Origin: Leptolyngbyaceae cyanobacterium JSC-12
GTDB lineage: Bacteria > Cyanobacteriota > Cyanobacteriia > Leptolyngbyales > Leptolyngbyaceae
Reading direction: 5' to 3'
DNA: 64,000 bases
Assembly: GCA_000309945.1 (NCBI GenBank)
Contig: CM001633.1
Span: 4,939,793 to 5,003,792, forward strand
Shown in pieces: positions 1 to 64,000 of this stretch (positions are counted from its first letter, which is position 1; every line of letters starts with the position of its first letter). Both the position numbers and the translations under genes were made by a program. The notes under the pieces are model-generated. The model ran no database searches and was not told where the DNA came from. It was given only the letters and a program-made list of their open reading frames with translations.

Positions 1-2
1 CG

Positions 3-1076
3 GTAGTCAAGTATCAGGAACGAATGTATGTGCAAGATGCCCAGGAAGAACAATGGACGCTTGGTGATCAGGAGGTTGCAGGTGCTCCAATGCAGGCGCA
101 TCAGTGGCAAATTGGCTCCTGGCTAATGGTTCCTGTAGTGCATCAAAATCGTCTGCTGGGTATGGTGGAAGTCCATCATTCTGGACTGCCCTATGATTGG
201 AATAATGACAGTCTGGAGTTGATTGAAGCGATCGCCACTCAGATTGGGGTTGCCCTGATCCAGGCAGAAGCCTACGCTAACTTAGAAGATTTCAACCAGC
301 AACTAGAAGCGCTTGATCGAACTCGCAGTAACCTGATTGCCATCACCGGGCACGAACTTCGCACGCCGCTGTCCACTATCCAGGTCTGTCTTGAGAGCCT
401 TGCTAGCGAACCGGATATGCCCATCGAACTGCGACAAGTGATGTTGCAATCGGCGCTAACGGACGCAGAACGGATGCGGAAACTCATTCAAGACTTTCTC
501 ACCCTGTCACAGTTAGAAAGTGGTCGGGTGGAATGGCATTTGGAACCGCTACCCGTTCAGGAATGTGTGGATTTAGCACTCAGTAGCCTGCGAACACGGC
601 AAATGAATGACGCTTTGCCTGAAATTACGGCTCAAGTCTCGCCAGAACTACCATTGGTCAAAGCTGATGGGGAGTGGGTGGTAGAAGTCCTCTCAAAATT
701 GCTGGATAACGCCTGCAAATTTACTGACCCTACGGGAAAGGTCATTATCCAGGCCCACCCTAATGGTGGGCAAATGGTCGAAGTAACGGTCGCGGATACG
801 GGACGCGGCATTGAACCAAATCGCCTGGAAGCAGTGTTCGATCGCTTCTACCAGGAAGAGGGTGCCCTACGGCGATCGGCAGGTGGGACAGGTTTGGGAC
901 TTGCCATTTGTCGTCAGATTGTCACAGGTTTAGGTGGACAAATTTGGGCAGAATCTGAAGGAAAAGACCGGGGTAGCAAATTCCACCTTACCTTGCCTGT
1001 TTTCCAGTCCGATGATGAAGAAAAGCCGCCCAAACCTAATCGAGAAAAAGGGCGCACCTCGAAGCCAAAACGATAA
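3..1076 (+). CDS. Sensor histidine kinase, 5' end outside window
   Basis: The reading frame is open from the first bases, so the start lies upstream of the window; 357 residues are visible. The first ~90 residues look like the end of a GAF-type sensory domain (VPVVHQNRLLGMVEVHH, then a helix with ATQIGVALIQAEAY). A DHp helix follows with the phosphoacceptor His in ITGHELRTPLS (codon at 351). The HATPase domain has an N-box (LLDNACKF), a G1 box (DTGRGI) and a G2 box (GGTGLGLAI). The tail is basic. All catalytic boxes are present, so it should be an active cytoplasmic kinase. It lies just upstream of psaD on the same strand, but the 158-bp gap argues for separate promoters. The signal sensed is unknown. 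Confidence 0.9.
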   Translation, partial: VVKYQERMYVQDAQEEQWTLGDQEVAGAPMQAHQWQIGSWLMVPVVHQNRLLGMVEVHHSGLPYDWNNDSLELIEAIATQIGVALIQAEAYANLEDFNQQLEALDRTRSNLIAITGHELRTPLSTIQVCLESLASEPDMPIELRQVMLQSALTDAERMRKLIQDFLTLSQLESGRVEWHLEPLPVQECVDLALSSLRTRQMNDALPEITAQVSPELPLVKADGEWVVEVLSKLLDNACKFTDPTGKVIIQAHPNGGQMVEVTVADTGRGIEPNRLEAVFDRFYQEEGALRRSAGGTGLGLAICRQIVTGLGGQIWAESEGKDRGSKFHLTLPVFQSDDEEKPPKPNREKGRTSKPKR

Positions 1077-1151
1077 CCGAAAAGAAGGAAGAAACAGAGA
1101 GTCAAAAGTCAGAAGGATTTTGATTGTCGATTTCCTTAGGGCGAAACTAAA

Positions 1152-1166
1152 GAACTGTTACAGTTC
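1152..1166. promoter_or_regulatory. Inverted repeat upstream of psaD
   Basis: GAACTG-TTA-CAGTTC is a perfect 6-3-6 inverted repeat about 70 bp before the psaD start. It contains a GTTACA hexamer, the half-site of the HLR1 element bound by RpaB at photosystem I genes in other cyanobacteria. A second, properly spaced half-site was not seen, so RpaB binding is only an inference. It could also be a weak terminator for the upstream kinase gene, though no T-run follows. Confidence 0.35.
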
Positions 1167-1234
1167 CCAAAGAAGTCAGTAGTAGTGCACAGAGGGAGTG
1201 ATAGGATTCCGTAAAACCCTAAGAGAGAACTCCA

Positions 1235-1654
1235 ATGGCAGAAACTCTTACTGGACAACCCCCCATTTTCGGTGGTAGCACCGGTGGACTACTGACAAAA
1301 GCACTTGTTGAAGAAAAATACGCCATTACCTGGTCAAGCCCTAAGGAGCAGGTATTTGAAATGCCGACTGCTGGTGCTGCTGTGATGCGACAAGGTGACA
1401 ACCTGTTGTATCTGGCTCGCAAAGAGCAGTGTTTAGCTCTGGGGACCCAACTGAAGACCAAGTTTAAAATCGATTACAAGATTTACCGGGTCTTCCCCAA
1501 TGGAGACATTCAATATCTCCACCCAGCGGATGGTGTTTATCCTGAAAAGGTCAATCCTGGTCGTGTTGCGGTGAATAGTGTTCCTCGCAATATTGGCAAG
1601 AATCCTGACCCAGCGAAGCTCAAGTTTAGTGGTGTTGCCCCTTACAACGCCTAA
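1235..1654 (+). CDS. psaD: Photosystem I reaction centre subunit II (PsaD)
   Basis: This 139-residue protein has the usual cyanobacterial PsaD length and sequence, starting [20 protein letters not shown], with a basic central part ([19 protein letters not shown]) and the conserved end ([21 protein letters not shown]). PsaD sits on the stromal/cytoplasmic face of photosystem I, forms the ferredoxin docking site with PsaC and PsaE, and helps hold PsaC in place. A purine-rich GAGAGAA stretch precedes the ATG. The gene is single, with its own strong terminator 25 bp downstream, which fits a highly expressed monocistronic photosynthesis gene. Confidence 0.98.
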
Positions 1655-1678
1655 CCTAAGAGCATCAATCTAATTTGA

Positions 1679-1717
1679 AAGCTCCAGGAAATTAATTCCT
1701 GGAGCTTAATTTTTTTT
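1679..1717 (+). terminator. Intrinsic terminator of psaD
   Basis: A 12-bp perfect stem (AAGCTCCAGGAA / TTCCTGGAGCTT) with a 5-base loop is followed by a run of nine T residues starting two bases after the stem. It lies 25 bp after the psaD stop codon and is the clearest rho-independent terminator in the window. Confidence 0.93.
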
Positions 1718-1778
1718 GGGTTGGGTAAGCTTCTGTTGTGTTTGATGCGGTAATGGCAATCAGCCTATCTTTCCCAAA

Positions 1779-1970
1779 CTAGGCTGTTTCTAGCCAGTCA
1801 AAAATTTTATCTAGTTGCTCAATGGACACTAGCCCATACTGCCAGAGCACCATGGGAAACAGATTGGGAGTGCGTTCTTCGTGGCGTAGGGCAATTTGAA
1901 TGGATTCAGTTGGAATCAACAACTCTTCTTGGAGGAAGCGGATGAGACGTGTGAAGAGGGCAGAGTTCAT
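1779..1970 (-). CDS. DUF2949 family small protein
   Basis: A 63-residue protein that matches the cyanobacterial DUF2949 family as I remember it: LTRLIRFLQEEL at the start, then LWQYGLVSIEQLDKIFDWLE at the end. It is predicted to be soluble and mostly helical. The function of the family is not known. It lies convergent to psaD, beyond the psaD terminator, and has no operon partner. The ATG gives the family-typical length. Confidence 0.8.
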   Translation of the reverse strand: MNSALFTRLIRFLQEELLIPTESIQIALRHEERTPNLFPMVLWQYGLVSIEQLDKIFDWLETA

Positions 1971-2196
1971 AGCAACGAGAGGATGAGATTTGGCTGAGGG
2001 GACGATAGACTTTGAGGCAGTAAGTTTAATATCGACTGTTTAAGGCGATCGCTGGGTGATTAAAGCAAGGGCGATCGCGTGATTCTTTTACTCCAACCCG
2101 GTGATGTGCATCGTCAGGTAAAAGTGATTAGCTACTAACAATCGAGTGATTTCAATCACGGATTGTATTCAATGCATTGCTTGAGGAGATTAACCT

Positions 2197-3105
2197 GTGG
2201 CAACCCCGATTCAGATTTTGTTGCAAACTACCATTCCGATGACTGAGGATGATTGGAGCATTGCCCGTTTTTCACGACTGCGTGAGTATCTTTCATCGCT
2301 AATAGATGCAGATGGTAACCCATTGTGTAAGGTTGTTGCCCGCGATCGCGAAGCGAACGCGAACGGAGATGATCCAATACTCAGTACCTTACATGAGTCG
2401 GAGTTTGATCAACTGTGGCTATTTGCGGTGGATGTGGGAGATGGCATTAGTGACGCAGACTGTATTGGTATCAGTAACTTTCGCCGACGGGGTGGCGGCA
2501 TGATGGTGACTCGCGACCACATGGACTTGGGTTGCTCTGTTTGCTCACTGGCAGGTGTGGGAGATGCTCACTACTTCCATACTCAGAATCCTGACCCTGA
2601 CCCCTCCCGTCATCAAATTGATGACCCCTACAGCCGCAACATCTTATGGCCCAATTATCACTCTGGGCGCAATGGGGACTGCCAGACAATTACGCCTGTC
2701 GAGCCAGTTCATGACTTGCTTAGACATCCAGACTCACCCATGGGCAGAATTCAATTTTTTCCAGCCCATCCCCATGAAGGAGCAGTAGGCGCACCTGCCA
2801 ACAATCCCAATGCACGTGTGATTGCAACAGGAACCAGCAAAGTCACCGGGCGAACTTTTAACCTGGTAGTCGCTTTTGAGCGAGAACTTGATGAATATGG
2901 GAATACTTTGGGCAGAGCGATCGCAGAATCTACCTTCCACCATTTTTGCGATTATAACTGGGATGCTTCGATGGGGTGTCCTAGCTTTGTGGATGAGCCA
3001 CCTGGCAATACGATGCAGACGGAACCTCAGGCGATCCCAGATTTGAAAGCTTACTTGAAAAATCTGGTGTGTTGGTTGACTCCTGAGAAGAACGAATGGT
3101 GTTAG
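2197..3105 (+). CDS. Conserved hypothetical protein, 302 residues
   Basis: I do not recognise a named family. The GTG start is preceded by a good Shine-Dalgarno (GAGGAG, 9 bp upstream) and gives MATPIQILLQTTIPM. The protein has no signal peptide or membrane segment. It carries several Gly/His-rich stretches: ISNFRRRGGGMMVTRDHMD, then GVGDAHYFH, then NYHSGRNGDCQ, then HPHEGAVGAP. The arrangement is reminiscent of ThuA/GATase-like hydrolase folds, with a candidate nucleophile region at LGCSVC, but that is only a resemblance. Two HIP1-like GCGATCGC sites lie in or near the gene. No neighbour suggests a pathway. Confidence 0.7.
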   Translation: MATPIQILLQTTIPMTEDDWSIARFSRLREYLSSLIDADGNPLCKVVARDREANANGDDPILSTLHESEFDQLWLFAVDVGDGISDADCIGISNFRRRGGGMMVTRDHMDLGCSVCSLAGVGDAHYFHTQNPDPDPSRHQIDDPYSRNILWPNYHSGRNGDCQTITPVEPVHDLLRHPDSPMGRIQFFPAHPHEGAVGAPANNPNARVIATGTSKVTGRTFNLVVAFERELDEYGNTLGRAIAESTFHHFCDYNWDASMGCPSFVDEPPGNTMQTEPQAIPDLKAYLKNLVCWLTPEKNEWC

Positions 3106-3426
3106 CTGCCATCATTACCATCATTACAATTTTGTCGCCTGGCACACTGAGAACAGTTCATGAGGCTTCCCTGACTGCTTCATCGTTCTTTACCGGGCAG
3201 CGCTGAATTTTTTACCCCCACAGGTTTTTTATCTTGGTGCCGCCAGTGGACATTTTTATAATGTATGGTATTAGCACTACATGGTATTAGCACTACATTG
3301 TTGATTAAGTTGGTTGATTCAGTTGATTAATGTCTTGCTGCCCTTTTGGGGTTGGGTTCCAGGCAGTATATACGCAGTGTGGGCGATTGCAAAGCACGAA
3401 GAACGTATGGTTCGTGTCCAGTAGAT
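3106..3426. other. Intergenic region with short direct repeats
   Basis: No gene is seen. Two tandem copies of ATGGTATTAGCACTAC lie near 3262-3297, just after a TATAAT-like hexamer, and several TTGATT words follow at about 3300-3330. It lies between convergent genes, so a promoter function is unlikely. Confidence 0.45.
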
Positions 3427-4140
3427 TTAGCTGATCAGACCAGAGCGTAATGCCAGAACGGCGGCTTGAGTGCGATCATCTGCACAGAGCTTGTTCAAAA
3501 TATTACGGACATGGGTTTTAACCGTACCGACTGAGATAAACAGTTTTTCTGCGATCGCGGCATTGCTACAACCATCCACAATCAGTTGCAAGATTTCTAA
3601 TTCTCGCTCGGTTAAAGGCGTTTCGCCAAGCATTTGTTCCATTTCCGGTTGCACAGAGTCAATCGCGATCGTCTTGGTTCTATCATGTATTGGGCTGGCG
3701 GCTTGCCGGACTTTTTGCAGCACGATATTTGCAATCATGGGGTCAATCCAGGAGTTCCCCTCATCTGTGGTTTTGATGGCTTCGACCAGGCGTTCAATCC
3801 GAATATCTTTCATGCAATAGGAATCTGCACCTGCCGCAAACGCAGCTAAAACCAATTCCTCATTCTCGTGCATAGTCAGGATCAAAATCTTTGTGGGAGA
3901 TTGGTCACTACTTGCCTGAAGTTGTTTGATCTGCCGGGTCAACTCGATCCCATCGATGTCTGGCAAGCCAATATCTACAACTGCAATATCTGGATGGGTG
4001 GACTTTAGCAGTTCTAGCCCCTGCATTGCTGTAGCAGCTTCGCCCACGATCTCAATCCCCTGGATTCGTTTTAGGGCAGTTCGCAGCCCAATCCGTGTCA
4101 GATCATGATCTTCAATTAAGATGATGCGAGTGATTGTCAT
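3427..4140 (-). CDS. NarL/FixJ-family response regulator
   Basis: About 237 residues from the ATG that gives MTITRIILIEDHDLTRIGL; an in-frame GTG at 4173 would add 11 residues and is less likely. The N-terminal REC domain has the acidic pair (IEDHD), the phosphoacceptor Asp in DIAVVDIGLPDIDG and the Thr/Lys switch residues (ILTMHE, SYCMKD). The C-terminal LuxR-type helix-turn-helix reads LTERELEILQLIVDGCSN then AEKLFISVGTVKTHVRNIL. It is a DNA-binding transcription factor activated by phosphorylation. It is divergent from a broken CHASE3 kinase gene, its likely former partner. Direct repeats in the shared promoter may be its binding sites. Confidence 0.92.
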   Translation of the reverse strand: MTITRIILIEDHDLTRIGLRTALKRIQGIEIVGEAATAMQGLELLKSTHPDIAVVDIGLPDIDGIELTRQIKQLQASSDQSPTKILILTMHENEELVLAAFAAGADSYCMKDIRIERLVEAIKTTDEGNSWIDPMIANIVLQKVRQAASPIHDRTKTIAIDSVQPEMEQMLGETPLTERELEILQLIVDGCSNAAIAEKLFISVGTVKTHVRNILNKLCADDRTQAAVLALRSGLIS

Positions 4141-4270
4141 TATGCTTTTAACAGAACAGCTTTTTGTAGACACTTTGTGAACCCCTTGTGAGCAATGCGT
4201 CTAAGCCAGATCCAACTCTAGACCTGGAGTTTTTCCCTCAGAGAAGTTGGAAGTCTGGACGTGGAAGCGG

Positions 4271-4305
4271 TCTAAATTTGCTAGAGTGAGCATCTAAATT
4301 TGCTA
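4271..4305. promoter_or_regulatory. Direct repeats in divergent promoter
   Basis: TCTAAATTTGCTA occurs twice, at 4271-4283 and 4293-4305, with starts 22 bp apart, which is about two helical turns. A third, degenerate start (TCTTAAAT) follows at about 4315. The repeats lie between the divergent response regulator and kinase relic. A binding site for the regulator is inferred from spacing and position only. Confidence 0.4.
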
Positions 4306-4402
4306 AGGCGATCATCTTAAATGAAGATAAACCACTTCAGTAAGATCAGTATGACAGTCAAAGTTTGTTTGGGGTATCTGGGCGATTGCATTCGGGTAGT
4401 CT

Positions 4403-5531
4403 GTGAAGCGACACATTGCTAAACGTTCTCTGATTAGGCAGATTCAAGTTGCTTTGACGAGGCTCCCAGTACGGTACCAGGGTGCAGTTGTTGTCGCGAT
4501 TCCGGCAACGTGTTTATTGATCACGCTAGGATGCTGGGTGTGGTCACGAGAAACCCTGCTTGCTATTCGTCGCAACATTGAGTCTGTCCAAGCTACACTT
4601 AACGCTAGTGAAATCATTCTGATGCAGAATATCAACGCTGAAACGGGTGTGCGTGGGTATATTGTGACGAATGATCCAGCGTTTTTAGAGCCGTATCAGT
4701 TTGCGCAGATCAATATGGCATCTGGCTTAAACGAACTGGAACAAAAACTGAAGCGACAGCAAGCTGGCACAAACTAACGCGGCACTAGAAGATCGCAATC
4801 AAGAATTAGAACAATTTGCCTATGTTGCCTCGCATGATTTGAAAGCACCATTGAGAGCGATTGCCAATCTCTCAGAATGGATTGAAGAAGATTTGCAAGG
4901 CAACCTCCCACTCGAAAACCAGAAGCAGATGAAACTCCTGCGAGACCGTGTTCATCGGATGGAGGCTTTAATTAATGGTCTGCTGGAGTATTCTCGCATT
5001 GGGCGAGTCAGAACACCCATTGAAACTGTCACCTTACCAGGCTTACTTGCTGAAATCATTGATTCTCTGGCTCCACCTCCCACATTCACGATTGAATTGG
5101 CACCTGATTTGCCTACCCTCAGCACTAGAGTATCCCCATTACGGCAGGTGTTTGCCAACCTGATTGGGAACGCCATCAAGCATCACCATAAAGAGGTTGG
5201 ACATATCCAGGTTTCCGTAAAAGACTTGGGGAACTTTTATGAGTTTGCGATCGCAGATGATGGTCCTGGTATTCATACCGATTATCACCAAAAAATCTTT
5301 GCTATTTTTCAAACGCTGCAAGCCCGCGACACTAGAGAAAGTACCGGAATTGGGCTTTCTATTGTCAAAAAAATTATTGAAACCGAAGGTGGCACCATCC
5401 GAGTCGAATCCCAAGAAGCGCAGGGTTCCACATTTTATTTCACCTGGCTAAAGGTTCCCTTGGCTGACCAGGAAAAATTAGTGACCTCGGTAGTCTATCT
5501 AACTGCTAACCAACTTTGGCAAGCTAATTGA
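4403..5531 (+). pseudogene. CHASE3 sensor histidine kinase, internally deleted and frameshifted
   Basis: From a GTG at 4403, 124 residues encode a first membrane segment (AVVVAIPATCLLITLGCWVW) and the first half of a CHASE3 domain (INAETGVRGYIVTNDPAFLEP), stopping at 4777. The kinase part resumes in another frame near 4763 (QTNAALEDRNQELEQFAYVA) and runs to 5531, with DHp ASHDLKAPLRAI, N-box NLIGNAIKHH, G1 DDGPGI and G2 STGIGLSIVKK. The second half of CHASE3 and the second membrane segment are missing, so a deletion plus frame change joined the halves. The 4839-5531 part could still make a soluble kinase fragment. It is divergent from the response regulator at 3427-4140. Confidence 0.85.
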
Positions 5532-5568
5532 TTCGCTCAATTAGCCTGCCCTATTTAGACTGGTTTCG

Positions 5569-6078
5569 TTAACCTGCGATCGCAGGAACCTTCAAGGCGA
5601 TCAGTTGATCACCAGTCGCCAGATCCAGTGGGAAATTGTGGGCATTGCGTTCATGCATGACTTCAATGTAAGTGATTAAATCTGGCATATTGGAAGACCA
5701 AGCGACCAAAGTAGCCGTGCGCCGCCACGATATTGCAAGTTTCTTCTTCTTGCCCAAATTTGTAGCCGTAGTTTTGGGACTCCACTTCTGATGCATCTAT
5801 TGGTTCCGCCGTGAAAGCAATCATGAAGTTAAAGGCGCCCGATATGCCCAGCATCAACCCATCCGAGAAGCTACATTGACCAATAGATCAGCAATACAAA
5901 AGTCGCGGCTGCTACCAGAGCAGAATAGGCGGATGAACACGATCGCCGCGACCAATGCCGTTGGAATCAGCAAGACTCTAAACCAGCCAATGCACAAACG
6001 ATTTTCCATGCTGGTAATCCAGTTGCGCAACCAATCCCAGGCATTGGTTGAGTTTCTTTATCCTAATAATGTTGTCAT
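5569..6078 (-). pseudogene. psbA: psbA (photosystem II D1) relic with several deletions
   Basis: Read from 6078 downwards, pieces of D1 appear in the right order but in shifting frames: the N-terminus ([19 protein letters not shown], with a TAA at codon 7), [16 protein letters not shown], then [16 protein letters not shown], then [20 protein letters not shown] and [17 protein letters not shown], and finally [15 protein letters not shown] followed by a divergent tail. About 510 bp remain of roughly 1,080 bp. At least three internal deletions, frameshifts and a premature stop rule out a working D1. The mature end DLA is kept, so the parent was a photosystem II D1. Its place beside acsF/heme oxygenase/hemN suggests a former low-oxygen D1' form, which is an inference. 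Confidence 0.92.
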
Positions 6079-6142
6079 AATTCCAATCCTCAATTTATGA
6101 GGTGATTTGAGGTATAGTGGCATCAAACAAGGGTCTGATGAT

Positions 6143-6166
6143 ATAACTTTATCACTTTTTAGTTAT
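6143..6166. promoter_or_regulatory. Candidate operator ATAACT-N12-AGTTAT, psbA side
   Basis: Inverted repeat with 6-bp arms and a 12-bp spacer, 65 bp upstream of the psbA relic start and 70 bp upstream of the pentapeptide gene on the other strand. A second overlapping inverted repeat, TGATA-N6-TATCA, spans 6139-6154. The same arms at the same spacing occur upstream of the heme oxygenase gene. Confidence 0.45.
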
Positions 6167-6235
6167 ACGCTTGTCAATAGTCTTGTAGTGAAATCCGGTA
6201 AAATTTCGATTTGATTAAAGTCTGGGGAAAACTGC

Positions 6236-6961
6236 ATGAGTAATCAACAGTGTGTGTCTGATCTGTTAAAGCAATATGCAACTGGGCAGCGCGACTTTCG
6301 TGGGATGATGCTACGCGAACTCGATCTGCTTCATCTCCAGTTGGCTGAAATTGATTTCAGCCAGTCCGATCTCCGCCAAAGCCGCTTGGGCAAAACTAAC
6401 CTTAGTCGGAGCAACCTGAGAACCGCCGATCTGAGTGAAGCCATTCTCTGGGGCACAGATTTGACTGAAGCTGACTTATCTGGTGCGATTTTGCGGGAAG
6501 CGGATCTGAGTGGAGCCGTTTTAACCCAAGCTCAATTTATTAAATCGAATCTGGTCAAAGCCAGTCTATCTGGGGCAAATTTATCAAAGGCAACTCTTGA
6601 TTACGCCTTGCTGATTGAAGCCGATTTGCAATCGGGAGCCGATCAGCAAACGAATCTTAGTCATGCCAGCCTCAAAAAAGCAAACCTGTCCTATGCGAAT
6701 TTGGGTGGGGCGTTATTTTACCAGGCAAATCTAGAGGGAGCTAGCCTGTGTCGGGCGGTGTTGGTGCAGCGATCGCCTCAGTCATTACTCATTACTAACT
6801 TGACAAAAGCCAATCTACAAGGAGCGGATCTCAGCTATGCTGATCTGAGCGGTGTGATTTTGCATCAAGCAAACCTGTACCATGCCGATCTCACGGGTAC
6901 TATCTTAAACCGGGCTGATCTGACAGGGGCGATGATGCCAGATGGCTCAGTGCACGATTAG
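6236..6961 (+). CDS. Pentapeptide-repeat protein
   Basis: A 241-residue protein. After ~35 residues it consists almost wholly of A(D/N)LxX pentapeptide repeats (for example LSRSNLRTADLSEAILWGTD), which build a right-handed square beta-helix. One interruption (VQRSPQSLLITNL) breaks the register near residue 180. It has no signal peptide or membrane segment, so it is probably cytosolic. Such proteins are very common in cyanobacteria and most have no known function; a DNA-mimic role like that of MfpA/Qnr cannot be deduced here. It shares an upstream region with the psbA relic and so has the candidate operator at 6143-6166 in its promoter. Confidence 0.88.
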   Translation: MSNQQCVSDLLKQYATGQRDFRGMMLRELDLLHLQLAEIDFSQSDLRQSRLGKTNLSRSNLRTADLSEAILWGTDLTEADLSGAILREADLSGAVLTQAQFIKSNLVKASLSGANLSKATLDYALLIEADLQSGADQQTNLSHASLKKANLSYANLGGALFYQANLEGASLCRAVLVQRSPQSLLITNLTKANLQGADLSYADLSGVILHQANLYHADLTGTILNRADLTGAMMPDGSVHD

Positions 6962-7010
6962 ATTAGGGCTAATCGTGCTTAATGAGGGATAGTAGCTATT
7001 AATTAATAAC

Positions 7011-8078
7011 TTAGTAAACGGTTCCCCAAGTTGCTTGAGCATTCACAGGATGCAGGAAGTATAGTCTGAGCAAGTGCCCAGCGATCGCTAGTTGCAGAGG
7101 CAATTTGCGCAACCGTTTCAGAATTTGAGGTTGGGTGCTCTGGTTAATCGCGATGATTTGCTGATTTAAATCTGAACATTGCTGCAACCGTCGATAAAAA
7201 TCTGGATGCTGCGTATCCAGCACCACCGAAAAGGCGCGGGCAGCCGTCTCATTTGTCTTTTCAATTACCTGGCGATCGAACTCTGTTGCATCCAATCCTA
7301 GTGCTCGATAAAATTCTGACCGCTCATGCACAGTCAGCGTATGAGTTGCAAACACCATTAGCAAGAAGAACCGCATCCACAATTTTGCTGTCCAAGTGTT
7401 GATTAAGTGTGGTTGAGAATGCAATAACGCCTTGAAAATATCACCATGGCGATTTTCATCCTGGCACCAACTCTCGAAGTAGTTAAACAGAGGATAGAAG
7501 GAATGCTCTGGATGTTGTTCTAGATGGCGATAAATAATGATATAACGCCAGTAACCAATCTTTTCTGATAGATACACGGTGTAGAGAATCCATTCGATCG
7601 GAAAAAACGTGTAGGTACGAGCTTTTGTCAGATAACCTAAATCCATGGAATAGCCAAAATCGGCCATGGCTTTATTGAGAAAACCCGCATGACGCGCCTC
7701 ATCCCGCGCCATCAGATGAAAAATTTCCGCCAGTAAGGGATTGCGTTGCTTCAGCTTACGAGACAGTTCTTTGAACAGTAAAAAGCCAGAAAATTCCGAC
7801 ACACAGGAACGTTCTAGATAATCGACAAAGGCTTTACGAGTTGGTTCATCGAGATGATCCCAAGACTGACTGAATGAATCATCTCGAACAAAATGATGAC
7901 GGTTGTAATCTGCCTGCATTTCTGCCAGCATCGCTTCTAGCTGCTGTTGCTGGAGTGTGAGGTCAAGATTGGCGGCAACTTCAAAGTTTGTGGTGTAGAA
8001 CCGGGGAGTCAATAAGTTTTCTTGAATTGTTTTTGCAGAAATCACAGCCTCTGCTGGACTGGAAGGAGAAGAAACCAT
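7011..8078 (-). CDS. acsF: Mg-protoporphyrin IX monomethyl ester oxidative cyclase (AcsF/ChlA)
   Basis: A 355-residue di-iron enzyme that forms the isocyclic E ring of chlorophyll from Mg-protoporphyrin IX monomethyl ester, using O2. The two carboxylate/His motifs are visible: MARDEARHAGF and CQDENRHGDIF. I chose the ATG that gives MVSSPSSPAEAVISAKTIQE; the longer reading starts with TTG and adds 11 unrelated residues. Its place beside a heme oxygenase and hemN matches the low-oxygen cluster chlAII-ho2-hemN of Synechocystis 6803, so this is probably the low-oxygen paralogue. Here it is divergent from the other two genes instead of leading them. An ATAACT/AGTTAT repeat lies 23 bp before the start. 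Confidence 0.93.
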   Translation of the reverse strand: MVSSPSSPAEAVISAKTIQENLLTPRFYTTNFEVAANLDLTLQQQQLEAMLAEMQADYNRHHFVRDDSFSQSWDHLDEPTRKAFVDYLERSCVSEFSGFLLFKELSRKLKQRNPLLAEIFHLMARDEARHAGFLNKAMADFGYSMDLGYLTKARTYTFFPIEWILYTVYLSEKIGYWRYIIIYRHLEQHPEHSFYPLFNYFESWCQDENRHGDIFKALLHSQPHLINTWTAKLWMRFFLLMVFATHTLTVHERSEFYRALGLDATEFDRQVIEKTNETAARAFSVVLDTQHPDFYRRLQQCSDLNQQIIAINQSTQPQILKRLRKLPLQLAIAGHLLRLYFLHPVNAQATWGTVY

Positions 8079-8100
8079 AGGTATCTCGTTTTTACGCTTA

Positions 8101-8116
8101 ATAACTATCAAGTTAT
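8101..8116. promoter_or_regulatory. Candidate operator ATAACT-N4-AGTTAT, acsF side
   Basis: Perfect 6-bp inverted repeat with a 4-bp spacer, 23 bp upstream of the acsF ATG, where it would overlap a promoter or leader. A TATCA/TGATA pair overlaps it. The arms match those at 6143-6166 and 8203-8226, although the spacer is shorter. Confidence 0.45.
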
Positions 8117-8202
8117 GATAATACCTTCATGATCGGTTGGATTTTTGAGTTGTTTGAAAAAAGTAAAGTATTTTTATTGTCAGCTTTCAAGAATTTCTCT
8201 TG

Positions 8203-8226
8203 ATAACTATAGAAGAATTAAGTTAT
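8203..8226. promoter_or_regulatory. Candidate operator ATAACT-N12-AGTTAT, heme oxygenase side
   Basis: Inverted repeat with the same arms and the same 12-bp spacer as the psbA-side site, 137 bp upstream of the heme oxygenase ATG. The spacer sequences differ, so this is conservation of arms and spacing rather than a copied segment. A dimeric regulator of MarR type, such as the oxygen-sensing ChlR known to control this cluster in Synechocystis, is a reasonable but untested candidate. Confidence 0.45.
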
Positions 8227-8358
8227 AGTCAGTTTCGTGTTGATCTGGCTCAGAGACTTGAGCCTTTAGACCTTGTGCTTTTGGACAGAGCACCTGGTGC
8301 GGTGAATTTAGAGTTAGCCCAAACGTTTCAGAGTTTTAATCAGAATTTTAAGGAGTTG
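8218..8358 (+). pseudogene. Possible MntA-like nucleotidyltransferase fragment
   Basis: The leader of the heme oxygenase gene is open in another frame and reads FRVDLAQRLEP then LDLVLLDRAPGAVNLELAQ. This resembles the C-terminal part of MntA-type minimal nucleotidyltransferases (antitoxin-like proteins), in which DLVLL.RA is conserved. The catalytic GSxxxG...D part is absent and no HEPN partner is nearby. It may be a relic or chance similarity; confidence is low. Confidence 0.25.
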
Positions 8359-8362
8359 TATC

Positions 8363-9133
8363 ATGACAACACTATCCATTGCCCTGCGGGAAGGGACTGC
8401 CCATGCCCATACCCTGGCAGAAAACACGGCATTCATGAAATGCTTCCTCAAAGGAGTTGTAGAGTGGGAACCCTTTCGTAAGCTGCTTGCCAATCTCTAT
8501 TTTGTTTACAGCGCTCTAGAAACACATGTTCAAAACCACTGTGATGACCCTGTTGTTGCAGCAATTCACTTTCCTGAGATTAATCGTGCTGCCAGTCTGG
8601 AGAAAGATCTGGCGTTTTATTACGGCGAACAGTGGCGAAATAAGATTGCCCCCTCTATAACTGGTCTGAACTATGTGAACCGTATCCACGAAGTTGCAAC
8701 TACAGATCCGGTTTTGTTGATTGCTCATTCTTATACTCGCTACCTGGGTGATCTATCCGGTGGGCAAGCACTCAAAACGATTATTCGTTCGGCTCTTAAT
8801 TTGCCTCCTAACCAGGGAACTGCGCTTCATGAGTTTGATCAACTTCCTACCCCAGAAGCAAAACGAGCGTTTAAGGAGCGCTACCGTCACGCGATCGATG
8901 CTTTAGACCTGGATGAAGCCACGATTCGTCGAATTGTTGCCGAAGCAAATTTTGCCTTTAGGCTCAATCGAGAGGTGATGCATGAATTGGAGTCAGATGT
9001 CAGAGTCGCGATCGGTGAGTATGTGTTTGATTTACTGACTCGGCAGGATAAACCAGGTAGTACAGAACGTACCTTACACCAATCATCTGAACTAAAAACA
9101 CCAGAACAAGAAATAGCAGAGTCTGCTATTTAA
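8363..9133 (+). CDS. ho2: Biliverdin-producing heme oxygenase
   Basis: A 256-residue soluble enzyme that opens heme to biliverdin, CO and Fe2+ using ferredoxin electrons, the first step of phycobilin synthesis. The proximal heme His lies in REGTAHAHTLAENTAFM and the distal-helix glycines in YTRYLGDLSGGQAL. AAGGAG lies 8 bp before the ATG. A ~25-residue polar tail follows the catalytic domain. Linkage to acsF and hemN points to the low-oxygen HO2 isoform rather than constitutive HO1; the symbol rests on that context. It probably forms a transcript with hemN, which starts 92 bp later. Confidence 0.94.
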   Translation: MTTLSIALREGTAHAHTLAENTAFMKCFLKGVVEWEPFRKLLANLYFVYSALETHVQNHCDDPVVAAIHFPEINRAASLEKDLAFYYGEQWRNKIAPSITGLNYVNRIHEVATTDPVLLIAHSYTRYLGDLSGGQALKTIIRSALNLPPNQGTALHEFDQLPTPEAKRAFKERYRHAIDALDLDEATIRRIVAEANFAFRLNREVMHELESDVRVAIGEYVFDLLTRQDKPGSTERTLHQSSELKTPEQEIAESAI

Positions 9134-10289
9134 AGATGTGATCTGAACCTTGTTATGACTCAATCGCGTTGTTGTTAAACCAACGATCACAGCCAGTCTT
9201 GATTTGAGAGGAGAACACAATATTCATGATTTCTGCACCATTAATTGTTCAATTTGATACTCGTTTATTACAGAAGTACGATCGCCCGTTGCCTCGCTAT
9301 ACTAGCTATCCCACTGCATCTGAGTTTATACCAGAGTTTGATCAACATCGCTTCATACCAGCGATCGCTGCTTCCAATCACCGTCAATCACCTCTATCCC
9401 TCTATGTTCATATTCCCTTTTGTCAAACAGCCTGTTACTTCTGTGGTTGCAATGTGATTGTCACTCAAAGTCAGAATGCAGCTCAATCCTACCTGGACTG
9501 CCTAGTGCAAGAAATTCGGCAGACGGCATCATTGATTGATACGTCCCGTCCAGTGACCCAAATGCATTGGGGAGGTGGTACGCCAAACTATCTCAATTTG
9601 GATCAAGTAGAGTTACTATGGCGTACTCTGCAGCATCACTTCCAATTCGCATCGAATGCGGAAATTTCTATTGAAATTAACCCTCGCTATATCAATCGTG
9701 ACTACATTTTTACATTGAGAGAGATTGGGTTTAATCGTATTAGTTTTGGTATTCAGGATTTCAACCCAAAGGTGCAGTCTGCCGTGAATCGAGTCCAGCC
9801 AGAAGATTTGTTATTTGATGTCATGAATTGGGTACAGGCGGCTAGGTTTGACAGTGTTAATGTTGATCTGATTTACGGATTGCCTTACCAAACACTACGC
9901 TCGTTTACCGAAACCATCCAAAAGACAATCGCGCTCAATCCTGATCGCATTGCGGTCTTTAGTTTTGCTTATATTCCCTGGCTGAAACCTGTGCAAAAAC
10001 AGATTGCTGCTGATGCCTTACCCAGTGCTTCTGAGAAACTGGATATCTTGCAAATGGCGATTGAAACGCTTACCCAGCATCAGTATCAATACATTGGTAT
10101 GGATCACTTTGCCAAACCTGATGATGAACTAGCGATCGCTCAACAGCACGGTACTCTAAAGCGTAACTTTCAGGGATATACAACTTTGCCGGATGCAGAA
10201 TTATTCGGTTTTGGCTTAACGTCTATCAGTATGTTGCATGATGCTTATGCCCAACATCACAAACAACTGCAAACCTATTTCCGATCAAA

Positions 10290-10815
10290 TGAACTACCCC
10301 GCTGCAAGCAGACGGGGTATCAGAATCAAAAAAGAGTAAGCTGCTCATCTCGGTGTAGCTTGAGATATTCGTTACCCTGATTTTTGACGTAGTTCGCAAT
10401 CATCCCTTCATCCCCGTGTTTCCCAACTGTACTTGCAAAATAGCCATCACTCCAAAACTCTCCACCCCATAGCTTTTGCTTCACCTGAGGACAACGCCGA
10501 AACACTTCCCTTGCGGTCAAACTCTTGATCATTTTGACCAATTTGGTCACGCTGTATGTCGGCACCGATTGGACTAAAAAGTGCACATGGTCTTTGTCTA
10601 CACCGATTTCTATAAATTTAATCTCGTAGCGTTTCTCAATCTCCAGGCAAACTTCTCGCAAAACTTCATCGACCTGTTCATCAAACACAGCCCGCCGATA
10701 CTTTGCTGGAAACACAAGGTGGTATAGCAAAACCGTAACGTTATGACTTTTGTGGATGTACTCGCTCATCCCTGCATTTTACGCTGCAGAGCAGCGGGGA
10801 ATTGACCCATAGAGA
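10290..10815 (-). mobile_element. IS200-like element, copy 1, inserted in hemN
   Basis: About 526 bp, nearly all shared with copy 2 at 45471 (common sequence 10290-10822). The ends carry subterminal hairpins rather than terminal inverted repeats: CCCCG...CGGGG near 10297-10318 and CGCTGC-AGA-GCAGCG near 10782-10796, as expected for single-strand HUH transposition. No target duplication is needed to explain the hemN reading frame. The right end is uncertain by ~7 bp because both copies are followed by TTAAAAA. Confidence 0.88.
10326..10769 (-). CDS. tnpA: IS200/IS605-family transposase (Y1 HUH, TnpA-like)
   Basis: A 147-residue Y1 transposase. The HUH metal motif is in DKDHVHFLVQS and the catalytic Tyr is probably in MIANYVKNQGNEYLK near the C-terminus. 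It is identical in protein sequence to the copy at 45506-45949. No tnpB accompanies it, so the element is of the IS200 single-gene type. It is antisense to the host gene hemN. Confidence 0.93.
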   Translation of the reverse strand: MSEYIHKSHNVTVLLYHLVFPAKYRRAVFDEQVDEVLREVCLEIEKRYEIKFIEIGVDKDHVHFLVQSVPTYSVTKLVKMIKSLTAREVFRRCPQVKQKLWGGEFWSDGYFASTVGKHGDEGMIANYVKNQGNEYLKLHRDEQLTLF

Positions 10816-11223
10816 TTAAAAACGGAGAACTGCCTATTGAACGTGGAGTTCAACTTTGCCAAGATGATCAGATTCGTCGCCACATTATCATGGAATTAAT
10901 GTGTCAATTTGGTATTTCTAAGTTAGAAGTAGAAGTTCGTTATCAGCTTGATTTTGACCACTACTTTGCACGTGAACGTCAGGCACTGATGCCCTTAGAA
11001 GCGGATGGATTAGTTGAGGTAACCAGCGATCGCATTCAGGTCACTCCCGCAGGACGTTTGCTGATCCGTAATATTGCATCCGTGTTCGATGCACATCTTC
11101 ATCAGAAGCCTGTTTCTGGGTTCTCAAAGGCAATTTAATCTACCTGTGTCAATGCTTCCACAAGTAGGGTTGCATTTTTAGAAATGCCCTGTACCTTTAC
11201 GAATGGAGAGCTAGGACAGTTGC

Positions 11224-12678
11224 ATGAGGATTCAAACGCCAGAGTGGGTAAAGCACGCTGTTTTTTACCAAATCTTTCCTGATCGCTTTGCTCGTAGCAA
11301 ACAAAGCCGCAACCAGTTGTTGCAAAATCCTAAATGGGAAGACTGGCACGAATCACCCACACTGCAAGGGTATAAGGGGGGAAATCTGTGGGGGGTGTTA
11401 GAAAAGCTGGATTACCTGCAAGATTTGGGCATTACTGCCATTTACTTTACACCGATTTTTCAGTCTGCCAGCAATCACCGCTATCACACCCATGATTACT
11501 ACACGGTAGATCCAATTTTAGGTGGAAATGCCGCGTTCGAAGCGTTACTGGATGAAGCTCATCGCCGCAACATTAAAGTTGTGTTGGATGGCGTGTTTAA
11601 CCATGCTAGTCGAGGCTTTTTCTTCTTTCATGACATTCTGGAAAATGGTCCCCATTCTCCCTGGCTCAATTGGTTCAAAATTCATGATTGGCCCTTATCT
11701 GCCTATGATGGCGATCGCCCTGCGAATTACGAAGGCTGGGCAGGCAATCGAGCATTGCCAGTGTTCAATCACGACAATCCAGAGGTGCGGGAGTATATCA
11801 TGCAAATTGCCGAGTACTGGATTAAGTTTGGCATTGATGGTTGGCGTTTGGATGTGCCATTTGAGGTGAAAACGCCCGGATTTTGGCAGGAGTTTCGGCA
11901 GCGAGTGAAAGCGATTAATTCGGAAGCTTACATTGTGGGAGAAGTGTGGGGCGATTCTCGTCAGTGGTTGCAGGGCGATCAGTTTGATGGCGTGATGAAT
12001 TATCTGTTTGCAGCTCCGACGATCGCATTTACAGCAGGCGATCGCGTCGATATTTCTCAGGTGGAAGACCGCTCTTACGATCCCTATCCGCCCCTATCTG
12101 CCAAAGCATACAGCGAAAAAATTCAGACGTTATTGAAGCTATATCCCTGGGAAATTCAACTGACCCAACTAAATTTGCTGGCAAGCCATGATACGGCTCG
12201 GCTGATCAGCATTGCTGGGGGAGACAAAGCTAGTGTTGAGCTGGCAACGCTCTTGTTGCTGACATTTCCAGGCGCACCCAGCATTTATTACGGGGATGAA
12301 GTGGGCTTACCAGGTAAGCTCGATCCCGATTCGCGCCGGGGGTTTCCGCCAGAGGCGCAGTGGGATCTGGAGATTTTTACTTATCACCGTTTGTTGATTA
12401 ATCTGCGTCATGCTCGCCCTGCCCTCTGCACAGGAGTTTACAAAGTGCTGTATGCCGAGAATACAGGCTACGCTTTTGCTCGTATCTTAGGAGTGGATGA
12501 GTTAATCGTTGCAGTCAATGTGGGAATAGATCCTCACCAAATGATCTTCAAACCATCGTCGGCAGGTCTACAAACCCAGCCTCAACGCCGATTGTTTGGT
12601 ACTCCCCAGTTTGCGTGGACTGAAGATGGTCAACTAGCGATTGAGTTACCTCCCCGCAGTGGTTGTATCCTGGGTTAG
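11224..12678 (+). CDS. Glycoside hydrolase family 13 (neopullulanase/cyclomaltodextrinase-like)
   Basis: A 484-residue (beta/alpha)8 alpha-glucan hydrolase. Conserved GH13 regions are visible: VVLDGVFNH, the nucleophile Asp in GWRLDVPFE, the acid/base Glu in IVGEVWGD and the transition-state Asp in LLASHDTAR. The N-terminus VFYQIFPDRFAR and the SRRGFP motif after YYGDEVGL fit the neopullulanase/maltogenic subgroup, but the usual N-terminal carbohydrate module is absent. There is no signal peptide, so it probably acts on cytoplasmic maltodextrins or glycogen breakdown products. The ATG follows hemN by 85 bp, and the next gene starts 42 bp downstream on the same strand. Confidence 0.9.
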   Translation: MRIQTPEWVKHAVFYQIFPDRFARSKQSRNQLLQNPKWEDWHESPTLQGYKGGNLWGVLEKLDYLQDLGITAIYFTPIFQSASNHRYHTHDYYTVDPILGGNAAFEALLDEAHRRNIKVVLDGVFNHASRGFFFFHDILENGPHSPWLNWFKIHDWPLSAYDGDRPANYEGWAGNRALPVFNHDNPEVREYIMQIAEYWIKFGIDGWRLDVPFEVKTPGFWQEFRQRVKAINSEAYIVGEVWGDSRQWLQGDQFDGVMNYLFAAPTIAFTAGDRVDISQVEDRSYDPYPPLSAKAYSEKIQTLLKLYPWEIQLTQLNLLASHDTARLISIAGGDKASVELATLLLLTFPGAPSIYYGDEVGLPGKLDPDSRRGFPPEAQWDLEIFTYHRLLINLRHARPALCTGVYKVLYAENTGYAFARILGVDELIVAVNVGIDPHQMIFKPSSAGLQTQPQRRLFGTPQFAWTEDGQLAIELPPRSGCILG

Positions 12679-12720
12679 CGCGATCGCATCATCAACTTTA
12701 TCCCATCTGACTCTCCAACT

Positions 12721-14580
12721 ATGCCTCTAATTCAGCAATTAACCACAGATGTTCTCGTTGTTGGTGGGGGAACCGGAGGCACCGCCGCTGCCATCCAAGC
12801 TGCACGACGAGGAGCTAGCGTCATCCTGGTGAGTGAGTTTTCTTGGTTAGGAGGAATGCTTACCAGTGCTGGAGTCACTGCCCCGGATGGCAATGAGTTG
12901 GCAGCATTTCAAACAGGAATTTGGGGTGCATTTTTGCGAGAACTGGAAAAGCGGCAGCCGCACGGATTAGATCATGGTTGGGTCAGCTTCTTCACCTACG
13001 ATGCGAGAGTCGGTGCAGAGATTTTTGCCGAATGGGTGGCAGAATTACCCAATTTGAAATGGATTGCAGGGCAGGTGCCACTAGAAGTTTTAAAGGACAG
13101 TGGTTCTTACGAGACCAGCTACAAAGAGCGGGTGATTGGCGTTCGGTTTGCGGATTACACCATTTACGCCCAAATCACGCTGGATGGAACTGAACTCGGA
13201 GATTTGCTGGCACTCGGTAACATTCCTCATCGTTGGGGTTGGGAATTGCAATCCGAGTTTGGCGAACCCAGTGCTCCGACTGAACCGAATCAATTAACCC
13301 GAACCTATCCTGTTCAGGCTCCTACCTGGGTTGTCGTGATGCAAGATTTTGGTGAAGCTTATGAAGCGCCAGAAATCTTACCCCCGCCCGTGGCTCCCCC
13401 TGGCGATCGCTTTTCTGGAGCCTGGGAAAATTACGGCGGCGAGAAATTTTTGAACTATGGGCGGTTACCAGGCGATCGCTTTATGATCAACTGGCCCATT
13501 CACGGCAATGATTATGGTGAAGGGGTTGAACGATTGGTTGGCAGCGAGTCTGAACGGCAAACCTTTTTACAAGAAAGTCTCTGGCACACTCAGAATTTCG
13601 CCCGTTACATTCAAACTCACCTTGGTCGGCGGTATGGTTTAGCCGATGATATTTTTCCTGCTGATGCGCACTCAATTGGTGGTGGAGCATATGCGCTGCA
13701 TCCCTACTTCCGAGAAAGCCGCCGCATCAAAGGACTTACAACTGTTCGCGAACAAGATTTGTTGCCAATTCCTAAGGGCTGGGTCGCTAGGTTACCGATC
13801 GCAGTTTCGGCAGAAGGGTGTTTGACTGCTGAAGCTGTCTGTGACGCGATCGCAATTGGTAATTATGCCAATGATCACCATTACCCTAGTGGCGATATTC
13901 AACTGGCACCAAAATCAATTCGTTGGGGCGGTCGCTGGACAGGAACTCCTTTTACCATTCCATATCGATCTCTGGTTTCTGAGACTGTGGATGGTTTTTT
14001 AGTTTGTGAAAAAAACTTATCAGTGTCGCACATAGCAAATGGAGCGACACGCCTACAACCAGTAATTTTAGGGGTGGGACAAGCCGCTGGAATGGCTGCT
14101 GCCTTGTGTGTGGAGCAAAATTGTCAGCCCCGAGAGTTAAATGTGCGATCGCTGCAAGAGTGCTTAATCCAGGATGAGATCGCTCCAGCTGCTGTGATTC
14201 CCTTGTTCAACCTTGTACCCAACCATCCACAGTGGCTTCTCTGGCAGCAATACTATCTGAATCATCCAGAAAACTACCCATTCGATGGGCACTGCCCCAT
14301 AGAGCCACCTGATACTAATGAAGTGGCTGGAAAAAGCAAGGTACAACATGCGAATAAACAAACCTTAAGCGGACGTTTCAAACGCTTGGAGGATCAACAC
14401 TATGTACTAGAGGTAGAAGCGATGGAAGGAATGCCGATGGAGATTAGCCTGGTTACACTATGCCCCTTTATCAACCAGCAGTTTCTAGATTTACCGAATA
14501 ACCAGATTATGACCGTAACAGGAACTCTAAACGAATCAGGAAACTGGCTTTTGACAAGCGCGATCGCGCCAGCCTCCTGA
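12721..14580 (+). CDS. FAD-dependent oxidoreductase
   Basis: A 619-residue flavoprotein with an N-terminal Rossmann FAD motif (DVLVVGGGTGGTAAAIQAA) and GGMLTSAGVTAPDGNE after it. The C-terminal FAD-binding return (HIANGATRLQPVILGVGQAA) is also present. The layout matches the FAD_oxidored group (PF12831-like). About 100 residues follow the flavin domain and look like an added beta-rich part. No signal peptide is present. The substrate is unknown. It may be cotranscribed with the GH13 gene 42 bp upstream, but no shared pathway is evident. Confidence 0.85.
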   Translation: MPLIQQLTTDVLVVGGGTGGTAAAIQAARRGASVILVSEFSWLGGMLTSAGVTAPDGNELAAFQTGIWGAFLRELEKRQPHGLDHGWVSFFTYDARVGAEIFAEWVAELPNLKWIAGQVPLEVLKDSGSYETSYKERVIGVRFADYTIYAQITLDGTELGDLLALGNIPHRWGWELQSEFGEPSAPTEPNQLTRTYPVQAPTWVVVMQDFGEAYEAPEILPPPVAPPGDRFSGAWENYGGEKFLNYGRLPGDRFMINWPIHGNDYGEGVERLVGSESERQTFLQESLWHTQNFARYIQTHLGRRYGLADDIFPADAHSIGGGAYALHPYFRESRRIKGLTTVREQDLLPIPKGWVARLPIAVSAEGCLTAEAVCDAIAIGNYANDHHYPSGDIQLAPKSIRWGGRWTGTPFTIPYRSLVSETVDGFLVCEKNLSVSHIANGATRLQPVILGVGQAAGMAAALCVEQNCQPRELNVRSLQECLIQDEIAPAAVIPLFNLVPNHPQWLLWQQYYLNHPENYPFDGHCPIEPPDTNEVAGKSKVQHANKQTLSGRFKRLEDQHYVLEVEAMEGMPMEISLVTLCPFINQQFLDLPNNQIMTVTGTLNESGNWLLTSAIAPAS

Positions 14581-14594
14581 AAATTGCATTCGTG

Positions 14595-14876
14595 TCAGGG
14601 CATTGGGCTACTGAAAGAAGGAGCAGGCTTACCGCGAAACTCCCCCCCTTCATCCACAATGGTTAACCGAGCAGGCTTACAGCGTTTCACAATAACAGTA
14701 ATTCCCTGTGCTCCCTCTCCTTGCAAATCCTCGATATATCCAGGCTTCGCATTCTCCGCTTCGTTAGCCGATAAAAAAGGTCCAAAATAATAAACGCACT
14801 GGGGTGAATTGGTCTTAATCTCAACCCACCAAGCAAGACCCAAAAAGTCCAACAGACTTATCAACGATTCCTGCAT
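14595..14876 (-). CDS. DUF1816 family protein
   Basis: A 93-residue protein matching the cyanobacterial DUF1816 family: SLLDFLGLAWWVEI, YYFGPFLSANEAENAKPGYI, EDLQGEGAQGITVIVKRCKP. Members are small and soluble and are found alone or fused to phycobilisome-related modules; a role is not established. It is convergent with the FAD oxidoreductase, with only 14 bp between the stop codons and no obvious terminator. Confidence 0.85.
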   Translation of the reverse strand: MQESLISLLDFLGLAWWVEIKTNSPQCVYYFGPFLSANEAENAKPGYIEDLQGEGAQGITVIVKRCKPARLTIVDEGGEFRGKPAPSFSSPMP

Positions 14877-14949
14877 TGTATTCCTGCAAATTTTGTTAAT
14901 GACTGATTGAAAAGCGCTACACCCAAAGCAGTATCGCTTAGCGTTCGCT

Positions 14950-15990
14950 TCATGAATTGTTATACTCTGGTACCTCTGCTTTTTTCAAGCGCGTTGGGTT
15001 AAATCCATCCAGATAAAAGGTCTTTGATTGACGTTGACGATAAATTTCATAAATAGCCATGCCAGCCGCAACCGAGGCATTAAGACTAGGCGTTTTTCCA
15101 GCTAATGAAATAGTAACGAGATGGTCACAGGAGCGTTGAATCAATAAACTCAAACCTTCACCCTCGGCACCAACCACTAATGCCGTTGCTCCTGAAAATT
15201 CTGTTTTCTGCAGCGGTTGGCTTGCTTCAGATGCCAGCCCATAGATCCAGAATCCTGCAGCTTTCAGCTCTTCCAGAGCACGGCTCAAGTTTACCACTCG
15301 CGCAACCGAAAAGGACTCTAACGCCCCTGCTGCTACTTTTGCCACAGTAGCCGTGATCCCAACTGCTCGTCGTTGCGGAATCACTAAACCTTGAGCACCC
15401 ATCGCTTCCGCCGTCCGAATGATCGCACCTAGATTGTGGGGATCAGTGATTCCATCAGCAACAATTAGCACGGGTTGGTCAGAGGCCGCTTTTGCTTTCT
15501 CAAGTAAGTCTGACAATTCACTATATTCGTACGGTGCAACTTGAGCGGCGATCCCTTGATGGTTTGCACCATTAGTTAGCTGGTCTAATCTGCGGGGATC
15601 AACTTCATCAATCACGCTGCCATTAGCTTTAGCTTCAGAGAGAAGAGTGTGAAAGCGAGGATCGTACCGCAGTCGAGAAATGATCCAGATGCGATTGAGG
15701 GTGCGTTGCCCTTCTAAAGCAGTCAGTACTGGATGACGACCATAGATGAGTTCAATGTCTTCTTGCGATTCTGGTACGTCGCTAGCAGGAGCTTCCAAAC
15801 TAACCGGGGCTTTAGGCTTAATTTTGGGAGTAGGTCGGCGATCGCGCTCTGCTGGAATTGGCTTGGCGAACTGGCGAGATCGCGTCCGTTGCCCAGGTTT
15901 GCCTGCACTTTTTGGGGTAGGTCGGGCGGTATTAGAGTACCGCTTGGCAGACCCTTTGTGAAAGTTGGATTTGGATTTCTTATCAGCCAT
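14950..15990 (-). CDS. rlmB: 23S rRNA (guanosine-2'-O-)-methyltransferase RlmB-type (TrmH/SpoU)
   Basis: A 346-residue SPOUT methyltransferase. The ATG at 15990 gives [14 protein letters not shown]; a longer reading adds 22 unlikely residues. A basic, Pro-rich N-terminal extension of ~95 residues precedes the L30e-like substrate-binding domain ([20 protein letters not shown]). The three SPOUT motifs follow: [29 protein letters not shown] and [20 protein letters not shown]. RlmB methylates a guanosine of the 23S peptidyl-transferase loop; the exact target here is inferred. Mini-RNase III lies 115 bp upstream on the same strand, so the pair forms an rRNA-maturation set. Confidence 0.92.
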
Positions 15991-16105
15991 AATGATGTGG
16001 AAATGAATACAAGAGGAAATGTTCTGAAGACTATAAATAGATAGCCTGCGTAGCAATCACTCACCTAAAGTTAGAGAGAATTTATTCGTGAACAACCTCA
16101 TTAGG

Positions 16106-16585
16106 TTACTGATTCTCAGGGAGAGTGAACTCCAGTGAACTCAACAGAGAAAACAGTCGATCTGGATTTGTAAGGTACAGATATCCAACCAACGTTTCCA
16201 AACTAGTAGCTTGTTGATAAATGTCTGGATCGAGTCTCCGGGGGCGTCCAGTTGTTGAGTTTCGTCCTCGCTTCAGCCAATCCAGTTCAACCTGAGTTAG
16301 CTGGGGAATAAGCAATTGCAGATGGCGAGCCTGTGCTTCTGCCCTAACTTGAGCTACGACTTGCTGATGATAGATCTGAATTCGTTTGGGGGGAGTGAGA
16401 TAAAAACGACGAACGAATAATTCATAGACAGCGTCTCCTAGATAAGCTAGTGCCGCAGGAGATAATCGTTGTAGTTGGGCAGGGGATAAGGGAGAAGAGA
16501 GTAAAGGGTGAATCAACGAGTGCTCATCCGATGTCGAATCCGGAGAGCTATCAGGATCAGTCAGGATATCAACGTCGGTATGCAC
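16106..16585 (-). CDS. mrnC: Mini-ribonuclease III
   Basis: A 159-residue protein with a single RNase III catalytic domain and no dsRNA-binding domain, as in Mini-III. The signature LAYLGDAVYELFVRRF holds the first acidic residues, and YQQATSLETLVGYLYL holds the second set. In Bacillus, Mini-III trims the 23S rRNA ends. The start is GTG (MHTDVDIL) and the first ~35 residues are poorly conserved, so a later start is possible. It precedes rlmB on the same strand, consistent with a shared role in 23S maturation. Confidence 0.92.
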   Translation of the reverse strand: MHTDVDILTDPDSSPDSTSDEHSLIHPLLSSPLSPAQLQRLSPAALAYLGDAVYELFVRRFYLTPPKRIQIYHQQVVAQVRAEAQARHLQLLIPQLTQVELDWLKRGRNSTTGRPRRLDPDIYQQATSLETLVGYLYLTNPDRLFSLLSSLEFTLPENQ

Positions 16586-16683
16586 CAGTAACCAATCACC
16601 AAGGGTTTAGACGAACGATGCCAATGGAATAAAAACTTCTAAATAAAAAATTAACACTGCCAGTTGAATAAATAGCCTTCAAG

Positions 16684-17280
16684 CTAAAGCACACTATAGC
16701 GTTCCTCAGTCCAAGGCTCTCCCCGATGATGATACCCATTTCGTTCCCAGAAGCCGAGTTCCATCTGTTCCAGAAATTCTAACCCATTCAACCATTTGGC
16801 GCTCTTCCAGGCGTATAGATGAGGAATAACTAAACGCAGCGGGCCACCATGCTCGACTGGAAGCGGTTCACCGAACAACGTATGGGCAAAAAAGTTTTCC
16901 TCTCGAAGGAAATCATCAATGGTGACGTTGGTGGTGTAACCTCCGTAACAATGCTGCATAACATGCTTTGCTTGGGGGTAAACCTCTACAGACTTCATAA
17001 AATCAGTAACTTTCACCCCGCGCCACTGCACATCTAGCTTTGACCAGGTTGTTACACAGTGAAAATCGGCAGTGAAATCACTTTGAGGCATTGTCATTAA
17101 ATCATCCCAGGTAAGAGTGAGTTCTGTTGCAAGCCCCCAAACTTTTAACTGCCAAGTTTCAATCGCAACGCTGGGGGTTTCGCCATAAGTCAGCACGGGA
17201 AACCCTTTTGCTAAATGCTGACCCGGAGGGACGCGATCGCCATACTCTGCCCCAGGTTTTTGGAAAAACTTTCCCAGCAT
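16684..17280 (-). CDS. Sulfite-oxidase-like molybdopterin oxidoreductase
   Basis: A 198-residue protein consisting of the Moco-binding domain of the sulfite oxidase/YedY family. The likely Mo-ligating Cys is in ADFHCVTTWSKLDVQWRGV. PLPVEHGGPLRLVIPHLYAW and SAKWLNGLEFLE are typical family motifs. No twin-arginine leader or heme domain is present, so it is probably cytoplasmic. The physiological substrate is unknown; methionine sulfoxide reduction by analogy with MsrP is unproven because the leader is missing. Confidence 0.87.
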   Translation of the reverse strand: MLGKFFQKPGAEYGDRVPPGQHLAKGFPVLTYGETPSVAIETWQLKVWGLATELTLTWDDLMTMPQSDFTADFHCVTTWSKLDVQWRGVKVTDFMKSVEVYPQAKHVMQHCYGGYTTNVTIDDFLREENFFAHTLFGEPLPVEHGGPLRLVIPHLYAWKSAKWLNGLEFLEQMELGFWERNGYHHRGEPWTEERYSVL

Positions 17281-17420
17281 TGCCTTGTCCTCGTATGATG
17301 ACGTTGCGCTAAAACTTAACCAAAACTTGGGGAGACTGTTAGAACCAGCAATTCTTCAAACTACTCAACAGGATAAATACCCCCATTGCCCATCCCATCT
17401 GGCACACAAATTGCAGCAAT

Positions 17421-17600
17421 TTATGCTTCCTCGTCGTCTTCATCCTCATCTTGCGGATAGACAAAGCCTTCTGCCCGCCCGGTCAGGATAGACTTACCAA
17501 TAGACAATGCTTTCTGAGCCTGACTTGCCGCTTTCTGCTTCCAGGTCGCACGACGTTTGTCACGCTTGGACTTAGAGGTCTTCTTCTTAGGAACAGCCAT
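17421..17600 (-). CDS. rpmF: 50S ribosomal protein L32
   Basis: A 59-residue protein read directly from the minus strand, with ATG at 17598-17600 and TAA at 17421-17423. It starts [20 protein letters not shown], the cyanobacterial/plastid L32 signature, and continues [19 protein letters not shown]. The end is unusually acidic ([10 protein letters not shown]), common in cyanobacterial L32. It is a structural protein of the large ribosomal subunit near the peptidyl-transferase exit. The gene stands alone. Confidence 0.95.
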
Positions 17601-17821
17601 TACTGAACAAAATTCTTCACAACCCTCCTATTTTAGACTAATAACCCTATTGCAGGAATACCTTCCTGTTTAATACTTGGAAAATCAAATAAGAAGCCTG
17701 AACACTCATCCTCCGACGGCAGTTGTGAGGTAAACTACGAAAAACCTACAAAAAAACTGTGGTTTTCTTCTCGATCTGGCACTTCTATCAACTAACTGAC
17801 GAAACAAGAAGGTAACTGGCT

Positions 17822-18838
17822 GTGGGTATTGTGGTTGAAGATGTATCAAAGCGGTTTGGTAGCTTTGAAGCCGTAAGTCACGTTGATTTGAAAATTGAGA
17901 GTGGGTCGTTGGTGGCATTGTTGGGGCCCTCAGGTTCGGGTAAATCTACCCTGCTACGCTTGATTGCAGGTCTAGAAGCCCCGGACTCAGGGAGAATTTT
18001 GTTGACTGGGGAGGATGCTACTCATCAAAGTGTCCAGGATCGCAACATTGGCTTTGTATTTCAGCACTATGCGCTGTTTAAGCATTTAACTGTCCGCAAG
18101 AATATTGCCTTCTCGTTGGAATTGCGTAAGACGCCACGGGCAAAGGTGAAGGCACGAGTTGAAGAATTGTTAGAACTAGTACAGTTGCAGGGTTTGGGCG
18201 ATCGCTATCCATCCCAACTTTCTGGCGGGCAACGGCAGCGAGTTGCTCTTGCCAGAGCTTTGGCAGTTGAACCGAAAGTTTTGCTATTGGATGAACCGTT
18301 TGGTGCATTGGATGCCAAAGTGCGGAAGGATCTGCGAGCGTGGTTGCGGCGTCTGCATGACGAAGTTCACGTTACCACGGTCTTTGTTACCCATGATCAG
18401 GAAGAAGCAATGGAGGTCTCAGACGAAATTGTTGTGATGAACAAGGGCAAAGTAGAGCAGATTGGTACGCCTGCCCAAATTTATGATCATCCTGCGACTC
18501 CGTTTGTCATGAGTTTTATTGGTCCGGTGAATGTGTTACCCAGCAGTTCTCACATTTTTCAGGCAAATGGATTCGATACGCCGCATCCTGAAGTGTTTCT
18601 CCGACCACAAGATATTTTAGTGGAAACCAGTGCGGATGAATCATCTGTTTCTGCTAGAGTCAACCGGATTATTCATCTGGGTTGGGAGATTCAGGCAGAG
18701 TTGATATTAGATGATGGACAGGTTGTAACGGCTCATCTCACTCGCGATCGCTTCGATGAATTAAAGCTGCAACCCCAACAGCGTGTGTTTGTAAGACCCA
18801 AGGAGGCACGAGCATTTCCGTTTTATTACTCAATCTAG
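17822..18838 (+). CDS. cysA: Sulfate/thiosulfate ABC transporter ATP-binding protein
   Basis: A 338-residue ATPase. It shows Walker [10 protein letters not shown], the Q-loop in FVFQHYALF, the ABC signature [15 protein letters not shown], Walker [13 protein letters not shown] and the H-loop [11 protein letters not shown]. The C-terminal TOBE-like domain contains VFLRPQDI. The sequence follows CysA closely, so it should energise sulfate import, although CysT, CysW and the binding protein are not adjacent. The start is GTG, with an AGAAGG Shine-Dalgarno 9 bp upstream. Lnt follows after 20 bp. Confidence 0.9.
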
Positions 18839-18858
18839 GTTGTGGGTAGAGTGTCATA

Positions 18859-20451
18859 ATGCCAGATGCTCGAACAACTTCCCCTCAAACCCATCTTTTT
18901 GGGTTCTCTAGGTCAAGTGTGCCGCTGTGGGTATCGTTGAGCAGCGGAATTTTGATGAGTCTCGCTGCGGCTCCGCTGAATTGGTGGTGGTTTGCCTGGG
19001 TGGGGCTAGTTCCGCTTTGGGTGATTGCTAGGACTCAACTGGAGAAAAAATGCCCTGTTAACGCTAAAGTCATCGTCTGTGCGTTTGCTTGGGGGGGCGG
19101 TTATCACGGACTGACACTGTCCTGGATTTTGGGGTTGCATCCATTGACCTGGATGGGGGTGCCTTGGTTGGCGAGTGTGGCGATCGCTGTGTTCTGCTGG
19201 GTTTTTATTACTCTGTGGGGTACTGTAACCACTATCGTCTGGGTCTGGGTGATGGCAAGAATTGGAGACATTGTCCTGGGAACAGCGCTCTGGTGTGGGT
19301 TGGAGTTTCTTTTGAGTTTGACGCCCCTCAGTTGGACTTCGCTCTCATTTACCCAAAGCCCCAGCAACCTGTTAATTCTTCATCTGGGACAGCTTTCTGG
19401 ACCTTTGACGATTACAGCCGCGATCGTTGCGGTAAATGGTCTGCTGGCAGAAGCCTGGCTAAAACGGAACTGGCAGATGGAGCATCCAACGCTAAGAGCC
19501 AATCAATTCTCCCGATCTGTATGGGGGCACCTGATGGCGGCACTGGTTATTATTGTGACCACCCATTTAATTGGTTTTGGGCTTTACCATCAACCGCTCA
19601 ACGATGTGGAATTCAATGCAGTCAAGATTGGCATTGTGCAGGGCAATATTCCCACACGGGAAAAACTATCTAGTGTTGGGATACAACGAGCGATTCAGAG
19701 ATATGTTGGCGGGTATAAAGTGCTGGTAGCTCAGGGTGTAGATGCAGTGTTAACTCCTGAAGGGGCATTACCGTTTCTTTGGAATCCGGATCACAATCCG
19801 TTTCGACAAGCCGTTGCTGAGACGGGGGTTGCAGCGTGGTTGGGAAGCTTTTTCCCAGAAAACGGTCAGATTACCCAAAGTTTGTTATCGCTGGATGCTA
19901 GGGGTGAAGTTGTGGGACGCTACAACAAAATCAAATTAGTCCCTCTGGGAGAATATATCCCATTTCAAGAAACATTGGGAAGATTAATCACCCGGCTTTC
20001 CCCAATTAAATCCAGTATGGTGCCTGGAGAGATTGATCAACGGTTTGAAACACCCTTTGGACGGGCGATCGCCAGTATCTGTTACGAATCTGTTTTTCCA
20101 GAATTGTTTCGGATGCAGGCAGTAGCAGGTGGAGAATTGATTCTCACCGCTTCCAACCTGGACCCTTACAGTGAAGTTCTAATGGCGCAACATCAGGCAC
20201 ACGATCTAATGCGGGCGATTGAGACGAATCGCTGGGCAGCGAGAGCCACCAATACTGGCTATTCAGGCGTGATCGATCCCCACGGTAGAATTGTATGGCG
20301 ATCACAACCGCATACTTACCAAACTCACGCAGCAACCATTTATCGGCGTCAAGCCCAATCTTTCTATGTCCGTTGGGGAGATTGGCTTACTCCATTGTTA
20401 ATTGCAGTAGCAATAGCACTACAAACTATTCAACGATTCCGTCAGATCTGA
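18859..20451 (+). CDS. lnt: Apolipoprotein N-acyltransferase
   Basis: A 530-residue inner-membrane enzyme that adds the third acyl chain to the N-terminal Cys of lipoproteins. About six hydrophobic segments fill residues 20-230, followed by the periplasmic nitrilase-like domain. The catalytic triad residues are recognisable: Glu in VLTPEGALPF, Lys in YNKIKLVPLGEYIPF and Cys in IASICYESVFPELF. TNTGYSGVIDPHGRI is also typical. It follows cysA by 20 bp and may be cotranscribed. The DUF4333 lipoprotein at 35265-35852 would be one substrate. Confidence 0.93.
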   Translation: MPDARTTSPQTHLFGFSRSSVPLWVSLSSGILMSLAAAPLNWWWFAWVGLVPLWVIARTQLEKKCPVNAKVIVCAFAWGGGYHGLTLSWILGLHPLTWMGVPWLASVAIAVFCWVFITLWGTVTTIVWVWVMARIGDIVLGTALWCGLEFLLSLTPLSWTSLSFTQSPSNLLILHLGQLSGPLTITAAIVAVNGLLAEAWLKRNWQMEHPTLRANQFSRSVWGHLMAALVIIVTTHLIGFGLYHQPLNDVEFNAVKIGIVQGNIPTREKLSSVGIQRAIQRYVGGYKVLVAQGVDAVLTPEGALPFLWNPDHNPFRQAVAETGVAAWLGSFFPENGQITQSLLSLDARGEVVGRYNKIKLVPLGEYIPFQETLGRLITRLSPIKSSMVPGEIDQRFETPFGRAIASICYESVFPELFRMQAVAGGELILTASNLDPYSEVLMAQHQAHDLMRAIETNRWAARATNTGYSGVIDPHGRIVWRSQPHTYQTHAATIYRRQAQSFYVRWGDWLTPLLIAVAIALQTIQRFRQI

Positions 20452-20551
20452 ATCCGTTAGATCTCAAGAGTCGCGATAGGATAGCCATATAGTCAGACTA
20501 GCAGATGTGAAGTCTTATAAGTTTTAGAGTTTTAGCTGTAGCACACGTCTT

Positions 20552-20863
20552 ATGACTAAAAGCCCCATCTCTGCGGTTGCACCTACTACGGCTCCCACCC
20601 GCTCAAGTCAAACCATCAAGCAGCAGTATCCCAACTATAAAGTGATCGTTTTAAACGATGACTTCAACACATTTGAACACGTTGCCAGTTGCTTAGTGAA
20701 GTACATTCCCGGAATGACGCCAGATCGAGCTTGGGAACTGACCAACCAAGTTCATTTTGAAGGACAGGCAATTGTCTGGGTGGGTCCTCAAGAACAAGCT
20801 GAACTGTATCATATGCAGCTTGATCGAGAGGGGTTAACCATGGCTCCCCTAGAAGCGGCTTAA
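20552..20863 (+). CDS. clpS: ATP-dependent Clp protease adaptor ClpS
   Basis: A 103-residue adaptor that delivers N-degron substrates to ClpC/ClpP. The core motif YKVIVLNDDFNTFEHVASCL includes the Asn-Asp pair that binds the N-terminal residue. HFEGQAIVWVGPQEQAELYH follows. A ~28-residue Ser/Thr/Pro-rich N-terminal tail precedes the core, as in other ClpS proteins. Cyanobacteria often carry ClpS1 and ClpS2; this one has the canonical substrate pocket. It stands 100 bp after lnt on the same strand. Confidence 0.93.
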   Translation: MTKSPISAVAPTTAPTRSSQTIKQQYPNYKVIVLNDDFNTFEHVASCLVKYIPGMTPDRAWELTNQVHFEGQAIVWVGPQEQAELYHMQLDREGLTMAPLEAA

Positions 20864-20968
20864 TTACCCGGATAAGATAGCCCATTAACGGTAAAGCCGT
20901 TCTCAACTACTCTATGGTCTATTCCGGGGCTAATCCCTGTCTCGATAAACCTTCAGTTACAAGACGCA

Positions 20969-21295
20969 CTACTCAATTTGCCGCATAGAGACCCGGTTTA
21001 GTGGCAAGCTCAGAACACAACTAGCCGTCAACAAGTAAGCAATCACTCCTGTCAGTTTTACACTCAAGAGCACGATCTCCCACTGGGGAGAGATGAGTTT
21101 TTGCAGACCAAAGGCTATGCAGTAGACTAACCAATAGGTAAAAGCCATTAGCATCAGCGCGTTATCGGCTGCTTCTATTTCATCTTTGGCAGGCTTTTTA
21201 TCAATGGTTAAGAGTGCAACTCCTGCGATTGATGCGAAGACAGAAAGGATGACTAAAGAAGTATGCAATGAGAGATTCACCATGTCGTAGCTCAA
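20969..21295 (-). CDS. Small membrane protein of unknown function
   Basis: A 108-residue protein with three hydrophobic segments (about residues 8-28, 48-66 and 74-98) and a charged loop DKKPAKDEIEAADNALML between the first two. I recognise no family. ATG start; convergent with clpS. Probably a plasma- or thylakoid-membrane protein. Confidence 0.65.
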   Translation of the reverse strand: MSYDMVNLSLHTSLVILSVFASIAGVALLTIDKKPAKDEIEAADNALMLMAFTYWLVYCIAFGLQKLISPQWEIVLLSVKLTGVIAYLLTASCVLSLPLNRVSMRQIE

Positions 21296-21411
21296 GACGT
21301 TTTGAAGAATACCTTATGAGTGAAAACAGTCTAAGGGATGAATCGGCTTGAGCGTCAGAAATCCTTACAAAGAGCAATATTCGGATGGATTTCCGTAAAA
21401 AAACTCAAAAA

Positions 21412-22260
21412 TCAGTCTTTCTCTGCTGGAGCAACTCGTAGGGGAGAGGTGATTTGCACTGGACTTAATTTATTGCTTTTTGTTTCAACAAACCGTCCAT
21501 TTCTCCAGGTTCCTTCAATCCGTGACCCGTTTGCCATAATGAATGTGCCTCGTCCGCTTTGCTTCCCGGTGCGAAATTCCCCCTCATAGCGCATTCCCGT
21601 AGGGTAGGTACACACAGTAAACCCATCGAGCCAATCGTTCTGAAAATTTCCTTCACAACGGATGCCGTTGGCTAGCGTGAGGGTGCCTTTTCCTTGCTTT
21701 TTGTTGTCCTTAAACAATCCCTCGTAGCGGTTGCCGCTGGAATAGGTACATGTGCCGAACCCCTCGAGGACATTGTTCTGAAAGGTGCCTTGACAACGAG
21801 TCCCATTCGCAAAAATAAACGTGCCTTGGCCTTCTCTTTGTCCATTACGGAATTCTCCTTCGTAGCGATTCCCACTTGGAAATACGCATACTCCTCGTCC
21901 GTTCAAAGAGTCATTCTGGAACATGCCTTCGCAACGTGTGCCATTTGCAAAGGTAAATATTCCCTTGCCATGCCTGACCCCGTTTCGTAGTTCTCCCTCA
22001 TATCGATTGCCGCTAGGAAATTCGCATTTGGCTTTTCCCTGAATTAGTCCGTCCCGTGTTTTGCCTTCACAGTAGTTGCTAGCAATCGCGAATGGTGTAT
22101 TTGTCTGGGCAGATGTGGGTACACTAGCGAAAGCGATCGCGCTCAACGCGATAAAACTGCCCGCTATTGGGAAAAGGTTACTCCTCAAAGCCTGGAGTAG
22201 CTGATTGCCTGAATGGATAGGGTCAGTAGATTCTTGTTGTAGATGTAAAAGATGATGCAT
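21412..22260 (-). CDS. MORN-repeat protein
   Basis: A 282-residue protein with an N-terminal hydrophobic segment (LFPIAGSFIALSAIAFASVP, about residues 30-50) ending in PTSAQT, which reads as a signal peptide or anchor. The rest is MORN repeats (YEGEFRNGQREGQGTFIFAN type), about nine of them. They alternate so that one repeat with a conserved Cys pair (GTRCEGMFQ...GVCVFPSG) follows one without, giving a ~46-residue double module used four times. MORN proteins often act as lipid- or scaffold-binding surfaces. It is probably exported or membrane-tethered. The C-terminal ~20 residues leave the repeat pattern. Confidence 0.88.
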   Translation of the reverse strand: MHHLLHLQQESTDPIHSGNQLLQALRSNLFPIAGSFIALSAIAFASVPTSAQTNTPFAIASNYCEGKTRDGLIQGKAKCEFPSGNRYEGELRNGVRHGKGIFTFANGTRCEGMFQNDSLNGRGVCVFPSGNRYEGEFRNGQREGQGTFIFANGTRCQGTFQNNVLEGFGTCTYSSGNRYEGLFKDNKKQGKGTLTLANGIRCEGNFQNDWLDGFTVCTYPTGMRYEGEFRTGKQSGRGTFIMANGSRIEGTWRNGRFVETKSNKLSPVQITSPLRVAPAEKD

Positions 22261-22681
22261 GAGTCCGTGACCTTTCCGAGAGTGTCAGGTAAAATACTTG
22301 GCTTGGAAGGATTTTTGTGTGATTGGATGGTTTTGCTTTGAAACTGTCACTTTATGCAGCAGGCATCCATAGTGTAGTGAGTTTGCTGCCCCTTGGCAGC
22401 ATCCTGACAGATATGTGTGCTATCTTCTTCCGCATATTTCTGGACGATCAAGAAATTGGAATGTTCTAAAGGAACCGTTTCAATTTACGATGACTCTTGG
22501 TTTTTGTTTCATTTTGTGACTTAACCCATGATTCACTCAGTCCTCTTTGAGATCAGATACTTGTCAATCACACAGGTTAGCAGGGTTTCTTCTACTGGTT
22601 TCTCCTGTTTTGCATAATTGCACTGGCAAATGCCGAAAAGTTTTCAGCGCTTTCCGGGCATATGCCGATGCAAGATGGCTA
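22261..22681. other. Intergenic region, nothing recognised
   Basis: About 420 bp between divergent genes (MORN protein and DUF3370 protein). It must hold both promoters. I see no convincing repeat, RNA or gene. A TTG-initiated extension of the DUF3370 frame covers 22547-22681 but lacks family-like sequence. Confidence 0.4.
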
Positions 22682-24202
22682 ATGAATTCAGTCCGCACAA
22701 GTTTCGTTCAAATGACTCGTCTAGACCCACTCATGCTATCGCTCTTCCCGTTTGTTACCCTTGCACAAGCGACTCCCGCACCTCTTTTTCCCCCACCAAC
22801 CAAGGTTCCTGCTCAGGAACTGGTTATACCCCGTGAAGCATTACCAGCTCAAGAAACCTTACAAATCCAGGAAATTTTTCAACCTCAAGAAGTGCGTCCT
22901 CTACCTGGACAATTAGATACTGTTCCGGTTCTAAACAGCAACAGCCCGGAAGTTGTCCAAAGCGAAGGGATTCTGATTTCTACCTTTCCTCCAATTGGGA
23001 AAGACGTTCCATCTGCTCACTTGAACTATGCGTTTCAGGGGCGCTTCGATATTTTTTCTCATCACATTGCCAGGGTTAGCTCTGGACAGCCTCGAACCTT
23101 ATTTCATGGGATTTTGTTGAATAATCCTACCTCTCAACCGGTCAAAGTAGAGGTGCTGCAAGGAGCCAGCTACACAACACGTCCAGATGCGCTCTTCATT
23201 TCTCTCCCATCCTACGTTGAAGATCCCCAGGGTCGAGTGTATGCGGGACCTGGTAGTCGAGTTGTTAATGATCTTCTTCGAGGACGTCGTCAGGGATTTC
23301 TACCTCGTGAAATCATCTTGCAACCGGGTGAAAACCAGATGTTAATCAACTTGCCCATTCCAGTGGCAGGGGCACCTGGTTCTAACGGTCGCTCAACTTT
23401 GTTACGGCTTCGTAGTACAGGTTCTGTCTACGCTGCAAGCTTGGCGATGTATGCTCCTATAAAAGATGGTCGCGAGAGACCTCCAACTTTAGAAGAATGG
23501 CAAACGCTACTGTTTAAGAGCGGGTTAGCCGGTCCGCGAGATATTCCTCCAACTCCGCCTGGTTCTAACGTGGTGAGAGTGTTTTATGGACGGGTGGCAG
23601 GTGTTGCTGTAGGGTCCCAATGGGAGGCGAAGTTAACCGATAATCCCAAGAGCGAAGTTCTAACGATACCAAAGCGAGGACGAGCGTTTTCCTATGGATT
23701 GAGTACGCTTTATCGAGGAACGTTGGGAACGGGGCAAATTCAAAGTGCCAAGTTGCTGGCACGGTATCCCGATACGGCCTATCAAGCGCACGGGAACTAT
23801 GGCATCCAGTACAGTTTGTCTTTGCCACTCCACAATCCTGCCAAACAGCCTCAGACTGTAACGTTGGCAATTCAAACACCTCTGAAGGATGATCGGAATA
23901 AGGGGGGGCTGCTATTCTATAATCCTCCAGAAAACCGGGTGTTCTTCCGCGGTCCCGTTAGAATTCGTTATACCGATGATAATGGCTCGACTCAAACTCG
24001 CTTTGTTCACGTTACTCAACATCGCGGGCAACAGGGTGAGCCTTTGCTAACATTGACTTTGCCAGCAGGGGCACATCGCCTGGTACAAGTCGATTTACTT
24101 TATCCACCCGATTCCACTCCGCCTCAAGTCTTGACTGTACAAACATTGGATCAAACGGTCGGCGTAACTGCCTCTCCAACGAATACATCCAGTTCTCCTT
24201 AG
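22682..24202 (+). CDS. DUF3370 domain-containing exported protein
   Basis: About 506 residues from the ATG at 22682 (another ATG lies at 22712). The hydrophobic stretch PLMLSLFPFVTLAQA followed by a Pro/Gln-rich spacer suggests a signal peptide. The rest matches cyanobacterial DUF3370: LPGQLDTVPVLNSNSPEVVQ, then FQGRFDIFSHHIARV, LFHGILLNNPTSQPVKVEVL and GRSTLLRLRSTGSVYAASLA. It is rich in beta strands with an NG/NP-turn pattern and is probably periplasmic. Function unknown. It precedes the acyltransferase gene by 24 bp on the same strand. Confidence 0.83.
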   Translation: MNSVRTSFVQMTRLDPLMLSLFPFVTLAQATPAPLFPPPTKVPAQELVIPREALPAQETLQIQEIFQPQEVRPLPGQLDTVPVLNSNSPEVVQSEGILISTFPPIGKDVPSAHLNYAFQGRFDIFSHHIARVSSGQPRTLFHGILLNNPTSQPVKVEVLQGASYTTRPDALFISLPSYVEDPQGRVYAGPGSRVVNDLLRGRRQGFLPREIILQPGENQMLINLPIPVAGAPGSNGRSTLLRLRSTGSVYAASLAMYAPIKDGRERPPTLEEWQTLLFKSGLAGPRDIPPTPPGSNVVRVFYGRVAGVAVGSQWEAKLTDNPKSEVLTIPKRGRAFSYGLSTLYRGTLGTGQIQSAKLLARYPDTAYQAHGNYGIQYSLSLPLHNPAKQPQTVTLAIQTPLKDDRNKGGLLFYNPPENRVFFRGPVRIRYTDDNGSTQTRFVHVTQHRGQQGEPLLTLTLPAGAHRLVQVDLLYPPDSTPPQVLTVQTLDQTVGVTASPTNTSSSP

Positions 24203-24226
24203 ACTGTATGGATATGAGAGACTGCA

Positions 24227-24943
24227 ATGGACACAAGCCACAACTCCCTGAATCGGGTATCTGTTGTTCCCTGGCTTTACTGGTCTTTGTTGCCGGTTCA
24301 TCGATTGTTGCTAAGTCTTTACTTTAGCCAGATTATTATTCAGGGCTTTGAGCACTTACCTGTGAATGGACCTGCGATTTTTGCACCAAAGCACTATAGC
24401 CGTTGGGATCCAGTTCTTCTGGCGTTATTGAGTTTGGAACCGCTGTGGTTTATGACGAATGCAAATCAGTTTGGCGGAGTGCAGGGCTGGTTTATTTGTC
24501 GATTGGGTGCTTTTCCAATTGATTTGGCTCATCCCAGGATTTCGAGTTTTCGATCTGCGATCGCCCTATTGCAAGCGGGAAAAAAGCTGGTGTTGTTCCC
24601 AGAAGGCGGAATTGTTCGGAACCAGGCGTTGCGTCCAATTAAAACTGGATTTGCTCGACTTGTGCTGCAAACTGAGTCTGCGTTGGGGGGTGGCTCTATA
24701 CCAGTTGTACCAATTGCTATTCGTTATCAGCCTAGTGCCAGATGGCGAGCTAAGGTTATCATTCAGATTTTGCCGCCGCTCTACTCAAAGGATTACGAGC
24801 AGGAGAATGAGAAGCAAACAGCGATCGTGCTGACGCAAGCGGTGCAGAAGTCCTTGCTGGCAGGATTGCAGAGGATTGGAGTCAGGGCAGATAGGGAGGA
24901 TGAAAGCATTGAGGGCGATAAGGCCAGTGAGAAGTTGGATTGA
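24227..24943 (+). CDS. 1-acyl-sn-glycerol-3-phosphate acyltransferase (PlsC family)
   Basis: A 238-residue membrane-associated acyltransferase. The HX4D catalytic motif is in PKHYSRWDPVLLALL, and motif III is VLFPEGGIVRN in place of the usual FPEGTRS. A hydrophobic stretch at residues 15-35 may anchor it. The family acylates lysophosphatidic acid at sn-2 to give phosphatidic acid for membrane lipids; the change in motif III means the substrate could differ. It lies 24 bp after the DUF3370 gene and converges with a GNAT gene whose stop is only 6 bp away. Confidence 0.87.
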   Translation: MDTSHNSLNRVSVVPWLYWSLLPVHRLLLSLYFSQIIIQGFEHLPVNGPAIFAPKHYSRWDPVLLALLSLEPLWFMTNANQFGGVQGWFICRLGAFPIDLAHPRISSFRSAIALLQAGKKLVLFPEGGIVRNQALRPIKTGFARLVLQTESALGGGSIPVVPIAIRYQPSARWRAKVIIQILPPLYSKDYEQENEKQTAIVLTQAVQKSLLAGLQRIGVRADREDESIEGDKASEKLD

Positions 24944-24949
24944 TGATTG

Positions 24950-25504
24950 TCAATTCAGGTTTGAAGAGGTAAGGGATTTCACCATCCATAAAGATTGGGT
25001 TCGGTAGCCAAGTTGTTGATAAAGATTCAGGGCGGGTTGGTTAGACTGAAATACTTGAAGCCCAATTTGGCGATCGCCCTGTGCCAGTGCCCATGCTTCT
25101 GCTTGATACATCAAGGCACGACCAATACCTTTGCGGCGATGCTCTGGCGCAACGTAAAGTAAAAAAATGTGCGTGTGCCGATTGCCCTGAAGTTGGTCTG
25201 TGGCAGTTCCTAACCAGAGGCAAGCAATAGTTTTACCTTTTGCAACAGAGGGCTTTGAATCAGGTGAAACTATCGGTTCATTGTGCGCTCTCAACGCCTG
25301 ATTAGGAAACTCAACCCACCAGAGAGGTGTATCTCTGGAAAAATACTGTTCAATCGTCTGGGATAGATGAGAAAAGCTACCTGCTGGAGATAATTCCAGG
25401 TAGGTTTTATGCATAAAGTTCAGGAGCAAGGCTCTGTCGAGCGTGGAACCCTGGCGAAATGAATAACCTGGAGGTAAGTTCCGGTTCAGTGGGCGATCGC
25501 TCAT
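24950..25504 (-). CDS. GNAT family N-acetyltransferase
   Basis: A 184-residue acetyltransferase. Acetyl-CoA motif A is visible as VAPEHRRKGIGRALMYQAEA, followed by LQVFQSNQPALNLYQQLGY, typical of the family. The N-terminal half is variable (GYSFRQGSTLDRALLLNFMH). The acceptor substrate cannot be predicted. A small membrane-protein gene lies 16 bp upstream on the same strand. Confidence 0.88.
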   Translation of the reverse strand: MSDRPLNRNLPPGYSFRQGSTLDRALLLNFMHKTYLELSPAGSFSHLSQTIEQYFSRDTPLWWVEFPNQALRAHNEPIVSPDSKPSVAKGKTIACLWLGTATDQLQGNRHTHIFLLYVAPEHRRKGIGRALMYQAEAWALAQGDRQIGLQVFQSNQPALNLYQQLGYRTQSLWMVKSLTSSNLN

Positions 25505-25520
25505 CGCCTGTTACCCCTGC

Positions 25521-25751
25521 TTAAAGTGCTGCATCTTCTGTAAAGCCCGTGATTAGCGCAGATAGAGAGGGGGGTAGGCTGGAAACCTTGTCTGAGGTGG
25601 AGAGTTGAACGTGCTGAGAAATGGAGTCTTCTACTGGAGCTGGGGCTGCCATATCTTCAGCCAGGAAGATGCGTGAACTCACAGCAAGTAATGCCACTAA
25701 GAATACTAGAACAATCAACAAGGGAGCGATGTATTGTCTGAAAATTGCCAT
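25521..25751 (-). CDS. Small single-span membrane protein, unknown
   Basis: A 76-residue protein with one hydrophobic segment (APLLIVLVFLVALLAVSSRI, residues 9-28) and a Ser/Pro-rich acidic tail. I do not recognise it. It reads into the GNAT gene with a 16-bp gap, so the two may be cotranscribed. Confidence 0.6.
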   Translation of the reverse strand: MAIFRQYIAPLLIVLVFLVALLAVSSRIFLAEDMAAPAPVEDSISQHVQLSTSDKVSSLPPSLSALITGFTEDAAL

Positions 25752-25843
25752 GATAAGAAAAACTTAGAATTTTTTATTGTGTTGTTGAAATAAAGATAAT
25801 TCTGAGACTTTACTCAAGATTTGTAAAGCTCTCTCACGTTATC

Positions 25844-27220
25844 CTATCGCGAATCTTGAGAATTCTCATCTGAATGACTGTAAATCCACTGCGATCGCCC
25901 GTTCCAGGGGGCAAACAACGGCAGCAGCAGCAAGCCAGGTAAGGATGCTGCTAAGGTTATCAGAAAAAAGAGTGCCCAGCCTTGCCCTGTTGCACCTGCA
26001 AGTAATACTGACGAATTGACTTGAATCAATAATGGTAGGCGTTGTGCCAGTTCCCCACTAACAGGTCCTGCAATTAAATCTCGACCCACTGCCATCAAAC
26101 TTGATAACAAAGCAAATTGTGTGGCTGAAAAGCGAGGATTACACAAACTCATGAGAAAACCTAAAAATCCGGCTGTGCCTAACCCGCCACAAAAATTTTC
26201 AATGTTAATAGCAAGCACCATAACTGTAAAGTTTTTGCCGATGACTGCGAGGACGTAATAGCCCAAATTACTTAAAGCCTGTAAGCCGCCAAATACCCAT
26301 AGAGAGCGATTAATCCCAATACGGCTGAGAACTGCACCACCAGCCAGAGTACCAACGATCGTGGCTATTAATCCCAATCCTTGCCGAATATTACCAATGT
26401 CCGAATCTGAAAAGCCCAAGCCTTTTCCACCTAAAAACGGCACTGCCATCTTGGCAACCATTGCATCACCCAGTTTGAACAGGATGATAAATATCAACGT
26501 GAAGAGTGCCTGTTGCCAGCTTAATCGTTGAACGAACTCGTGAAATGGAGATACGACTGCCTGCTGCAAAGTTTCTGGCGGGCGATCGCGGTGGGTTGGT
26601 TCTGGTGCCCAGAAAGCAGTTGCAACTCCAATCGTCATTAGAATTGCCATCAGGACGTACACCCAATACCAGGTAATGCGATCTGCCAGATTAAAGGCAA
26701 GCCACCCAGTTAAAAGCAGCGCAATTCGGTATCCCAAAATTGAGAAAGAAGCACCTGCCCCAGTTTCCCGCTCGTCCAAAACGTCAGTGCGGTAAGCATC
26801 AACAGCAATATCTTGAGTTGCGCTTAAAAATGCGAGAGCCAGCGCAGTGAATGCTAACAGTTGGAGGTTGAAGGATCGTTGCTCGGCAGAAAGATTTGTA
26901 ATGATTGCCATTTGAGCTGCGATCGCGAGAATGGTAGCAATTAAGCATACTTGTGTTGCCACAATCCAACCACGCCGACGCCCCAGAAAAGGAGGAATGT
27001 AGCGATCTAAAAAGGGTGACCAAAAAAATTTGAGAGAGTACGGCAAGCTAACCCAACTGAACCAGCCGATCGTGCGTAAGTCGATTTGTGCTCTCGTCAT
27101 CCAGGCACGAAAGGCATCATCTGTTAGGGCAAATGGCAAACCGGATGCAAAACCCAGCAGTAGAACTGTTGCCATTTTGCGACTCTTAAAAACTTTAACC
27201 AGAGATTGAATTGCTTTCAC
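25844..27220 (-). CDS. AmpG-like MFS transporter
   Basis: A 458-residue protein with about twelve membrane segments. The opening matches AmpG muropeptide permeases: LLGFASGLPFALTDDAFRAW, then YSLKFFWSPFLDRYIPPFLG with the MFS loop motif GRRRGWIVATQ. DIAVDAYRTDVL in the middle is also typical. AmpG imports anhydro-muropeptides for cell-wall recycling in enterobacteria; a cyanobacterial homologue may carry other solutes. The start is GTG; an ATG 15 codons on (MATVLLLG) is also possible. Confidence 0.88.
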   Translation of the reverse strand: MKAIQSLVKVFKSRKMATVLLLGFASGLPFALTDDAFRAWMTRAQIDLRTIGWFSWVSLPYSLKFFWSPFLDRYIPPFLGRRRGWIVATQVCLIATILAIAAQMAIITNLSAEQRSFNLQLLAFTALALAFLSATQDIAVDAYRTDVLDERETGAGASFSILGYRIALLLTGWLAFNLADRITWYWVYVLMAILMTIGVATAFWAPEPTHRDRPPETLQQAVVSPFHEFVQRLSWQQALFTLIFIILFKLGDAMVAKMAVPFLGGKGLGFSDSDIGNIRQGLGLIATIVGTLAGGAVLSRIGINRSLWVFGGLQALSNLGYYVLAVIGKNFTVMVLAINIENFCGGLGTAGFLGFLMSLCNPRFSATQFALLSSLMAVGRDLIAGPVSGELAQRLPLLIQVNSSVLLAGATGQGWALFFLITLAASLPGLLLLPLFAPWNGRSQWIYSHSDENSQDSR

Positions 27221-27302
27221 AACTGAGCGACAACTGCTGACGGAACTAATGTTCAGTCAATCATGCCATAGTCCTGCCAGTTCTTTGGTTTAGTTGTAGG
27301 GT

Positions 27303-27908
27303 TTAATTGTAGTCTCGCCATACATGAACCAACGCTCCCTGCACATCGACTTGAGAAGCAGGCACTTCAATCGGCTCGTAAGTTTTGTTAGCAGGTTGCA
27401 GGGTTACTTTGTTGCCTTTGCGATGGAAGTATTTTAACGTCGTCTGATCTTGCACTCTGGCAGCAACAATCGTGCCATTCTTGAGAGATTTGGGATCGGA
27501 TACAGGCTTGAGGATAACAATGTCACCACTGTCGATCATGGCATCGATCATGCTGTCTCCCCGGACTCGCAGGGCAAAGTAGGTTGGCTTGAGTGACAAT
27601 CCTGCCAAGTCTAAATATTCGACGTCGCTATCTGGGAAGGTATCGACCAGGCTCCCAGCCGCGATCGCCCCTAAAATTGGTACCCCGCGTTTTGCTTCCT
27701 GAGTCAGGCGGATAGTTCGCGCTTTACCCTCTGTCCATTCAATGTACCCCTTTGCACGCAAATGCTCCAGCCGACTCTGAACAGGAGCAGGCGAGCGTAA
27801 CCCCATCGCTTTCATCATCTGCCGAATTGAAGGTGGATACTGGTTGTTTCGAATGTATTCCACCAGCCAATCGTAGAGTTCCTGTTGGGCATCAGTAAGG
27901 GGTTCCAT
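27303..27908 (-). CDS. lexA: LexA repressor
   Basis: A 201-residue repressor/protease. The N-terminal winged helix reads PPSIRQMMKAMGLRSPAPVQ. The self-cleavage site is a conventional Ala-Gly pair in GAIAAGSLVDTF, and the Ser-Lys dyad lies in VRGDSMIDAMI and TTLKYFHRKG. Since both the cleavage site and the dyad are present, it should be RecA-inducible, unlike LexA of Synechocystis 6803, which lacks these residues. A near-consensus SOS box lies 28 bp upstream, suggesting autoregulation. Confidence 0.95.
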   Translation of the reverse strand: MEPLTDAQQELYDWLVEYIRNNQYPPSIRQMMKAMGLRSPAPVQSRLEHLRAKGYIEWTEGKARTIRLTQEAKRGVPILGAIAAGSLVDTFPDSDVEYLDLAGLSLKPTYFALRVRGDSMIDAMIDSGDIVILKPVSDPKSLKNGTIVAARVQDQTTLKYFHRKGNKVTLQPANKTYEPIEVPASQVDVQGALVHVWRDYN

Positions 27909-27936
27909 AGGGATTTGACCAGAATATGGGTACTTT

Positions 27937-27950
27937 GATACACTTGTACC
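27937..27950 (-). promoter_or_regulatory. Candidate LexA box
   Basis: On the minus strand GGTACAAGTGTATC matches the cyanobacterial SOS consensus RGTACNNNDGTWCB at all fixed positions but one (GTAT for GTWC). It lies 28 bp upstream of the lexA start, the expected place for autoregulation. Consensus recalled from work on Anabaena; binding not shown. Confidence 0.45.
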
Positions 27951-28010
27951 ACGTATTTTCTGTGCCTGTCTACCCTTTAGGCAATTTATTCTGTAAAGCC
28001 TAGTAAATTT

Positions 28011-28934
28011 TTACTCTACCCCTAATAGGCTGGCAATTAGTGCTTGCTGGGCGTGCATTCGGTTTTCTGCTTGATCCCAAACACGAGATTGGCTGCCCTC
28101 AATTACACTATCGGTAATTTCTTCGCCACGATGGGCAGGCAGGCAGTGCAGCACGATCGCCGATTGGTCAGCATGGGTCATTAAGGCTTCGTTCACCTGG
28201 TAAGGTTGAAAGACTGGAATGCGAGACTCTGCAGTGTTTTCTTGCCCCATGCTTGCCCACACGTCGGTATAAACAACCTGAGCACCTTTCACCGCTTTGA
28301 TAGGATCTGTAGTAATGGTGATTTCGCTGCGATCGCCACTGATTGCTTTGGCTTTCTGAACGATCTCATCTAGCGGTTGGTAGTTATCAGGTGCAGCAAT
28401 TCGCACATTGACACCTGCCAGCGCACTGCCCAACAGCAGAGAATGGGCCATATTGTTGCTACCGTCTCCAACGTAGGTCAGGGTGATGCCAGCCAATGTA
28501 TTGAAGGATTCTTGAATGGTTTGCAGGTCGGCTAAAACCTGGCAGGGATGCTCCAGATCAGTCAGCGCATTGATGACGGGAATGGTGGTGTAGCTGGCAA
28601 AAGTTTCTAAATCGTGTTGATTAAAGGTGCGAATCGCTACGATATCCAGATAACGATCTAAAACACGAGCAGTATCAATGAGGGGTTCTCCTCGGCTCAC
28701 TTGAGTCACGCTGGGGTTCAGGTCAAGCACCTGCCCACCCAAGCGATACATAGCAGCAGAGAAACTGACACGAGTTCTGGTTGAAGCTTTATAGAACAGT
28801 AAGCCCAAGATTTTTTGACACTTAAGGTGAATCTTTCCTGACTTCAGTTCAGCCGCCAGATTCAGTAACCCATGCAGTTCGTCAGTTGTGAGATCCGCCA
28901 TGCTGAGCAGATCTCGTCCAATCAGTGCCCCCAT
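28011..28934 (-). CDS. argF: Ornithine carbamoyltransferase
   Basis: A 307-residue enzyme that makes citrulline from ornithine and carbamoyl phosphate in arginine synthesis. The carbamoyl-phosphate loop STRTRVSFSAAMYRLGG and the ornithine-side motif VLHCLPAHRGEEI are complete; DLEHPCQVLADLQTI is the other phosphate/carbamoyl signature. Length and start (MGALIGRDLLSMADL) are normal. It stands between lexA and the cobA-hemD fusion on the same strand, with gaps of ~100 bp, so separate promoters are likely. Confidence 0.97.
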   Translation of the reverse strand: MGALIGRDLLSMADLTTDELHGLLNLAAELKSGKIHLKCQKILGLLFYKASTRTRVSFSAAMYRLGGQVLDLNPSVTQVSRGEPLIDTARVLDRYLDIVAIRTFNQHDLETFASYTTIPVINALTDLEHPCQVLADLQTIQESFNTLAGITLTYVGDGSNNMAHSLLLGSALAGVNVRIAAPDNYQPLDEIVQKAKAISGDRSEITITTDPIKAVKGAQVVYTDVWASMGQENTAESRIPVFQPYQVNEALMTHADQSAIVLHCLPAHRGEEITDSVIEGSQSRVWDQAENRMHAQQALIASLLGVE

Positions 28935-29030
28935 TGGATTGAGTCCTTTTCAAAACTGTCTAAAACCCTACCAAATCCTGATAGGTTAGCCTAGTCAAAA
29001 CCCCGTTCGGTTCGTCAAGGTTTCATAAAC

Positions 29031-31283
29031 TCAAGAGGACGCAGGGCGATCGCTCTCAGAGGGTTCATAGTCATCTTGCTCAATCACCGCCTGAATTTCA
29101 GCAATAAGCTGGGCTTCGGCAGTTAAAAATTCCTGGGTTTTGGGGTCTAGCTGTGCCTGAAGCGTGTCTAAACTGTCAGGAGATTCTGCTTCAGCAACCA
29201 GTTCAACGTCAATCACTGAATCGGCGATCGCAATTTCTGAGAATATCTCTGATTCAATGGCTTCCAAATGATTCTCAGATTCAAGCGTTGGCTCTGCAAC
29301 AGAAGTCTCTGAGGCTAAAACGGCTTCTGCTCCAGGCAGGTTTTCATCTGGTTGATTAAATGTTGCTGTAGGAGAATCTTCAACGACCGTTGCTTCTGGG
29401 ACAAACTCAACGGTTGCACCGGCAGAATCTTCAACAGTTACCATTTCTAAACTGGCAACTGCATTTGCAGGTTCAGTCACTTCTGGCAAAGGAGATGTTT
29501 CAGGTGAATCAGTTGAATCAGGTGAAATAGATTCTGTACCTTCTGCGATTGCAGTTGCTTCGGCTGGCTCTGCCATTGCCCACTTGATAATTGCAGCCGT
29601 TAACCCTTCCAGGGTGTATTCCTCCGCCTCAATATCCACCCGTCCTAGAAGGGCTTGACAACTGGCACTGGTTTGCGGACCGATGGAAGCAATGCCAACG
29701 TCCTTTAGCCAGGTTTGCCAATCGTCGCTGACTGGTTGTAGAAGCTGACAGAAATGCTGCACAGTTTTGGAACTAGCGAAGGTGACAACATCCACTTTGC
29801 GCTTTTGCAAAGCTCTTAAGGCAGGTGGGGCGATCGCATCCGGGCAACGGGATTCATATGCCGCTACTTCGCGTACTTTTGCCCCCTGGCTGGTAAATTC
29901 TTTCACCAACACTTCGCGCCCGCCGCTTTCCACACGGGGAAACAGAACTCGCAAGCCAGCCAGTGGTTCTGGAAAATTAGCTACCAGCGAATCGGCAACA
30001 AAGTGGGGTGGCACAAAGTCAGGTTGAATTCCCAGTTTAAGCAAACGTTGTGCCGTTTTTTCACCCACTACCGCAATCTTGATATTCGTTGAGAAAGTTC
30101 GCTCTCCGGTAATTTCTTCTAGTCGTTGGAAAAAATAATCTACTCCATTGGTGGAGGTCAAGATTAGCCAGTCGAAATCCTCAATGGCTGCGATCGCCCG
30201 ATCAAGATCTCGCCAGCTAGACGGTGGTCCAATCTCCAGCGTTGGCATTTCGATTACTCGTGCCCCCTGTTCCTCCAGCAAACTGGTGAACTGGTTGGAT
30301 TGACTGGCAGCACGAGTCACAAGAATAGTTTTGTCGGCAAGGGGAAGGAGAGATGGGGAGATGGGGAGATGGGGAGATGGGGAGGAAGAGGAGTCAGGAG
30401 TTGGGGAATTGGGGATGGGGGATGAGGAGGGAGGAGGTGAGGAGGACAACTTCCTCTGATCTGCTCTGTCTCCCCCTGCTCCTTTACTTCCCTCGCCTCT
30501 TACTTCTCGCCTTCTGGCTTCTGGCTTCTGACTTCTGGCTTCTGATGTTTGCCCGCCTTGCTCCCCAATGTAGGTTCGCAGCTTAACTACTTCACCCACA
30601 ACAATGACACAGGGAGATAGGGGAATTCCGGCTGTTTTATCCAAAATGGTGTTGAGGGTGCCATCCCAGATTTGCTGCTGCTGCCGTCCGGCGTAACGAA
30701 TGATGGCGATGGGAGTGTAGGGCGATCTCCCATGTCCGCGTAAGCGACGCACAATTTCAGGGAGAGTACGCCCCCCCATGAGAAATACTAATGTATCGAG
30801 TTTGGTCAGCGAGACCCAATTCAATGCATCTGGATTGTGGGCAGTAACTACGGTAAAACTCTGGCTCAATTGCGGGTCAGTGAGAGGGATGCCTGCCATA
30901 AGGGGGGCAACCAGGGCGGAAGAGAGTCCTGGAACAATCTCAAACTCACAATCAGCCTGTTTTAATGCACCAATTTCAGATTGTGCTCGCCCAAAAATAA
31001 ATGGGTCGCCATTTTTCAGCCGCACTACCAACTTTCCCTGCTGGCAGTGCTTAACCAGCAGTCGATTAATTTCAGATTGGGGAGTGCTGGGCTGTCCGCC
31101 GCGTTTGCCCACATCCAGTTTTAAGCAGGTTTCAGGCACTAGTTCGATCAACTCGCCATCCACCAGCGCATCGTATACCAGCACTTCTGCCTGCGCCAAA
31201 ATTTCCCGCGCCTGTACGGTCAGATAGGCGGCATCTCCGGGACCGGAGCCAACCAGGTAGACTTTGCCTGCTCGTTCAGCCAT
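29031..31283 (-). CDS. cobA-hemD: Fused uroporphyrinogen-III C-methyltransferase / uroporphyrinogen-III synthase
   Basis: A 750-residue bifunctional protein. Residues 1-245 are the SAM-dependent methyltransferase (VYLVGSGPGDAAYLTVQA, RLKNGDPFIFGRAQSEI), which makes precorrin-2 for siroheme and cobalamin. Residues ~320-570 are the HemD cyclase (KTILVTRAASQSNQFTSLL, LILTSTNGVDYFFQRL), which closes hydroxymethylbilane to uroporphyrinogen III. Such fusions are known in cyanobacteria. Two parts are odd: a linker (~245-320) encoded by low-complexity repeat DNA, and an acidic, Ala/Glu/Ser-rich C-terminal extension of ~180 residues with no recognised domain. The protein therefore sits at the heme/chlorophyll/siroheme branch point. 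Confidence 0.93.
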   Translation of the reverse strand: MAERAGKVYLVGSGPGDAAYLTVQAREILAQAEVLVYDALVDGELIELVPETCLKLDVGKRGGQPSTPQSEINRLLVKHCQQGKLVVRLKNGDPFIFGRAQSEIGALKQADCEFEIVPGLSSALVAPLMAGIPLTDPQLSQSFTVVTAHNPDALNWVSLTKLDTLVFLMGGRTLPEIVRRLRGHGRSPYTPIAIIRYAGRQQQQIWDGTLNTILDKTAGIPLSPCVIVVGEVVKLRTYIGEQGGQTSEARSQKPEARRREVRGEGSKGAGGDRADQRKLSSSPPPSSSPIPNSPTPDSSSSPSPHLPISPSLLPLADKTILVTRAASQSNQFTSLLEEQGARVIEMPTLEIGPPSSWRDLDRAIAAIEDFDWLILTSTNGVDYFFQRLEEITGERTFSTNIKIAVVGEKTAQRLLKLGIQPDFVPPHFVADSLVANFPEPLAGLRVLFPRVESGGREVLVKEFTSQGAKVREVAAYESRCPDAIAPPALRALQKRKVDVVTFASSKTVQHFCQLLQPVSDDWQTWLKDVGIASIGPQTSASCQALLGRVDIEAEEYTLEGLTAAIIKWAMAEPAEATAIAEGTESISPDSTDSPETSPLPEVTEPANAVASLEMVTVEDSAGATVEFVPEATVVEDSPTATFNQPDENLPGAEAVLASETSVAEPTLESENHLEAIESEIFSEIAIADSVIDVELVAEAESPDSLDTLQAQLDPKTQEFLTAEAQLIAEIQAVIEQDDYEPSESDRPASS
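30341..30545. repeat. Low-complexity repeat inside the cobA-hemD linker
   Basis: On the plus strand GGGGAGAT-type octamers repeat four times in tandem at about 30350-30382, passing into G/A-rich text. A second family, CTTCTGGCTTCTGG-type heptads, lies at 30510-30545. Both types are familiar in cyanobacterial intergenic DNA. Here they stay in frame and encode a Ser/Pro-rich linker (SSSPPPSSSPIPNSPTPDSS) next to a basic stretch (SEARSQKPEARRREVRGEGS). Confidence 0.8.
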
Positions 31284-31433
31284 ACCCTCTTTACTCTATT
31301 GATCTGCTGTGTTCTAGTTTAGGCGCTGGATTGCATTATCTGCTGGAATTTCAAGTCGTGGTGTGGCTTCATCGTCACAAGCTGGCTGAAAATTCGGTAT
31401 GGTATCGGTGCAGCGCGATCGCAGGAGGGAGAC

Positions 31434-32309
31434 ATGAAAATTGGCTTTATCGGCACAGGTTTAATGGGATTGCCCATGGCAGAACGTATTCTAAATGCCC
31501 AATTTCCGTTGATTGCCTACAATCGCACTACAGCCAAGCTAGCACCGTTGCAGCAAGCAGGAGCCGAACTTGCCCATTCGCCAGAAGCGTTGATTCGCTC
31601 TGTAGATTGCATTGTGTTGATGGTGACCAATGCCGAGGCAGTTCGAGCAATGGTGTTATCTGAAACCAGCCGAACTGAACTAGTTGGCAAAACGGTAATC
31701 CAGATGGGGACGATCGCTCCGGCTGAAAGTCGTGCCTTGTGCGAAGCAATAATTGCCGCTGGGGGAGACTACCTGGAAGCACCTGTGTTGGGCAGCATTC
31801 CCGAAGCCAAAACTGGAAACCTGATCGTAATGGTGGGCAGTACGCCAGCACAGTTTGAGCAATGGCAACCTGTTTTGCGTTGCTTTGGAGCAGAACCGTT
31901 GCGCGTAGGAGAGGTGGGAACTGCGGCTGCTATCAAACTAGCACTGAATCAACTGATTGGTTCCTTAACCTCTGCCTTTGCCACCAGTCTGGGCTTTGTG
32001 CAGCAGCAAGGAGCCGACGTAGACGTATTTATGCAAATCTTGCGGGGGAGTGCCTTGTATGCCCCCACCTTCGACAAAAAGCTGCAGCGTATGCTAGAAC
32101 ACAACTACGCTAATCCCAATTTCCCAACAAAGCACTTACTGAAAGATACGGAACTGTTTTTGCAGGAAGCAAAATCGTCCAGCCTCAACTTGGCAATTCC
32201 TGAAGCAGTACAAGGGATTTTGGAACAGGCGATGCATCAAGGTTTGGCAGATAAGGATTATTGTGCGTTGTTTTCAGTGGTTATTTCAGAAACGATGCAC
32301 CGTTTGTGA
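31434..32309 (+). CDS. NAD(P)-dependent oxidoreductase (beta-hydroxyacid dehydrogenase family)
   Basis: A 291-residue protein of the 3-hydroxyisobutyrate/6-phosphogluconate dehydrogenase-like family. The N-terminus has the Rossmann motif IGFIGTGLMGLPMAERIL. VLGSIPEAKTGNLIVMVGS is the substrate-binding signature, and the catalytic Lys is in AAIKLALNQLIGS. FPTKHLLKDTELFLQEAK is the conserved dimer helix region. It is most like the glyoxylate/succinic-semialdehyde reductase subgroup, which is a guess. Start ATG with GGAGG 6 bp upstream. It is divergent from cobA-hemD. Confidence 0.9.
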   Translation: MKIGFIGTGLMGLPMAERILNAQFPLIAYNRTTAKLAPLQQAGAELAHSPEALIRSVDCIVLMVTNAEAVRAMVLSETSRTELVGKTVIQMGTIAPAESRALCEAIIAAGGDYLEAPVLGSIPEAKTGNLIVMVGSTPAQFEQWQPVLRCFGAEPLRVGEVGTAAAIKLALNQLIGSLTSAFATSLGFVQQQGADVDVFMQILRGSALYAPTFDKKLQRMLEHNYANPNFPTKHLLKDTELFLQEAKSSSLNLAIPEAVQGILEQAMHQGLADKDYCALFSVVISETMHRL

Positions 32310-32358
32310 AACTTGCCGTCAGGACTGACTAATGGCTCATGTAGGGCTAAGGATTTTT

Positions 32359-33180
32359 TTATACAGGCAATCGATTAATGTTTTGGTTGGAGCCGATTAC
32401 CACCATTGCCGAGCCGCGTTCTAGGCGTTTGGTCGGCGGCGGATTAATCTCGAATTTACCGTCCTGACTCACTGCCAGCAGGTTTAAGCCGTAGGAGCTA
32501 CGGAGGCGCAATTCAGAAATGGTTTTGCCATCAAATTGATCTGGCACGATGACTTCAACGATGCTGTTGTCGGGATCAAGCTCAAAGCGGTCAAGAATGC
32601 CAGGGCGAGTTAGGGATTGTGCCAGGGCACAACCGCATTCATGTTCTGGAAACACTACATGATCGGCTCCCACTTTTTTGAGCAGTTTCATGTGAACTTC
32701 GGAAGAGGCTTTAGCGACCACATGAGGTACGCCGCCTTCCTTCACGTTCAGCGTTGTGATGATACTTTCTTGCACAAAGTTACCAATCGCTACAATGACC
32801 GTATCCTGTTCAAACACCCCCGCTTCTCGCAAGGCCGAGGGTTGGGTAGAGTCTAACTGGCGAGCATGAGTAGCAATATTGTCTGCCAGAACTTGAGCCA
32901 CTCGTTCTTCATTGGAGTCAATGCAGAGGACATCGTACCCTTGCCGACTGAGGGTAGAGGCAACTGCCCGTCCAAACCGCCCCAACCCAATGACGGCAAA
33001 CTGCTTGTTTTTGCTGTGGCTCCGCAGACTGTGAAAGAAGCTGAGGGATGAAAGATTAACCAATACTGTTTCGGCACCAGACTCTTCAACTGGAAGAAGT
33101 GCCGCCTCCGAATGACGACGATTAAGAATGGGCGATTCCCCAACTTTTGAGGGATAGTTATTTAACTTAACAGAATGCAA
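32359..33180 (-). CDS. ktrA: Ktr potassium uptake regulatory subunit (TrkA-N/TrkA-C)
   Basis: A 273-residue cytoplasmic RCK protein that gates KtrB. The Rossmann motif is QFAVIGLGRFGRAVASTLS with the acidic strand end CIDSNEERV, followed by TrkA-C (ELRLRSSYGLNLLAVSQDG). The family usually starts around NLSSLSFFHSLRS, so the first ~39 residues may not be translated; a TTG at 33063 gives that shorter form. The gene follows ktrB by 31 bp, forming the K+/Na+-dependent Ktr system used in osmotic adaptation. Confidence 0.9.
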   Translation of the reverse strand: MHSVKLNNYPSKVGESPILNRRHSEAALLPVEESGAETVLVNLSSLSFFHSLRSHSKNKQFAVIGLGRFGRAVASTLSRQGYDVLCIDSNEERVAQVLADNIATHARQLDSTQPSALREAGVFEQDTVIVAIGNFVQESIITTLNVKEGGVPHVVAKASSEVHMKLLKKVGADHVVFPEHECGCALAQSLTRPGILDRFELDPDNSIVEVIVPDQFDGKTISELRLRSSYGLNLLAVSQDGKFEINPPPTKRLERGSAMVVIGSNQNINRLPV

Positions 33181-33211
33181 GAATGCGATCGCGATTCTTC
33201 ACAAAATCGTT

Positions 33212-34558
33212 TTAACCAACTAGTAAATTTTCCTCTGGGTAGCGAACAAAACTGGGTTTAGGATCTCCAATCACTGCTGCCATCAGCAGCAATACCCCAA
33301 CTCGCCCAACGTACATCATGGCAACCAGTACCAACTTAGCGAATACGGAAAAGTCTGCATTCAAGGTAATCCCCGTCGAAAGTCCAACTGTTCCAAAAGC
33401 AGATACAGTTTCAAATAAAATCTGGATGAAATCAAACTCTGGATCGGATAGGGAGATCAAAATAGTTCCCAAAATAGCTGTTGCCAATGAACCGACAACA
33501 ACTCCCACCGCCTTCAGAATCAGGGGAAGTGGAATTTGCCGCTCATAAAGGTGCACTTCTTCTCTGCCGCGCAAAATTGCTTTGGTGCAACTAGTGAGTA
33601 TTCGTAATGTGGTGGTTTTGATCCCGCCTGCGGTTCCGCCCGGACTGCCACCAATAAACATTAAGCCAATGGAAATGAATAAGCCTGCCGCAGACATTTT
33701 GCCAACATCAATGGTGTTGAAGCCTGCAGTTCGACAGGTGACGGATTGAAACCAGGCAGCCATGAGGCGTTCTGGGAGGCTTAGGGTTGCCAGGGTCGCA
33801 GAGTTTCGTGCTTCAACAAATAAAAAGGCGATCGTTCCAACTGTCAGCAAAATCAGTGTGGTGCTAACAGCGACCTTGAAGTTCAAGGATAGAATAATCT
33901 GGCGAGGTTTTCTGAGAATCCGCTCGTTGAGCCATAGGTACATTTCAAAAATCACTTCATAGCCGATGCCCCCAAAGATGACTAATCCTGGAATGATCAG
34001 GTTGACCAGCGGTGAAGCCCGGTAGCTCATCAGATTGTCGGAAAACAAACTAAAGCCTGCGTTATTCCAGGCACTAACGCTATGGAAGACAGCTAGCCAG
34101 AGCGAGGAATCTAACCCATGTTTGGGCATAAACGCGATTAGCAGTAGTAATGCCCCCGTGATTTCAAAAATTAGAGTGGTGGCAATGATGGATCGCATTA
34201 GCATACTCACCCCATTCAACTCACTGCGATCTAGTGCTTGCTGCATTGCGACCTTTTGCCTTAGCCCCATCTTGCGCCCTAGCAGCAGCAAGAGAAAGGT
34301 GTTTGCAGTCATGTATCCTAATCCGCCAATCTGAATCAGCGCAATGATAAAAATATGCCCCCAAGTGGAAAAATAAGTCGCTGTGTCTACAACGATGTGC
34401 CCAGTAACACATACTGCTGAGGTAGCTGTAAACAGCCCTACAATGATGTTGTCCCAAGAGAAGGTGCCAGTTGCCGTGGAAAAAGGCATGGATAGGAGCA
34501 GCGTCCCAGCAGCAATTACTGCAAGAAACCCAAGACAGATAGTACGAGAGACGGTCAT
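33212..34558 (-). CDS. ktrB: Ktr potassium transporter membrane subunit
   Basis: A 448-residue TrkH/KtrB-family channel with about ten membrane spans and four pore loops. Selectivity-filter glycines are recognisable in TATSAVCVTGHIVV, SVSAWNNAGFSLF, SVTCRTAGFNTID and SAFGTVGLSTGIT. GGSPGGTAGGIKTTTLRIL is the conserved cytoplasmic loop that includes the gating region. It is first in the ktrB-ktrA operon. It takes up K+ with Na+ coupling in Synechocystis. Confidence 0.94.
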   Translation of the reverse strand: MTVSRTICLGFLAVIAAGTLLLSMPFSTATGTFSWDNIIVGLFTATSAVCVTGHIVVDTATYFSTWGHIFIIALIQIGGLGYMTANTFLLLLLGRKMGLRQKVAMQQALDRSELNGVSMLMRSIIATTLIFEITGALLLLIAFMPKHGLDSSLWLAVFHSVSAWNNAGFSLFSDNLMSYRASPLVNLIIPGLVIFGGIGYEVIFEMYLWLNERILRKPRQIILSLNFKVAVSTTLILLTVGTIAFLFVEARNSATLATLSLPERLMAAWFQSVTCRTAGFNTIDVGKMSAAGLFISIGLMFIGGSPGGTAGGIKTTTLRILTSCTKAILRGREEVHLYERQIPLPLILKAVGVVVGSLATAILGTILISLSDPEFDFIQILFETVSAFGTVGLSTGITLNADFSVFAKLVLVAMMYVGRVGVLLLMAAVIGDPKPSFVRYPEENLLVG

Positions 34559-34588
34559 GCGGCGATCGCTAGCAAAATAATAAGCACC

Positions 34589-35233
34589 CTATTGTTGCAC
34601 TTTCTTTCCGCCCCCTACCTCCCAAGCTGCCTGGAAAAAGTCACGTTCACACAACATGGCATAGCGATAGCTAGAATAAGCAGTTGGCACAGGAGCTGCA
34701 TACCGTTCAATTAAATTTTCCAGTTGCACAGTTAAATCGGCGAACCCCTCGCTACTGTATGTTTGAATCCAATCTCTGTAGGCATGGTCTGGAATTCCTG
34801 GTTTCGCCAATTCTTTTCCCAAAAACAAGTACAGGCGCATACAGGGTGCCATTGCGACGGCTGTCATGCCAATATCCTGACTCCATGCCGTTGCCAGCAA
34901 AAAATGGGTGTACCGGTAGGTCGCGGGTCCAGGTTCGATCTGCTGCAAATCCACGCCCCACCTTGCCGCATATCGGCGATGCAGGCGCAATTCTTCCAAG
35001 ATCCCACTAGCCAGAGAATGAAATACCTCAAACCCGCTCAAGTCAGTCGATTTCGCAGCAGCAATGCTGTATGCCTGAGCAAAGGCAGTCAGAAAGAAAG
35101 CATCTTGCCCAATGTAGTAAGTAAAGATTGGTTTTGGCAAACTCCCATCGCCGATGCCCTGCACAAAGGGATGATGCAAACACGCGATCGCCAAATCCTG
35201 ATTCGTTTGCCATAAGCTTTCAGAAATTGTCAT
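34589..35233 (-). CDS. tenA: TenA family thiaminase II-like protein
   Basis: A 214-residue all-helical protein. The ATG at 35233 gives MTISESLWQTNQDLAI; an earlier start adds five residues. The motif MAPCMRLYLFLGKEL has the active-site Cys of the TenA_C class and the C-terminal Glu is in LCERDFFQAAW. YYIGQDAFFLTAFAQAYSIA is the pyrimidine pocket helix. TenA hydrolyses aminopyrimidine breakdown products of thiamin for salvage. It lies 30 bp downstream of ktrB's start codon and upstream-facing, divergent from a lipoprotein gene. Confidence 0.9.
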   Translation of the reverse strand: MTISESLWQTNQDLAIACLHHPFVQGIGDGSLPKPIFTYYIGQDAFFLTAFAQAYSIAAAKSTDLSGFEVFHSLASGILEELRLHRRYAARWGVDLQQIEPGPATYRYTHFLLATAWSQDIGMTAVAMAPCMRLYLFLGKELAKPGIPDHAYRDWIQTYSSEGFADLTVQLENLIERYAAPVPTAYSSYRYAMLCERDFFQAAWEVGGGKKVQQ

Positions 35234-35264
35234 CGTGATAAATTTCACCTACCACTGTGTCAGA

Positions 35265-35852
35265 ATGAACCTTTCCCATGCTCTCAAATTGAGTGCCTAC
35301 TGCCTAGCTATACTGCTAGCAAGTTGTCAAGCGGCTCCTCCAACCCCCCCCAGTTCTCTCTCGCTGTCATCCCCCAGTCCTACCCCATCTCCGTCTCCTG
35401 TGCTTGCTTCTCCAGTCAAATCAGAGGCGGTCAAAACGTTTGAGAAACGGCTGCGAGGTGAGCTGATTAAAAAATCCGGAATTACTGTTCAAACAGTAAG
35501 TTGTCCGGCGCAGGTAGATGTGACAACCAAAGCTCCTTTCTCCTGTCAGGCAACGGTAGAAGGAAAAACCTTTACCATTGCAGTGAACCCCAAAAGCAAC
35601 GCCAAAACGGACAAAAATGAACTACGTTGGAACACTCAGGGAGTTTTAGTTTTACCTAAATTAGAGCAAACCATTCGCCAGGGAATTCAGCAACAATTTC
35701 GGCTGGATGTAAAAACCAACTGCGGTGGCACAGTGCGAATTGTGCAACCTGGAGAGACGTTTCAATGTAAAGTCACTGATAGCCGTGGACAAACCAGACC
35801 CGTGACAGTCCAAGTGGATGATGCGCAGGGAAATGTGACGTGGAGATTGTAA
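35265..35852 (+). CDS. DUF4333-type lipoprotein
   Basis: About 195 residues from the ATG giving MNLSHALKLSAYCLAILLAS. A lipobox (LLASC) follows the hydrophobic segment, so the protein should be lipid-modified at that Cys. A Ser/Pro spacer (~30 residues) leads to two DUF4333-like copies: VQTVSCPAQVDVTTKAPFSC and VKTNCGGTVRIVQPGETFQC, each with a Cys pair likely to form a disulfide. Function unknown; anchored outside the cytoplasmic membrane. A longer frame upstream of this ATG overlaps the tenA start and is not needed. Confidence 0.85.
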   Translation: MNLSHALKLSAYCLAILLASCQAAPPTPPSSLSLSSPSPTPSPSPVLASPVKSEAVKTFEKRLRGELIKKSGITVQTVSCPAQVDVTTKAPFSCQATVEGKTFTIAVNPKSNAKTDKNELRWNTQGVLVLPKLEQTIRQGIQQQFRLDVKTNCGGTVRIVQPGETFQCKVTDSRGQTRPVTVQVDDAQGNVTWRL

Positions 35853-35903
35853 AAGGGGAACCGGGAATTGGAGCACGCTAGTGTAGGTGAGAGTAACCAA
35901 CAG

Positions 35904-36749
35904 ATGAGTCGGTCACTGAATCAGCAAATTCAAGAGTTTTATGATGCGTCATCAGGGCTGTGGGAGCAAATTTGGGGTGAACATATGCATCACGGCTACT
36001 ATGGCGCAGATGGGATGCTAGAGAAAGATCGCCGGGAAGCCCAAATTGACTTGATTGAGGAATTGTTGCAGTGGGCAGATGTGTCACAAGCAACCAGAAT
36101 TCTGGATGTGGGATGTGGCATTGGGGGCAGTAGCCTTTACTTGGCAGCTAGATTCAAAGCAGATGTTACAGGGATTACTCTCAGTCCTGTGCAGGCACAA
36201 AGAGCCAGCGATCGCGCCAAATTTGCAGGGTTATCCCAATCTACTTGCTTCCTGGTTGCTAATGCCTTGAATATGCCGTTTTTGGATAATTCGTTTGATG
36301 TTGTCTGGTCATTGGAGAGTGGGGAACACATGCCAGACAAGACGAAGTTCATGCAGGAACTTTATCGGGTGTTGAAACCAGGCGGCAAATTGCTAGTGGT
36401 AACGTGGTGCTGCCGTCCAACCGATCAGCAGCCATTAACGGAAGACGAACAAAAGCATTTAGAAGAGATTTATCGCGTCTATTGTTTGCCCTATGTAATC
36501 TCGCTGCCAGAGTATGAACAAATTGCTCAATCTCTCCCTCTGAAAAACATCCGTACTGCTGACTGGTCTAAAGCGGTTGCTCCTTTCTGGGATGTTGTAA
36601 TTGATTCGGCATTCACCCCAATAGCGATCGTGAGGTTGTTATTCTCTGGTTGGAAAACGATCAAAGCAGCGTTGTCGCTTAATTTAATGAAACATGGCTA
36701 TGAACGTGGCTTAATCCGCTTCGGGCTATTGTGTGCCATGAAGGAATGA
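35904..36749 (+). CDS. Gamma-tocopherol methyltransferase-like SAM methyltransferase
   Basis: A 281-residue class I methyltransferase from the ATG at 35904 with AGGTGAG 13 bp upstream. SAM motif I is ILDVGCGIGGSSLYLA, the post-I acidic region is VTGITLSPVQAQRA, and VLKPGGKLLVVTWC is motif III. The N-terminal WGEHMHHGYY and the LSLNLMKHGYERGLIRFGL tail match cyanobacterial and plant gamma-tocopherol methyltransferases (VTE4 type), which make alpha-tocopherol. Related MPBQ or sterol-type methyltransferases cannot be excluded. Confidence 0.82.
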   Translation: MSRSLNQQIQEFYDASSGLWEQIWGEHMHHGYYGADGMLEKDRREAQIDLIEELLQWADVSQATRILDVGCGIGGSSLYLAARFKADVTGITLSPVQAQRASDRAKFAGLSQSTCFLVANALNMPFLDNSFDVVWSLESGEHMPDKTKFMQELYRVLKPGGKLLVVTWCCRPTDQQPLTEDEQKHLEEIYRVYCLPYVISLPEYEQIAQSLPLKNIRTADWSKAVAPFWDVVIDSAFTPIAIVRLLFSGWKTIKAALSLNLMKHGYERGLIRFGLLCAMKE

Positions 36750-36828
36750 ATCTTGTAGAACTCTGGTATTGCCAATAAGAACAACCCTCATTGCAGCCGA
36801 CGAGATGGCAGCAATCTTGGAAACAACT

Positions 36829-36873
36829 TTTAGATGGTGTGACTTTAGATAGTGTGATTTTAGATGATGTGAT
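36829..36873. repeat. Three-copy 15-bp tandem repeat
   Basis: Three 15-bp units of the form TTTAGATGGTGTGAC lie in tandem, differing at a few positions. They are intergenic, in the ~500-bp gap between the methyltransferase and the kinase-like gene. In one frame they encode LDGVT/LDSVI/LDDVI, so a relic of a pentapeptide-like coding repeat is possible. Confidence 0.6.
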
Positions 36874-37028
36874 TGTTTTTCATATTGATCGGCGTTGTTG
36901 CATGATTGAGAAGAAGAGCAAATCTTCCCTTGTGGGAACTTGCGATTAGGCTTTGACTTCGTAACTATCTAGTTTGTGTATGGGCGTTGTTAGACTGCGA
37001 TCGCTTGGTTCAAAGAATTCATAGGCCT

Positions 37029-37084
37029 GGTGCGCTCCCAAAAACCTATCGGTGGAGTGGTAGGTTTTGCTAGGGGAACGCACC
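37029..37084. repeat. Dispersed hairpin repeat
   Basis: Imperfect inverted repeat with outer arms GGTGCG/CGCACC and inner arms AAACCTA/TAGGTTT. The text GTGCG...GGGAACGCACCCTAC is of a type scattered through many cyanobacterial genomes. No protein is encoded. Confidence 0.55.
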
Positions 37085-37106
37085 CTACAGTGATGGAGAT
37101 CACACT

Positions 37107-37200
37107 ATAGCGGTTCCTCATCGCCTAGGTTGTAGTAGGCTCCTCACTAAACAAGCTTTATAGGCATCTCTATGTCTCTCACACTATTGAGAACCGCTAT
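37107..37200. mobile_element. MITE-like element, 94 bp
   Basis: The ends are inverted repeats, ATAGCGGTTCCTCA at the left and TGAGAACCGCTAT at the right, differing by one extra base. The inside is AT-rich with no coding potential. TATAGCGGTT ends recur in cyanobacterial IS elements and their non-autonomous derivatives; the parent element is not in the window. Confidence 0.55.
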
Positions 37201-37266
37201 CCAGAGGAGCGATTTCCCCAATACTTTGAGAATACTATACTCAAACATTTGAGGCTACGAAGCTCC

Positions 37267-38250
37267 GTGAAAATTAGACTTTCAAGACGACGCTTTTTGT
37301 ATGCAACCAGTAGCGCGATCGCGGGTTCAGCCCTAACCTCACCTGCCGTTGCTGGAGCTGCCAATCTGCCTGCTGCCAGTGCCACAGCCGAGACAACGGC
37401 AGCGGCGATTGCCACAGCCGCCGCTATAAGTGCCACTATTCCTGTGATCAGTGAACTGCCAAACTACAGTTCGTTATTGGAGAACGCCATCTGTGACTTC
37501 GGAGCACATATTCGAACCCGTCAAACGTCCGTCGCTATGGCTATCCGGCTTATAAACATCTTCTTGGATAGAATTGAGAACGGTAAGATTTCCTCGGATA
37601 ACCTAGATGAGCTTAAAAAGTACGTCCAGATAGTCGAAAAGGAAACCCTAGAAACAGTAAATATAATCAACGACAGCCTTAGTTTATACTATGCAGCGAC
37701 TGATCGCGATCCGAGACAAGAGTCAGTTAACTTAGCAACCTGGATGAGTGATTTTCTGAAATCTCAAGCTGCTATCCACGCCACCCAACGCCAGGAGTTT
37801 GAGCATAGTCCAGATCGCTCCATTTTGCACACTCAGATTGCCGATTCATTGCCAACCGTGCTGATTAGCGAGAACACTCTCGATGCACTGCTTAGACTAC
37901 TCCTCAATCATTTCCTCATACTGGATCCACAACAACCTGTTACCCTGTCCGCCCATCTAGTCCAAAACCAAACCAGTGCTTCCCAATCTGAATTGCAACC
38001 TCAGTCACAGCCCCAGTTGGAGTTGAGTGTTAGCACTTCTGGAGTTATAGCGTTTGAGGGATTTCAGCGTCCATTTGACCCAGCGTGGTGTCAAGCCCCG
38101 TTCAGTGAATATTGCTCCATTCGGTTTCCAGATTTGATGGCAAAGGTGCAACTGCTCGCTAAGAATTTGCAGGCAACCGCTCAGCTAGCGAGTAGCGAAG
38201 ATCAAACTAGCATTACGGTAACGATTCCTTTGCAAATTGTGTCGGTTTAG
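37267..38250 (+). CDS. Kinase-like protein with twin-arginine-type leader (degenerate DHp/HATPase)
   Basis: About 327 residues from a GTG; a TTG at 37249 would add six. The start has a twin-arginine-like leader, RLSRRRFLYATSSAIAGSAL ending SPAVAGA, then an Ala/Thr-rich stretch. Residues ~75-140 resemble a DHp helix, but the HExRTP box reads AHIRTRQTS: the phosphoacceptor His position is Ala and the Pro is Arg. Later text (TLDALLRLLLNHFL) resembles the start of a HATPase domain without its N-box Asn-Ala, and no DxG or GxGLG box is found. It cannot autophosphorylate in the usual way. Other readings: a scaffold, or a decaying kinase whose N-terminus changed. Function unknown. Confidence 0.6.
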   Translation: MKIRLSRRRFLYATSSAIAGSALTSPAVAGAANLPAASATAETTAAAIATAAAISATIPVISELPNYSSLLENAICDFGAHIRTRQTSVAMAIRLINIFLDRIENGKISSDNLDELKKYVQIVEKETLETVNIINDSLSLYYAATDRDPRQESVNLATWMSDFLKSQAAIHATQRQEFEHSPDRSILHTQIADSLPTVLISENTLDALLRLLLNHFLILDPQQPVTLSAHLVQNQTSASQSELQPQSQPQLELSVSTSGVIAFEGFQRPFDPAWCQAPFSEYCSIRFPDLMAKVQLLAKNLQATAQLASSEDQTSITVTIPLQIVSV

Positions 38251-38398
38251 TGCGATCGCCCTTGGTGAATTGGGTTGAAGCACGAAACCCAATATCCACG
38301 TTTATAACTTCACGTTTAAAGAAACGTCAGTTCGGGATCAGAAAAGGGCGGAACAGATAGGCTGAGAATAGCAAAACTCAATCAGCCTCAAGCGCCCT

Positions 38399-38545
38399 AT
38401 GTTTAGTCTAGAAGCCTTGTTTTGTCAGGTTGATGACTTCTGCAAGCAATTTGAACCCTAGTGGCAACAGCATTTGTTGAGCCGTGGAGTCCACCAGCGT
38501 CAGCGAGAGCGCGGGTTGTGTACGAGCGAAATCATGACCCTCCTG
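38399..38545 (+). pseudogene. IS982-family transposase, N-terminal relic
   Basis: From the ATG at 38399 the frame reads MFSLEALFCQVDDFCKQFEP, a stop (TAG) at codon 21, then WQQHLLSRGV and LCTSEIMTLL. This is the conserved N-terminus of IS982-type transposases. The remaining ~240 codons are gone, cut at about 38545 where TPR-like coding sequence on the other strand begins. A hairpin with ATTGGGTT/AACCCAAT arms lies upstream near 38270-38293. Confidence 0.75.
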
Positions 38546-38719
38546 ACGCCCTCCTGGGTGCCTACCTGCAGATTTGAGAGCTTCATCCCCCTGTTGCATC
38601 AATTGCTGGATCGAGCCAGATTGGGCAATCGAAGGTGAGGGAGCGATCGCAACAGACACTGGGAACATTACTGCCAGCAGTATCATTAGAACTGGCTCGG
38701 AAGCTTTAGGAAGCATCAT
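38408..38719 (-). pseudogene. Exported TPR-type protein, truncated by IS982 relic
   Basis: The 103-residue frame starts with a signal peptide (VLMILLAVMFPVSVAIAPSP, then SIAQSG) and SIQQLMQQGDEALKSAG, which looks like the first helix of a TPR array. After that the sequence becomes meaningless because it is antisense to the IS982 relic. The true gene was cut at about 38546-38575. Only ~50 residues of the original protein remain. Confidence 0.6.
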
Positions 38720-38778
38720 GATAAGAATAAGGAATTCAGTGAAACACAGGTCTTGACTACGGATTTCTGGTGACCTGA

Positions 38779-39378
38779 TTAACTCCTAGCTCTGGGTTGC
38801 CAAGGGGTTAAAACCGTAGCCACGATCGCAAACCCAACCAAGAGCGCCAGCAAAAGACCAAACAACCCAGAAATCCGTATAGCAATATCAACCTGGATAC
38901 CGCGCAGATTCATTAAACCGACGATACAGGTTGCCAGTCCGAGAATGAAAGCCAGAATTAAAAACGGTCTTTCTCCTTGTGCTTTTTCCCAGCCAATCTT
39001 CACTGAAAGGATTACACCCCATCCAAAATAGACATTGCCTAACCCTGGGTTGAACTGGAAAAAAGGCAGCGGGTTGGCAGAACCCGCAATATAAGTGAAT
39101 GATGGTTGTCCGTTGAGCAAAGATAAAATGCTTGACCAAATGATCAAAGAACCCACAACCATCGCATAAACCCGGCTAAACAACATGCCAACTCTAACCA
39201 AAAGTACGCTAATGACAATAGGAATTATGATTAGCAGTATGAACAAACGAAGCCAGATTAAAGAAGCAAATGGGTCTATCTTTTGCGCTAACTCAGCTTG
39301 GGCCTGTTTGACCCTTTCGTAATGTTCAGGGCTAGCACGAAGATAAGGCGATCGCTTGGTTTTGGGTAGTTGAGGCAT
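38779..39378 (-). CDS. Multi-pass membrane protein, unknown
   Basis: A 199-residue protein with five or so hydrophobic segments, starting near residue 40 (LFILLIIIPIVISVLLVRVG) after a soluble N-terminus (SPEHYERVKQAQAELAQK). It ends VATVLTPWQPRARS. I recognise no family. A GGAGAT Shine-Dalgarno lies 6-11 bp upstream. It is downstream of the damaged protease gene on the same strand with 36 bp between. Confidence 0.65.
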   Translation of the reverse strand: MPQLPKTKRSPYLRASPEHYERVKQAQAELAQKIDPFASLIWLRLFILLIIIPIVISVLLVRVGMLFSRVYAMVVGSLIIWSSILSLLNGQPSFTYIAGSANPLPFFQFNPGLGNVYFGWGVILSVKIGWEKAQGERPFLILAFILGLATCIVGLMNLRGIQVDIAIRISGLFGLLLALLVGFAIVATVLTPWQPRARS

Positions 39379-39414
39379 ACTACATCTCCTTAACTTTGCT
39401 AATTCAAAAGGGTG

Positions 39415-41070
39415 CTACGCTCTAGCGATCGCCATTGCCCGCCGCACTGCCGCATCCGCGTTCACAAACCCATATCCTGTAAAAAGGTCATAGCCAGGAG
39501 TACCCACATCAATCGCCGTTTCTGACAAGATTTGCCGCACCTGAGCCGCTGTCAGAGTCGGATTTGCACTCCACACCAGGGACGCAACCCCTGCGACATT
39601 GGGTGCAGCAGAAGACGTTCCATCAAAAGGTGAAGCGTTGGTCGTATATGTATATTTAGGTGGAATAGTTCTGTTTCCCGATCCCTCTGCTTTAGTCGTA
39701 ATCACTTCCGCTGGACCCATCAGTGTGATTCCGCTCCCATAGTTTGAGTAAGGAATCCGATCTCCCATCTTCTGTGATTTGCCATTTCGGTCTTGTTTAC
39801 CCCAAGAGGCACCAACAGCAATGACATTTAGGTTATCAGATGCTAGGACGCTGGGCGTAGGAAGCGTAGATTGGGAGTCATTGCCGCTTGAAATCACAAA
39901 TAAAATTCGGTCTTGATATTGCCTAACAAGATTGCGAAAATCTTCCGAGACCGGACTAGTGAAACTCATATTAATGATCAGCCTCTGCCCACTGCCACCG
40001 ACAGGTTGAGTTGCTTCCGCCCATTGTCTGATCGCCTGCTCCGACGAAATATCACCTCTGTTCCCTCCCAGCACATCCGCAGAAATGACAGGCGATACCC
40101 AGTTAATCCCACTCATGCCCGTTCCATTATTACTTGCAGCAGCAATAATGCCCAAAACAGCAGTTCCATGTCCAAATAAATCTGGTTTGTTCTTTGGCAC
40201 ATCGAAAAAGTCATCGGCTGAGTCGTTCCCTGGTGTAGTATGCATTGCGTTACTTCGGAAATCGGGATGAGATTTTCCCTCATTTGTAAGAGCAATCCCG
40301 CCATCTTGAACACCTATTAGCACACTATTTGATCCTGTTGTGAATCGCCATGCGGTGTGAACGCCCATCATGTGTAAGTTCCATTGCCTAGTAAATAGCG
40401 GATCACTAGGATTTACAGTCAGCCCTGCATTAATGAAACCTGTTGCGAGCGATTCGTTTTGAAAGACAATTTTCTCAATACCTTCTAACAGAATTTCGCG
40501 ACCATCACTGAGTAGTAGCTGGTCAAACAGGCGATCGCCGTTGCCAGGATTGTATCGCACACCGCCAGTTCCATTTGCCGTAACTGGGTTCCATCGGACA
40601 GAACTTGAACTAAATGCAGACAGATCCAAGCGATCAAATAATCCCGCACCATAATCTACATTGCCATTCCCAGAAAAGACATAGCGACGATAGCCAGGAG
40701 TGAGGGTAAACTGATCTGCCCCCAGGGTGCCAGCCCGAATCAGCGTTGGGGATTGCAGTTGTTCCAGAACAGATAGGTTGTTATCTGACACGGACAGGTT
40801 GTAATTGGTCTCAACACCGTCAAAGGAAAAAACTCGCAGCCTGTAAGTTCCTGGATCGAGGATGGTGCGAATTGATTCTTCCGCAGTGCCCGCTTGATAA
40901 GAACGGGTGACAATCTGATTCACCTGATTGAAAAGTTCTAAACCAGCATCGGCGCGCAGTCCATTCAGTCGCAGACTAACATTTCGGCGCTCCTTCAGGT
41001 CAAATCGGTAATAATCATCCCGGTCAACCTCCCCCAATCGCCTGAGAAACCGTCGTCGTGCGCCCATCAT
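39415..41070 (-). CDS. S8 (subtilisin-like) serine peptidase, 5'-damaged
   Basis: The 551-residue frame has a pre-peptidase-C domain (VDRDDYYRFDLKERRNVSL to YRLRVFSFDGVETNYNLSVS), a beta-rich spacer, and a complete S8 domain: Asp in SVLIGVQDGGIAL, His in LFGHGTAVLGIIA, Asn in VISSGND, Ser in DGTSSAAPNVAGVASLV. Its apparent first residues (MMGARRRFLRRLG) come from the wrong frame. One base in a C5 run near 41030 (plus strand) separates them from the true continuation GTYDGRTTTVSQAIG. The frame upstream of that is itself cut at about 41166. No signal peptide remains, so secretion is doubtful; functionally this is probably a pseudogene with an intact catalytic domain. Confidence 0.75.
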   Translation of the reverse strand: MMGARRRFLRRLGEVDRDDYYRFDLKERRNVSLRLNGLRADAGLELFNQVNQIVTRSYQAGTAEESIRTILDPGTYRLRVFSFDGVETNYNLSVSDNNLSVLEQLQSPTLIRAGTLGADQFTLTPGYRRYVFSGNGNVDYGAGLFDRLDLSAFSSSSVRWNPVTANGTGGVRYNPGNGDRLFDQLLLSDGREILLEGIEKIVFQNESLATGFINAGLTVNPSDPLFTRQWNLHMMGVHTAWRFTTGSNSVLIGVQDGGIALTNEGKSHPDFRSNAMHTTPGNDSADDFFDVPKNKPDLFGHGTAVLGIIAAASNNGTGMSGINWVSPVISADVLGGNRGDISSEQAIRQWAEATQPVGGSGQRLIINMSFTSPVSEDFRNLVRQYQDRILFVISSGNDSQSTLPTPSVLASDNLNVIAVGASWGKQDRNGKSQKMGDRIPYSNYGSGITLMGPAEVITTKAEGSGNRTIPPKYTYTTNASPFDGTSSAAPNVAGVASLVWSANPTLTAAQVRQILSETAIDVGTPGYDLFTGYGFVNADAAVRRAMAIARA

Positions 41071-41166
41071 AGGTGCCTAAGTTAGTCGCTGATTCTGGAC
41101 TATTGCTAGCATCAGCAAAACTGCTGCTAGTTGACTGCACACTTAATCTATATTGGGAGGTTCACC
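41047..41166 (-). pseudogene. Detached 5' relic of the S8 peptidase gene
   Basis: Read on the minus strand this gives QYRLSVQ, the end of an upstream pre-peptidase-C repeat, then a Ser-rich linker ASNSPESATNLGTYDGRTTT, which should join the protease frame. A stop lies directly upstream, at about 41168, where similarity ends. The parent gene therefore had at least one more repeat at its 5' end. Confidence 0.65.
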
Positions 41167-41170
41167 CTCG

Positions 41171-41493
41171 TAGTGAAATGCCTTGCATTCCTAACACTAC
41201 TCTTCTTGCACAGCTTTGATTAGTGCGTGATCAGAGTGGCTAGTGAAATATGTGACTTAAGCCACTCAGTTGCTAGATGGTTAAGCAACATTTTTTCCCG
41301 ATAAGATTTTATCTGAATTGATGCTTACACAACAGCACTAAACGATAGATCTTCACTAGGTAAGAATTTGTTTCTAATACCTGATGTTTAGCCGCTTACA
41401 ATTGTTATAAAACATGTGCTTATTCTATGTTGAACTGCTTATGAAAAGTGCTCAGCCATCGACTGCGGAGACTGCTTATACCAATTTCTCACT
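41171..41493. other. Gap with no gene recognised
   Basis: AT-rich, about 320 bp, between the truncated protease gene and the IS630 relic. I see no gene, hairpin or repeat that stands out. Confidence 0.4.
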
Positions 41494-41823
41494 GTGGTCG
41501 CCATATTCGGTTCATCTTTGGCACGTGCTCGTATTGGACACCGACCCTTTGTTCCAGCAAGTCACATAACTCAGCCAACATCGCGTCATGATTCGATTCA
41601 ACAATCGTTTCTAGGATCTTCAGTTGCTCAACACTTAATTGGGTTGGTGTTTGCTGAGTTCGGCGTTTGGGGGCAATCTCACCAGTTTCCCGATATTGTT
41701 TGATTCATTTTCGCACGAAACTATAAGCAACTCGAAATTGTTGAGCGATTTGACGTTGCGACGTACGCCTTCAGTATAGACATCAACAATTTTTTGGCTA
41801 AGCTCCAGTGAGTATGGCTGCAC
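41494..41823 (-). pseudogene. IS630-family transposase relic
   Basis: From about 41823 the minus strand reads VQPYSLELSQKIVDVYTEG, the typical IS630 N-terminus, then loses frame; further pieces (RRTQQTPTQLSVEQLKILET in another frame, then IVESNHDAMLAELCDLLEQR) continue the family sequence to about 41500. At least two frame changes and a missing helix-turn-helix part, and no DDE catalytic region. It is a dead fragment. Confidence 0.78.
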
Positions 41824-42263
41824 TTGATTAAGAGTAAAGTAAATGTACTCAATGAGCATAGCAAATACGCCTCGCTAGGCTAGAAATTGCTATAGCATCT
41901 CTGACTTGCAACAACTCTGCCATAAAAGCTAATTTCTGCTGGTTATTCTATAAGCCTGACACGCTCTTGTTCAGCAATTTCTCCAGCGTTGAATTTCAGA
42001 AGGGTTTAGCAATAGAAGTGGTGTTCAGGATAGAGAAGTTAATGTGCTGATTTCACAGGATTGTCACATTTGAACTTTAAAATTAGAGGCACTGATTTCG
42101 AGAATCCTTATTTTGAGTAGCTTTACTATCGGTGGCTAGCAAGGCTAGTCAGTGATTAATGTAGAGGCAGATCTGCCCCCTTGAAAGTTGCTTACAGGAT
42201 TTCCTGCATCGGGGAATCTTTTTTACCTGGATTCATGGTTAACTCTCATTCAAGTTCCACAAA
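41824..42263. other. Gap upstream of the REC-kinase, nothing recognised
   Basis: About 440 bp. It presumably carries the promoter of the kinase at 42264 and the degraded end of the IS630 relic. No repeat or RNA is recognised. Confidence 0.4.
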
Positions 42264-43820
42264 ATGATCCCTGAACCAGAGATCGCGCCTGAAGGTAACA
42301 TTCTCATCATCGATGACTCACCCGAGAATCTGCGGATGTTGTCCCAAACGTTGATGACTTACGGGTATATCGTTCGGTGTGTTACTAACGGCTCAATGGC
42401 ATTGACCAGCATTCAACATGCGCCTCCAGATCTGATCTTACTCGACATTCGAATGCCAGGTCTGGATGGCTATCAAGTGTGTCAACAGTTGAAGCGAAAC
42501 CCAGAAACCCAAGATATTCCAGTTATTTTTCTGAGTGTTCTGGAAGAGGTTAAAGATATTGTGAAAGCTTTTGAGGTGGGTGGAGTTGATTACATCACTA
42601 AACCATTTCAGACAGAAGAAGTCTTAGCTCGAATTCAAAACCAATTAACAATTCAAACGTTGAGGAAACAATTATCGCTTCAAAATCAGTACTTGCTTCA
42701 CGAGATTAATGAACGCAAAAAGTTTGAGCAAGCGTTGTGTCAAGAAATTCAGCATCGTCTCTTAATTGAAACTTCTCTTCAAGATGTTAAAAATGTGGCA
42801 GAAGCCGCTGATTATACTAAACGCGAACTTTTAGCTCAAATGAGTCATGAGTTACGCACTCCACTCAATATTATTTTAGGGTTCACATCCTTAATGCAAG
42901 GCGAAGATACACTGACTCCCTCACAGCAAGAGTATCTAGCCACGGTGAATGACAGTGCCCAGCATTTACTTAAGCTTATCAACAAAATTTTGTCGATCGC
43001 TCACACGGCATCAAGTCAACCAGTCCTACTTGAACGAGAATTTGACTTGCACCAGCTTTTGGCATTGGTGATATCCCTATGGCAAACAAAAACCCTGGCA
43101 AAAGGATTACAGTTTGAATTTTATCAAGCTCCTGATCTTCCTCGTTTCATTCAAGCAGATGAAAACAAGTTTCGCCAAATCTTAATGAATTTGCTGGATG
43201 CTGCGCTCCAGGCAACTGAAACAGGTGCGATTGTAGTCAAAATTGACGTTGAAAATAAAGATTCTCTTGACTCTAATGGTATGTTCAGACTAGTTTTTGA
43301 AATCCATCAAATGGAGACTGGATACAGTTCAAATAAACTAGATATAAGTTTTCAGTCATTTTCACAAACTGCCTTCAGTCAATCATCCACACAGCAACTA
43401 GGAATGAGTTTGCTGTTAGTTCGCCAGTTTGCTCAGGTAATGGGCGGTGATGTTTTTTTTGAAAGTGATTCTGCAAAGGGAACGATCGCCTGCGTGCACC
43501 TTTTAGTCAAACTAGCCGACTCGTCACCAGGGCTGACTCAGCGTGACATACAATTGTCATCTTATCCGACTCAATCCACGCCTGAGGAGATCTTTCTATC
43601 TATGGAAGCATTACAGCATGTGATGTCAGGTGATTGGCTAGCACAACTTCATCAAGCCGCGGTAAAAGGGTTTGATCAACAAGTACTTCAGCTTATCCAA
43701 AAAATTCCGGCTAACTTTGCTTCACTTGCAACAACATTGGAAGTATGGGCGCGCAATTTTCAATTTGATCAAATTGTTGCAGTCATTCGACGCACTGCTC
43801 GCTTTCAACAATTGCCATGA
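42264..43820 (+). CDS. REC-led histidine-kinase-like protein with degenerate ATPase domain
   Basis: A 518-residue soluble protein. A REC domain (residues ~10-130) has the acidic pair IIDDSPENL, phospho-Asp in LILLDIRMPGLDGYQV and Lys in YITKPFQTEE. A coiled-coil then leads to a DHp with an intact His box (AQMSHELRTPLNIILG). The ATP-binding part is damaged: the N-box is NLLDAALQAT (Asn replaced), the DxGxG box reads MTETGYSS-like text, and the GxGLGL box is QQLGMSLLLV. It should therefore bind ATP poorly or not at all. A ~65-residue helical C-terminus (LAQLHQAAVKGFDQQVLQLI) also occurs on the hybrid kinase at 57341. It may act as a phospho-relay or inhibitor. Confidence 0.85.
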   Translation: MIPEPEIAPEGNILIIDDSPENLRMLSQTLMTYGYIVRCVTNGSMALTSIQHAPPDLILLDIRMPGLDGYQVCQQLKRNPETQDIPVIFLSVLEEVKDIVKAFEVGGVDYITKPFQTEEVLARIQNQLTIQTLRKQLSLQNQYLLHEINERKKFEQALCQEIQHRLLIETSLQDVKNVAEAADYTKRELLAQMSHELRTPLNIILGFTSLMQGEDTLTPSQQEYLATVNDSAQHLLKLINKILSIAHTASSQPVLLEREFDLHQLLALVISLWQTKTLAKGLQFEFYQAPDLPRFIQADENKFRQILMNLLDAALQATETGAIVVKIDVENKDSLDSNGMFRLVFEIHQMETGYSSNKLDISFQSFSQTAFSQSSTQQLGMSLLLVRQFAQVMGGDVFFESDSAKGTIACVHLLVKLADSSPGLTQRDIQLSSYPTQSTPEEIFLSMEALQHVMSGDWLAQLHQAAVKGFDQQVLQLIQKIPANFASLATTLEVWARNFQFDQIVAVIRRTARFQQLP

Positions 43821-44012
43821 ATTCCTTGAGAAAAGGTACAGTCATACAGTTACTAATTAGCGCTAATTTTTTGCAAACAGTTGTTTTCTTTCCTTGAATT
43901 GGTCATTTTGCCTGATAGATATTAAGAAATATCATTACTTTAGACTCTAAATTCCATCTCCCAATGATGACAGATCGAAACCGACCAATCGGAGCAGATA
44001 TTTTGATTGTGG

Positions 44013-45470
44013 ACACGACTTGGCAAGTTACCCAGAAAGGAAAAAGATAAGCAGAAAATGTAGGAGACGTTAGCCGTAGCCGTATCATGCTGCCCTTTGT
44101 CGCTGTGCCATCGACGATTGCTCAAGAGTTTGGGAAATATCGAGACCTGTTCTGCCGAGGCGCAGGCTTTGAGCAGGTGAGTCGCTATGTGACCGGATTG
44201 CTGTTGAGTGAGAACAAAACCTTGCAAGGGATTGCCGGACAATGGGTAGCAGGTGGGGAGGTCGGCGGACGAAGAGCGATGCACGCAGCGGTGTTTGAGG
44301 CGGGCTGGAGGAGTTCAGAGTTAATGTCCCATCATCGTGCTGTGATAGCCAAAGAGCATCAGGGGCGAGGGCGAGAAGTCATCAGTCTGGATTGGACGCT
44401 CAGCCATCACGATTGGGGCAAGCAGATCTTTGGGGTGAAGCGATCCTATGATTATGTGGAACATCGGATGAGTTGCTTTCAAACGGTGGTGACGGCGACG
44501 ATTGCGAACCGCCACCTAATTGATGGGATTGACGTGGTGGTGCAGTTTCCAGATTTTTCAGTGGCAGAACGGGAGTATCTGAAGGTGACGGCAAAATCCC
44601 ACTATGACGATTTAGACCAAGTGCGAGAACGACTGATTGAGATGTTGCATTATCACAAGAATCGATTGGAGTATCGCAAACGCACCGAGATTGCCGTCGA
44701 GATTGTGCGCCAAGTGGAAGCGGAAGGACAATTTCCCACCGCCGATTATGCGTTTGACAATGGGGTGTTGACTGTTGAGTTAACCACCATGATTGAGTCC
44801 GCAGGAAAACACTGGGTGAGTGAAGTTGAAAGTTCTCGCAACATCTTGTGGAATGACCAATGGCAACGGGTAGATGCGATTGGTTTAGAACTCAGAATCC
44901 ATCACCCAGAGAGCTTTCGCCCGATTCAAGTCACTTGCCGCAACGGCGAAACGAAACCGATTTGGGCATTTACCAAAGTCGTGCGCCTCAAGAAGTTTGG
45001 ACGCAAGCGATTGGTCATCGTCCACGAGCAAGCAGATTTACAAGACCCACCTCGCTTCCTGCTCACCGATGCGTTGCATTGGGAAAGTGGGCGAGTCATG
45101 CAGACTTGGAGTTATCGATGGTCCTGCGAGGTCTTTCATGAGGTGAGCAAACAGCACACCGGGCTAGAGTCGGCTCAGGTGCGGAACGAGGAAGCGGTCA
45201 ACCGTCACTTCCGTCTTAGTTGCGTGGCGCAGTCGATTCTGCAACGGACTGCCTGTTCTGGCGCACAATCTGAACGATTTGAGTTTGCTCAAGGCAAGCA
45301 AACGGTGGGACAGAAGCTCTATACCCTCACTCGTCAAGCCTTTGATGATTTGCTGCAATTCATTGTGACGCGATGTTCTCACGGACATACAAATGAACAG
45401 ATTTTACAAGCTCTCCTCCCCAGTTGATTGGCGATCGTTTTTTCTACTTCGGTAACTTGCCAAGTTGTGT
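44013..45470 (+). mobile_element. DDE-type insertion sequence (IS4/IS701-like), 1458 bp
   Basis: Bounded by a 20-bp terminal inverted repeat with one mismatch: ACACGACTTGGCAAGTTACC at 44013-44032 and the complement of ACACAACTTGGCAAGTTACC at 45451-45470. One transposase gene fills it. The right end is met immediately by an IS200-like element, so the target duplication cannot be checked directly; the flanks I compared show none. Confidence 0.85.
44087..45427 (+). CDS. IS4/IS701-like DDE transposase
   Basis: A 446-residue transposase with no frameshift. The DDE residues are probably Asp in EVISLDWTLSHHD, Asp in ADYAFDNGVLTV and Glu in YRWSCEVFHEVSKQHTGLES. The Y-(2)-R-(3)-E-(6)-K pattern of IS4-like enzymes is visible in YRWSCEVFHEVSK. 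The exact subfamily (IS701 or a related IS4 group) is not certain. It has an intact reading frame and intact ends, so the element may be active. Confidence 0.85.
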   Translation: MLPFVAVPSTIAQEFGKYRDLFCRGAGFEQVSRYVTGLLLSENKTLQGIAGQWVAGGEVGGRRAMHAAVFEAGWRSSELMSHHRAVIAKEHQGRGREVISLDWTLSHHDWGKQIFGVKRSYDYVEHRMSCFQTVVTATIANRHLIDGIDVVVQFPDFSVAEREYLKVTAKSHYDDLDQVRERLIEMLHYHKNRLEYRKRTEIAVEIVRQVEAEGQFPTADYAFDNGVLTVELTTMIESAGKHWVSEVESSRNILWNDQWQRVDAIGLELRIHHPESFRPIQVTCRNGETKPIWAFTKVVRLKKFGRKRLVIVHEQADLQDPPRFLLTDALHWESGRVMQTWSYRWSCEVFHEVSKQHTGLESAQVRNEEAVNRHFRLSCVAQSILQRTACSGAQSERFEFAQGKQTVGQKLYTLTRQAFDDLLQFIVTRCSHGHTNEQILQALLPS

Positions 45471-46002
45471 GAACTACCCCGCTGCAAGCAGACGGGGTAT
45501 CAGAATCAAAAAAGAGTAAGCTGCTCATCTCGGTGTAGCTTGAGATATTCGTTACCCTGATTTTTGACGTAGTTCGCAATCATCCCTTCATCCCCGTGTT
45601 TCCCAACTGTACTTGCAAAATAGCCATCACTCCAAAACTCTCCACCCCATAGCTTTTGCTTCACCTGAGGACAACGCCGAAACACTTCCCTTGCGGTCAA
45701 ACTCTTGATCATTTTGACCAATTTGGTCACGCTGTATGTCGGCACCGATTGGACTAAAAAGTGCACATGGTCTTTGTCTACACCGATTTCTATAAATTTA
45801 ATCTCGTAGCGTTTCTCAATCTCCAGGCAAACTTCTCGCAAAACTTCATCGACCTGTTCATCAAACACAGCCCGCCGATACTTTGCTGGAAACACAAGGT
45901 GGTATAGCAAAACCGTAACGTTATGACTTTTGTGGATGTACTCGCTCATCCCTGCATTTTACGCTGCAGAGCAGCGGGGAATTGACCCATAGAGATTAAA
46001 AA
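45471..46002 (-). mobile_element. IS200-like element, copy 2
   Basis: Same sequence as the hemN insertion over about 533 bp; the transposase is identical. Its left end touches the right terminal repeat of the DDE-type IS exactly, so it inserted at that boundary. Subterminal hairpins as in copy 1. Confidence 0.88.
45506..45949 (-). CDS. tnpA: IS200/IS605-family transposase (Y1 HUH, TnpA-like), second copy
   Basis: Protein identical to the one at 10326-10769, with the HUH motif (DHVHFLVQS) and candidate catalytic Tyr (IANYVKNQG). Identity between the copies means recent movement or gene conversion. No tnpB lies beside it. Confidence 0.93.
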   Translation of the reverse strand: MSEYIHKSHNVTVLLYHLVFPAKYRRAVFDEQVDEVLREVCLEIEKRYEIKFIEIGVDKDHVHFLVQSVPTYSVTKLVKMIKSLTAREVFRRCPQVKQKLWGGEFWSDGYFASTVGKHGDEGMIANYVKNQGNEYLKLHRDEQLTLF

Positions 46003-46099
46003 TATAAACATGATCGTTACTTAGTAGATTTTGATGGCTTTGCCGTCCGAGTTCTTAATTAAACCTTGCGCCAGTTGTTTTAGCTCCAAGCCGAGAAGC

Positions 46100-46133
46100 C
46101 CCGATGCTTTACCAGATAGGGTAAAGCGTCGGG
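46100..46133. other. Strong hairpin between IS and unknown gene
   Basis: CCCGATGCTTTACC pairs with GGTAAAGCGTCGGG around a ~5-base loop, 14 bp with one G-T pair. It sits 18 bp after the stop of the unknown gene on the minus strand but has no T-run on that strand. It may be a terminator without U-tract or an old transposon end. Confidence 0.5.
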
Positions 46134-46150
46134 TACGTTACTATCACCAA

Positions 46151-46879
46151 TCAATCAAAATAGATTGTTTCATCTGTACGGACACGTTTAGACTTTCTAA
46201 GATCAACTGCTTCCTTAAATTGCTCAAATGAGCACCCGATTTCTGATCTGTCGTCACCTTGAGTTTCAAAAACACCCAATGGCTCTGAAGGGATAACTAC
46301 TTCAACGTAGCTATTTTCAATCTTGAATTCTACGACTGGTTTAGCATCCGCTTTGCCTGCTTCTTGATCAAATAATTGTGACCGCAACTTTAAGAAAGAA
46401 AAGGTTTCAGCAATATACAACCAATCCAAATAAACATCCTCTACTGTTGGGTCTTCGCTTACATTGTAGCTGTTGCAACCAATATACCCATTCCAATCGC
46501 ACCATCCAATGGGCGAGGAAGATAAAATGCGATGGTTATTTATATATCTTATGTCTAATAAACCTAAATCACAGATTATCCTTGTTCTAGCATCTTCATA
46601 TCTCTCCCAATCGATGTTGCCATTATCCAACCGAAAGAAGTCGTAAGCATCTTGAAAGTAGGAATTTTCGTCGTAGTTTTCGATTCCGTAAAGGTACGCA
46701 CTATACTTAAGTTTCATCTCCATGTAGCTTGAATCAAATTGCAGCGTATCCGTTTGAATCAAAATCTCTTTTGCTTGATCCTTTGTAACAGGATCACCCA
46801 CTACGATTAATCCACTCCATTTTGGTAGTTGTATATCGTCAAATTTCTTGTCTAATAGATTTAGTTTTTTTCTTTTCAT
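46151..46879 (-). CDS. Hypothetical protein, 242 residues
   Basis: I do not recognise a named family. The opening LPKWSGLIVVGDPVTKDQAK then EILIQTDTLQF resembles a set of uncharacterised bacterial proteins starting W-x-x-L-x-V-x-G-x-x-V-x-x-x-Q-A. It is acidic and soluble, with many Tyr and Asp residues and no signal peptide or membrane segment. AT content is higher than in the flanking core genes and it stands isolated between IS elements and relics, so horizontal acquisition is likely. AAAGGAAAGG lies 7-16 bp upstream of the ATG. Confidence 0.65.
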   Translation of the reverse strand: MKRKKLNLLDKKFDDIQLPKWSGLIVVGDPVTKDQAKEILIQTDTLQFDSSYMEMKLKYSAYLYGIENYDENSYFQDAYDFFRLDNGNIDWERYEDARTRIICDLGLLDIRYINNHRILSSSPIGWCDWNGYIGCNSYNVSEDPTVEDVYLDWLYIAETFSFLKLRSQLFDQEAGKADAKPVVEFKIENSYVEVVIPSEPLGVFETQGDDRSEIGCSFEQFKEAVDLRKSKRVRTDETIYFD

Positions 46880-46925
46880 AGCAGGAACCTTTCCTTTAAG
46901 ACTTGACTAGATGTGTGACGTACCA

Positions 46926-46963
46926 AAATGTGTGCTGTAAGTTTTATCTTGCAGCACACATTT
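46926..46963. other. Hairpin upstream of the unknown gene
   Basis: AAATGTGTGCTGTAAG and CTTGCAGCACACATTT form a ~16-bp stem with one mismatch and a 6-base loop, 47 bp before the start of the 46151-46879 gene. It could be the terminator of the short frame at 47011-47157 or a leader structure. Confidence 0.5.
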
Positions 46964-47010
46964 CAGATTATCGTTATCCTTAGTAAATGACAAACGCGAC
47001 GGCTAAATTT

Positions 47011-47157
47011 TCATTTAGGCACAGGAGTGAACTCAAAAGTTTCGTAGTCTAAGTTTTTAATCCCGGCTTCTTCTAGCTCTTCATCTGTAATTGACTTCTC
47101 CCCCACTTTTTTCAGCCATAACCGCTCCTTTGAAGACTTGCTTAATTCTTTTATCAA
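47011..47157 (-). CDS. Possible small protein, 48 residues
   Basis: From a TTG at 47157 the minus strand is open to a TGA at 47011. The product is charged and helical, with ERLWLKKVGEKSITDEELEE and GIKNLDYETFEFTPVPK. The codon pattern looks protein-like but no family or ATG supports it, and a stop lies just upstream of the TTG, so it may be the end of a lost gene. Confidence 0.3.
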   Translation of the reverse strand: MIKELSKSSKERLWLKKVGEKSITDEELEEAGIKNLDYETFEFTPVPK

Positions 47158-47230
47158 ATTCTTTCACTTGAAGACTTCAAGCCAGTGTATCAACGGCATC
47201 ATTTTCTAGTGGCATGACATCGCAACTTAC

Positions 47231-47281
47231 CCCACATTAATTTGATGCACTACCTATCCCACATTAATTTGATGCACTACC
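47231..47281. repeat. Two-copy direct repeat
   Basis: CCCACATTAATTTGATGCAC and the four bases after it occur at 47231 and again at 47258, period 27 bp. The second copy runs straight into the VOC fragment, so the duplication marks the truncation point. Confidence 0.75.
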
Positions 47282-47283
47282 CA

Positions 47284-47454
47284 GTATCACTTAGCCTCAT
47301 CGATGCCGCAAAAGCCGAGCAAATTTTTAATGGATTAGCAGAAAATGGAAAAGTGACCATGCCCTTTCAACAAACCTTTTGGGCTTATTGCTTCGGCATG
47401 CTGGTTGATCAGTTTGGCATTCCCTGGATGATTAATTGCGAACAATCTCCCTAA
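47284..47454 (+). pseudogene. PhnB/VOC-family protein, C-terminal fragment
   Basis: About 56 residues: VSLSLIDAAKAEQIFNGLAE then GKVTMPFQQTFWAYCFGMLV and DQFGIPWMINCEQ. This is the end of a PhnB-like glyoxalase-fold protein; the family is usually ~140 residues. The first ~85 residues are missing and replaced by the repeat at 47231-47281. Not functional. Confidence 0.8.
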
Positions 47455-47705
47455 GTTCATAGGTAGATTGGGTAGACCCATTGAGCAATCCTAGAATGTA
47501 CAAATAACAATTTTTGATGCATTTTAGGATGGCTATAAAAGTGGTTGAAAATTACTGATTAATTTAGTGATTTTTAGCAACAGCAAATGAATTTCTTATC
47601 AGATAATAAGACGGTAAAAGTTTTGATTCTGTTTCCGGTGCTCATTTGACTCTCAAGAGTAATCGCACAGAATCTATACAAACTAAATCATTAAAGAGAA
47701 GTGAA

Positions 47706-48426
47706 ATGTTTCAACCAATTCATTTTCGGATAGCGATCGCAACTGTTGCGACTGCAATGAGCCTATCTTTGTTTCCTCACGCAGAGGCTCAGCTTACGGA
47801 ACAAGAATTTCAAATGGGGCGTGCCCGCGAAGCTTGCTCCGATCAGGCTCGAACACAAATGCTGACTGTTAACCGGGTTATTTCTACGACTCCGGTCACT
47901 GATAGCGCTGGGCGTATGATTGGTGCTGAAGTCATTTTGAATGTTACTCGGAGTGGGCAAACTTACAGTGTCCGATGTATGTATGACAATACTGCACGGA
48001 CTGCTAATATTTTTAATATTTCGCCTCCAGGAGGAACTCCCCCTTGGGTCTCCCAATGCAGGGACGTTTCAGGGACGGGGAATTGTCAGTGGCTCTGTAT
48101 TCACTGCCGGACGGCAAGCAGATACTATGTTAAATTTCAACGCAAATAACTTTAGCTACGGAATTGCCGCTACTGCTGTGAGTGGGACGGAGGTGAACTA
48201 TCAGGGAATTATCACACAACGACGAGCAGGGAGCTCATTGGGACGCAATGGGTTCGTGCTGGAAACTAAAGTCCAACGTTTCGCCTCTTCTGCCAATAAT
48301 TTACGTGTTCAGAATGCATCGGGCAGTTGCCGAATTGAAATATTTGACGCACGTGTGGTCTCAAGCACTTGCAATATTGCGATTCCTAATAGTTCAACTC
48401 GCTTTGATGGACTCAAGCAATTCTAA
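47706..48426 (+). pseudogene. Exported hypothetical protein, frameshifted
   Basis: From the ATG at 47706 a signal peptide (RIAIATVATAMSLSLFPHAE then AQ) is followed by EACSDQARTQMLTVNRVIST and SYSVRCMYDNTARTANIFNI-like text. Frame is lost near a C5 run at 48030-48034; the continuation in another frame reads NAGTFQGRGIVSGSVFTAGR to SGSCRIEIFDARVVSSTC. Joining them gives ~239 residues. One base would restore it, so either a recent mutation or a read error. AGAGAAGTG precedes the ATG. No named family recognised. Confidence 0.72.
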
Positions 48427-48444
48427 GCTGATTTACAAAACGAA

Positions 48445-48467
48445 GGGAGGTGATACTATCGCCTCCC
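48445..48467 (+). terminator. Hairpin after the frameshifted gene
   Basis: GGGAGGTGAT-ACT-ATCGCCTCCC: a 10-bp stem with one wobble pair, 19 bp after the stop at 48426. No T-run follows, so termination is only probable. It could also serve the convergent gene. Confidence 0.5.
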
Positions 48468-48482
48468 CTAAACCTAAACTCA

Positions 48483-48524
48483 CTTGAAGCCTCTAACTAG
48501 ATCCTTGAAGCCTCTAACTAGATC
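48483..48524. repeat. Perfect 21-bp tandem duplication
   Basis: CTTGAAGCCTCTAACTAGAT plus one C is repeated exactly, at 48483-48503 and 48504-48524. The second copy holds the stop codon of the DUF1269 gene, so the first copy is a spare stop region. It looks like a recent slippage event. Confidence 0.85.
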
Positions 48525-49012
48525 TCGGCACCGAAATCTTCTCGAAGTTTTGCTTCTTGTTCAGCCGATAGATTTGACTGAATCAGCTCTCCCCGCTCTT
48601 CTGGTGCAAAAGCGGCTTCAACTTTGTCCAGGGTAACTCGACCTGTCATTAAAAACAAGGCAGAAGTTCCTTCTGTCACTTTAGTTTGAATGTCTTTAAT
48701 GAAGTCATCATTAATACCATAGTCGGTAAAGTGTCCTGTAATTGCACCAACTGTAGCACCTACGGCAAGTCCAAGCAGTGGCATGAAGAAGATAAGTCCA
48801 AATAACATTCCCCAGAAGGCTCCTCCCAGTGCGCCAGCCCCTACAGTGTCCATCGCCTGATAGGTTTTGGGGCGTTTGCGCCCCTGGGGCCAAGATACAA
48901 TCGCGGCATCTAACACTTCAATCAACTGTTGTTTTTGCAGTTCTCTCAACTTAACCAGTGCATTATCGGCACCTTCTGCTGTGCTAAATTTCCAAACTGT
49001 TAGAGATGCCAT
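48518..49012 (-). CDS. DUF1269 family membrane protein
   Basis: A 164-residue protein from the ATG giving MASLTVWKFSTAEGADNAL; a longer frame adds 32 residues without family support. The core is a Gly-rich double membrane hairpin: GALGGAFWGMLFGLIFFMPL and GLAVGATVGAITGHFTDYGI. The end has the typical GTSALFLMTGRVTLDKVEAA. Members are uncharacterised and often stress-linked. A DUF3611 gene lies 92 bp upstream on the same strand, so cotranscription is possible. Confidence 0.85.
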   Translation of the reverse strand: MASLTVWKFSTAEGADNALVKLRELQKQQLIEVLDAAIVSWPQGRKRPKTYQAMDTVGAGALGGAFWGMLFGLIFFMPLLGLAVGATVGAITGHFTDYGINDDFIKDIQTKVTEGTSALFLMTGRVTLDKVEAAFAPEERGELIQSNLSAEQEAKLREDFGAEI

Positions 49013-49104
49013 AGTTACTGTTAATCTCCAAGCGTAATGATATGTTCTGATGCATTCTAACAACAAATAATAGTTTTGAAAGTGTTTGTGTTGACATTCA
49101 GTGA

Positions 49105-49707
49105 TCAATCTTTAGGATTACGGTGTTGCCCAACTTGATAAAGCAACAACAAGGCAACGATTACTCCGACTAATCCTGCTGCGATCGCGTTAATCATCGC
49201 CTGAATCGCAATTAGATTTGATGGAGTCACAAGTGCGCTGGGAGATGCTACAGTTGTGCCCACTTGATTAGGAACAATGACGGTTCCACTTTGAGGCATT
49301 GTTAACATTTTGAAGGTAAGTTCGCCAACTCGCGTTAGGGCAATAATCACGGCGAGAATCATAACTCCAATATTTGCAACTAATCCCTGTCGCAAATCCT
49401 GAATTACTTGAGTTTTGGCAGGGCGCATATCTCGATCTTCTAGTCGATTTCCAATCTGGGTGTAATGAAAACACCAATAAATACTGAATATTAAGATGAC
49501 AAGACAGGCGATCGCCAGCCACAGACCAAACGAAAAGCCAATCTGTCGCTGCATCGGGTTAAACAGAACATTCATAACAACCACGAGGATCGGAATAAAG
49601 CCCAAAAGTGCTTGTAATAAAAAGCCGACCCACCCCAGCCAGCGAAAGGAGCGAGCAATCTGTTGAGTTGTGGGACTTGATGATTCAGGATTGAGAAAGT
49701 CAAACAT
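49105..49707 (-). CDS. DUF3611 family membrane protein
   Basis: A 200-residue protein with about four membrane segments (GWVGFLLQALLGFIPILVVV, LWLAIACLVILIFSIYWCFH, NIGVMILAVIIALT, AIAAGLVGVIVALLLLYQVG). It matches cyanobacterial/plastid DUF3611: RSFRWLGWVGFLLQ then HYTQIGNRL. Function unknown; probably in the plasma or thylakoid membrane. Confidence 0.83.
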   Translation of the reverse strand: MFDFLNPESSSPTTQQIARSFRWLGWVGFLLQALLGFIPILVVVMNVLFNPMQRQIGFSFGLWLAIACLVILIFSIYWCFHYTQIGNRLEDRDMRPAKTQVIQDLRQGLVANIGVMILAVIIALTRVGELTFKMLTMPQSGTVIVPNQVGTTVASPSALVTPSNLIAIQAMINAIAAGLVGVIVALLLLYQVGQHRNPKD

Positions 49708-49919
49708 AAAAGGGGAGTGTGTGAGAGAAGTTAAAGAATGGTTAGAGATCTCAAGCAGTTACGATTAACAATCTGTGTGCACTAATAAATGAGATGTTGA
49801 GCCTTGGTGGAATGGGTGGGTTTCAGTTCCTAGTGAGATAGAACACAAAAATTTTATCGCTTAAGGACATCCGTCCCACACACTGCACAACCATATTCAG
49901 GATGATTGGACGTTACAGC

Positions 49920-50290
49920 TTAAAACGGATTGATTTTAACATCAAGGAAGCGATTGAGGAGGGCACTTCGCCAGGTAAAGCGCACTACAAACGCTCAAAT
50001 AATAGCAACTAGCCTTATTCCCAAATAGTGAATAAAATCAAGTGTATACAGTTCAAAAAAACTGCATAAAAATGGCATTGCCAAAATCATAATGTAAATC
50101 AATAGAACAGCAGAGGCAAGAAGACCATAGTGTCGATCTCGATTGAGTGGCGCACCACCAACTCATGCAGAAACACATCACCAGGATGTCCCAATACAAT
50201 GAGCACTACACTTAGAAAGAAATAAACGCTGCTAATAAACGTGAACAGGTTATCTCGCAGAATGTCCCAATAAGTGCGGCTAGGTTGCAC
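49920..50290 (-). pseudogene. P-type cation ATPase reduced to its N- and C-terminal ends
   Basis: From a GTG at 50290 the minus strand reads SRTYWDILRDNLFTFISSVY and FFLSVVLIVLGHPGDVFLHE, the first transmembrane part of cation-transporting P-type ATPases. In another frame it then reads DRHYGLLASAVLLIYIMILA, MPFLCSFFELYTLDFIHYLG and, after a TGA, AFVVRFTWRSALLNRFLD, the last transmembrane helices. The phosphorylation (DKTGT) and ATP-binding domains are absent, a loss of several hundred codons. The start overlaps the stop of the upstream relic (TAGTG). Confidence 0.78.
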
Positions 50291-50609
50291 TAGTCGCTCT
50301 TCTGATCCTCTGCTTCTCGAAAAAGCATCGGAGCATCTCGCAATCGCTTGTAAATCTGATACCGATGAAACAGTTTATAGTCAGTGAAAAAGAGGCGCGA
50401 AACAGCTTCCTATAGAAAAAACCATCCACCGATAAACACAGCTTCACTCAATAAAGTAAGAAATCCCTCAGCAGTTGCACGGCTTAAAAAAACTTTCCTA
50501 AAGCTAAGAACCCAAAACTAATCGGAATACAACGCAGGACATTGATGAAGTTCCTCTTCAACTCTTTTCTTAAAAAATAGAGTTTGAAGGCATAGTTCGT
50601 TGGGGAATC
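50290..50609 (-). pseudogene. Membrane-protein relic upstream of the ATPase
   Basis: Joined across a frameshift in a T7 run, the minus strand gives DSPTNYAFKLYFLRKELKRN, FINVLRCIPISFGFLALGKF, LSRATAEGFLTLLSEAVFIG, GWFFL-stop-EAVSRLFF, then TDYKLFHRYQIYKRLRDAPM. The stop is TAG where a Trp codon is expected. It looks like a two-span protein of ~105 residues with a charged end. I do not know a family name. Its stop overlaps the ATPase start, so the pair was once an operon. Confidence 0.6.
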
Positions 50610-50615
50610 TGTGTA

Positions 50616-50670
50616 GCCCTCACCCTGCTTCTCCTCGTTTGGGAGAGTGGGAGGGGTTGGGGATGAGGGC
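50616..50670. repeat. Dispersed G/C-run hairpin repeat
   Basis: GCCCTCA and TGAGGGC form the outer arms around a T/G-rich centre (GGGAGAGTGGGAGGGG). The pattern CCCTCACCC...GGGAGAG...GATGAGGG is widespread between cyanobacterial genes. Non-coding. Confidence 0.55.
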
Positions 50671-50756
50671 TTGCAAGGATATCCAATTACCGGAGTTATT
50701 AAACCTATAATCCTTAGAGAAACCTCCAGTTTCGGAATTGGACGTAGTTTACATCC

Positions 50757-51347
50757 CTAGCTGATAGAAGTTGGTTCGCGGGAATTAGTTTGGTTTGCGA
50801 TCGCTCGACGAGTTGCTAAAGCTGCCACTAACAAAGACACTCCACTCATCAGCAGGCTAATCCCAACATACAAGCCAATCAGCCAGAGGGCACTGAAGGG
50901 AAATCGATTAAGCACTAGAATCCCTAGAATCAAAGTAACAATCCCGTTCAATGCGACCAACCACGACATGTGATGCCCCGCTCGATTTGTGAATGCCATG
51001 ATGATGGTGTAAATTCCTTCAACAACAAATAGCACTCCAAATGCAAAGGTGAGTCCTAGTAGTGCAGCACCTAAGTTAAACAAAATGTAGATGCCTGCGA
51101 TCGCATATAGAATTCCTACAATCAGGTTTAACCAAAAGCCCCTTACTGGTTTCGCCACGAATGACTGCACAATCATCACAACTCCGCTAATCAGCGTGAT
51201 CCAACCAATAACAGCGGTAAAAAAGGCTGAGGCAATGCCTGGCATGAAAATTGCTAATATGCCGAGAATAATCAGCGCAATGCTCAAAGCAATAATCCAG
51301 CCTGTTGACTTTTTGATATCGATATCTAAAGGAAAATCAGACGTCAT
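50757..51347 (-). CDS. HdeD-family (DUF308) membrane protein
   Basis: A 196-residue protein with six membrane segments in three pairs: GWIIALSIALIILGILAIFM, AVIGWITLISGVVMIVQSF, LIVGILYAIAGIYILF, AFGVLFVVEGIYTIIMAF, LNGIVTLILGILVL, LYVGISLLMSGVSLLVAALA. This is the HdeD layout. E. coli HdeD is linked to acid resistance; in cyanobacteria the role is not established. ATG start with GAGGTG 6-11 bp upstream. Confidence 0.88.
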   Translation of the reverse strand: MTSDFPLDIDIKKSTGWIIALSIALIILGILAIFMPGIASAFFTAVIGWITLISGVVMIVQSFVAKPVRGFWLNLIVGILYAIAGIYILFNLGAALLGLTFAFGVLFVVEGIYTIIMAFTNRAGHHMSWLVALNGIVTLILGILVLNRFPFSALWLIGLYVGISLLMSGVSLLVAALATRRAIANQTNSREPTSIS

Positions 51348-51438
51348 ATCTGCACCTCATTTTTGTGAAATTAAGTTTGAAAGGAACCTGACGGCTCATG
51401 GTGGTCTAGTTGTTAAGAATTCAACATAGGTATCAGGT

Positions 51439-51627
51439 TCATGCGCGTTCTCCAGCGATCGCGCCAGACTTTTTTGCCAGAGTGAAGACTTCACGAGTGA
51501 GGCAGTTATACCAGGTTGGGGCAGTGTCAGCCATAGCTTTTAGCTCTAAGATTAATCCACTGCTAAGCGACGCGATAGCGGCTAAGTACAAACCTATTTG
51601 AAGAAAAAACCGCTTTTTCATAAGCAA
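51439..51627 (-). CDS. Small exported or anchored protein, unknown
   Basis: A 62-residue frame: KKRFFLQIGLYLAAIASLSS then GLILELKAMADTAPTWYNCL, consistent with a signal peptide cut after KAMA. A frame change in the A6 run near 51470 would extend it by VWRDRWRTRMNLIPMLNS, which looks more natural after TREVFTLAKK, so the printed end may be wrong. No family recognised. Confidence 0.5.
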   Translation of the reverse strand: MLMKKRFFLQIGLYLAAIASLSSGLILELKAMADTAPTWYNCLTREVFTLAKKSGAIAGERA

Positions 51628-51964
51628 AAGTCTGTGGCTATGTATGACAATCAGTCATCGAATCTCAACCTCCATCTTTAGCATGATTACAATCTATTTG
51701 ATTACGATCATACTTAGGAGCCTATTAAGGATGGTTTTAGCACGACCTCAGTAACAAAAAATTTTACGATCTAGGGTCAGTCCGGCTTGATTTCCCAGAC
51801 ATTTCTTAATGATGAGAACTGGTGGATTAAGAGGAACATTCCTAACCACCTTTGGTTTTCTTTACAAATTAGTTCTTATAACTTTCATATATTTCTTCGA
51901 TATAGTCTGATACCTGTATTGGTGTTTTTCACTTCACGTTTGAAAAGGCTAGGCATAGTAAAAG
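51628..51964. other. Gap with no gene recognised
   Basis: About 340 bp between divergent genes. AT-rich with a few short T-runs. I see no repeat, RNA or complete gene. Confidence 0.4.
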
Positions 51965-52498
51965 ATGAGGCAGCAGTATTTTTCGGATAGTGAATGGGCG
52001 ACCATACTGCAAACCCCGATGCAGGCTATTTTGGCAATCATTTTGGCAGATAAAACTGATCCAGTTTCTTTTTTGCAAGAAACCCAGGCAGCAATTCAAA
52101 TTATGGCAGCCGAGCTAGAGCGGGAAGATATTTCCAGCGATTTAGTAAAATCAGTGATTGCAGCCTTAAAAGAAATAACGGCTCAAGAGTCTCTCCAGGG
52201 AGAACAGTTGTTACTGAAGCAGCAGTTTGAACTACTTGGAAAAATTCAAACGTTCAAAAATGTGGGAGATGGACAGAAGCAGGTGATGGCCCACCTGAAT
52301 CAAGTGGCATCGATTCTGGCATCTAAGGTAACACTTGTGCAAGCAGAAGAGTTTAAGCAGTGGATTTTAGCGATCGCCACTCAAGTTGCCAAAGTCTTGA
52401 AAGAGGAAGGGATGTTTGGCATTGGTGGAGAACGTATCAGTCGTCAGGAATCTGGGGCATTGTCAGACATCGAAAAAGCGCTGAATTTTAAGTCTTAA
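51965..52498 (+). CDS. Conserved hypothetical helical protein
   Basis: A 177-residue soluble protein, almost wholly alpha-helical and Gln/Glu/Lys-rich (QETQAAIQIMAAELERED, QLLLKQQFELLGKIQTFKNV), ending FGIGGERISRQESGALSDIE. It is cytoplasmic with no signal peptide. The tail GxGGxRxSxxExxAL is reminiscent of a cyanobacterial group without assigned function; I cannot name it. Confidence 0.65.
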   Translation: MRQQYFSDSEWATILQTPMQAILAIILADKTDPVSFLQETQAAIQIMAAELEREDISSDLVKSVIAALKEITAQESLQGEQLLLKQQFELLGKIQTFKNVGDGQKQVMAHLNQVASILASKVTLVQAEEFKQWILAIATQVAKVLKEEGMFGIGGERISRQESGALSDIEKALNFKS

Positions 52499-52656
52499 AA
52501 GTGTGTTAGCCCGGTTTATGGGTTAATTCTTCTATCTGAATTAAGAAGAAGGAATTAATCAACATAGTTTTTTAATTGCTGTTGTTGTAGCAATGGTTAT
52601 TTAGTTAATGGCGTTATTGTTGTAAATTTCACTTCCCGCCTGGTAGAGGGTTTTCT

Positions 52657-53784
52657 CTATTTTTCTACTAGACGAAGCGGATGCCCATCGGGATCACGCA
52701 CTAAGACTCCTTTCCTGAACCCCAGCGTATATCCAGGAATAGTGGGAATGCTTGAAGAAATAAAGGTTGATTGATGTGAACGCAATTGTTTAGCCACTGA
52801 TTCAACATCATTCACAACGAATGTTGTTTGCCAATGCAGCAGATCATTGGATTTAGCGTCTGCGGGCAGCGATCGCCCATCCTGCGGGTGTAGATATTCC
52901 AGAAATTCAATGCCAGGACCTATTGGCGATCGCAAACCACTGATGCGTAATCGTACTCCCTGGACATTGTTAAGGTGCTCTTGCTCAGTTCCATAATTCA
53001 GGCTTTCTCCAGTTAACTTTAAACCTAACAAATCACGATAGAATATCAGACTAGTTTCCGTGTCTACGACTACGATTGCAGTGTGATCAATGCCTAGAAA
53101 AGTCTGATTTGTTGGCTTTTGCCACTTTGGGTTGCCCTTTCCCGGTGGGAAATAAATAATTTCTAAGTTATGTCCGTCTAAATCTTTAAAGTAAAAAGCG
53201 CGAATGCCAGCAGCAGCCTGGTTAGAATCTGGAATGCGTTGAGGAGTAGTAGAGGTATGTTGTACTTTATACTGACGCAAATGCTGATATGCTGCGTCCA
53301 TATCGCTTACAACAATTGCAATATGCTGAAACCAGTGATCGTGACTGCGTGAATCAATTGGAATAGGTCGTCCCTTCGGTGTAAGGTATTCGGTGAGTTC
53401 AAGTACTTCACTGCCCAGTTGCATTTTCACCACACGTAACCGCACGCCAAATAGTCCTTGCAGTTGCTCATATTCACTCCCCAATACTTCGACATCTGAA
53501 ATTGGCTTAAACCCCAGTACCTCTGAGTAGAAATCAACTGCCCGATCCATATCAGAAACTGTTATCCCAACAGATTCAACAGCAATCACTGCGCTTTGAA
53601 CAGATGCAGCTTGAAGTCGAAGATTTTGAGTAATCTGTGCCTGTGCAAGCTCAACTTCAGTTTTATGTTGACTTGACCATGCAGCTTGTGAGTCTACCTG
53701 CAATACAGGTGTGATCGCAACAATGGCAAACGCAAGAAACGAAAGGAGCAATTGCTTAAATGGCTTGGTCAATTGAGTATTCAT
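52657..53784 (-). CDS. Exported protein with two VOC (glyoxalase-fold) domains
   Basis: A 375-residue protein with a signal peptide (LLLSFLAFAIVAITPVLQVD then SQA). VOC domain 1 (about residues 65-215) has VESVGITVSDMDRAVDFYSE, HDHWFQHIAIVVSDM and HNLEIIYFPPG; VOC domain 2 (about 225-375) has GIDHTAIVVVDTETSLIFYR and DPDGHPLRLVEK. The metal-ligand positions (His/Glu at strand starts and the ends HNLEI and HPLRL) look mostly preserved. Being exported, it may act as a periplasmic dioxygenase or lyase, but its substrate is unknown. Confidence 0.85.
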   Translation of the reverse strand: MNTQLTKPFKQLLLSFLAFAIVAITPVLQVDSQAAWSSQHKTEVELAQAQITQNLRLQAASVQSAVIAVESVGITVSDMDRAVDFYSEVLGFKPISDVEVLGSEYEQLQGLFGVRLRVVKMQLGSEVLELTEYLTPKGRPIPIDSRSHDHWFQHIAIVVSDMDAAYQHLRQYKVQHTSTTPQRIPDSNQAAAGIRAFYFKDLDGHNLEIIYFPPGKGNPKWQKPTNQTFLGIDHTAIVVVDTETSLIFYRDLLGLKLTGESLNYGTEQEHLNNVQGVRLRISGLRSPIGPGIEFLEYLHPQDGRSLPADAKSNDLLHWQTTFVVNDVESVAKQLRSHQSTFISSSIPTIPGYTLGFRKGVLVRDPDGHPLRLVEK

Positions 53785-53864
53785 CGCTAAATAACCACCA
53801 TAAGCTGCCTACAGTGAAATGTCTGAAACTAGTTATTAGCTAGTCAAACAATAGTGATTTTTAA

Positions 53865-54695
53865 TTACAAATGAGGTAATTTATCACTCAGTTGCTGTGA
53901 GCTATTTTTCATCGCTTGCCCTCGATAACTGCAAGAGAAGATGCAACGTTGACTGTTATGATGATGCAGTTTAGCGCAGTGGATAGCTTTTCGTCCCTTT
54001 AGTCGCACATAAAACTCAGCCGCTGATAGCATTCCTAATAAGGGTGCAGTGAAGTAAATCCAAATTGCAGTCCAATTACCTGCAGGAATGGCAGAAGCTA
54101 GAGTACGAGCAGGGTTCATGCTCATACCAGATAAGGGGGCTTCTAGAGTGATGTAGGCGACGATCAAAAGCCCTGCGAACACACCAGTATATCGTGCCAG
54201 TCTAGATGTGTTAGACACGATCAGGATCATCATCATCATGCCGAAGGAAATGATCAACTCTGCTAAAAAGGCAACACCTACTCCACCAGTTCCGGGAAGA
54301 GTAACGACATAATTGACTGTCGGATGAGCGATCGCGTCTCCTAGAAACTTGGTAGCTAATAGCACTCCCACCAATCCGCCACTAAACTGCGCCACAATGT
54401 AGAAGAAAGCATCAACTGGTTTTACCTTATCTAACCGAAAAAAAGTAAAAGTGACAACTGGATTAATGTGTGCACCCGATTGTTTTCCCCAGGGAGAGTA
54501 GATGATCGCGATCGCTGTTAACCCCATTCCCACCCCAATCATGAATCGTCGTAGAAGTGGGTCAGCAAATGCCTGGTGGATCGAGGACGCTGGATGTTCG
54601 AGTATTACCGTAATCACACTGGCTGACATCATGAAAATTCCCAAACCAGTGGCTTCCATTAAATATTCAGGATAATGGCGGCGTAAAGCATTCAT
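53865..54695 (-). CDS. MIP-family channel (aquaporin/glycerol facilitator-like)
   Basis: A 276-residue channel with six spans. The two pore loops are SGAHINPVVTFTFFRL and GMSMNPARTLASAIPA, so both NPx motifs are present (NPV and NPA). The ATG at 54695 overlaps the stop of the FMN-reductase gene by four bases (ATGA), which shows translational coupling; a longer start adds 13 residues inside that gene. A ~45-residue Cys/His-rich hydrophilic tail (KAIHCAKLHHHNSQRCIFSC) is unusual for the family and could bind metal. Water, glycerol or another small solute is possible. Confidence 0.88.
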   Translation of the reverse strand: MNALRRHYPEYLMEATGLGIFMMSASVITVILEHPASSIHQAFADPLLRRFMIGVGMGLTAIAIIYSPWGKQSGAHINPVVTFTFFRLDKVKPVDAFFYIVAQFSGGLVGVLLATKFLGDAIAHPTVNYVVTLPGTGGVGVAFLAELIISFGMMMMILIVSNTSRLARYTGVFAGLLIVAYITLEAPLSGMSMNPARTLASAIPAGNWTAIWIYFTAPLLGMLSAAEFYVRLKGRKAIHCAKLHHHNSQRCIFSCSYRGQAMKNSSQQLSDKLPHL

Positions 54696-55252
54696 TGATG
54701 TTGCCGTCCATAACGCAACACCTTCGCCATCCAAACTAATTCTTCCATGAATCGTTCCATCCGATGAATATAGGTAAGTTGATCAATTAAATTGCCTGAT
54801 TCATCAAATAGCTTTTGCACATTGCCAAAGTTAAGATCATAAAAAATAGTGGTTAACCCTAGCTCGCGCATTACGGGTAGCAAGTTTTGAATAACTCGAG
54901 CACCACCAAATGCTCCAGCTGAGACTCCACAAAGCCCCACTGCTTTATGAATATATTCCTTTAAGCATGTATCAAGAACATGTTTTAGCATTCCAGGATA
55001 GCCATGATTATACTCTGGTACAACAATGATTAAGCCATCTGATCGTTCCATCACAGCAGCAAACTGAGGATCTTTGATAGACTCACCTGCATCATCAGTA
55101 GCGAGTGTAATCAAACGAATGTCGATTAACTCAGTTTGTACATCTTCACGAAGACCTACCTGCTCTATAATAAATTTGGCAACATATTCACTCTGGCGAC
55201 CCTGGCGAGGAGTGCCAAGAATAACTGGAATAAATAATGGTGCATCAGTCAC
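54692..55252 (-). CDS. NAD(P)H-dependent FMN reductase
   Basis: A 186-residue flavodoxin-fold protein (FMN_red family). The FMN-phosphate loop is ILGTPRQGRQSEYVAKFI and the isoalloxazine loop is IIVVPEYNHGYPGMLKHVLD, with VSAGAFGGARVIQNL following. It reduces flavins or quinones with NAD(P)H in the cytoplasm. It is the middle gene of a compact operon: two bases after the SDR stop and overlapping the aquaporin start. ATG start. Confidence 0.9.
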   Translation of the reverse strand: MTDAPLFIPVILGTPRQGRQSEYVAKFIIEQVGLREDVQTELIDIRLITLATDDAGESIKDPQFAAVMERSDGLIIVVPEYNHGYPGMLKHVLDTCLKEYIHKAVGLCGVSAGAFGGARVIQNLLPVMRELGLTTIFYDLNFGNVQKLFDESGNLIDQLTYIHRMERFMEELVWMAKVLRYGRQHQ

Positions 55253-55254
55253 GG

Positions 55255-56052
55255 TTATTGCTCCTGATAGTTCCAGAGTAATCCACCATCCACAAAAAAT
55301 GTGCTTCCAGTAATGTAATCGGCATCTGAGGAAGCTAAAAATGCTACAAGAGAAGCTACATCTTGCGGTTGCCCCAAGCGACCCAGGGGAATATTTTTTA
55401 GTAATGCACCCAGCTTTTCTGCATCATTGAGTAGTTTAGTATTGATTGGTGTTTCGATCGCTCCAGGTGCTACGTTATTAATCGTGATCCCCAATGAACC
55501 TAATTCCACAGCCAGATTGCGAGTAAACATTTTCAGTCCACCTTTACTGATGCAATAGGCTGTGAAATTTGGAAAAGGCAAATCCTCGTGAACTGAGCTA
55601 ATGTTGATAATCTTACCAGAACGTTTAGTTTCAATTAAGTGTTTAACAAAGGCTTGAGTGGCAAAAAATACTCCCTTTAGATTCACATTCAAAACTGCAT
55701 CGTAATCAGCTTCGGTTACATCCCAGAAAGCCGCATGTTTTTCAATTCCGGCATTGTTCACCAAAATATCGAGCCTGCCAAAATGTCCAATGCTTTCGGC
55801 AATCAACTCTCGCACCATCTCTATGCTGCCCAGATCAGCCTGAAGAGTGTGCCCCCGTGAATTTGGACATTCTGCCAGGTAACATTCACTTCCAATCGCT
55901 TTTACCTTTTCCAGAGTTTCTTCAGCACCTTTGGGATGAGAACGGTAATTGATTACTACATCTGCTCCTGCTGCGGCTAGCCGCAGAACAATTCCTTGTC
56001 CAATTCCCTGGCTACTGCCCGTCACCAGAGCAACTTTACCTCTGAGTGTCAT
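55255..56052 (-). CDS. SDR-family oxidoreductase
   Basis: A 265-residue classical short-chain dehydrogenase. Cofactor motif ALVTGSSQGIGQGIVLRLAA, structural LVNNAGIEKHA, catalytic Ser in INISSVHEDLPF and the YxxxK pair in YCISKGGLKMF. It resembles glucose 1-dehydrogenase/3-ketoacyl reductases; an insert CYLAECPNSRGHTLQADLG near residue 65 is somewhat longer than usual. The ATG at 56052 has an ideal GGAGGAT upstream. It leads the operon with the FMN reductase and MIP channel. Confidence 0.92.
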   Translation of the reverse strand: MTLRGKVALVTGSSQGIGQGIVLRLAAAGADVVINYRSHPKGAEETLEKVKAIGSECYLAECPNSRGHTLQADLGSIEMVRELIAESIGHFGRLDILVNNAGIEKHAAFWDVTEADYDAVLNVNLKGVFFATQAFVKHLIETKRSGKIINISSVHEDLPFPNFTAYCISKGGLKMFTRNLAVELGSLGITINNVAPGAIETPINTKLLNDAEKLGALLKNIPLGRLGQPQDVASLVAFLASSDADYITGSTFFVDGGLLWNYQEQ

Positions 56053-56489
56053 GGGTATCCTCCTTAATTTAGCCAATTTGACCGGGTACATCATTTATTG
56101 TGGAGATCAGCAGCGATCGCAGAGTGATGAACATCTGAGGACTTCAGTCTAAAACACTGATATTTTCAGGAGAAAACCTTCAGCCTGTTCTCAGCAATTT
56201 TTCATTTTTGAAATGAAGGCGTTAATATACTGTGCTTTAACAAAGCCAATCATTCTCTCTCCAGTTAATTAATAAGTTAAAAGCACAGATAAGACTGAAT
56301 GTGCATTCAAAGTCGTATTCTCAAGATCGCGGGTTTACTGGTGCATATTGTTCGGACAAGAATAGCGGCAATGTCAGGATTTTTTATACTTTTCATAGAA
56401 TTCGCAAGTAGGGTAACCACAACATGCAACTAAATCACGGGGCGCATGTATAAAAAATTACTGGGTTACGCCTATCTATTTCATTACTT
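56053..56489. other. Divergent promoter region, nothing distinct
   Basis: About 440 bp between the SDR operon and the REC protein gene, reading away on both sides. AT-rich, with one HIP1-like octamer near 56112. No clear operator or RNA. Confidence 0.4.
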
Positions 56490-57122
56490 ATGCAAAGTGA
56501 ATCTTTTAACCAGCCAGGCAATATCTTAGTTGTGGATGACCTGACAGATAACTTGAGGATTTTATCTAATGCACTTTCCAATCATGGGTATCAGGTGCGG
56601 GCAGTGAGGAATGGCGTGATGGCACTATTGGGGGCAAAAGCAGCTCCTCCAGATGTGATACTGCTTGATATTTGTATGCCAGGGATGGATGGGTATGAAG
56701 TGTGCCGGGAGTTAAAATCAGAGCCACAAACCCGCGAGATTCCAATTATTTTTCTCAGTGCCCTGGATGAAAACCTAGACAAATCGAGAGCGTTTGCTGC
56801 AGGCGGTGCGGATTATATTACGAAGCCATTTCAGATAGAAGAATTGCTGGCTCGTGTGCAGCATCAACTAACGATCCAGCAGTTAAGAAAGCAGGTCGCA
56901 GCCCAGCAACAACAGCTAGAGCAATTTGCAGCATCTCTCATGTCTCAATCTACCGTTAGGAGAGATGAACTGGAACGCAATGCTTTACCTGCGATCGCAA
57001 ACATTTTGAATTGTACAGCCCGTCTCTGCGAAAATCCCGAAATCGACTCAGAACTACATACTGTACTCAAAGTGATTCATCAGAATGGGCAACAATTGCT
57101 TAGTCTGCTACAGCAGTTCTGA
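56490..57122 (+). CDS. Response regulator with decayed kinase helix
   Basis: A 210-residue protein: a complete REC domain (VVDDLTDNLRIL, phospho-Asp in VILLDICMPGMDGYEV, Lys in YITKPFQIEE), a Gln-rich coiled-coil and ~65 residues that align with a DHp domain but lack the His box (RDELERNALPAIANILN in place of SHELRTPLN). There is no ATPase domain. It could act as a phospho-sink or dimeric REC switch for the kinases next door. The 1302-residue hybrid kinase starts 218 bp downstream on the same strand. Confidence 0.85.
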   Translation: MQSESFNQPGNILVVDDLTDNLRILSNALSNHGYQVRAVRNGVMALLGAKAAPPDVILLDICMPGMDGYEVCRELKSEPQTREIPIIFLSALDENLDKSRAFAAGGADYITKPFQIEELLARVQHQLTIQQLRKQVAAQQQQLEQFAASLMSQSTVRRDELERNALPAIANILNCTARLCENPEIDSELHTVLKVIHQNGQQLLSLLQQF

Positions 57123-57340
57123 TTCAAATTGGAAAAGGCTGGCTGAGTTGTTAATGATTACGGTCATTCCCCGTAAGATGGACACATAATCGGAAACTTT
57201 TAGTTCGGGGCAATAGCTTAGGACAAAGCAAACGGCTAAAATGCTGGTCTGAGTGGCTTTTTGACCTGACTGTGCCAGGTATAACATGGAGGCAGTTTTA
57301 GTTCTTGAGGCATTCTTAGTTCCTGTCCATATTCTCCGAT

Positions 57341-60300
57341 ATGACACTACGCCCCTTCTCTCACTGGCTACGTCGCCACTCCAACATTCCTCTGTATTTG
57401 GTACTAACCGTGCCATTTGTTTTGCAAACCGTAGGGGCAACGGCGCTAGTCGGCTACTTATCGTATCGCACTGGGCAGCAATCGGTTGAAAATTTAGCGC
57501 AGCGATTGATGGATGAAGTGGGCGATCGCACTACCCTCTACCTGGAAAATATCCTGAAAGTACCGCATTTAGTGAATCAGCTTAATGCTGATCTGATTCG
57601 TCTCGGACAGTTGCCAGGATTCGAAACTCAGGAAACTGCCCCACTAGAACGATACTTCTGGGCACAATTACTGCGCTTTCCTTCAGTGAGCACAATTGCG
57701 ATCGCCAACGAACGAGGCGGTATGATTGGCTCTGGGCGCTCCACCACGACCAACGAAATAGGTGTCTACCGAACTCAACAATTTACCAGAGGCACCTATT
57801 CGGTATCTGCAGTCAATGCTCAAGGACAGGTCATTCGAACAGAAGTGTACGCTCAAAATTACGATGCCAGAACCAGACCCTGGTATCAAACTCCGCAACA
57901 AGCGGGAAAAGCTGTCTGGAGTCCAATCTATCAATTCATCAGCCGTGAACCTGTATTAGGAATTTCTGCCGGACTACCGATTTACGGTCCCGCTGGAAAA
58001 TTGCAGGGCGTGCTAGCCACTGATATTACCCTGGAACAACTCAATCAATTCCTCTCATCATTAGAGGTCAGCCCATCTGGACAGGTGTGGATAATTGAGC
58101 GATCGGGTTTGTTCATTGCCACCTCCACTCAATCCCCTCTGTTTACCAAAACATCTGATACCGTGACGCGGCTTAAAGCCGAAAACAGCCAAGATTCCTC
58201 TATACGAGAGGTGATGGCACAGTTGACCCAACGTTTTGGCACATTGACCCAACTGCAAACAAGCCAACACTTTAATATTCAACAAACAGGTCTAACAAAA
58301 TTTGTGCGAGTGGTGCCATTTCAAGATCAATACGGATTAGACTGGCTGATTATTTTGGTGGTACCAGAGGCTGATTTTACAGCAGAGATTCAGGCGAACA
58401 ATACAAGAACGTTGTGGTTATGTGGGCTGACGCTGCTAGCAGCAACCGCACTTGGAGCCTTCACAGCCCATTGGATTACTCAACCTATCTTGAAGTTGAA
58501 ACAGGCAAGTCAGGCGTTGGCACAGGGAGAATGGCAGCAACCTCTACCAGAGACGATCGCGATCGCCGAACTCAAAACCTTAACTGCTTGCTTTAATCAA
58601 ACTGCCGAACAACTGCATCGTTCATTTGAGCACATCCAAACAGCGTTAGCAGAATCAACCGAAAAATTCACAACCATTTTTCGTACCAGTCCCGATCCGA
58701 TTGCGCTTGTCGATTGGGCAGAAGGATGCTTCCTGGAATTTAATCACCGTTTATGCGAATTTTACGGCTATTCCCGTGAAGAATTGCTAGGTCAGTGTGT
58801 TGTGGACTTAGGATTCTGGGTCAATCTAGAGGAATGCCAACGGTTTAGAGCGCGTCTAAGCCAGCACCGAAGCATCTATAACGAAGAGGTTACGACTCGC
58901 CTTCGTTCTGGTGAAACCAGAGTTGTTTTGCTATCCGGTGAACTTTGCAATTTGAATGGGCAAGATGTGGTGATTTGCATCCTTAAAGATATCAGCGATC
59001 GCAGAGCTGCTGAAATTGCCCTGGAACAAAACGAAGCCCGCTTGAAAGAAGCACAGCGAGTGGCTCAAATGGGGAGTTGGGAACTGGATGTTCCAACGCA
59101 AAAATTTTTCTGGTCGGAAGAGTTATTCCGCATTGCCGGACTAGATCCGACTCAGCCAGAACCCGATCAAGAAGAATTACTGAACATGATTCCACTAGAA
59201 GATCGCGCTACCCTAACTGAGGCTGTGAGGTGTGCGATCGCTGAAGGTACCCCTTACGAAGTAGAACATCGCATTCGTCGCCCCGATGGCACTGTTCGCT
59301 ATCTCATCAGCAAAGGGCGGGCCATGCTCAATCAGCAGCAACAGGTATTCAAACTCTACGGAACGACGGTCGATATTACTGATCGTAAAATAGCAGAACT
59401 TTCGCTCAAACAAACCCTGCAGGAATTGACCTACCACATCGAACATTCTCCCTTAGCAACTATCCGCTGGGATCGGGACTTTCGGATTGAACACTGGTCT
59501 AAACAGGCTGAAACCATGTTTGGTTGGACTGCTGCCGAAGTTCTTGGCAAAACCATGCATGATTGGCAATTGATTGTTGAGGCAGATGTAGAGCATGTCA
59601 ATCAGGTGGCAAACCAAATGCTTCAGGGAGTTGGTGGCATTTGTCAGAACCGGAATTATCACAAAAATGGCTCTATCCTCTATTGCGAGTGGTATAATTC
59701 CGCTCTATTTGATGACAACGGCAATCTTGTCTCGATGCTATCTCTGGTTCAAGATGTGAGCGATCGCAAACAAGCAGAGTTAGCATTGCAGCAAGCCAAA
59801 GAAGAAGCAGAAGCTGCTAATCGTGCCAAGAGTGCATTCCTGGCGAATATGAGTCATGAATTGCGTACTCCGCTTAATGTGATCTTGGGATATGCTCAGC
59901 TCCTAAGCTTCGACAAAAACCTCCTCCCAGAATACCAAGAATACCTGCAATCAATTCGTCGCAGTGGCAGTCATCTACTGACTTTAATTAATGATGTGCT
60001 GGATTTGTCCAAAATTGAAGCTGGACACTTGACTTTAGATGCAAGCACCTTCAACCTGCCAGAACTGATGCAATCGCTATGGGAAATGTTTCGGCTGCGG
60101 ACAAATGCCAAAGGCTTGGAATTCACACTCGAACTGGCAGAAGTCCCAACGTTTATCACCACTGACCTTAACAAACTGCGCCAGGTCGTTATCAATCTTC
60201 TCAGTAATGCTGTGAAATTTACTGAATCCGGGACGATTACGTTACGAGTCAACCTGGCGGAACACATCAGTGATCAAAGAACTGCTTCCAAACCATCGCT

Positions 60301-61249
60301 TGTCCTTTGGGTCGAGGTGGAAGATACAGGCGTAGGGATTGCAACAGAGGAGCTTGATACCATATTTGAGGCATTTTCTCAGGCAAGTGCAGGCAAACGC
60401 TCTGTTGAAGGTACTGGTCTGGGCTTAACCATTAGCCAGAAGTTTGTGCAGTTGATGGGCGGCAGCTTGCAGGCTACCAGTGTTGTGGGGCGAGGTAGTC
60501 GATTTAGTTTTTGGATTCCCGTACAGCGTGTTGATGCAGCCGAGGTGCAGCCAATTGTTCCTAATTGCCCGGTATTGGGGTTGTTGCCCAATCAGCCCAA
60601 GTATCAGCTATTAGTAGTGGATGATCAGGTTGCCAATCGTCAGTTGCTAACACTTCTGTTACGCAAAGTAGGATTTGAGGTGCAGGAAGCTGCCAGTGGA
60701 GTGGAAGCAGTTCAACTATGGCAAACCTGGCAGCCTGATTTAATCTGGATGGATCTTCGCATGATCGGGATGAATGGGTATGAAGCTATGCGACAGATCC
60801 GGGCGATGGAGGCAGGTCAGGGAGGTAAGGGTGTGCCAGTGCCAATTATCGCGGTTACAGCTCAAGCCTATCAAGAAGACCGCGATCGCGCCCTTGCAGC
60901 AGGTTTCACAGATTTTGTCACCAAGCCTTTTGAAACGTCAGTGATTTTCCAATTGTTAACCAGCTACTTAGGTGTGCAATTTCAATACGGTGAACCAATA
61001 AGTTCAGATGCAAGCACCCTTTCCAGTTCTATAAATGCCCGGCAAATGCTCCAGCCAGAAGCTTTGCAAGTTATGCCAGCCGAATGGATTACGGCGCTTC
61101 ATAAAGCTGCATTGAACTGCTCTTCCCAGGAAGTTGAAGAATTAGTTACGCAAATTCCATCCCAGTATGCTGTGCTGGCAAACCATTTAAGACAGCTCAT
61201 CCATAACTATGAATTTGAAGTTATTCTGCGCCTCAGTAAGCCTCAGTAG
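57341..61249 (+). CDS. Hybrid sensor kinase: dCache-HAMP-3xPAS-HisKA-HATPase-REC
   Basis: A 1302-residue membrane sensor. A span near residues 15-38 (LYLVLTVPFVLQTVGATALV), an extracytoplasmic dCache domain (~45-345, with NYDARTRPWYQTPQQAGKAV), a second span (~357-378, LWLCGLTLLAATALGAFTAH), HAMP (to ~430), PAS domains at ~435-555, 565-690 and 700-815, DHp (FLANMSHELRTPLNVILGYA, ~836), HATPase (NLLSNAVKF, DTGVGI, GTGLGLTIS) and a REC (LLVVDDQVANRQL, phospho-Asp in DLIWMDLRMIGMNGYEAM) at ~1088-1210. A helical C-terminus (ITALHKAALNCSSQEVEELV) ends it. All catalytic boxes are intact; the ligand is unknown. Confidence 0.93.
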   Translation: MTLRPFSHWLRRHSNIPLYLVLTVPFVLQTVGATALVGYLSYRTGQQSVENLAQRLMDEVGDRTTLYLENILKVPHLVNQLNADLIRLGQLPGFETQETAPLERYFWAQLLRFPSVSTIAIANERGGMIGSGRSTTTNEIGVYRTQQFTRGTYSVSAVNAQGQVIRTEVYAQNYDARTRPWYQTPQQAGKAVWSPIYQFISREPVLGISAGLPIYGPAGKLQGVLATDITLEQLNQFLSSLEVSPSGQVWIIERSGLFIATSTQSPLFTKTSDTVTRLKAENSQDSSIREVMAQLTQRFGTLTQLQTSQHFNIQQTGLTKFVRVVPFQDQYGLDWLIILVVPEADFTAEIQANNTRTLWLCGLTLLAATALGAFTAHWITQPILKLKQASQALAQGEWQQPLPETIAIAELKTLTACFNQTAEQLHRSFEHIQTALAESTEKFTTIFRTSPDPIALVDWAEGCFLEFNHRLCEFYGYSREELLGQCVVDLGFWVNLEECQRFRARLSQHRSIYNEEVTTRLRSGETRVVLLSGELCNLNGQDVVICILKDISDRRAAEIALEQNEARLKEAQRVAQMGSWELDVPTQKFFWSEELFRIAGLDPTQPEPDQEELLNMIPLEDRATLTEAVRCAIAEGTPYEVEHRIRRPDGTVRYLISKGRAMLNQQQQVFKLYGTTVDITDRKIAELSLKQTLQELTYHIEHSPLATIRWDRDFRIEHWSKQAETMFGWTAAEVLGKTMHDWQLIVEADVEHVNQVANQMLQGVGGICQNRNYHKNGSILYCEWYNSALFDDNGNLVSMLSLVQDVSDRKQAELALQQAKEEAEAANRAKSAFLANMSHELRTPLNVILGYAQLLSFDKNLLPEYQEYLQSIRRSGSHLLTLINDVLDLSKIEAGHLTLDASTFNLPELMQSLWEMFRLRTNAKGLEFTLELAEVPTFITTDLNKLRQVVINLLSNAVKFTESGTITLRVNLAEHISDQRTASKPSLVLWVEVEDTGVGIATEELDTIFEAFSQASAGKRSVEGTGLGLTISQKFVQLMGGSLQATSVVGRGSRFSFWIPVQRVDAAEVQPIVPNCPVLGLLPNQPKYQLLVVDDQVANRQLLTLLLRKVGFEVQEAASGVEAVQLWQTWQPDLIWMDLRMIGMNGYEAMRQIRAMEAGQGGKGVPVPIIAVTAQAYQEDRDRALAAGFTDFVTKPFETSVIFQLLTSYLGVQFQYGEPISSDASTLSSSINARQMLQPEALQVMPAEWITALHKAALNCSSQEVEELVTQIPSQYAVLANHLRQLIHNYEFEVILRLSKPQ

Positions 61250-61257
61250 GTTTCGAT

Positions 61258-61354
61258 TAGCCCGGTAGGGTGTTCTTTGCCAGGTTTAGAATTAGCCTTG
61301 TAGGGTGTTCCTTAGCAAGTTTTGGCTAGCCCTATAGGATGTTGTTAGACAGCC
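61258..61354. repeat. Three degenerate ~35-bp tandem repeats
   Basis: Units beginning TAGCCCGGTAGGGTGTTCTT (61258), TAGCCTTGTAGGGTGTTCCT (61293) and TAGCCCTATAGGATGTTGTT (61327) follow the hybrid kinase stop directly. The GTAGGGTG text is of a dispersed cyanobacterial type. No hairpin strong enough for a terminator. Confidence 0.7.
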
Positions 61355-61607
61355 AAGTAATATATAAAACTTGCATACAGAACAACTTGAAGCCATCGTA
61401 ACTTATGCATCATCCTCTTCGCTGTACCAGTTTCGCCAGCAGTCCCTAGAACTGTCACATCTTTTGCTTACAGAGCATCGATGAGTTTGCGATGGTAAAG
61501 AATACTAATTTTTCGCTATGACTATGAAATGGTTAAGCGAAAAGTTTCAAGTTGCTTGCTTGTTGTCACAAAAGCTTATACTTTTTATTTCTGAATTAGA
61601 GAATGCA

Positions 61608-63326
61608 ATGAGTAATAGCCCCGCTAGTATTCTGGTCATTGACGATCAGCCCGATCATCTCCGGACGCTTTCGGCAATTCTGCAAAACAGGGGGTATCAG
61701 GTCAGGCAAGCCACCAATGGTCCTATGGCTTTGAGAACAATCGCATCCCAACCGCCCGATCTAATCTTACTGGATATTCGCATGCCTCAGATGGATGGAT
61801 ATGCTGTATGCGCCGCTCTTAAACAATCGCCTCAAACACAAGAAATTCCAGTCATTTTCCTGAGTGCATTAGGAGATGCAGCAGATAAGGCAAGAGCTTT
61901 TGACATGGGTGGAGTTGACTACATTACGAAGCCATTTCAAGCTGGGGAAGTATTGGCTCGAATTAGCAATCAACTGAATATTCAACAACAGCAACGGCAA
62001 TTGTCGGATGTCTTACAGCAGATGCAACGCTTGAACTCCAGCTTGGAAGAACGAATCCAGGCACAGACTTTGGAACTGCAACAAGCCCTAGAGTATGAAA
62101 GAACCCTCAAGCAGATTAGCGATCGCGTGCGAGATTCGCTTGATCAAACCTACATTCTACGAACCACAGTTGAAGAATTGACGCGTGTGCTTCAGGCGCA
62201 ATGCTGCGATACAGTTTTGTTCAACCCTGATCAAACAACTGAAATCTTTTGTTATCAAGCAGGAAATGGTAAATCATCAGAACCCTACGATTCCGTTCCA
62301 TCTCTGTTGCAGCGCCCAGGAGTGAGCGAGCAACTCGAACAGGGGACAACCCTCGCCTTCTGCTGCTTGACTGAGGATGCAGCAAACCGTTACTCAGCGA
62401 TTCTGGGTTGTCCAATTCGAGATGACCGCACCTGGTTAGGAACCTTATGGTTATTCAAACCATTGGCTGCGACCTTCAGTAACCAAGAAATTCGCTTAGT
62501 GGAACAGGTGGCAAATCAATGTGCGATCGCATTGCGCCAGGCACGACTCTACCAGGAAGCCCAGGCACAAATTGTGGAGTTGCATCGCCTCAACCAGCTT
62601 AAAGACGATTTCCTTAGCACCATTTCCCATGAACTGCGTACACCTGTAGCAAATATGCGGATGGTATTGCAATTGCTGGCGATCGCCACCAATCAAGGAC
62701 AAACTTTCCTGGCACAAATGACCGAAATGGAAGCAGAAAACAACCGAATTGTGCAGTATTTCAGGATTTTGCAAGAAGAGTGTGAACGGGAAATTAATTT
62801 GATTCAAGATTTGTTAGATATTCAACATCTTGAAGCAGGTACTCGCCCCCTAGATCTGACAACCCTAGACTTGAACAATTGGCTATCACATGTGTTGGAG
62901 TCCTATGAACTCCAGACTCAAAATCATCAGCAACAACTCGTTACGCAATTTGCCCCCATGCTGCCACGGCTGACAACCGATCTTACCTGTTTGAACCGAA
63001 TTGTTGTGGAATTGCTAAACAATGCCTGCAAGTACACACCTGCCCATGAGACGATTACAGTATCAACTGAGGCTACAGCCGATCACATATTTCTGCGTGT
63101 CTCCAACTCTGGCGTCGAAATTTCACCCGACGAACAAACACGTATGTTTGATAAGTTTTATCGCATTCCCAATAATGATCCCTGGAAACATAGCGGAACT
63201 GGTTTAGGATTGGCGCTCGTCTGGCAATTAGTCAACCACATTGGAGGTTCGATTCAGGTCACCAGTGGCGATCGCGTCACCTGTTTCACCCTCCAACTTC
63301 CCCATACCCTTTCTCCCATGCCCTAG
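61608..63326 (+). CDS. REC-GAF-histidine kinase
   Basis: About 572 residues from the ATG giving MSNSPASILVIDDQPDHLRT; a further ATG at 61518 adds 30 hydrophobic residues without clear family support. REC (phospho-Asp in LILLDIRMPQMDGYAV, YITKPFQAGE), coiled-coil, GAF (~150-310, ending VANQCAIALRQARLYQEAQA), DHp with His box STISHELRTPVANMRM, and a HATPase with NNACKYTP, NSGVEISPDE and SGTGLGLALVW. The G1 box lacks the usual Asp (NSG for DxG), as in a cyanobacterial subgroup that still ends FDKFYRIPNNDPWKHSGTGL. Soluble; signal unknown. Confidence 0.9.
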   Translation: MSNSPASILVIDDQPDHLRTLSAILQNRGYQVRQATNGPMALRTIASQPPDLILLDIRMPQMDGYAVCAALKQSPQTQEIPVIFLSALGDAADKARAFDMGGVDYITKPFQAGEVLARISNQLNIQQQQRQLSDVLQQMQRLNSSLEERIQAQTLELQQALEYERTLKQISDRVRDSLDQTYILRTTVEELTRVLQAQCCDTVLFNPDQTTEIFCYQAGNGKSSEPYDSVPSLLQRPGVSEQLEQGTTLAFCCLTEDAANRYSAILGCPIRDDRTWLGTLWLFKPLAATFSNQEIRLVEQVANQCAIALRQARLYQEAQAQIVELHRLNQLKDDFLSTISHELRTPVANMRMVLQLLAIATNQGQTFLAQMTEMEAENNRIVQYFRILQEECEREINLIQDLLDIQHLEAGTRPLDLTTLDLNNWLSHVLESYELQTQNHQQQLVTQFAPMLPRLTTDLTCLNRIVVELLNNACKYTPAHETITVSTEATADHIFLRVSNSGVEISPDEQTRMFDKFYRIPNNDPWKHSGTGLGLALVWQLVNHIGGSIQVTSGDRVTCFTLQLPHTLSPMP

Positions 63327-63483
63327 CCCCTTGCATCAACCTCACAGGCACTCACCTCGACCGCCCATTAAGTTAACAATCATTCATAGCTGTAGTCATG
63401 TCAAACCCAGCGGAGGCAAACCAAAACATTTGCCCAGAAGAGCTTTTCAGGAATTCGACTTGTCCTAAGCGTTTTGACCCAAG

Positions 63484-63999
63484 CTATAACTTGATCAGAA
63501 AGGTTGTTCCTTGTCCTAAGGTAGAAAGGCACTCCAGGGTACCGCCATGTTTGACTGTGATAATTTCATAACTGATTGATAATCCCAGCCCAGTTCCTTT
63601 GCCTTCTGGCTTGGTTGTGAAGAAGGGTGTAAACAGTTTTTGACGAACATCCTCTGGCATCCCAGACCCATTGTCTATAATCTGAATGCACACGCGATCG
63701 CCATCTAAGCTGGTGCGAATTGTAATCGAGTTAGGGCTTTGTTCTAGCTGCATATAACTCTTGCCCTGATTGGCTTCTTCCAAGGCATCGATCGCATTTG
63801 CCAGGATATTCATGAATACCTGATTCAACTGACCAGGATAACATTCAACAGGCGGTAGATTACTGTACTCTTTAATAAGTTGAATTGCCGGACGATGGCC
63901 GTTTGCTTTTAGCCGATGCGATAGGATCATCAAGGTTGCTTCAATGCCCTCGTGAATATCAACTGCTCGCTTCTCTCCTTCATCGGTACGAGAATAGTT
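63484..63999 (-). CDS. Histidine kinase, C-terminal part, 5' end outside window
   Basis: 172 codons remain open to the window edge. The upstream part reads YSRTDEGEKRAVDIHEGIEA, the end of a DHp helix as seen in PAS/GAF kinases of the NtrB/HWE-unlike class, followed by a HATPase with N-box NILANAIDALEE, G1 DNGSGMPED and G2 KGTGLGLSISYEI. The catalytic parts are intact. It converges with the REC-GAF kinase. Confidence 0.88.
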   Translation of the reverse strand, partial: NYSRTDEGEKRAVDIHEGIEATLMILSHRLKANGHRPAIQLIKEYSNLPPVECYPGQLNQVFMNILANAIDALEEANQGKSYMQLEQSPNSITIRTSLDGDRVCIQIIDNGSGMPEDVRQKLFTPFFTTKPEGKGTGLGLSISYEIITVKHGGTLECLSTLGQGTTFLIKL

Positions 64000-64000
64000 T

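Follow-up and report, generated by a model that had tools for sequence, protein, structure and literature searches.

A candidate Tat-exported pseudo-histidine kinase derived from a GAF-domain kinase in Leptolyngbyaceae cyanobacterium JSC-12

A gene in a stretch of 64,000 nucleotides from Leptolyngbyaceae cyanobacterium JSC-12 (contig CM001633.1; hereafter the window) joins a twin-arginine leader to a body that resembles a histidine kinase, and raises the question of whether a kinase scaffold has been put to use outside the cytoplasm or whether a leader and a decayed kinase merely happen to adjoin. Known pseudo-histidine kinases are regulators inside the cell, and a search of titles and openings of abstracts, most subscription papers lying beyond its reach, listed no paper on a histidine-kinase fold exported by Tat. 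A preliminary description, made from the sequence alone, had read the product as a degenerate DHp/HATPase core that lacks ATP boxes and carries a Tat-type leader, and this is borne out by the alignment, the matches to kinases and the loss of the N, G1 and G2 boxes (Table 1). GTG37267 was chosen as the start because it aligns with the ATG of a counterpart in Leptolyngbya sp. ULC077bin1 (MKIRLSRRRFL / MKFKLSRRRFL); a longer start at TTG37249 is possible. One promoter-like and one terminator-like site were found around the gene, both on the minus strand and in no excess over shuffles, and no Rfam family was found in 36700-39400.

Table 1. Features of the gene and its product, in coordinates of the window
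Feature	Coordinates	Strand	Basis or remark
GAGG, possible ribosome-binding site 12 nt ahead of GTG37267	37251..37254	+	read by eye
Whole gene, 327 aa, GTG start: Tat-type leader and degenerate DHp-CA kinase core	37267..38250	+	ORF where the preliminary description placed it; start via alignment
Leader, residues 1-31	37267..37359	+	charge, hydrophobicity, cleavage-like end, likeness to counterpart
SRRRFL, residues 6-11 (Tat consensus SRRxFLK)	37282..37299	+	alignment with counterpart; consensus per PMC7317946 (accessible part)
Ala-rich segment, residues 37-74; hydrophobic at 42-65, possible second membrane helix	37375..37488	+	alignment, hydrophobicity
DHp-like helical hairpin, residues 75-145	37489..37701	+	alignment, AlphaFold2 model, structure match
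Phospho-acceptor position, Ala80	37504..37506	+	His in 53/55 related kinase segments; Tyr in counterpart
CA (HATPase_c-like) domain, residues 150-325	37714..38241	+	model, structure matches, Pfam match of counterpart
N box remnant LLLNHF	37897..37914	+	Asn (53/55) replaced by His215; His in counterpart too
G1 box remnant, residues 255-261	38029..38049	+	Asn (55/55) replaced by Thr257; Glu of GVEI (45/55) deleted
Lost G2 box, residues 287-291	38125..38139	+	TGLGL (52-55/55 per column) replaced by FPDLM

The protein by itself matched no Pfam family, and its kinase ancestry is seen in matches to kinase frames of JSC-12 and of related genomes; over DHp and CA, its identity to 55 related kinases has a maximum of 27% and a median of 23%. 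The counterpart passes the cut-off of HATPase_c (42.9 bits; cut-off 26.4) and falls below that of HisKA (15.2 bits; cut-off 26.9). Residues were counted per column over 55 related kinase segments, the duplicates L036-L040, L042, L045, L046, L049 and L063 being left out, and alignment A3 holds 52 of 57 rows (without L021, L027, L043, L062 and L066). The His box had been described as changed to AHIRTR; the box is indeed altered, but the His in it is not the acceptor, as alignment on the RT places Ala80 at the acceptor position and His81 where all 55 kinase segments have Glu and the counterpart has Asp. The Lys of the N box (51 of 55) is Ile218, just beyond the remnant, and is Arg in the counterpart, which also has Ser at the Asn position of G1 and SGSNL at the position of TGLGL. 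The loss of the ATP boxes is further advanced in the JSC-12 protein than in its counterpart. Among the relatives, L021 and L023 (727-aa frames) have Arg at the acceptor (SRELRTP), another loss of the acceptor His.

Structure prediction returned a DHp-CA kinase fold rather than one unrelated to kinases, as judged with Foldseek and VIA-align. The AlphaFold2 model built from 52 rows (pLDDT 77.9, pTM 0.69), 50 of which are live kinases that steer a model of this confidence, consists of a DHp hairpin (residues 64-102 and 110-145) and a CA domain. Foldseek searches initiated using this model found 250 PDB chains at E<=0.001, the top match being the kinase region of RetS from Pseudomonas (PDB identifier 6dk8_E; E 8.9e-10). 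The best VIA-align match has a Z of 17.3 with a rmsd of 2.4 over 156 residues, and DivL (PDB identifier 4q20_B) could be aligned with a Z of 15.9 and a rmsd of 4.5 over 215 residues. A model from the two members alone has a mean pLDDT of 43.1 and was kept out of the fold search; in it the DHp and CA helices and four of seven strands lie in the same places as in the 52-row model.

The leader has the build of a Tat signal. Its n-region has a net charge of +5 counted to the last Arg of SRRRFL, its h-region is weakly hydrophobic (maximum KD15 1.11, or 1.24 over a slightly longer span), and its end is cleavage-like, with AVA/AGA at residues 27-31 (AxA type). The accessible part of PMC7317946 gives SRRxFLK, lower hydrophobicity and AxA as features of Tat signals, and a basic c-region residue (Sec avoidance) as frequent and dispensable; this leader has none. 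Against the Tat-signal family TIGR01409 (cut-off 16.7 bits) the protein alone scored 14.8 bits and the leader, in the genome search, 16.4 bits, or 17.4 bits with neighbours in frame, where it was flagged above the cut-off; it is fifth by E-value among the 17 TIGR01409 matches of its genome. The leader of the counterpart is not among the matches listed at E<=10 in the genome search, nor does it appear among the 25 listed of 30 matches in a second search with this family. Maximum KD15 of the h-region is 1.17 in the counterpart and 1.20-2.07 in eight other Tat-type leaders of JSC-12, the starts of which were picked by eye and the weakest of which differs little from our leader. The leader is similar to other Tat-type leaders of both genomes; those of JSC-12 (L090, L093, L110) likewise combine an SRRxF[LI] motif with a weakly hydrophobic stretch, though several of the genome's Tat-type leaders end, by eye, in a lipobox-like Cys, whereas this one ends in AxA. 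Each of the two genomes encodes one TatC (216.8 bits in JSC-12 and 222.4 bits in that of the counterpart).

Within the window, the motif RRx[FLIMV][LIVMFK] occurs in the first 60 residues of 5 of the 72 ORFs of at least 100 aa, and it is followed by a hydrophobic stretch only in the gene at 37267-38250. A subtilase with a pre-peptidase domain (39418-41070, minus strand), for example, starts with MMGARRRFL and has no hydrophobic stretch, which makes it a chance twin-arginine motif. Chance occurrence as the whole story was rejected for the present leader, in which SRRRFL comes together with a hydrophobic stretch and AxA and is conserved in another genus. Judged from these features, export by the Tat pathway seems likely. 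The accessible part of PMC12341915 gives signal rules that separate lumen from periplasm for Sec-exported proteins, with Tat-signal baits used for the periplasm; because these rules are for Sec-exported proteins, they do not decide between lumen and periplasm for a Tat substrate.

The point at which the leader joins the kinase lies at the end of a GAF domain. BLASTP aligns the protein ungapped over a first stretch from residue 41 (AETTAAAIATAAAISATIPVISELPNYSSLLENAICDFGAHIRT versus ANQCAIALRQARLFQAAQAQVKELEKLNRLKDDFLSTVSHELRT in L121), residue 41 corresponding to residue 502 of its available 786 aa, within the last eight residues of its GAF_2 match (379-509), and from there onward the protein aligns with the GAF-final or signalling helix of live kinases. 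Cyanobacterial GAF-GAF-HisKA-HATPase_c sensor kinases (L121, L122 and L038, and L032 of JSC-12 itself) have a homologous DHp-CA core from residue 41 to near the C-terminus; of 55 related kinase segments, 52-55 keep the residue at each of the H, N and G2 columns, whereas the JSC-12 protein is changed at them. All four kinases of which the domains were checked have the GAF-GAF-HisKA-HATPase architecture, three of them with a PAS match above the cut-off as well, and a leader is absent from their available parts. Since the kinase similarity begins at residue 41, the end of the GAF domain, the leader appears to have taken the place of the sensor domains. On the alignment, the segment that follows is best read as the old signalling helix, turned Ala-rich after this replacement.

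The search for an orthologue with the same leader-kinase join found the one in Leptolyngbya sp. ULC077bin1 (G019; QBMH01000169.1), which has the same leader and architecture and 34% identity to the JSC-12 protein. It is the only relative obtained from 84,980 species genomes scanned with two short exact peptide patterns (46 stretches), a scan past which diverged members would slip. Protein matches at E<=1e-12 occur in 2 of 42 genomes of the family, which are all those searched of the order, namely in JSC-12 and G019. At E<=1e-11 over the class, 6 of 388 genomes have matches, of which only those in JSC-12 and G019 begin at query residue 1; the other four begin at residues 40, 40, 60 and 47, inside long kinase-like frames of 860-1233 aa. 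A profile of residues 1-147 matched in 170 of the 388 genomes at E<=0.001 and, among the matches listed (at most 10 candidates scored per genome), only these two begin before position 18. In this sample the pairing of leader and dead kinase is therefore rare, with 2 of 388 genomes of the class. The first 160 residues of seven short kinase frames obtained from the searches of the class (L134-L140), read by eye, have no SRRxFL-type motif with a hydrophobic stretch before the DHp; HELR[ST]P is present in five of them, and L138 and L140 end ahead of that box. A mobile origin on plasmids was also considered and rejected, as a tblastn search of 72,556 plasmid records with the protein gave no match.

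Comparison of the two members shows that the leader is the part best kept. Codon-aligned identity is 57% in leader residues 1-36 (35 codons), 21% in the Ala-rich linker (38 codons) and 32% in the kinase-like part (237 codons), and identical columns number 22 of 40 in the leader, 20 of 67 in the DHp and 48 of 166 in the CA domain. In the leader region a similarity of 75.8% over 62 bases is seen even in DNA. Among 17 leaders the two are reciprocal best matches, with a score of 87 and a next best score of 38 both ways; this score is the second among 136 pairs, and the parts beyond the RR motif score 40, the fifth among 136 pairs. Since neither leader has a closer match than the other, the gene at 37267-38250 is, on sequence grounds, more than a chance join of leader and kinase. 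The kinase part of the counterpart (residues 76-323) scores 116.1 bits to a kinase of G032 versus 112.6 bits to the JSC-12 protein, over nearly full length, with an identity of 33% to live kinases versus about 29% to the JSC-12 protein. It is thus no nearer to the JSC-12 protein than to live kinases, which would fit a fast-changing copy in JSC-12, and the case for orthology is therefore made chiefly by the leader, the losses common to both proteins and the tree. In the tree (239 columns; rooted for drawing only) the two proteins are set apart from 55 kinase rows with a support of 96/98, the program warning of long branches and the bootstrap not having settled; their branches are long, with 10 (JSC-12) and 2.2 (counterpart) changes per column, and the group has two members only.

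The gene begins beyond a break in synteny. As far as the end of a methyltransferase gene (35868-36749), the upstream sequence is shared with G002 and with two contigs of G001, and synteny with G002 ends at 36752, at the methyltransferase end, beyond which G002 has other genes. No copy of the gene was found in two other genomes of its genus (one of them 84% complete). The contig of the counterpart, where the flanking genes are presumably those of a sugar kinase and rsmI, shares no neighbours with the JSC-12 locus, kinase-like frames aside. The break and the lack of common neighbours therefore point to a stand-alone gene of patchy presence. A dispersed repeat of 258 bp (38315-38572) lies 64 bp past the stop of the gene and overlaps a 103-aa ORF (38408-38719, minus strand); it has a 98% identical chromosomal copy (G000:C1:4518632-4518876) and two 81-84% matches in G001. 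No inverted ends were found on the repeat, nor any inverted repeats in 38250-38640 or 36960-37110. The intergenic sequence 36982-37089 is matched twice in G002 (71-72%), and G001 and G019 gave no match; an 11-base word is inverted within it (37029-37039 and 37074-37084, with one mismatch), and 19 of 100 window shuffles also give two matches. Elsewhere in the window, two ORFs of 147 aa (10329-10769 and 45509-45949, both on the minus strand) are identical over the compared 34-residue stretch and are probably two copies of one insertion element, presumably IS200-like.

We lean towards the hypothesis of a Tat-exported pseudo-histidine kinase that arose from a GAF kinase and binds its partners in the periplasm or in the lumen. 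A GAF-GAF-HisKA-HATPase kinase would have been severed at the last helix of its GAF domain and its C-terminal DHp-CA half put behind a twin-arginine signal peptide, giving a small gene. Its product would fold in the cytoplasm and be moved in the folded state by the Tat translocase, the leader being cleaved near residue 31. What would remain outside the cytoplasm is a helical DHp-CA body, probably a dimer. In that ATP-free location, the acceptor His and the ATP boxes would no longer have been maintained, while the fold and the leader were kept. The protein would most likely act in the periplasm (or thylakoid lumen) as a scaffold or binding protein; that it is a folded binding module of this kind, needing neither ATP nor phosphate, is a proposal for and against which we see the evidence in even balance.

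The second hydrophobic stretch (residues 42-65, or 42-70 in the counterpart) leaves room for a different topology, in which the leader stays uncleaved as the first of two membrane helices and the Ala-rich segment forms the other, so that the dead kinase core hangs from a membrane hairpin into the cytoplasm as in two-helix sensor kinases. There it could be a decoy or partner of live GAF kinases via DHp heterodimers, in the style of RetS and GacS, or bind a response regulator in the style of DivL. The hydrophobicity of the stretch is about that of a marginal membrane helix in both members (KD19 1.65 in JSC-12 and 1.77 in the counterpart), the four domain-checked relatives are GAF kinases, of an architecture that is presumably cytoplasmic as a rule, and the pseudo-kinases RetS and DivL are among the structural neighbours; the Ala or Tyr at the acceptor site likewise matches DivL proteins (PMC4211667, accessible part). 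We nevertheless consider this hairpin unlikely, since the twin arginines are kept in both members and a first stretch as weak as this (maximum KD15 1.11 and 1.17) is more in keeping with Tat than with a membrane anchor. The second stretch, moreover, corresponds in the alignment to a helix of GAF-domain kinases, and in the JSC-12 protein it is followed, by eye, by about 17 residues without Lys or Arg. Export as an ordinary Sec substrate, with incidental twin arginines, would accord with the c-region lacking a basic residue and with the overlap of Tat and Sec signals (PMC7317946, accessible part), but is very improbable given that SRRRFL is identical in two proteins otherwise about one-third identical and that the h-region is poorly hydrophobic.

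A further alternative is decay, with the JSC-12 copy becoming a pseudogene and its product useless. The very long branch (10 changes per column), the greater number of boxes lost than in the counterpart, the position beyond the synteny break and next to a dispersed repeat, and the absence from the two other genomes of the genus (one only 84% complete) would all agree with it. Against these stand a frame that has stayed open while its identity to the counterpart fell to about 33%, for which 327 stop-free codons under drift to saturation would have a p of about 1.4e-7 (codons treated as independent), third codon positions that are the most changed in all parts (identity 0.46/0.57/0.38 over the three positions in the kinase-like part), and a well-kept leader, so that we regard decay as improbable. 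The preliminary description had offered a pseudogene with a leader joined by chance as one possibility, which is at odds with a join kept in two genera and with a leader that is the most conserved part. Its other suggestion, a scaffold repurposed from a kinase, gains support as the likeliest kind of explanation.

Comparable pseudo-kinases work inside the cell. RetS, the top structural match, is a kinase that inhibits GacS via its DHp domain, and it is part of a membrane sensor and is not known to have a twin-arginine leader; the kinase parts of DivL and ChrS are cytoplasmic. In DivL of Caulobacter the acceptor site is occupied by Tyr (Ala in Magnetospirillum) while the fold is kept, and the protein needs no kinase activity to sense a phosphorylated regulator (PMC4211667, accessible part). 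DivL and the JSC-12 protein thus have in common a non-His acceptor, Ala or Tyr in DivL also, and a DHp-CA fold. However, DivL keeps the N, G1, F and G2 boxes and its PAS domains (PMC4211667, accessible part), whereas the JSC-12 protein has lost the N, G1 and G2 boxes and its 327 aa are filled by leader, linker and DHp-CA, with no PAS-type sensor domain. DivL likely acts in the cytoplasm, because the response regulator DivK is its binding partner. Catalytically dead ChrS promotes heme tolerance, and ChrS-HrrS heterodimers are detected by two-hybrid (PMC9491836, accessible part).

The present finding is thus a variant within pseudo-kinases such as DivL. If our hypothesis is true, the DHp-CA fold can be retained for uses other than phosphate chemistry, and a signalling domain can gain a new compartment by the exchange of its sensor for a signal peptide; if exported, the kinase fold would be at work where ATP is absent. 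A REC-HisKA-HATPase hybrid encoded 4 kb away (42264-43820, plus strand) keeps its H box (SHELRTPL), while NLLDAALQ, EIHQMETGY and QLGMSLLLV, judged by eye, seem to be degenerate forms of the N, G1 and G2 boxes, and it is possibly a second kinase without ATPase function.
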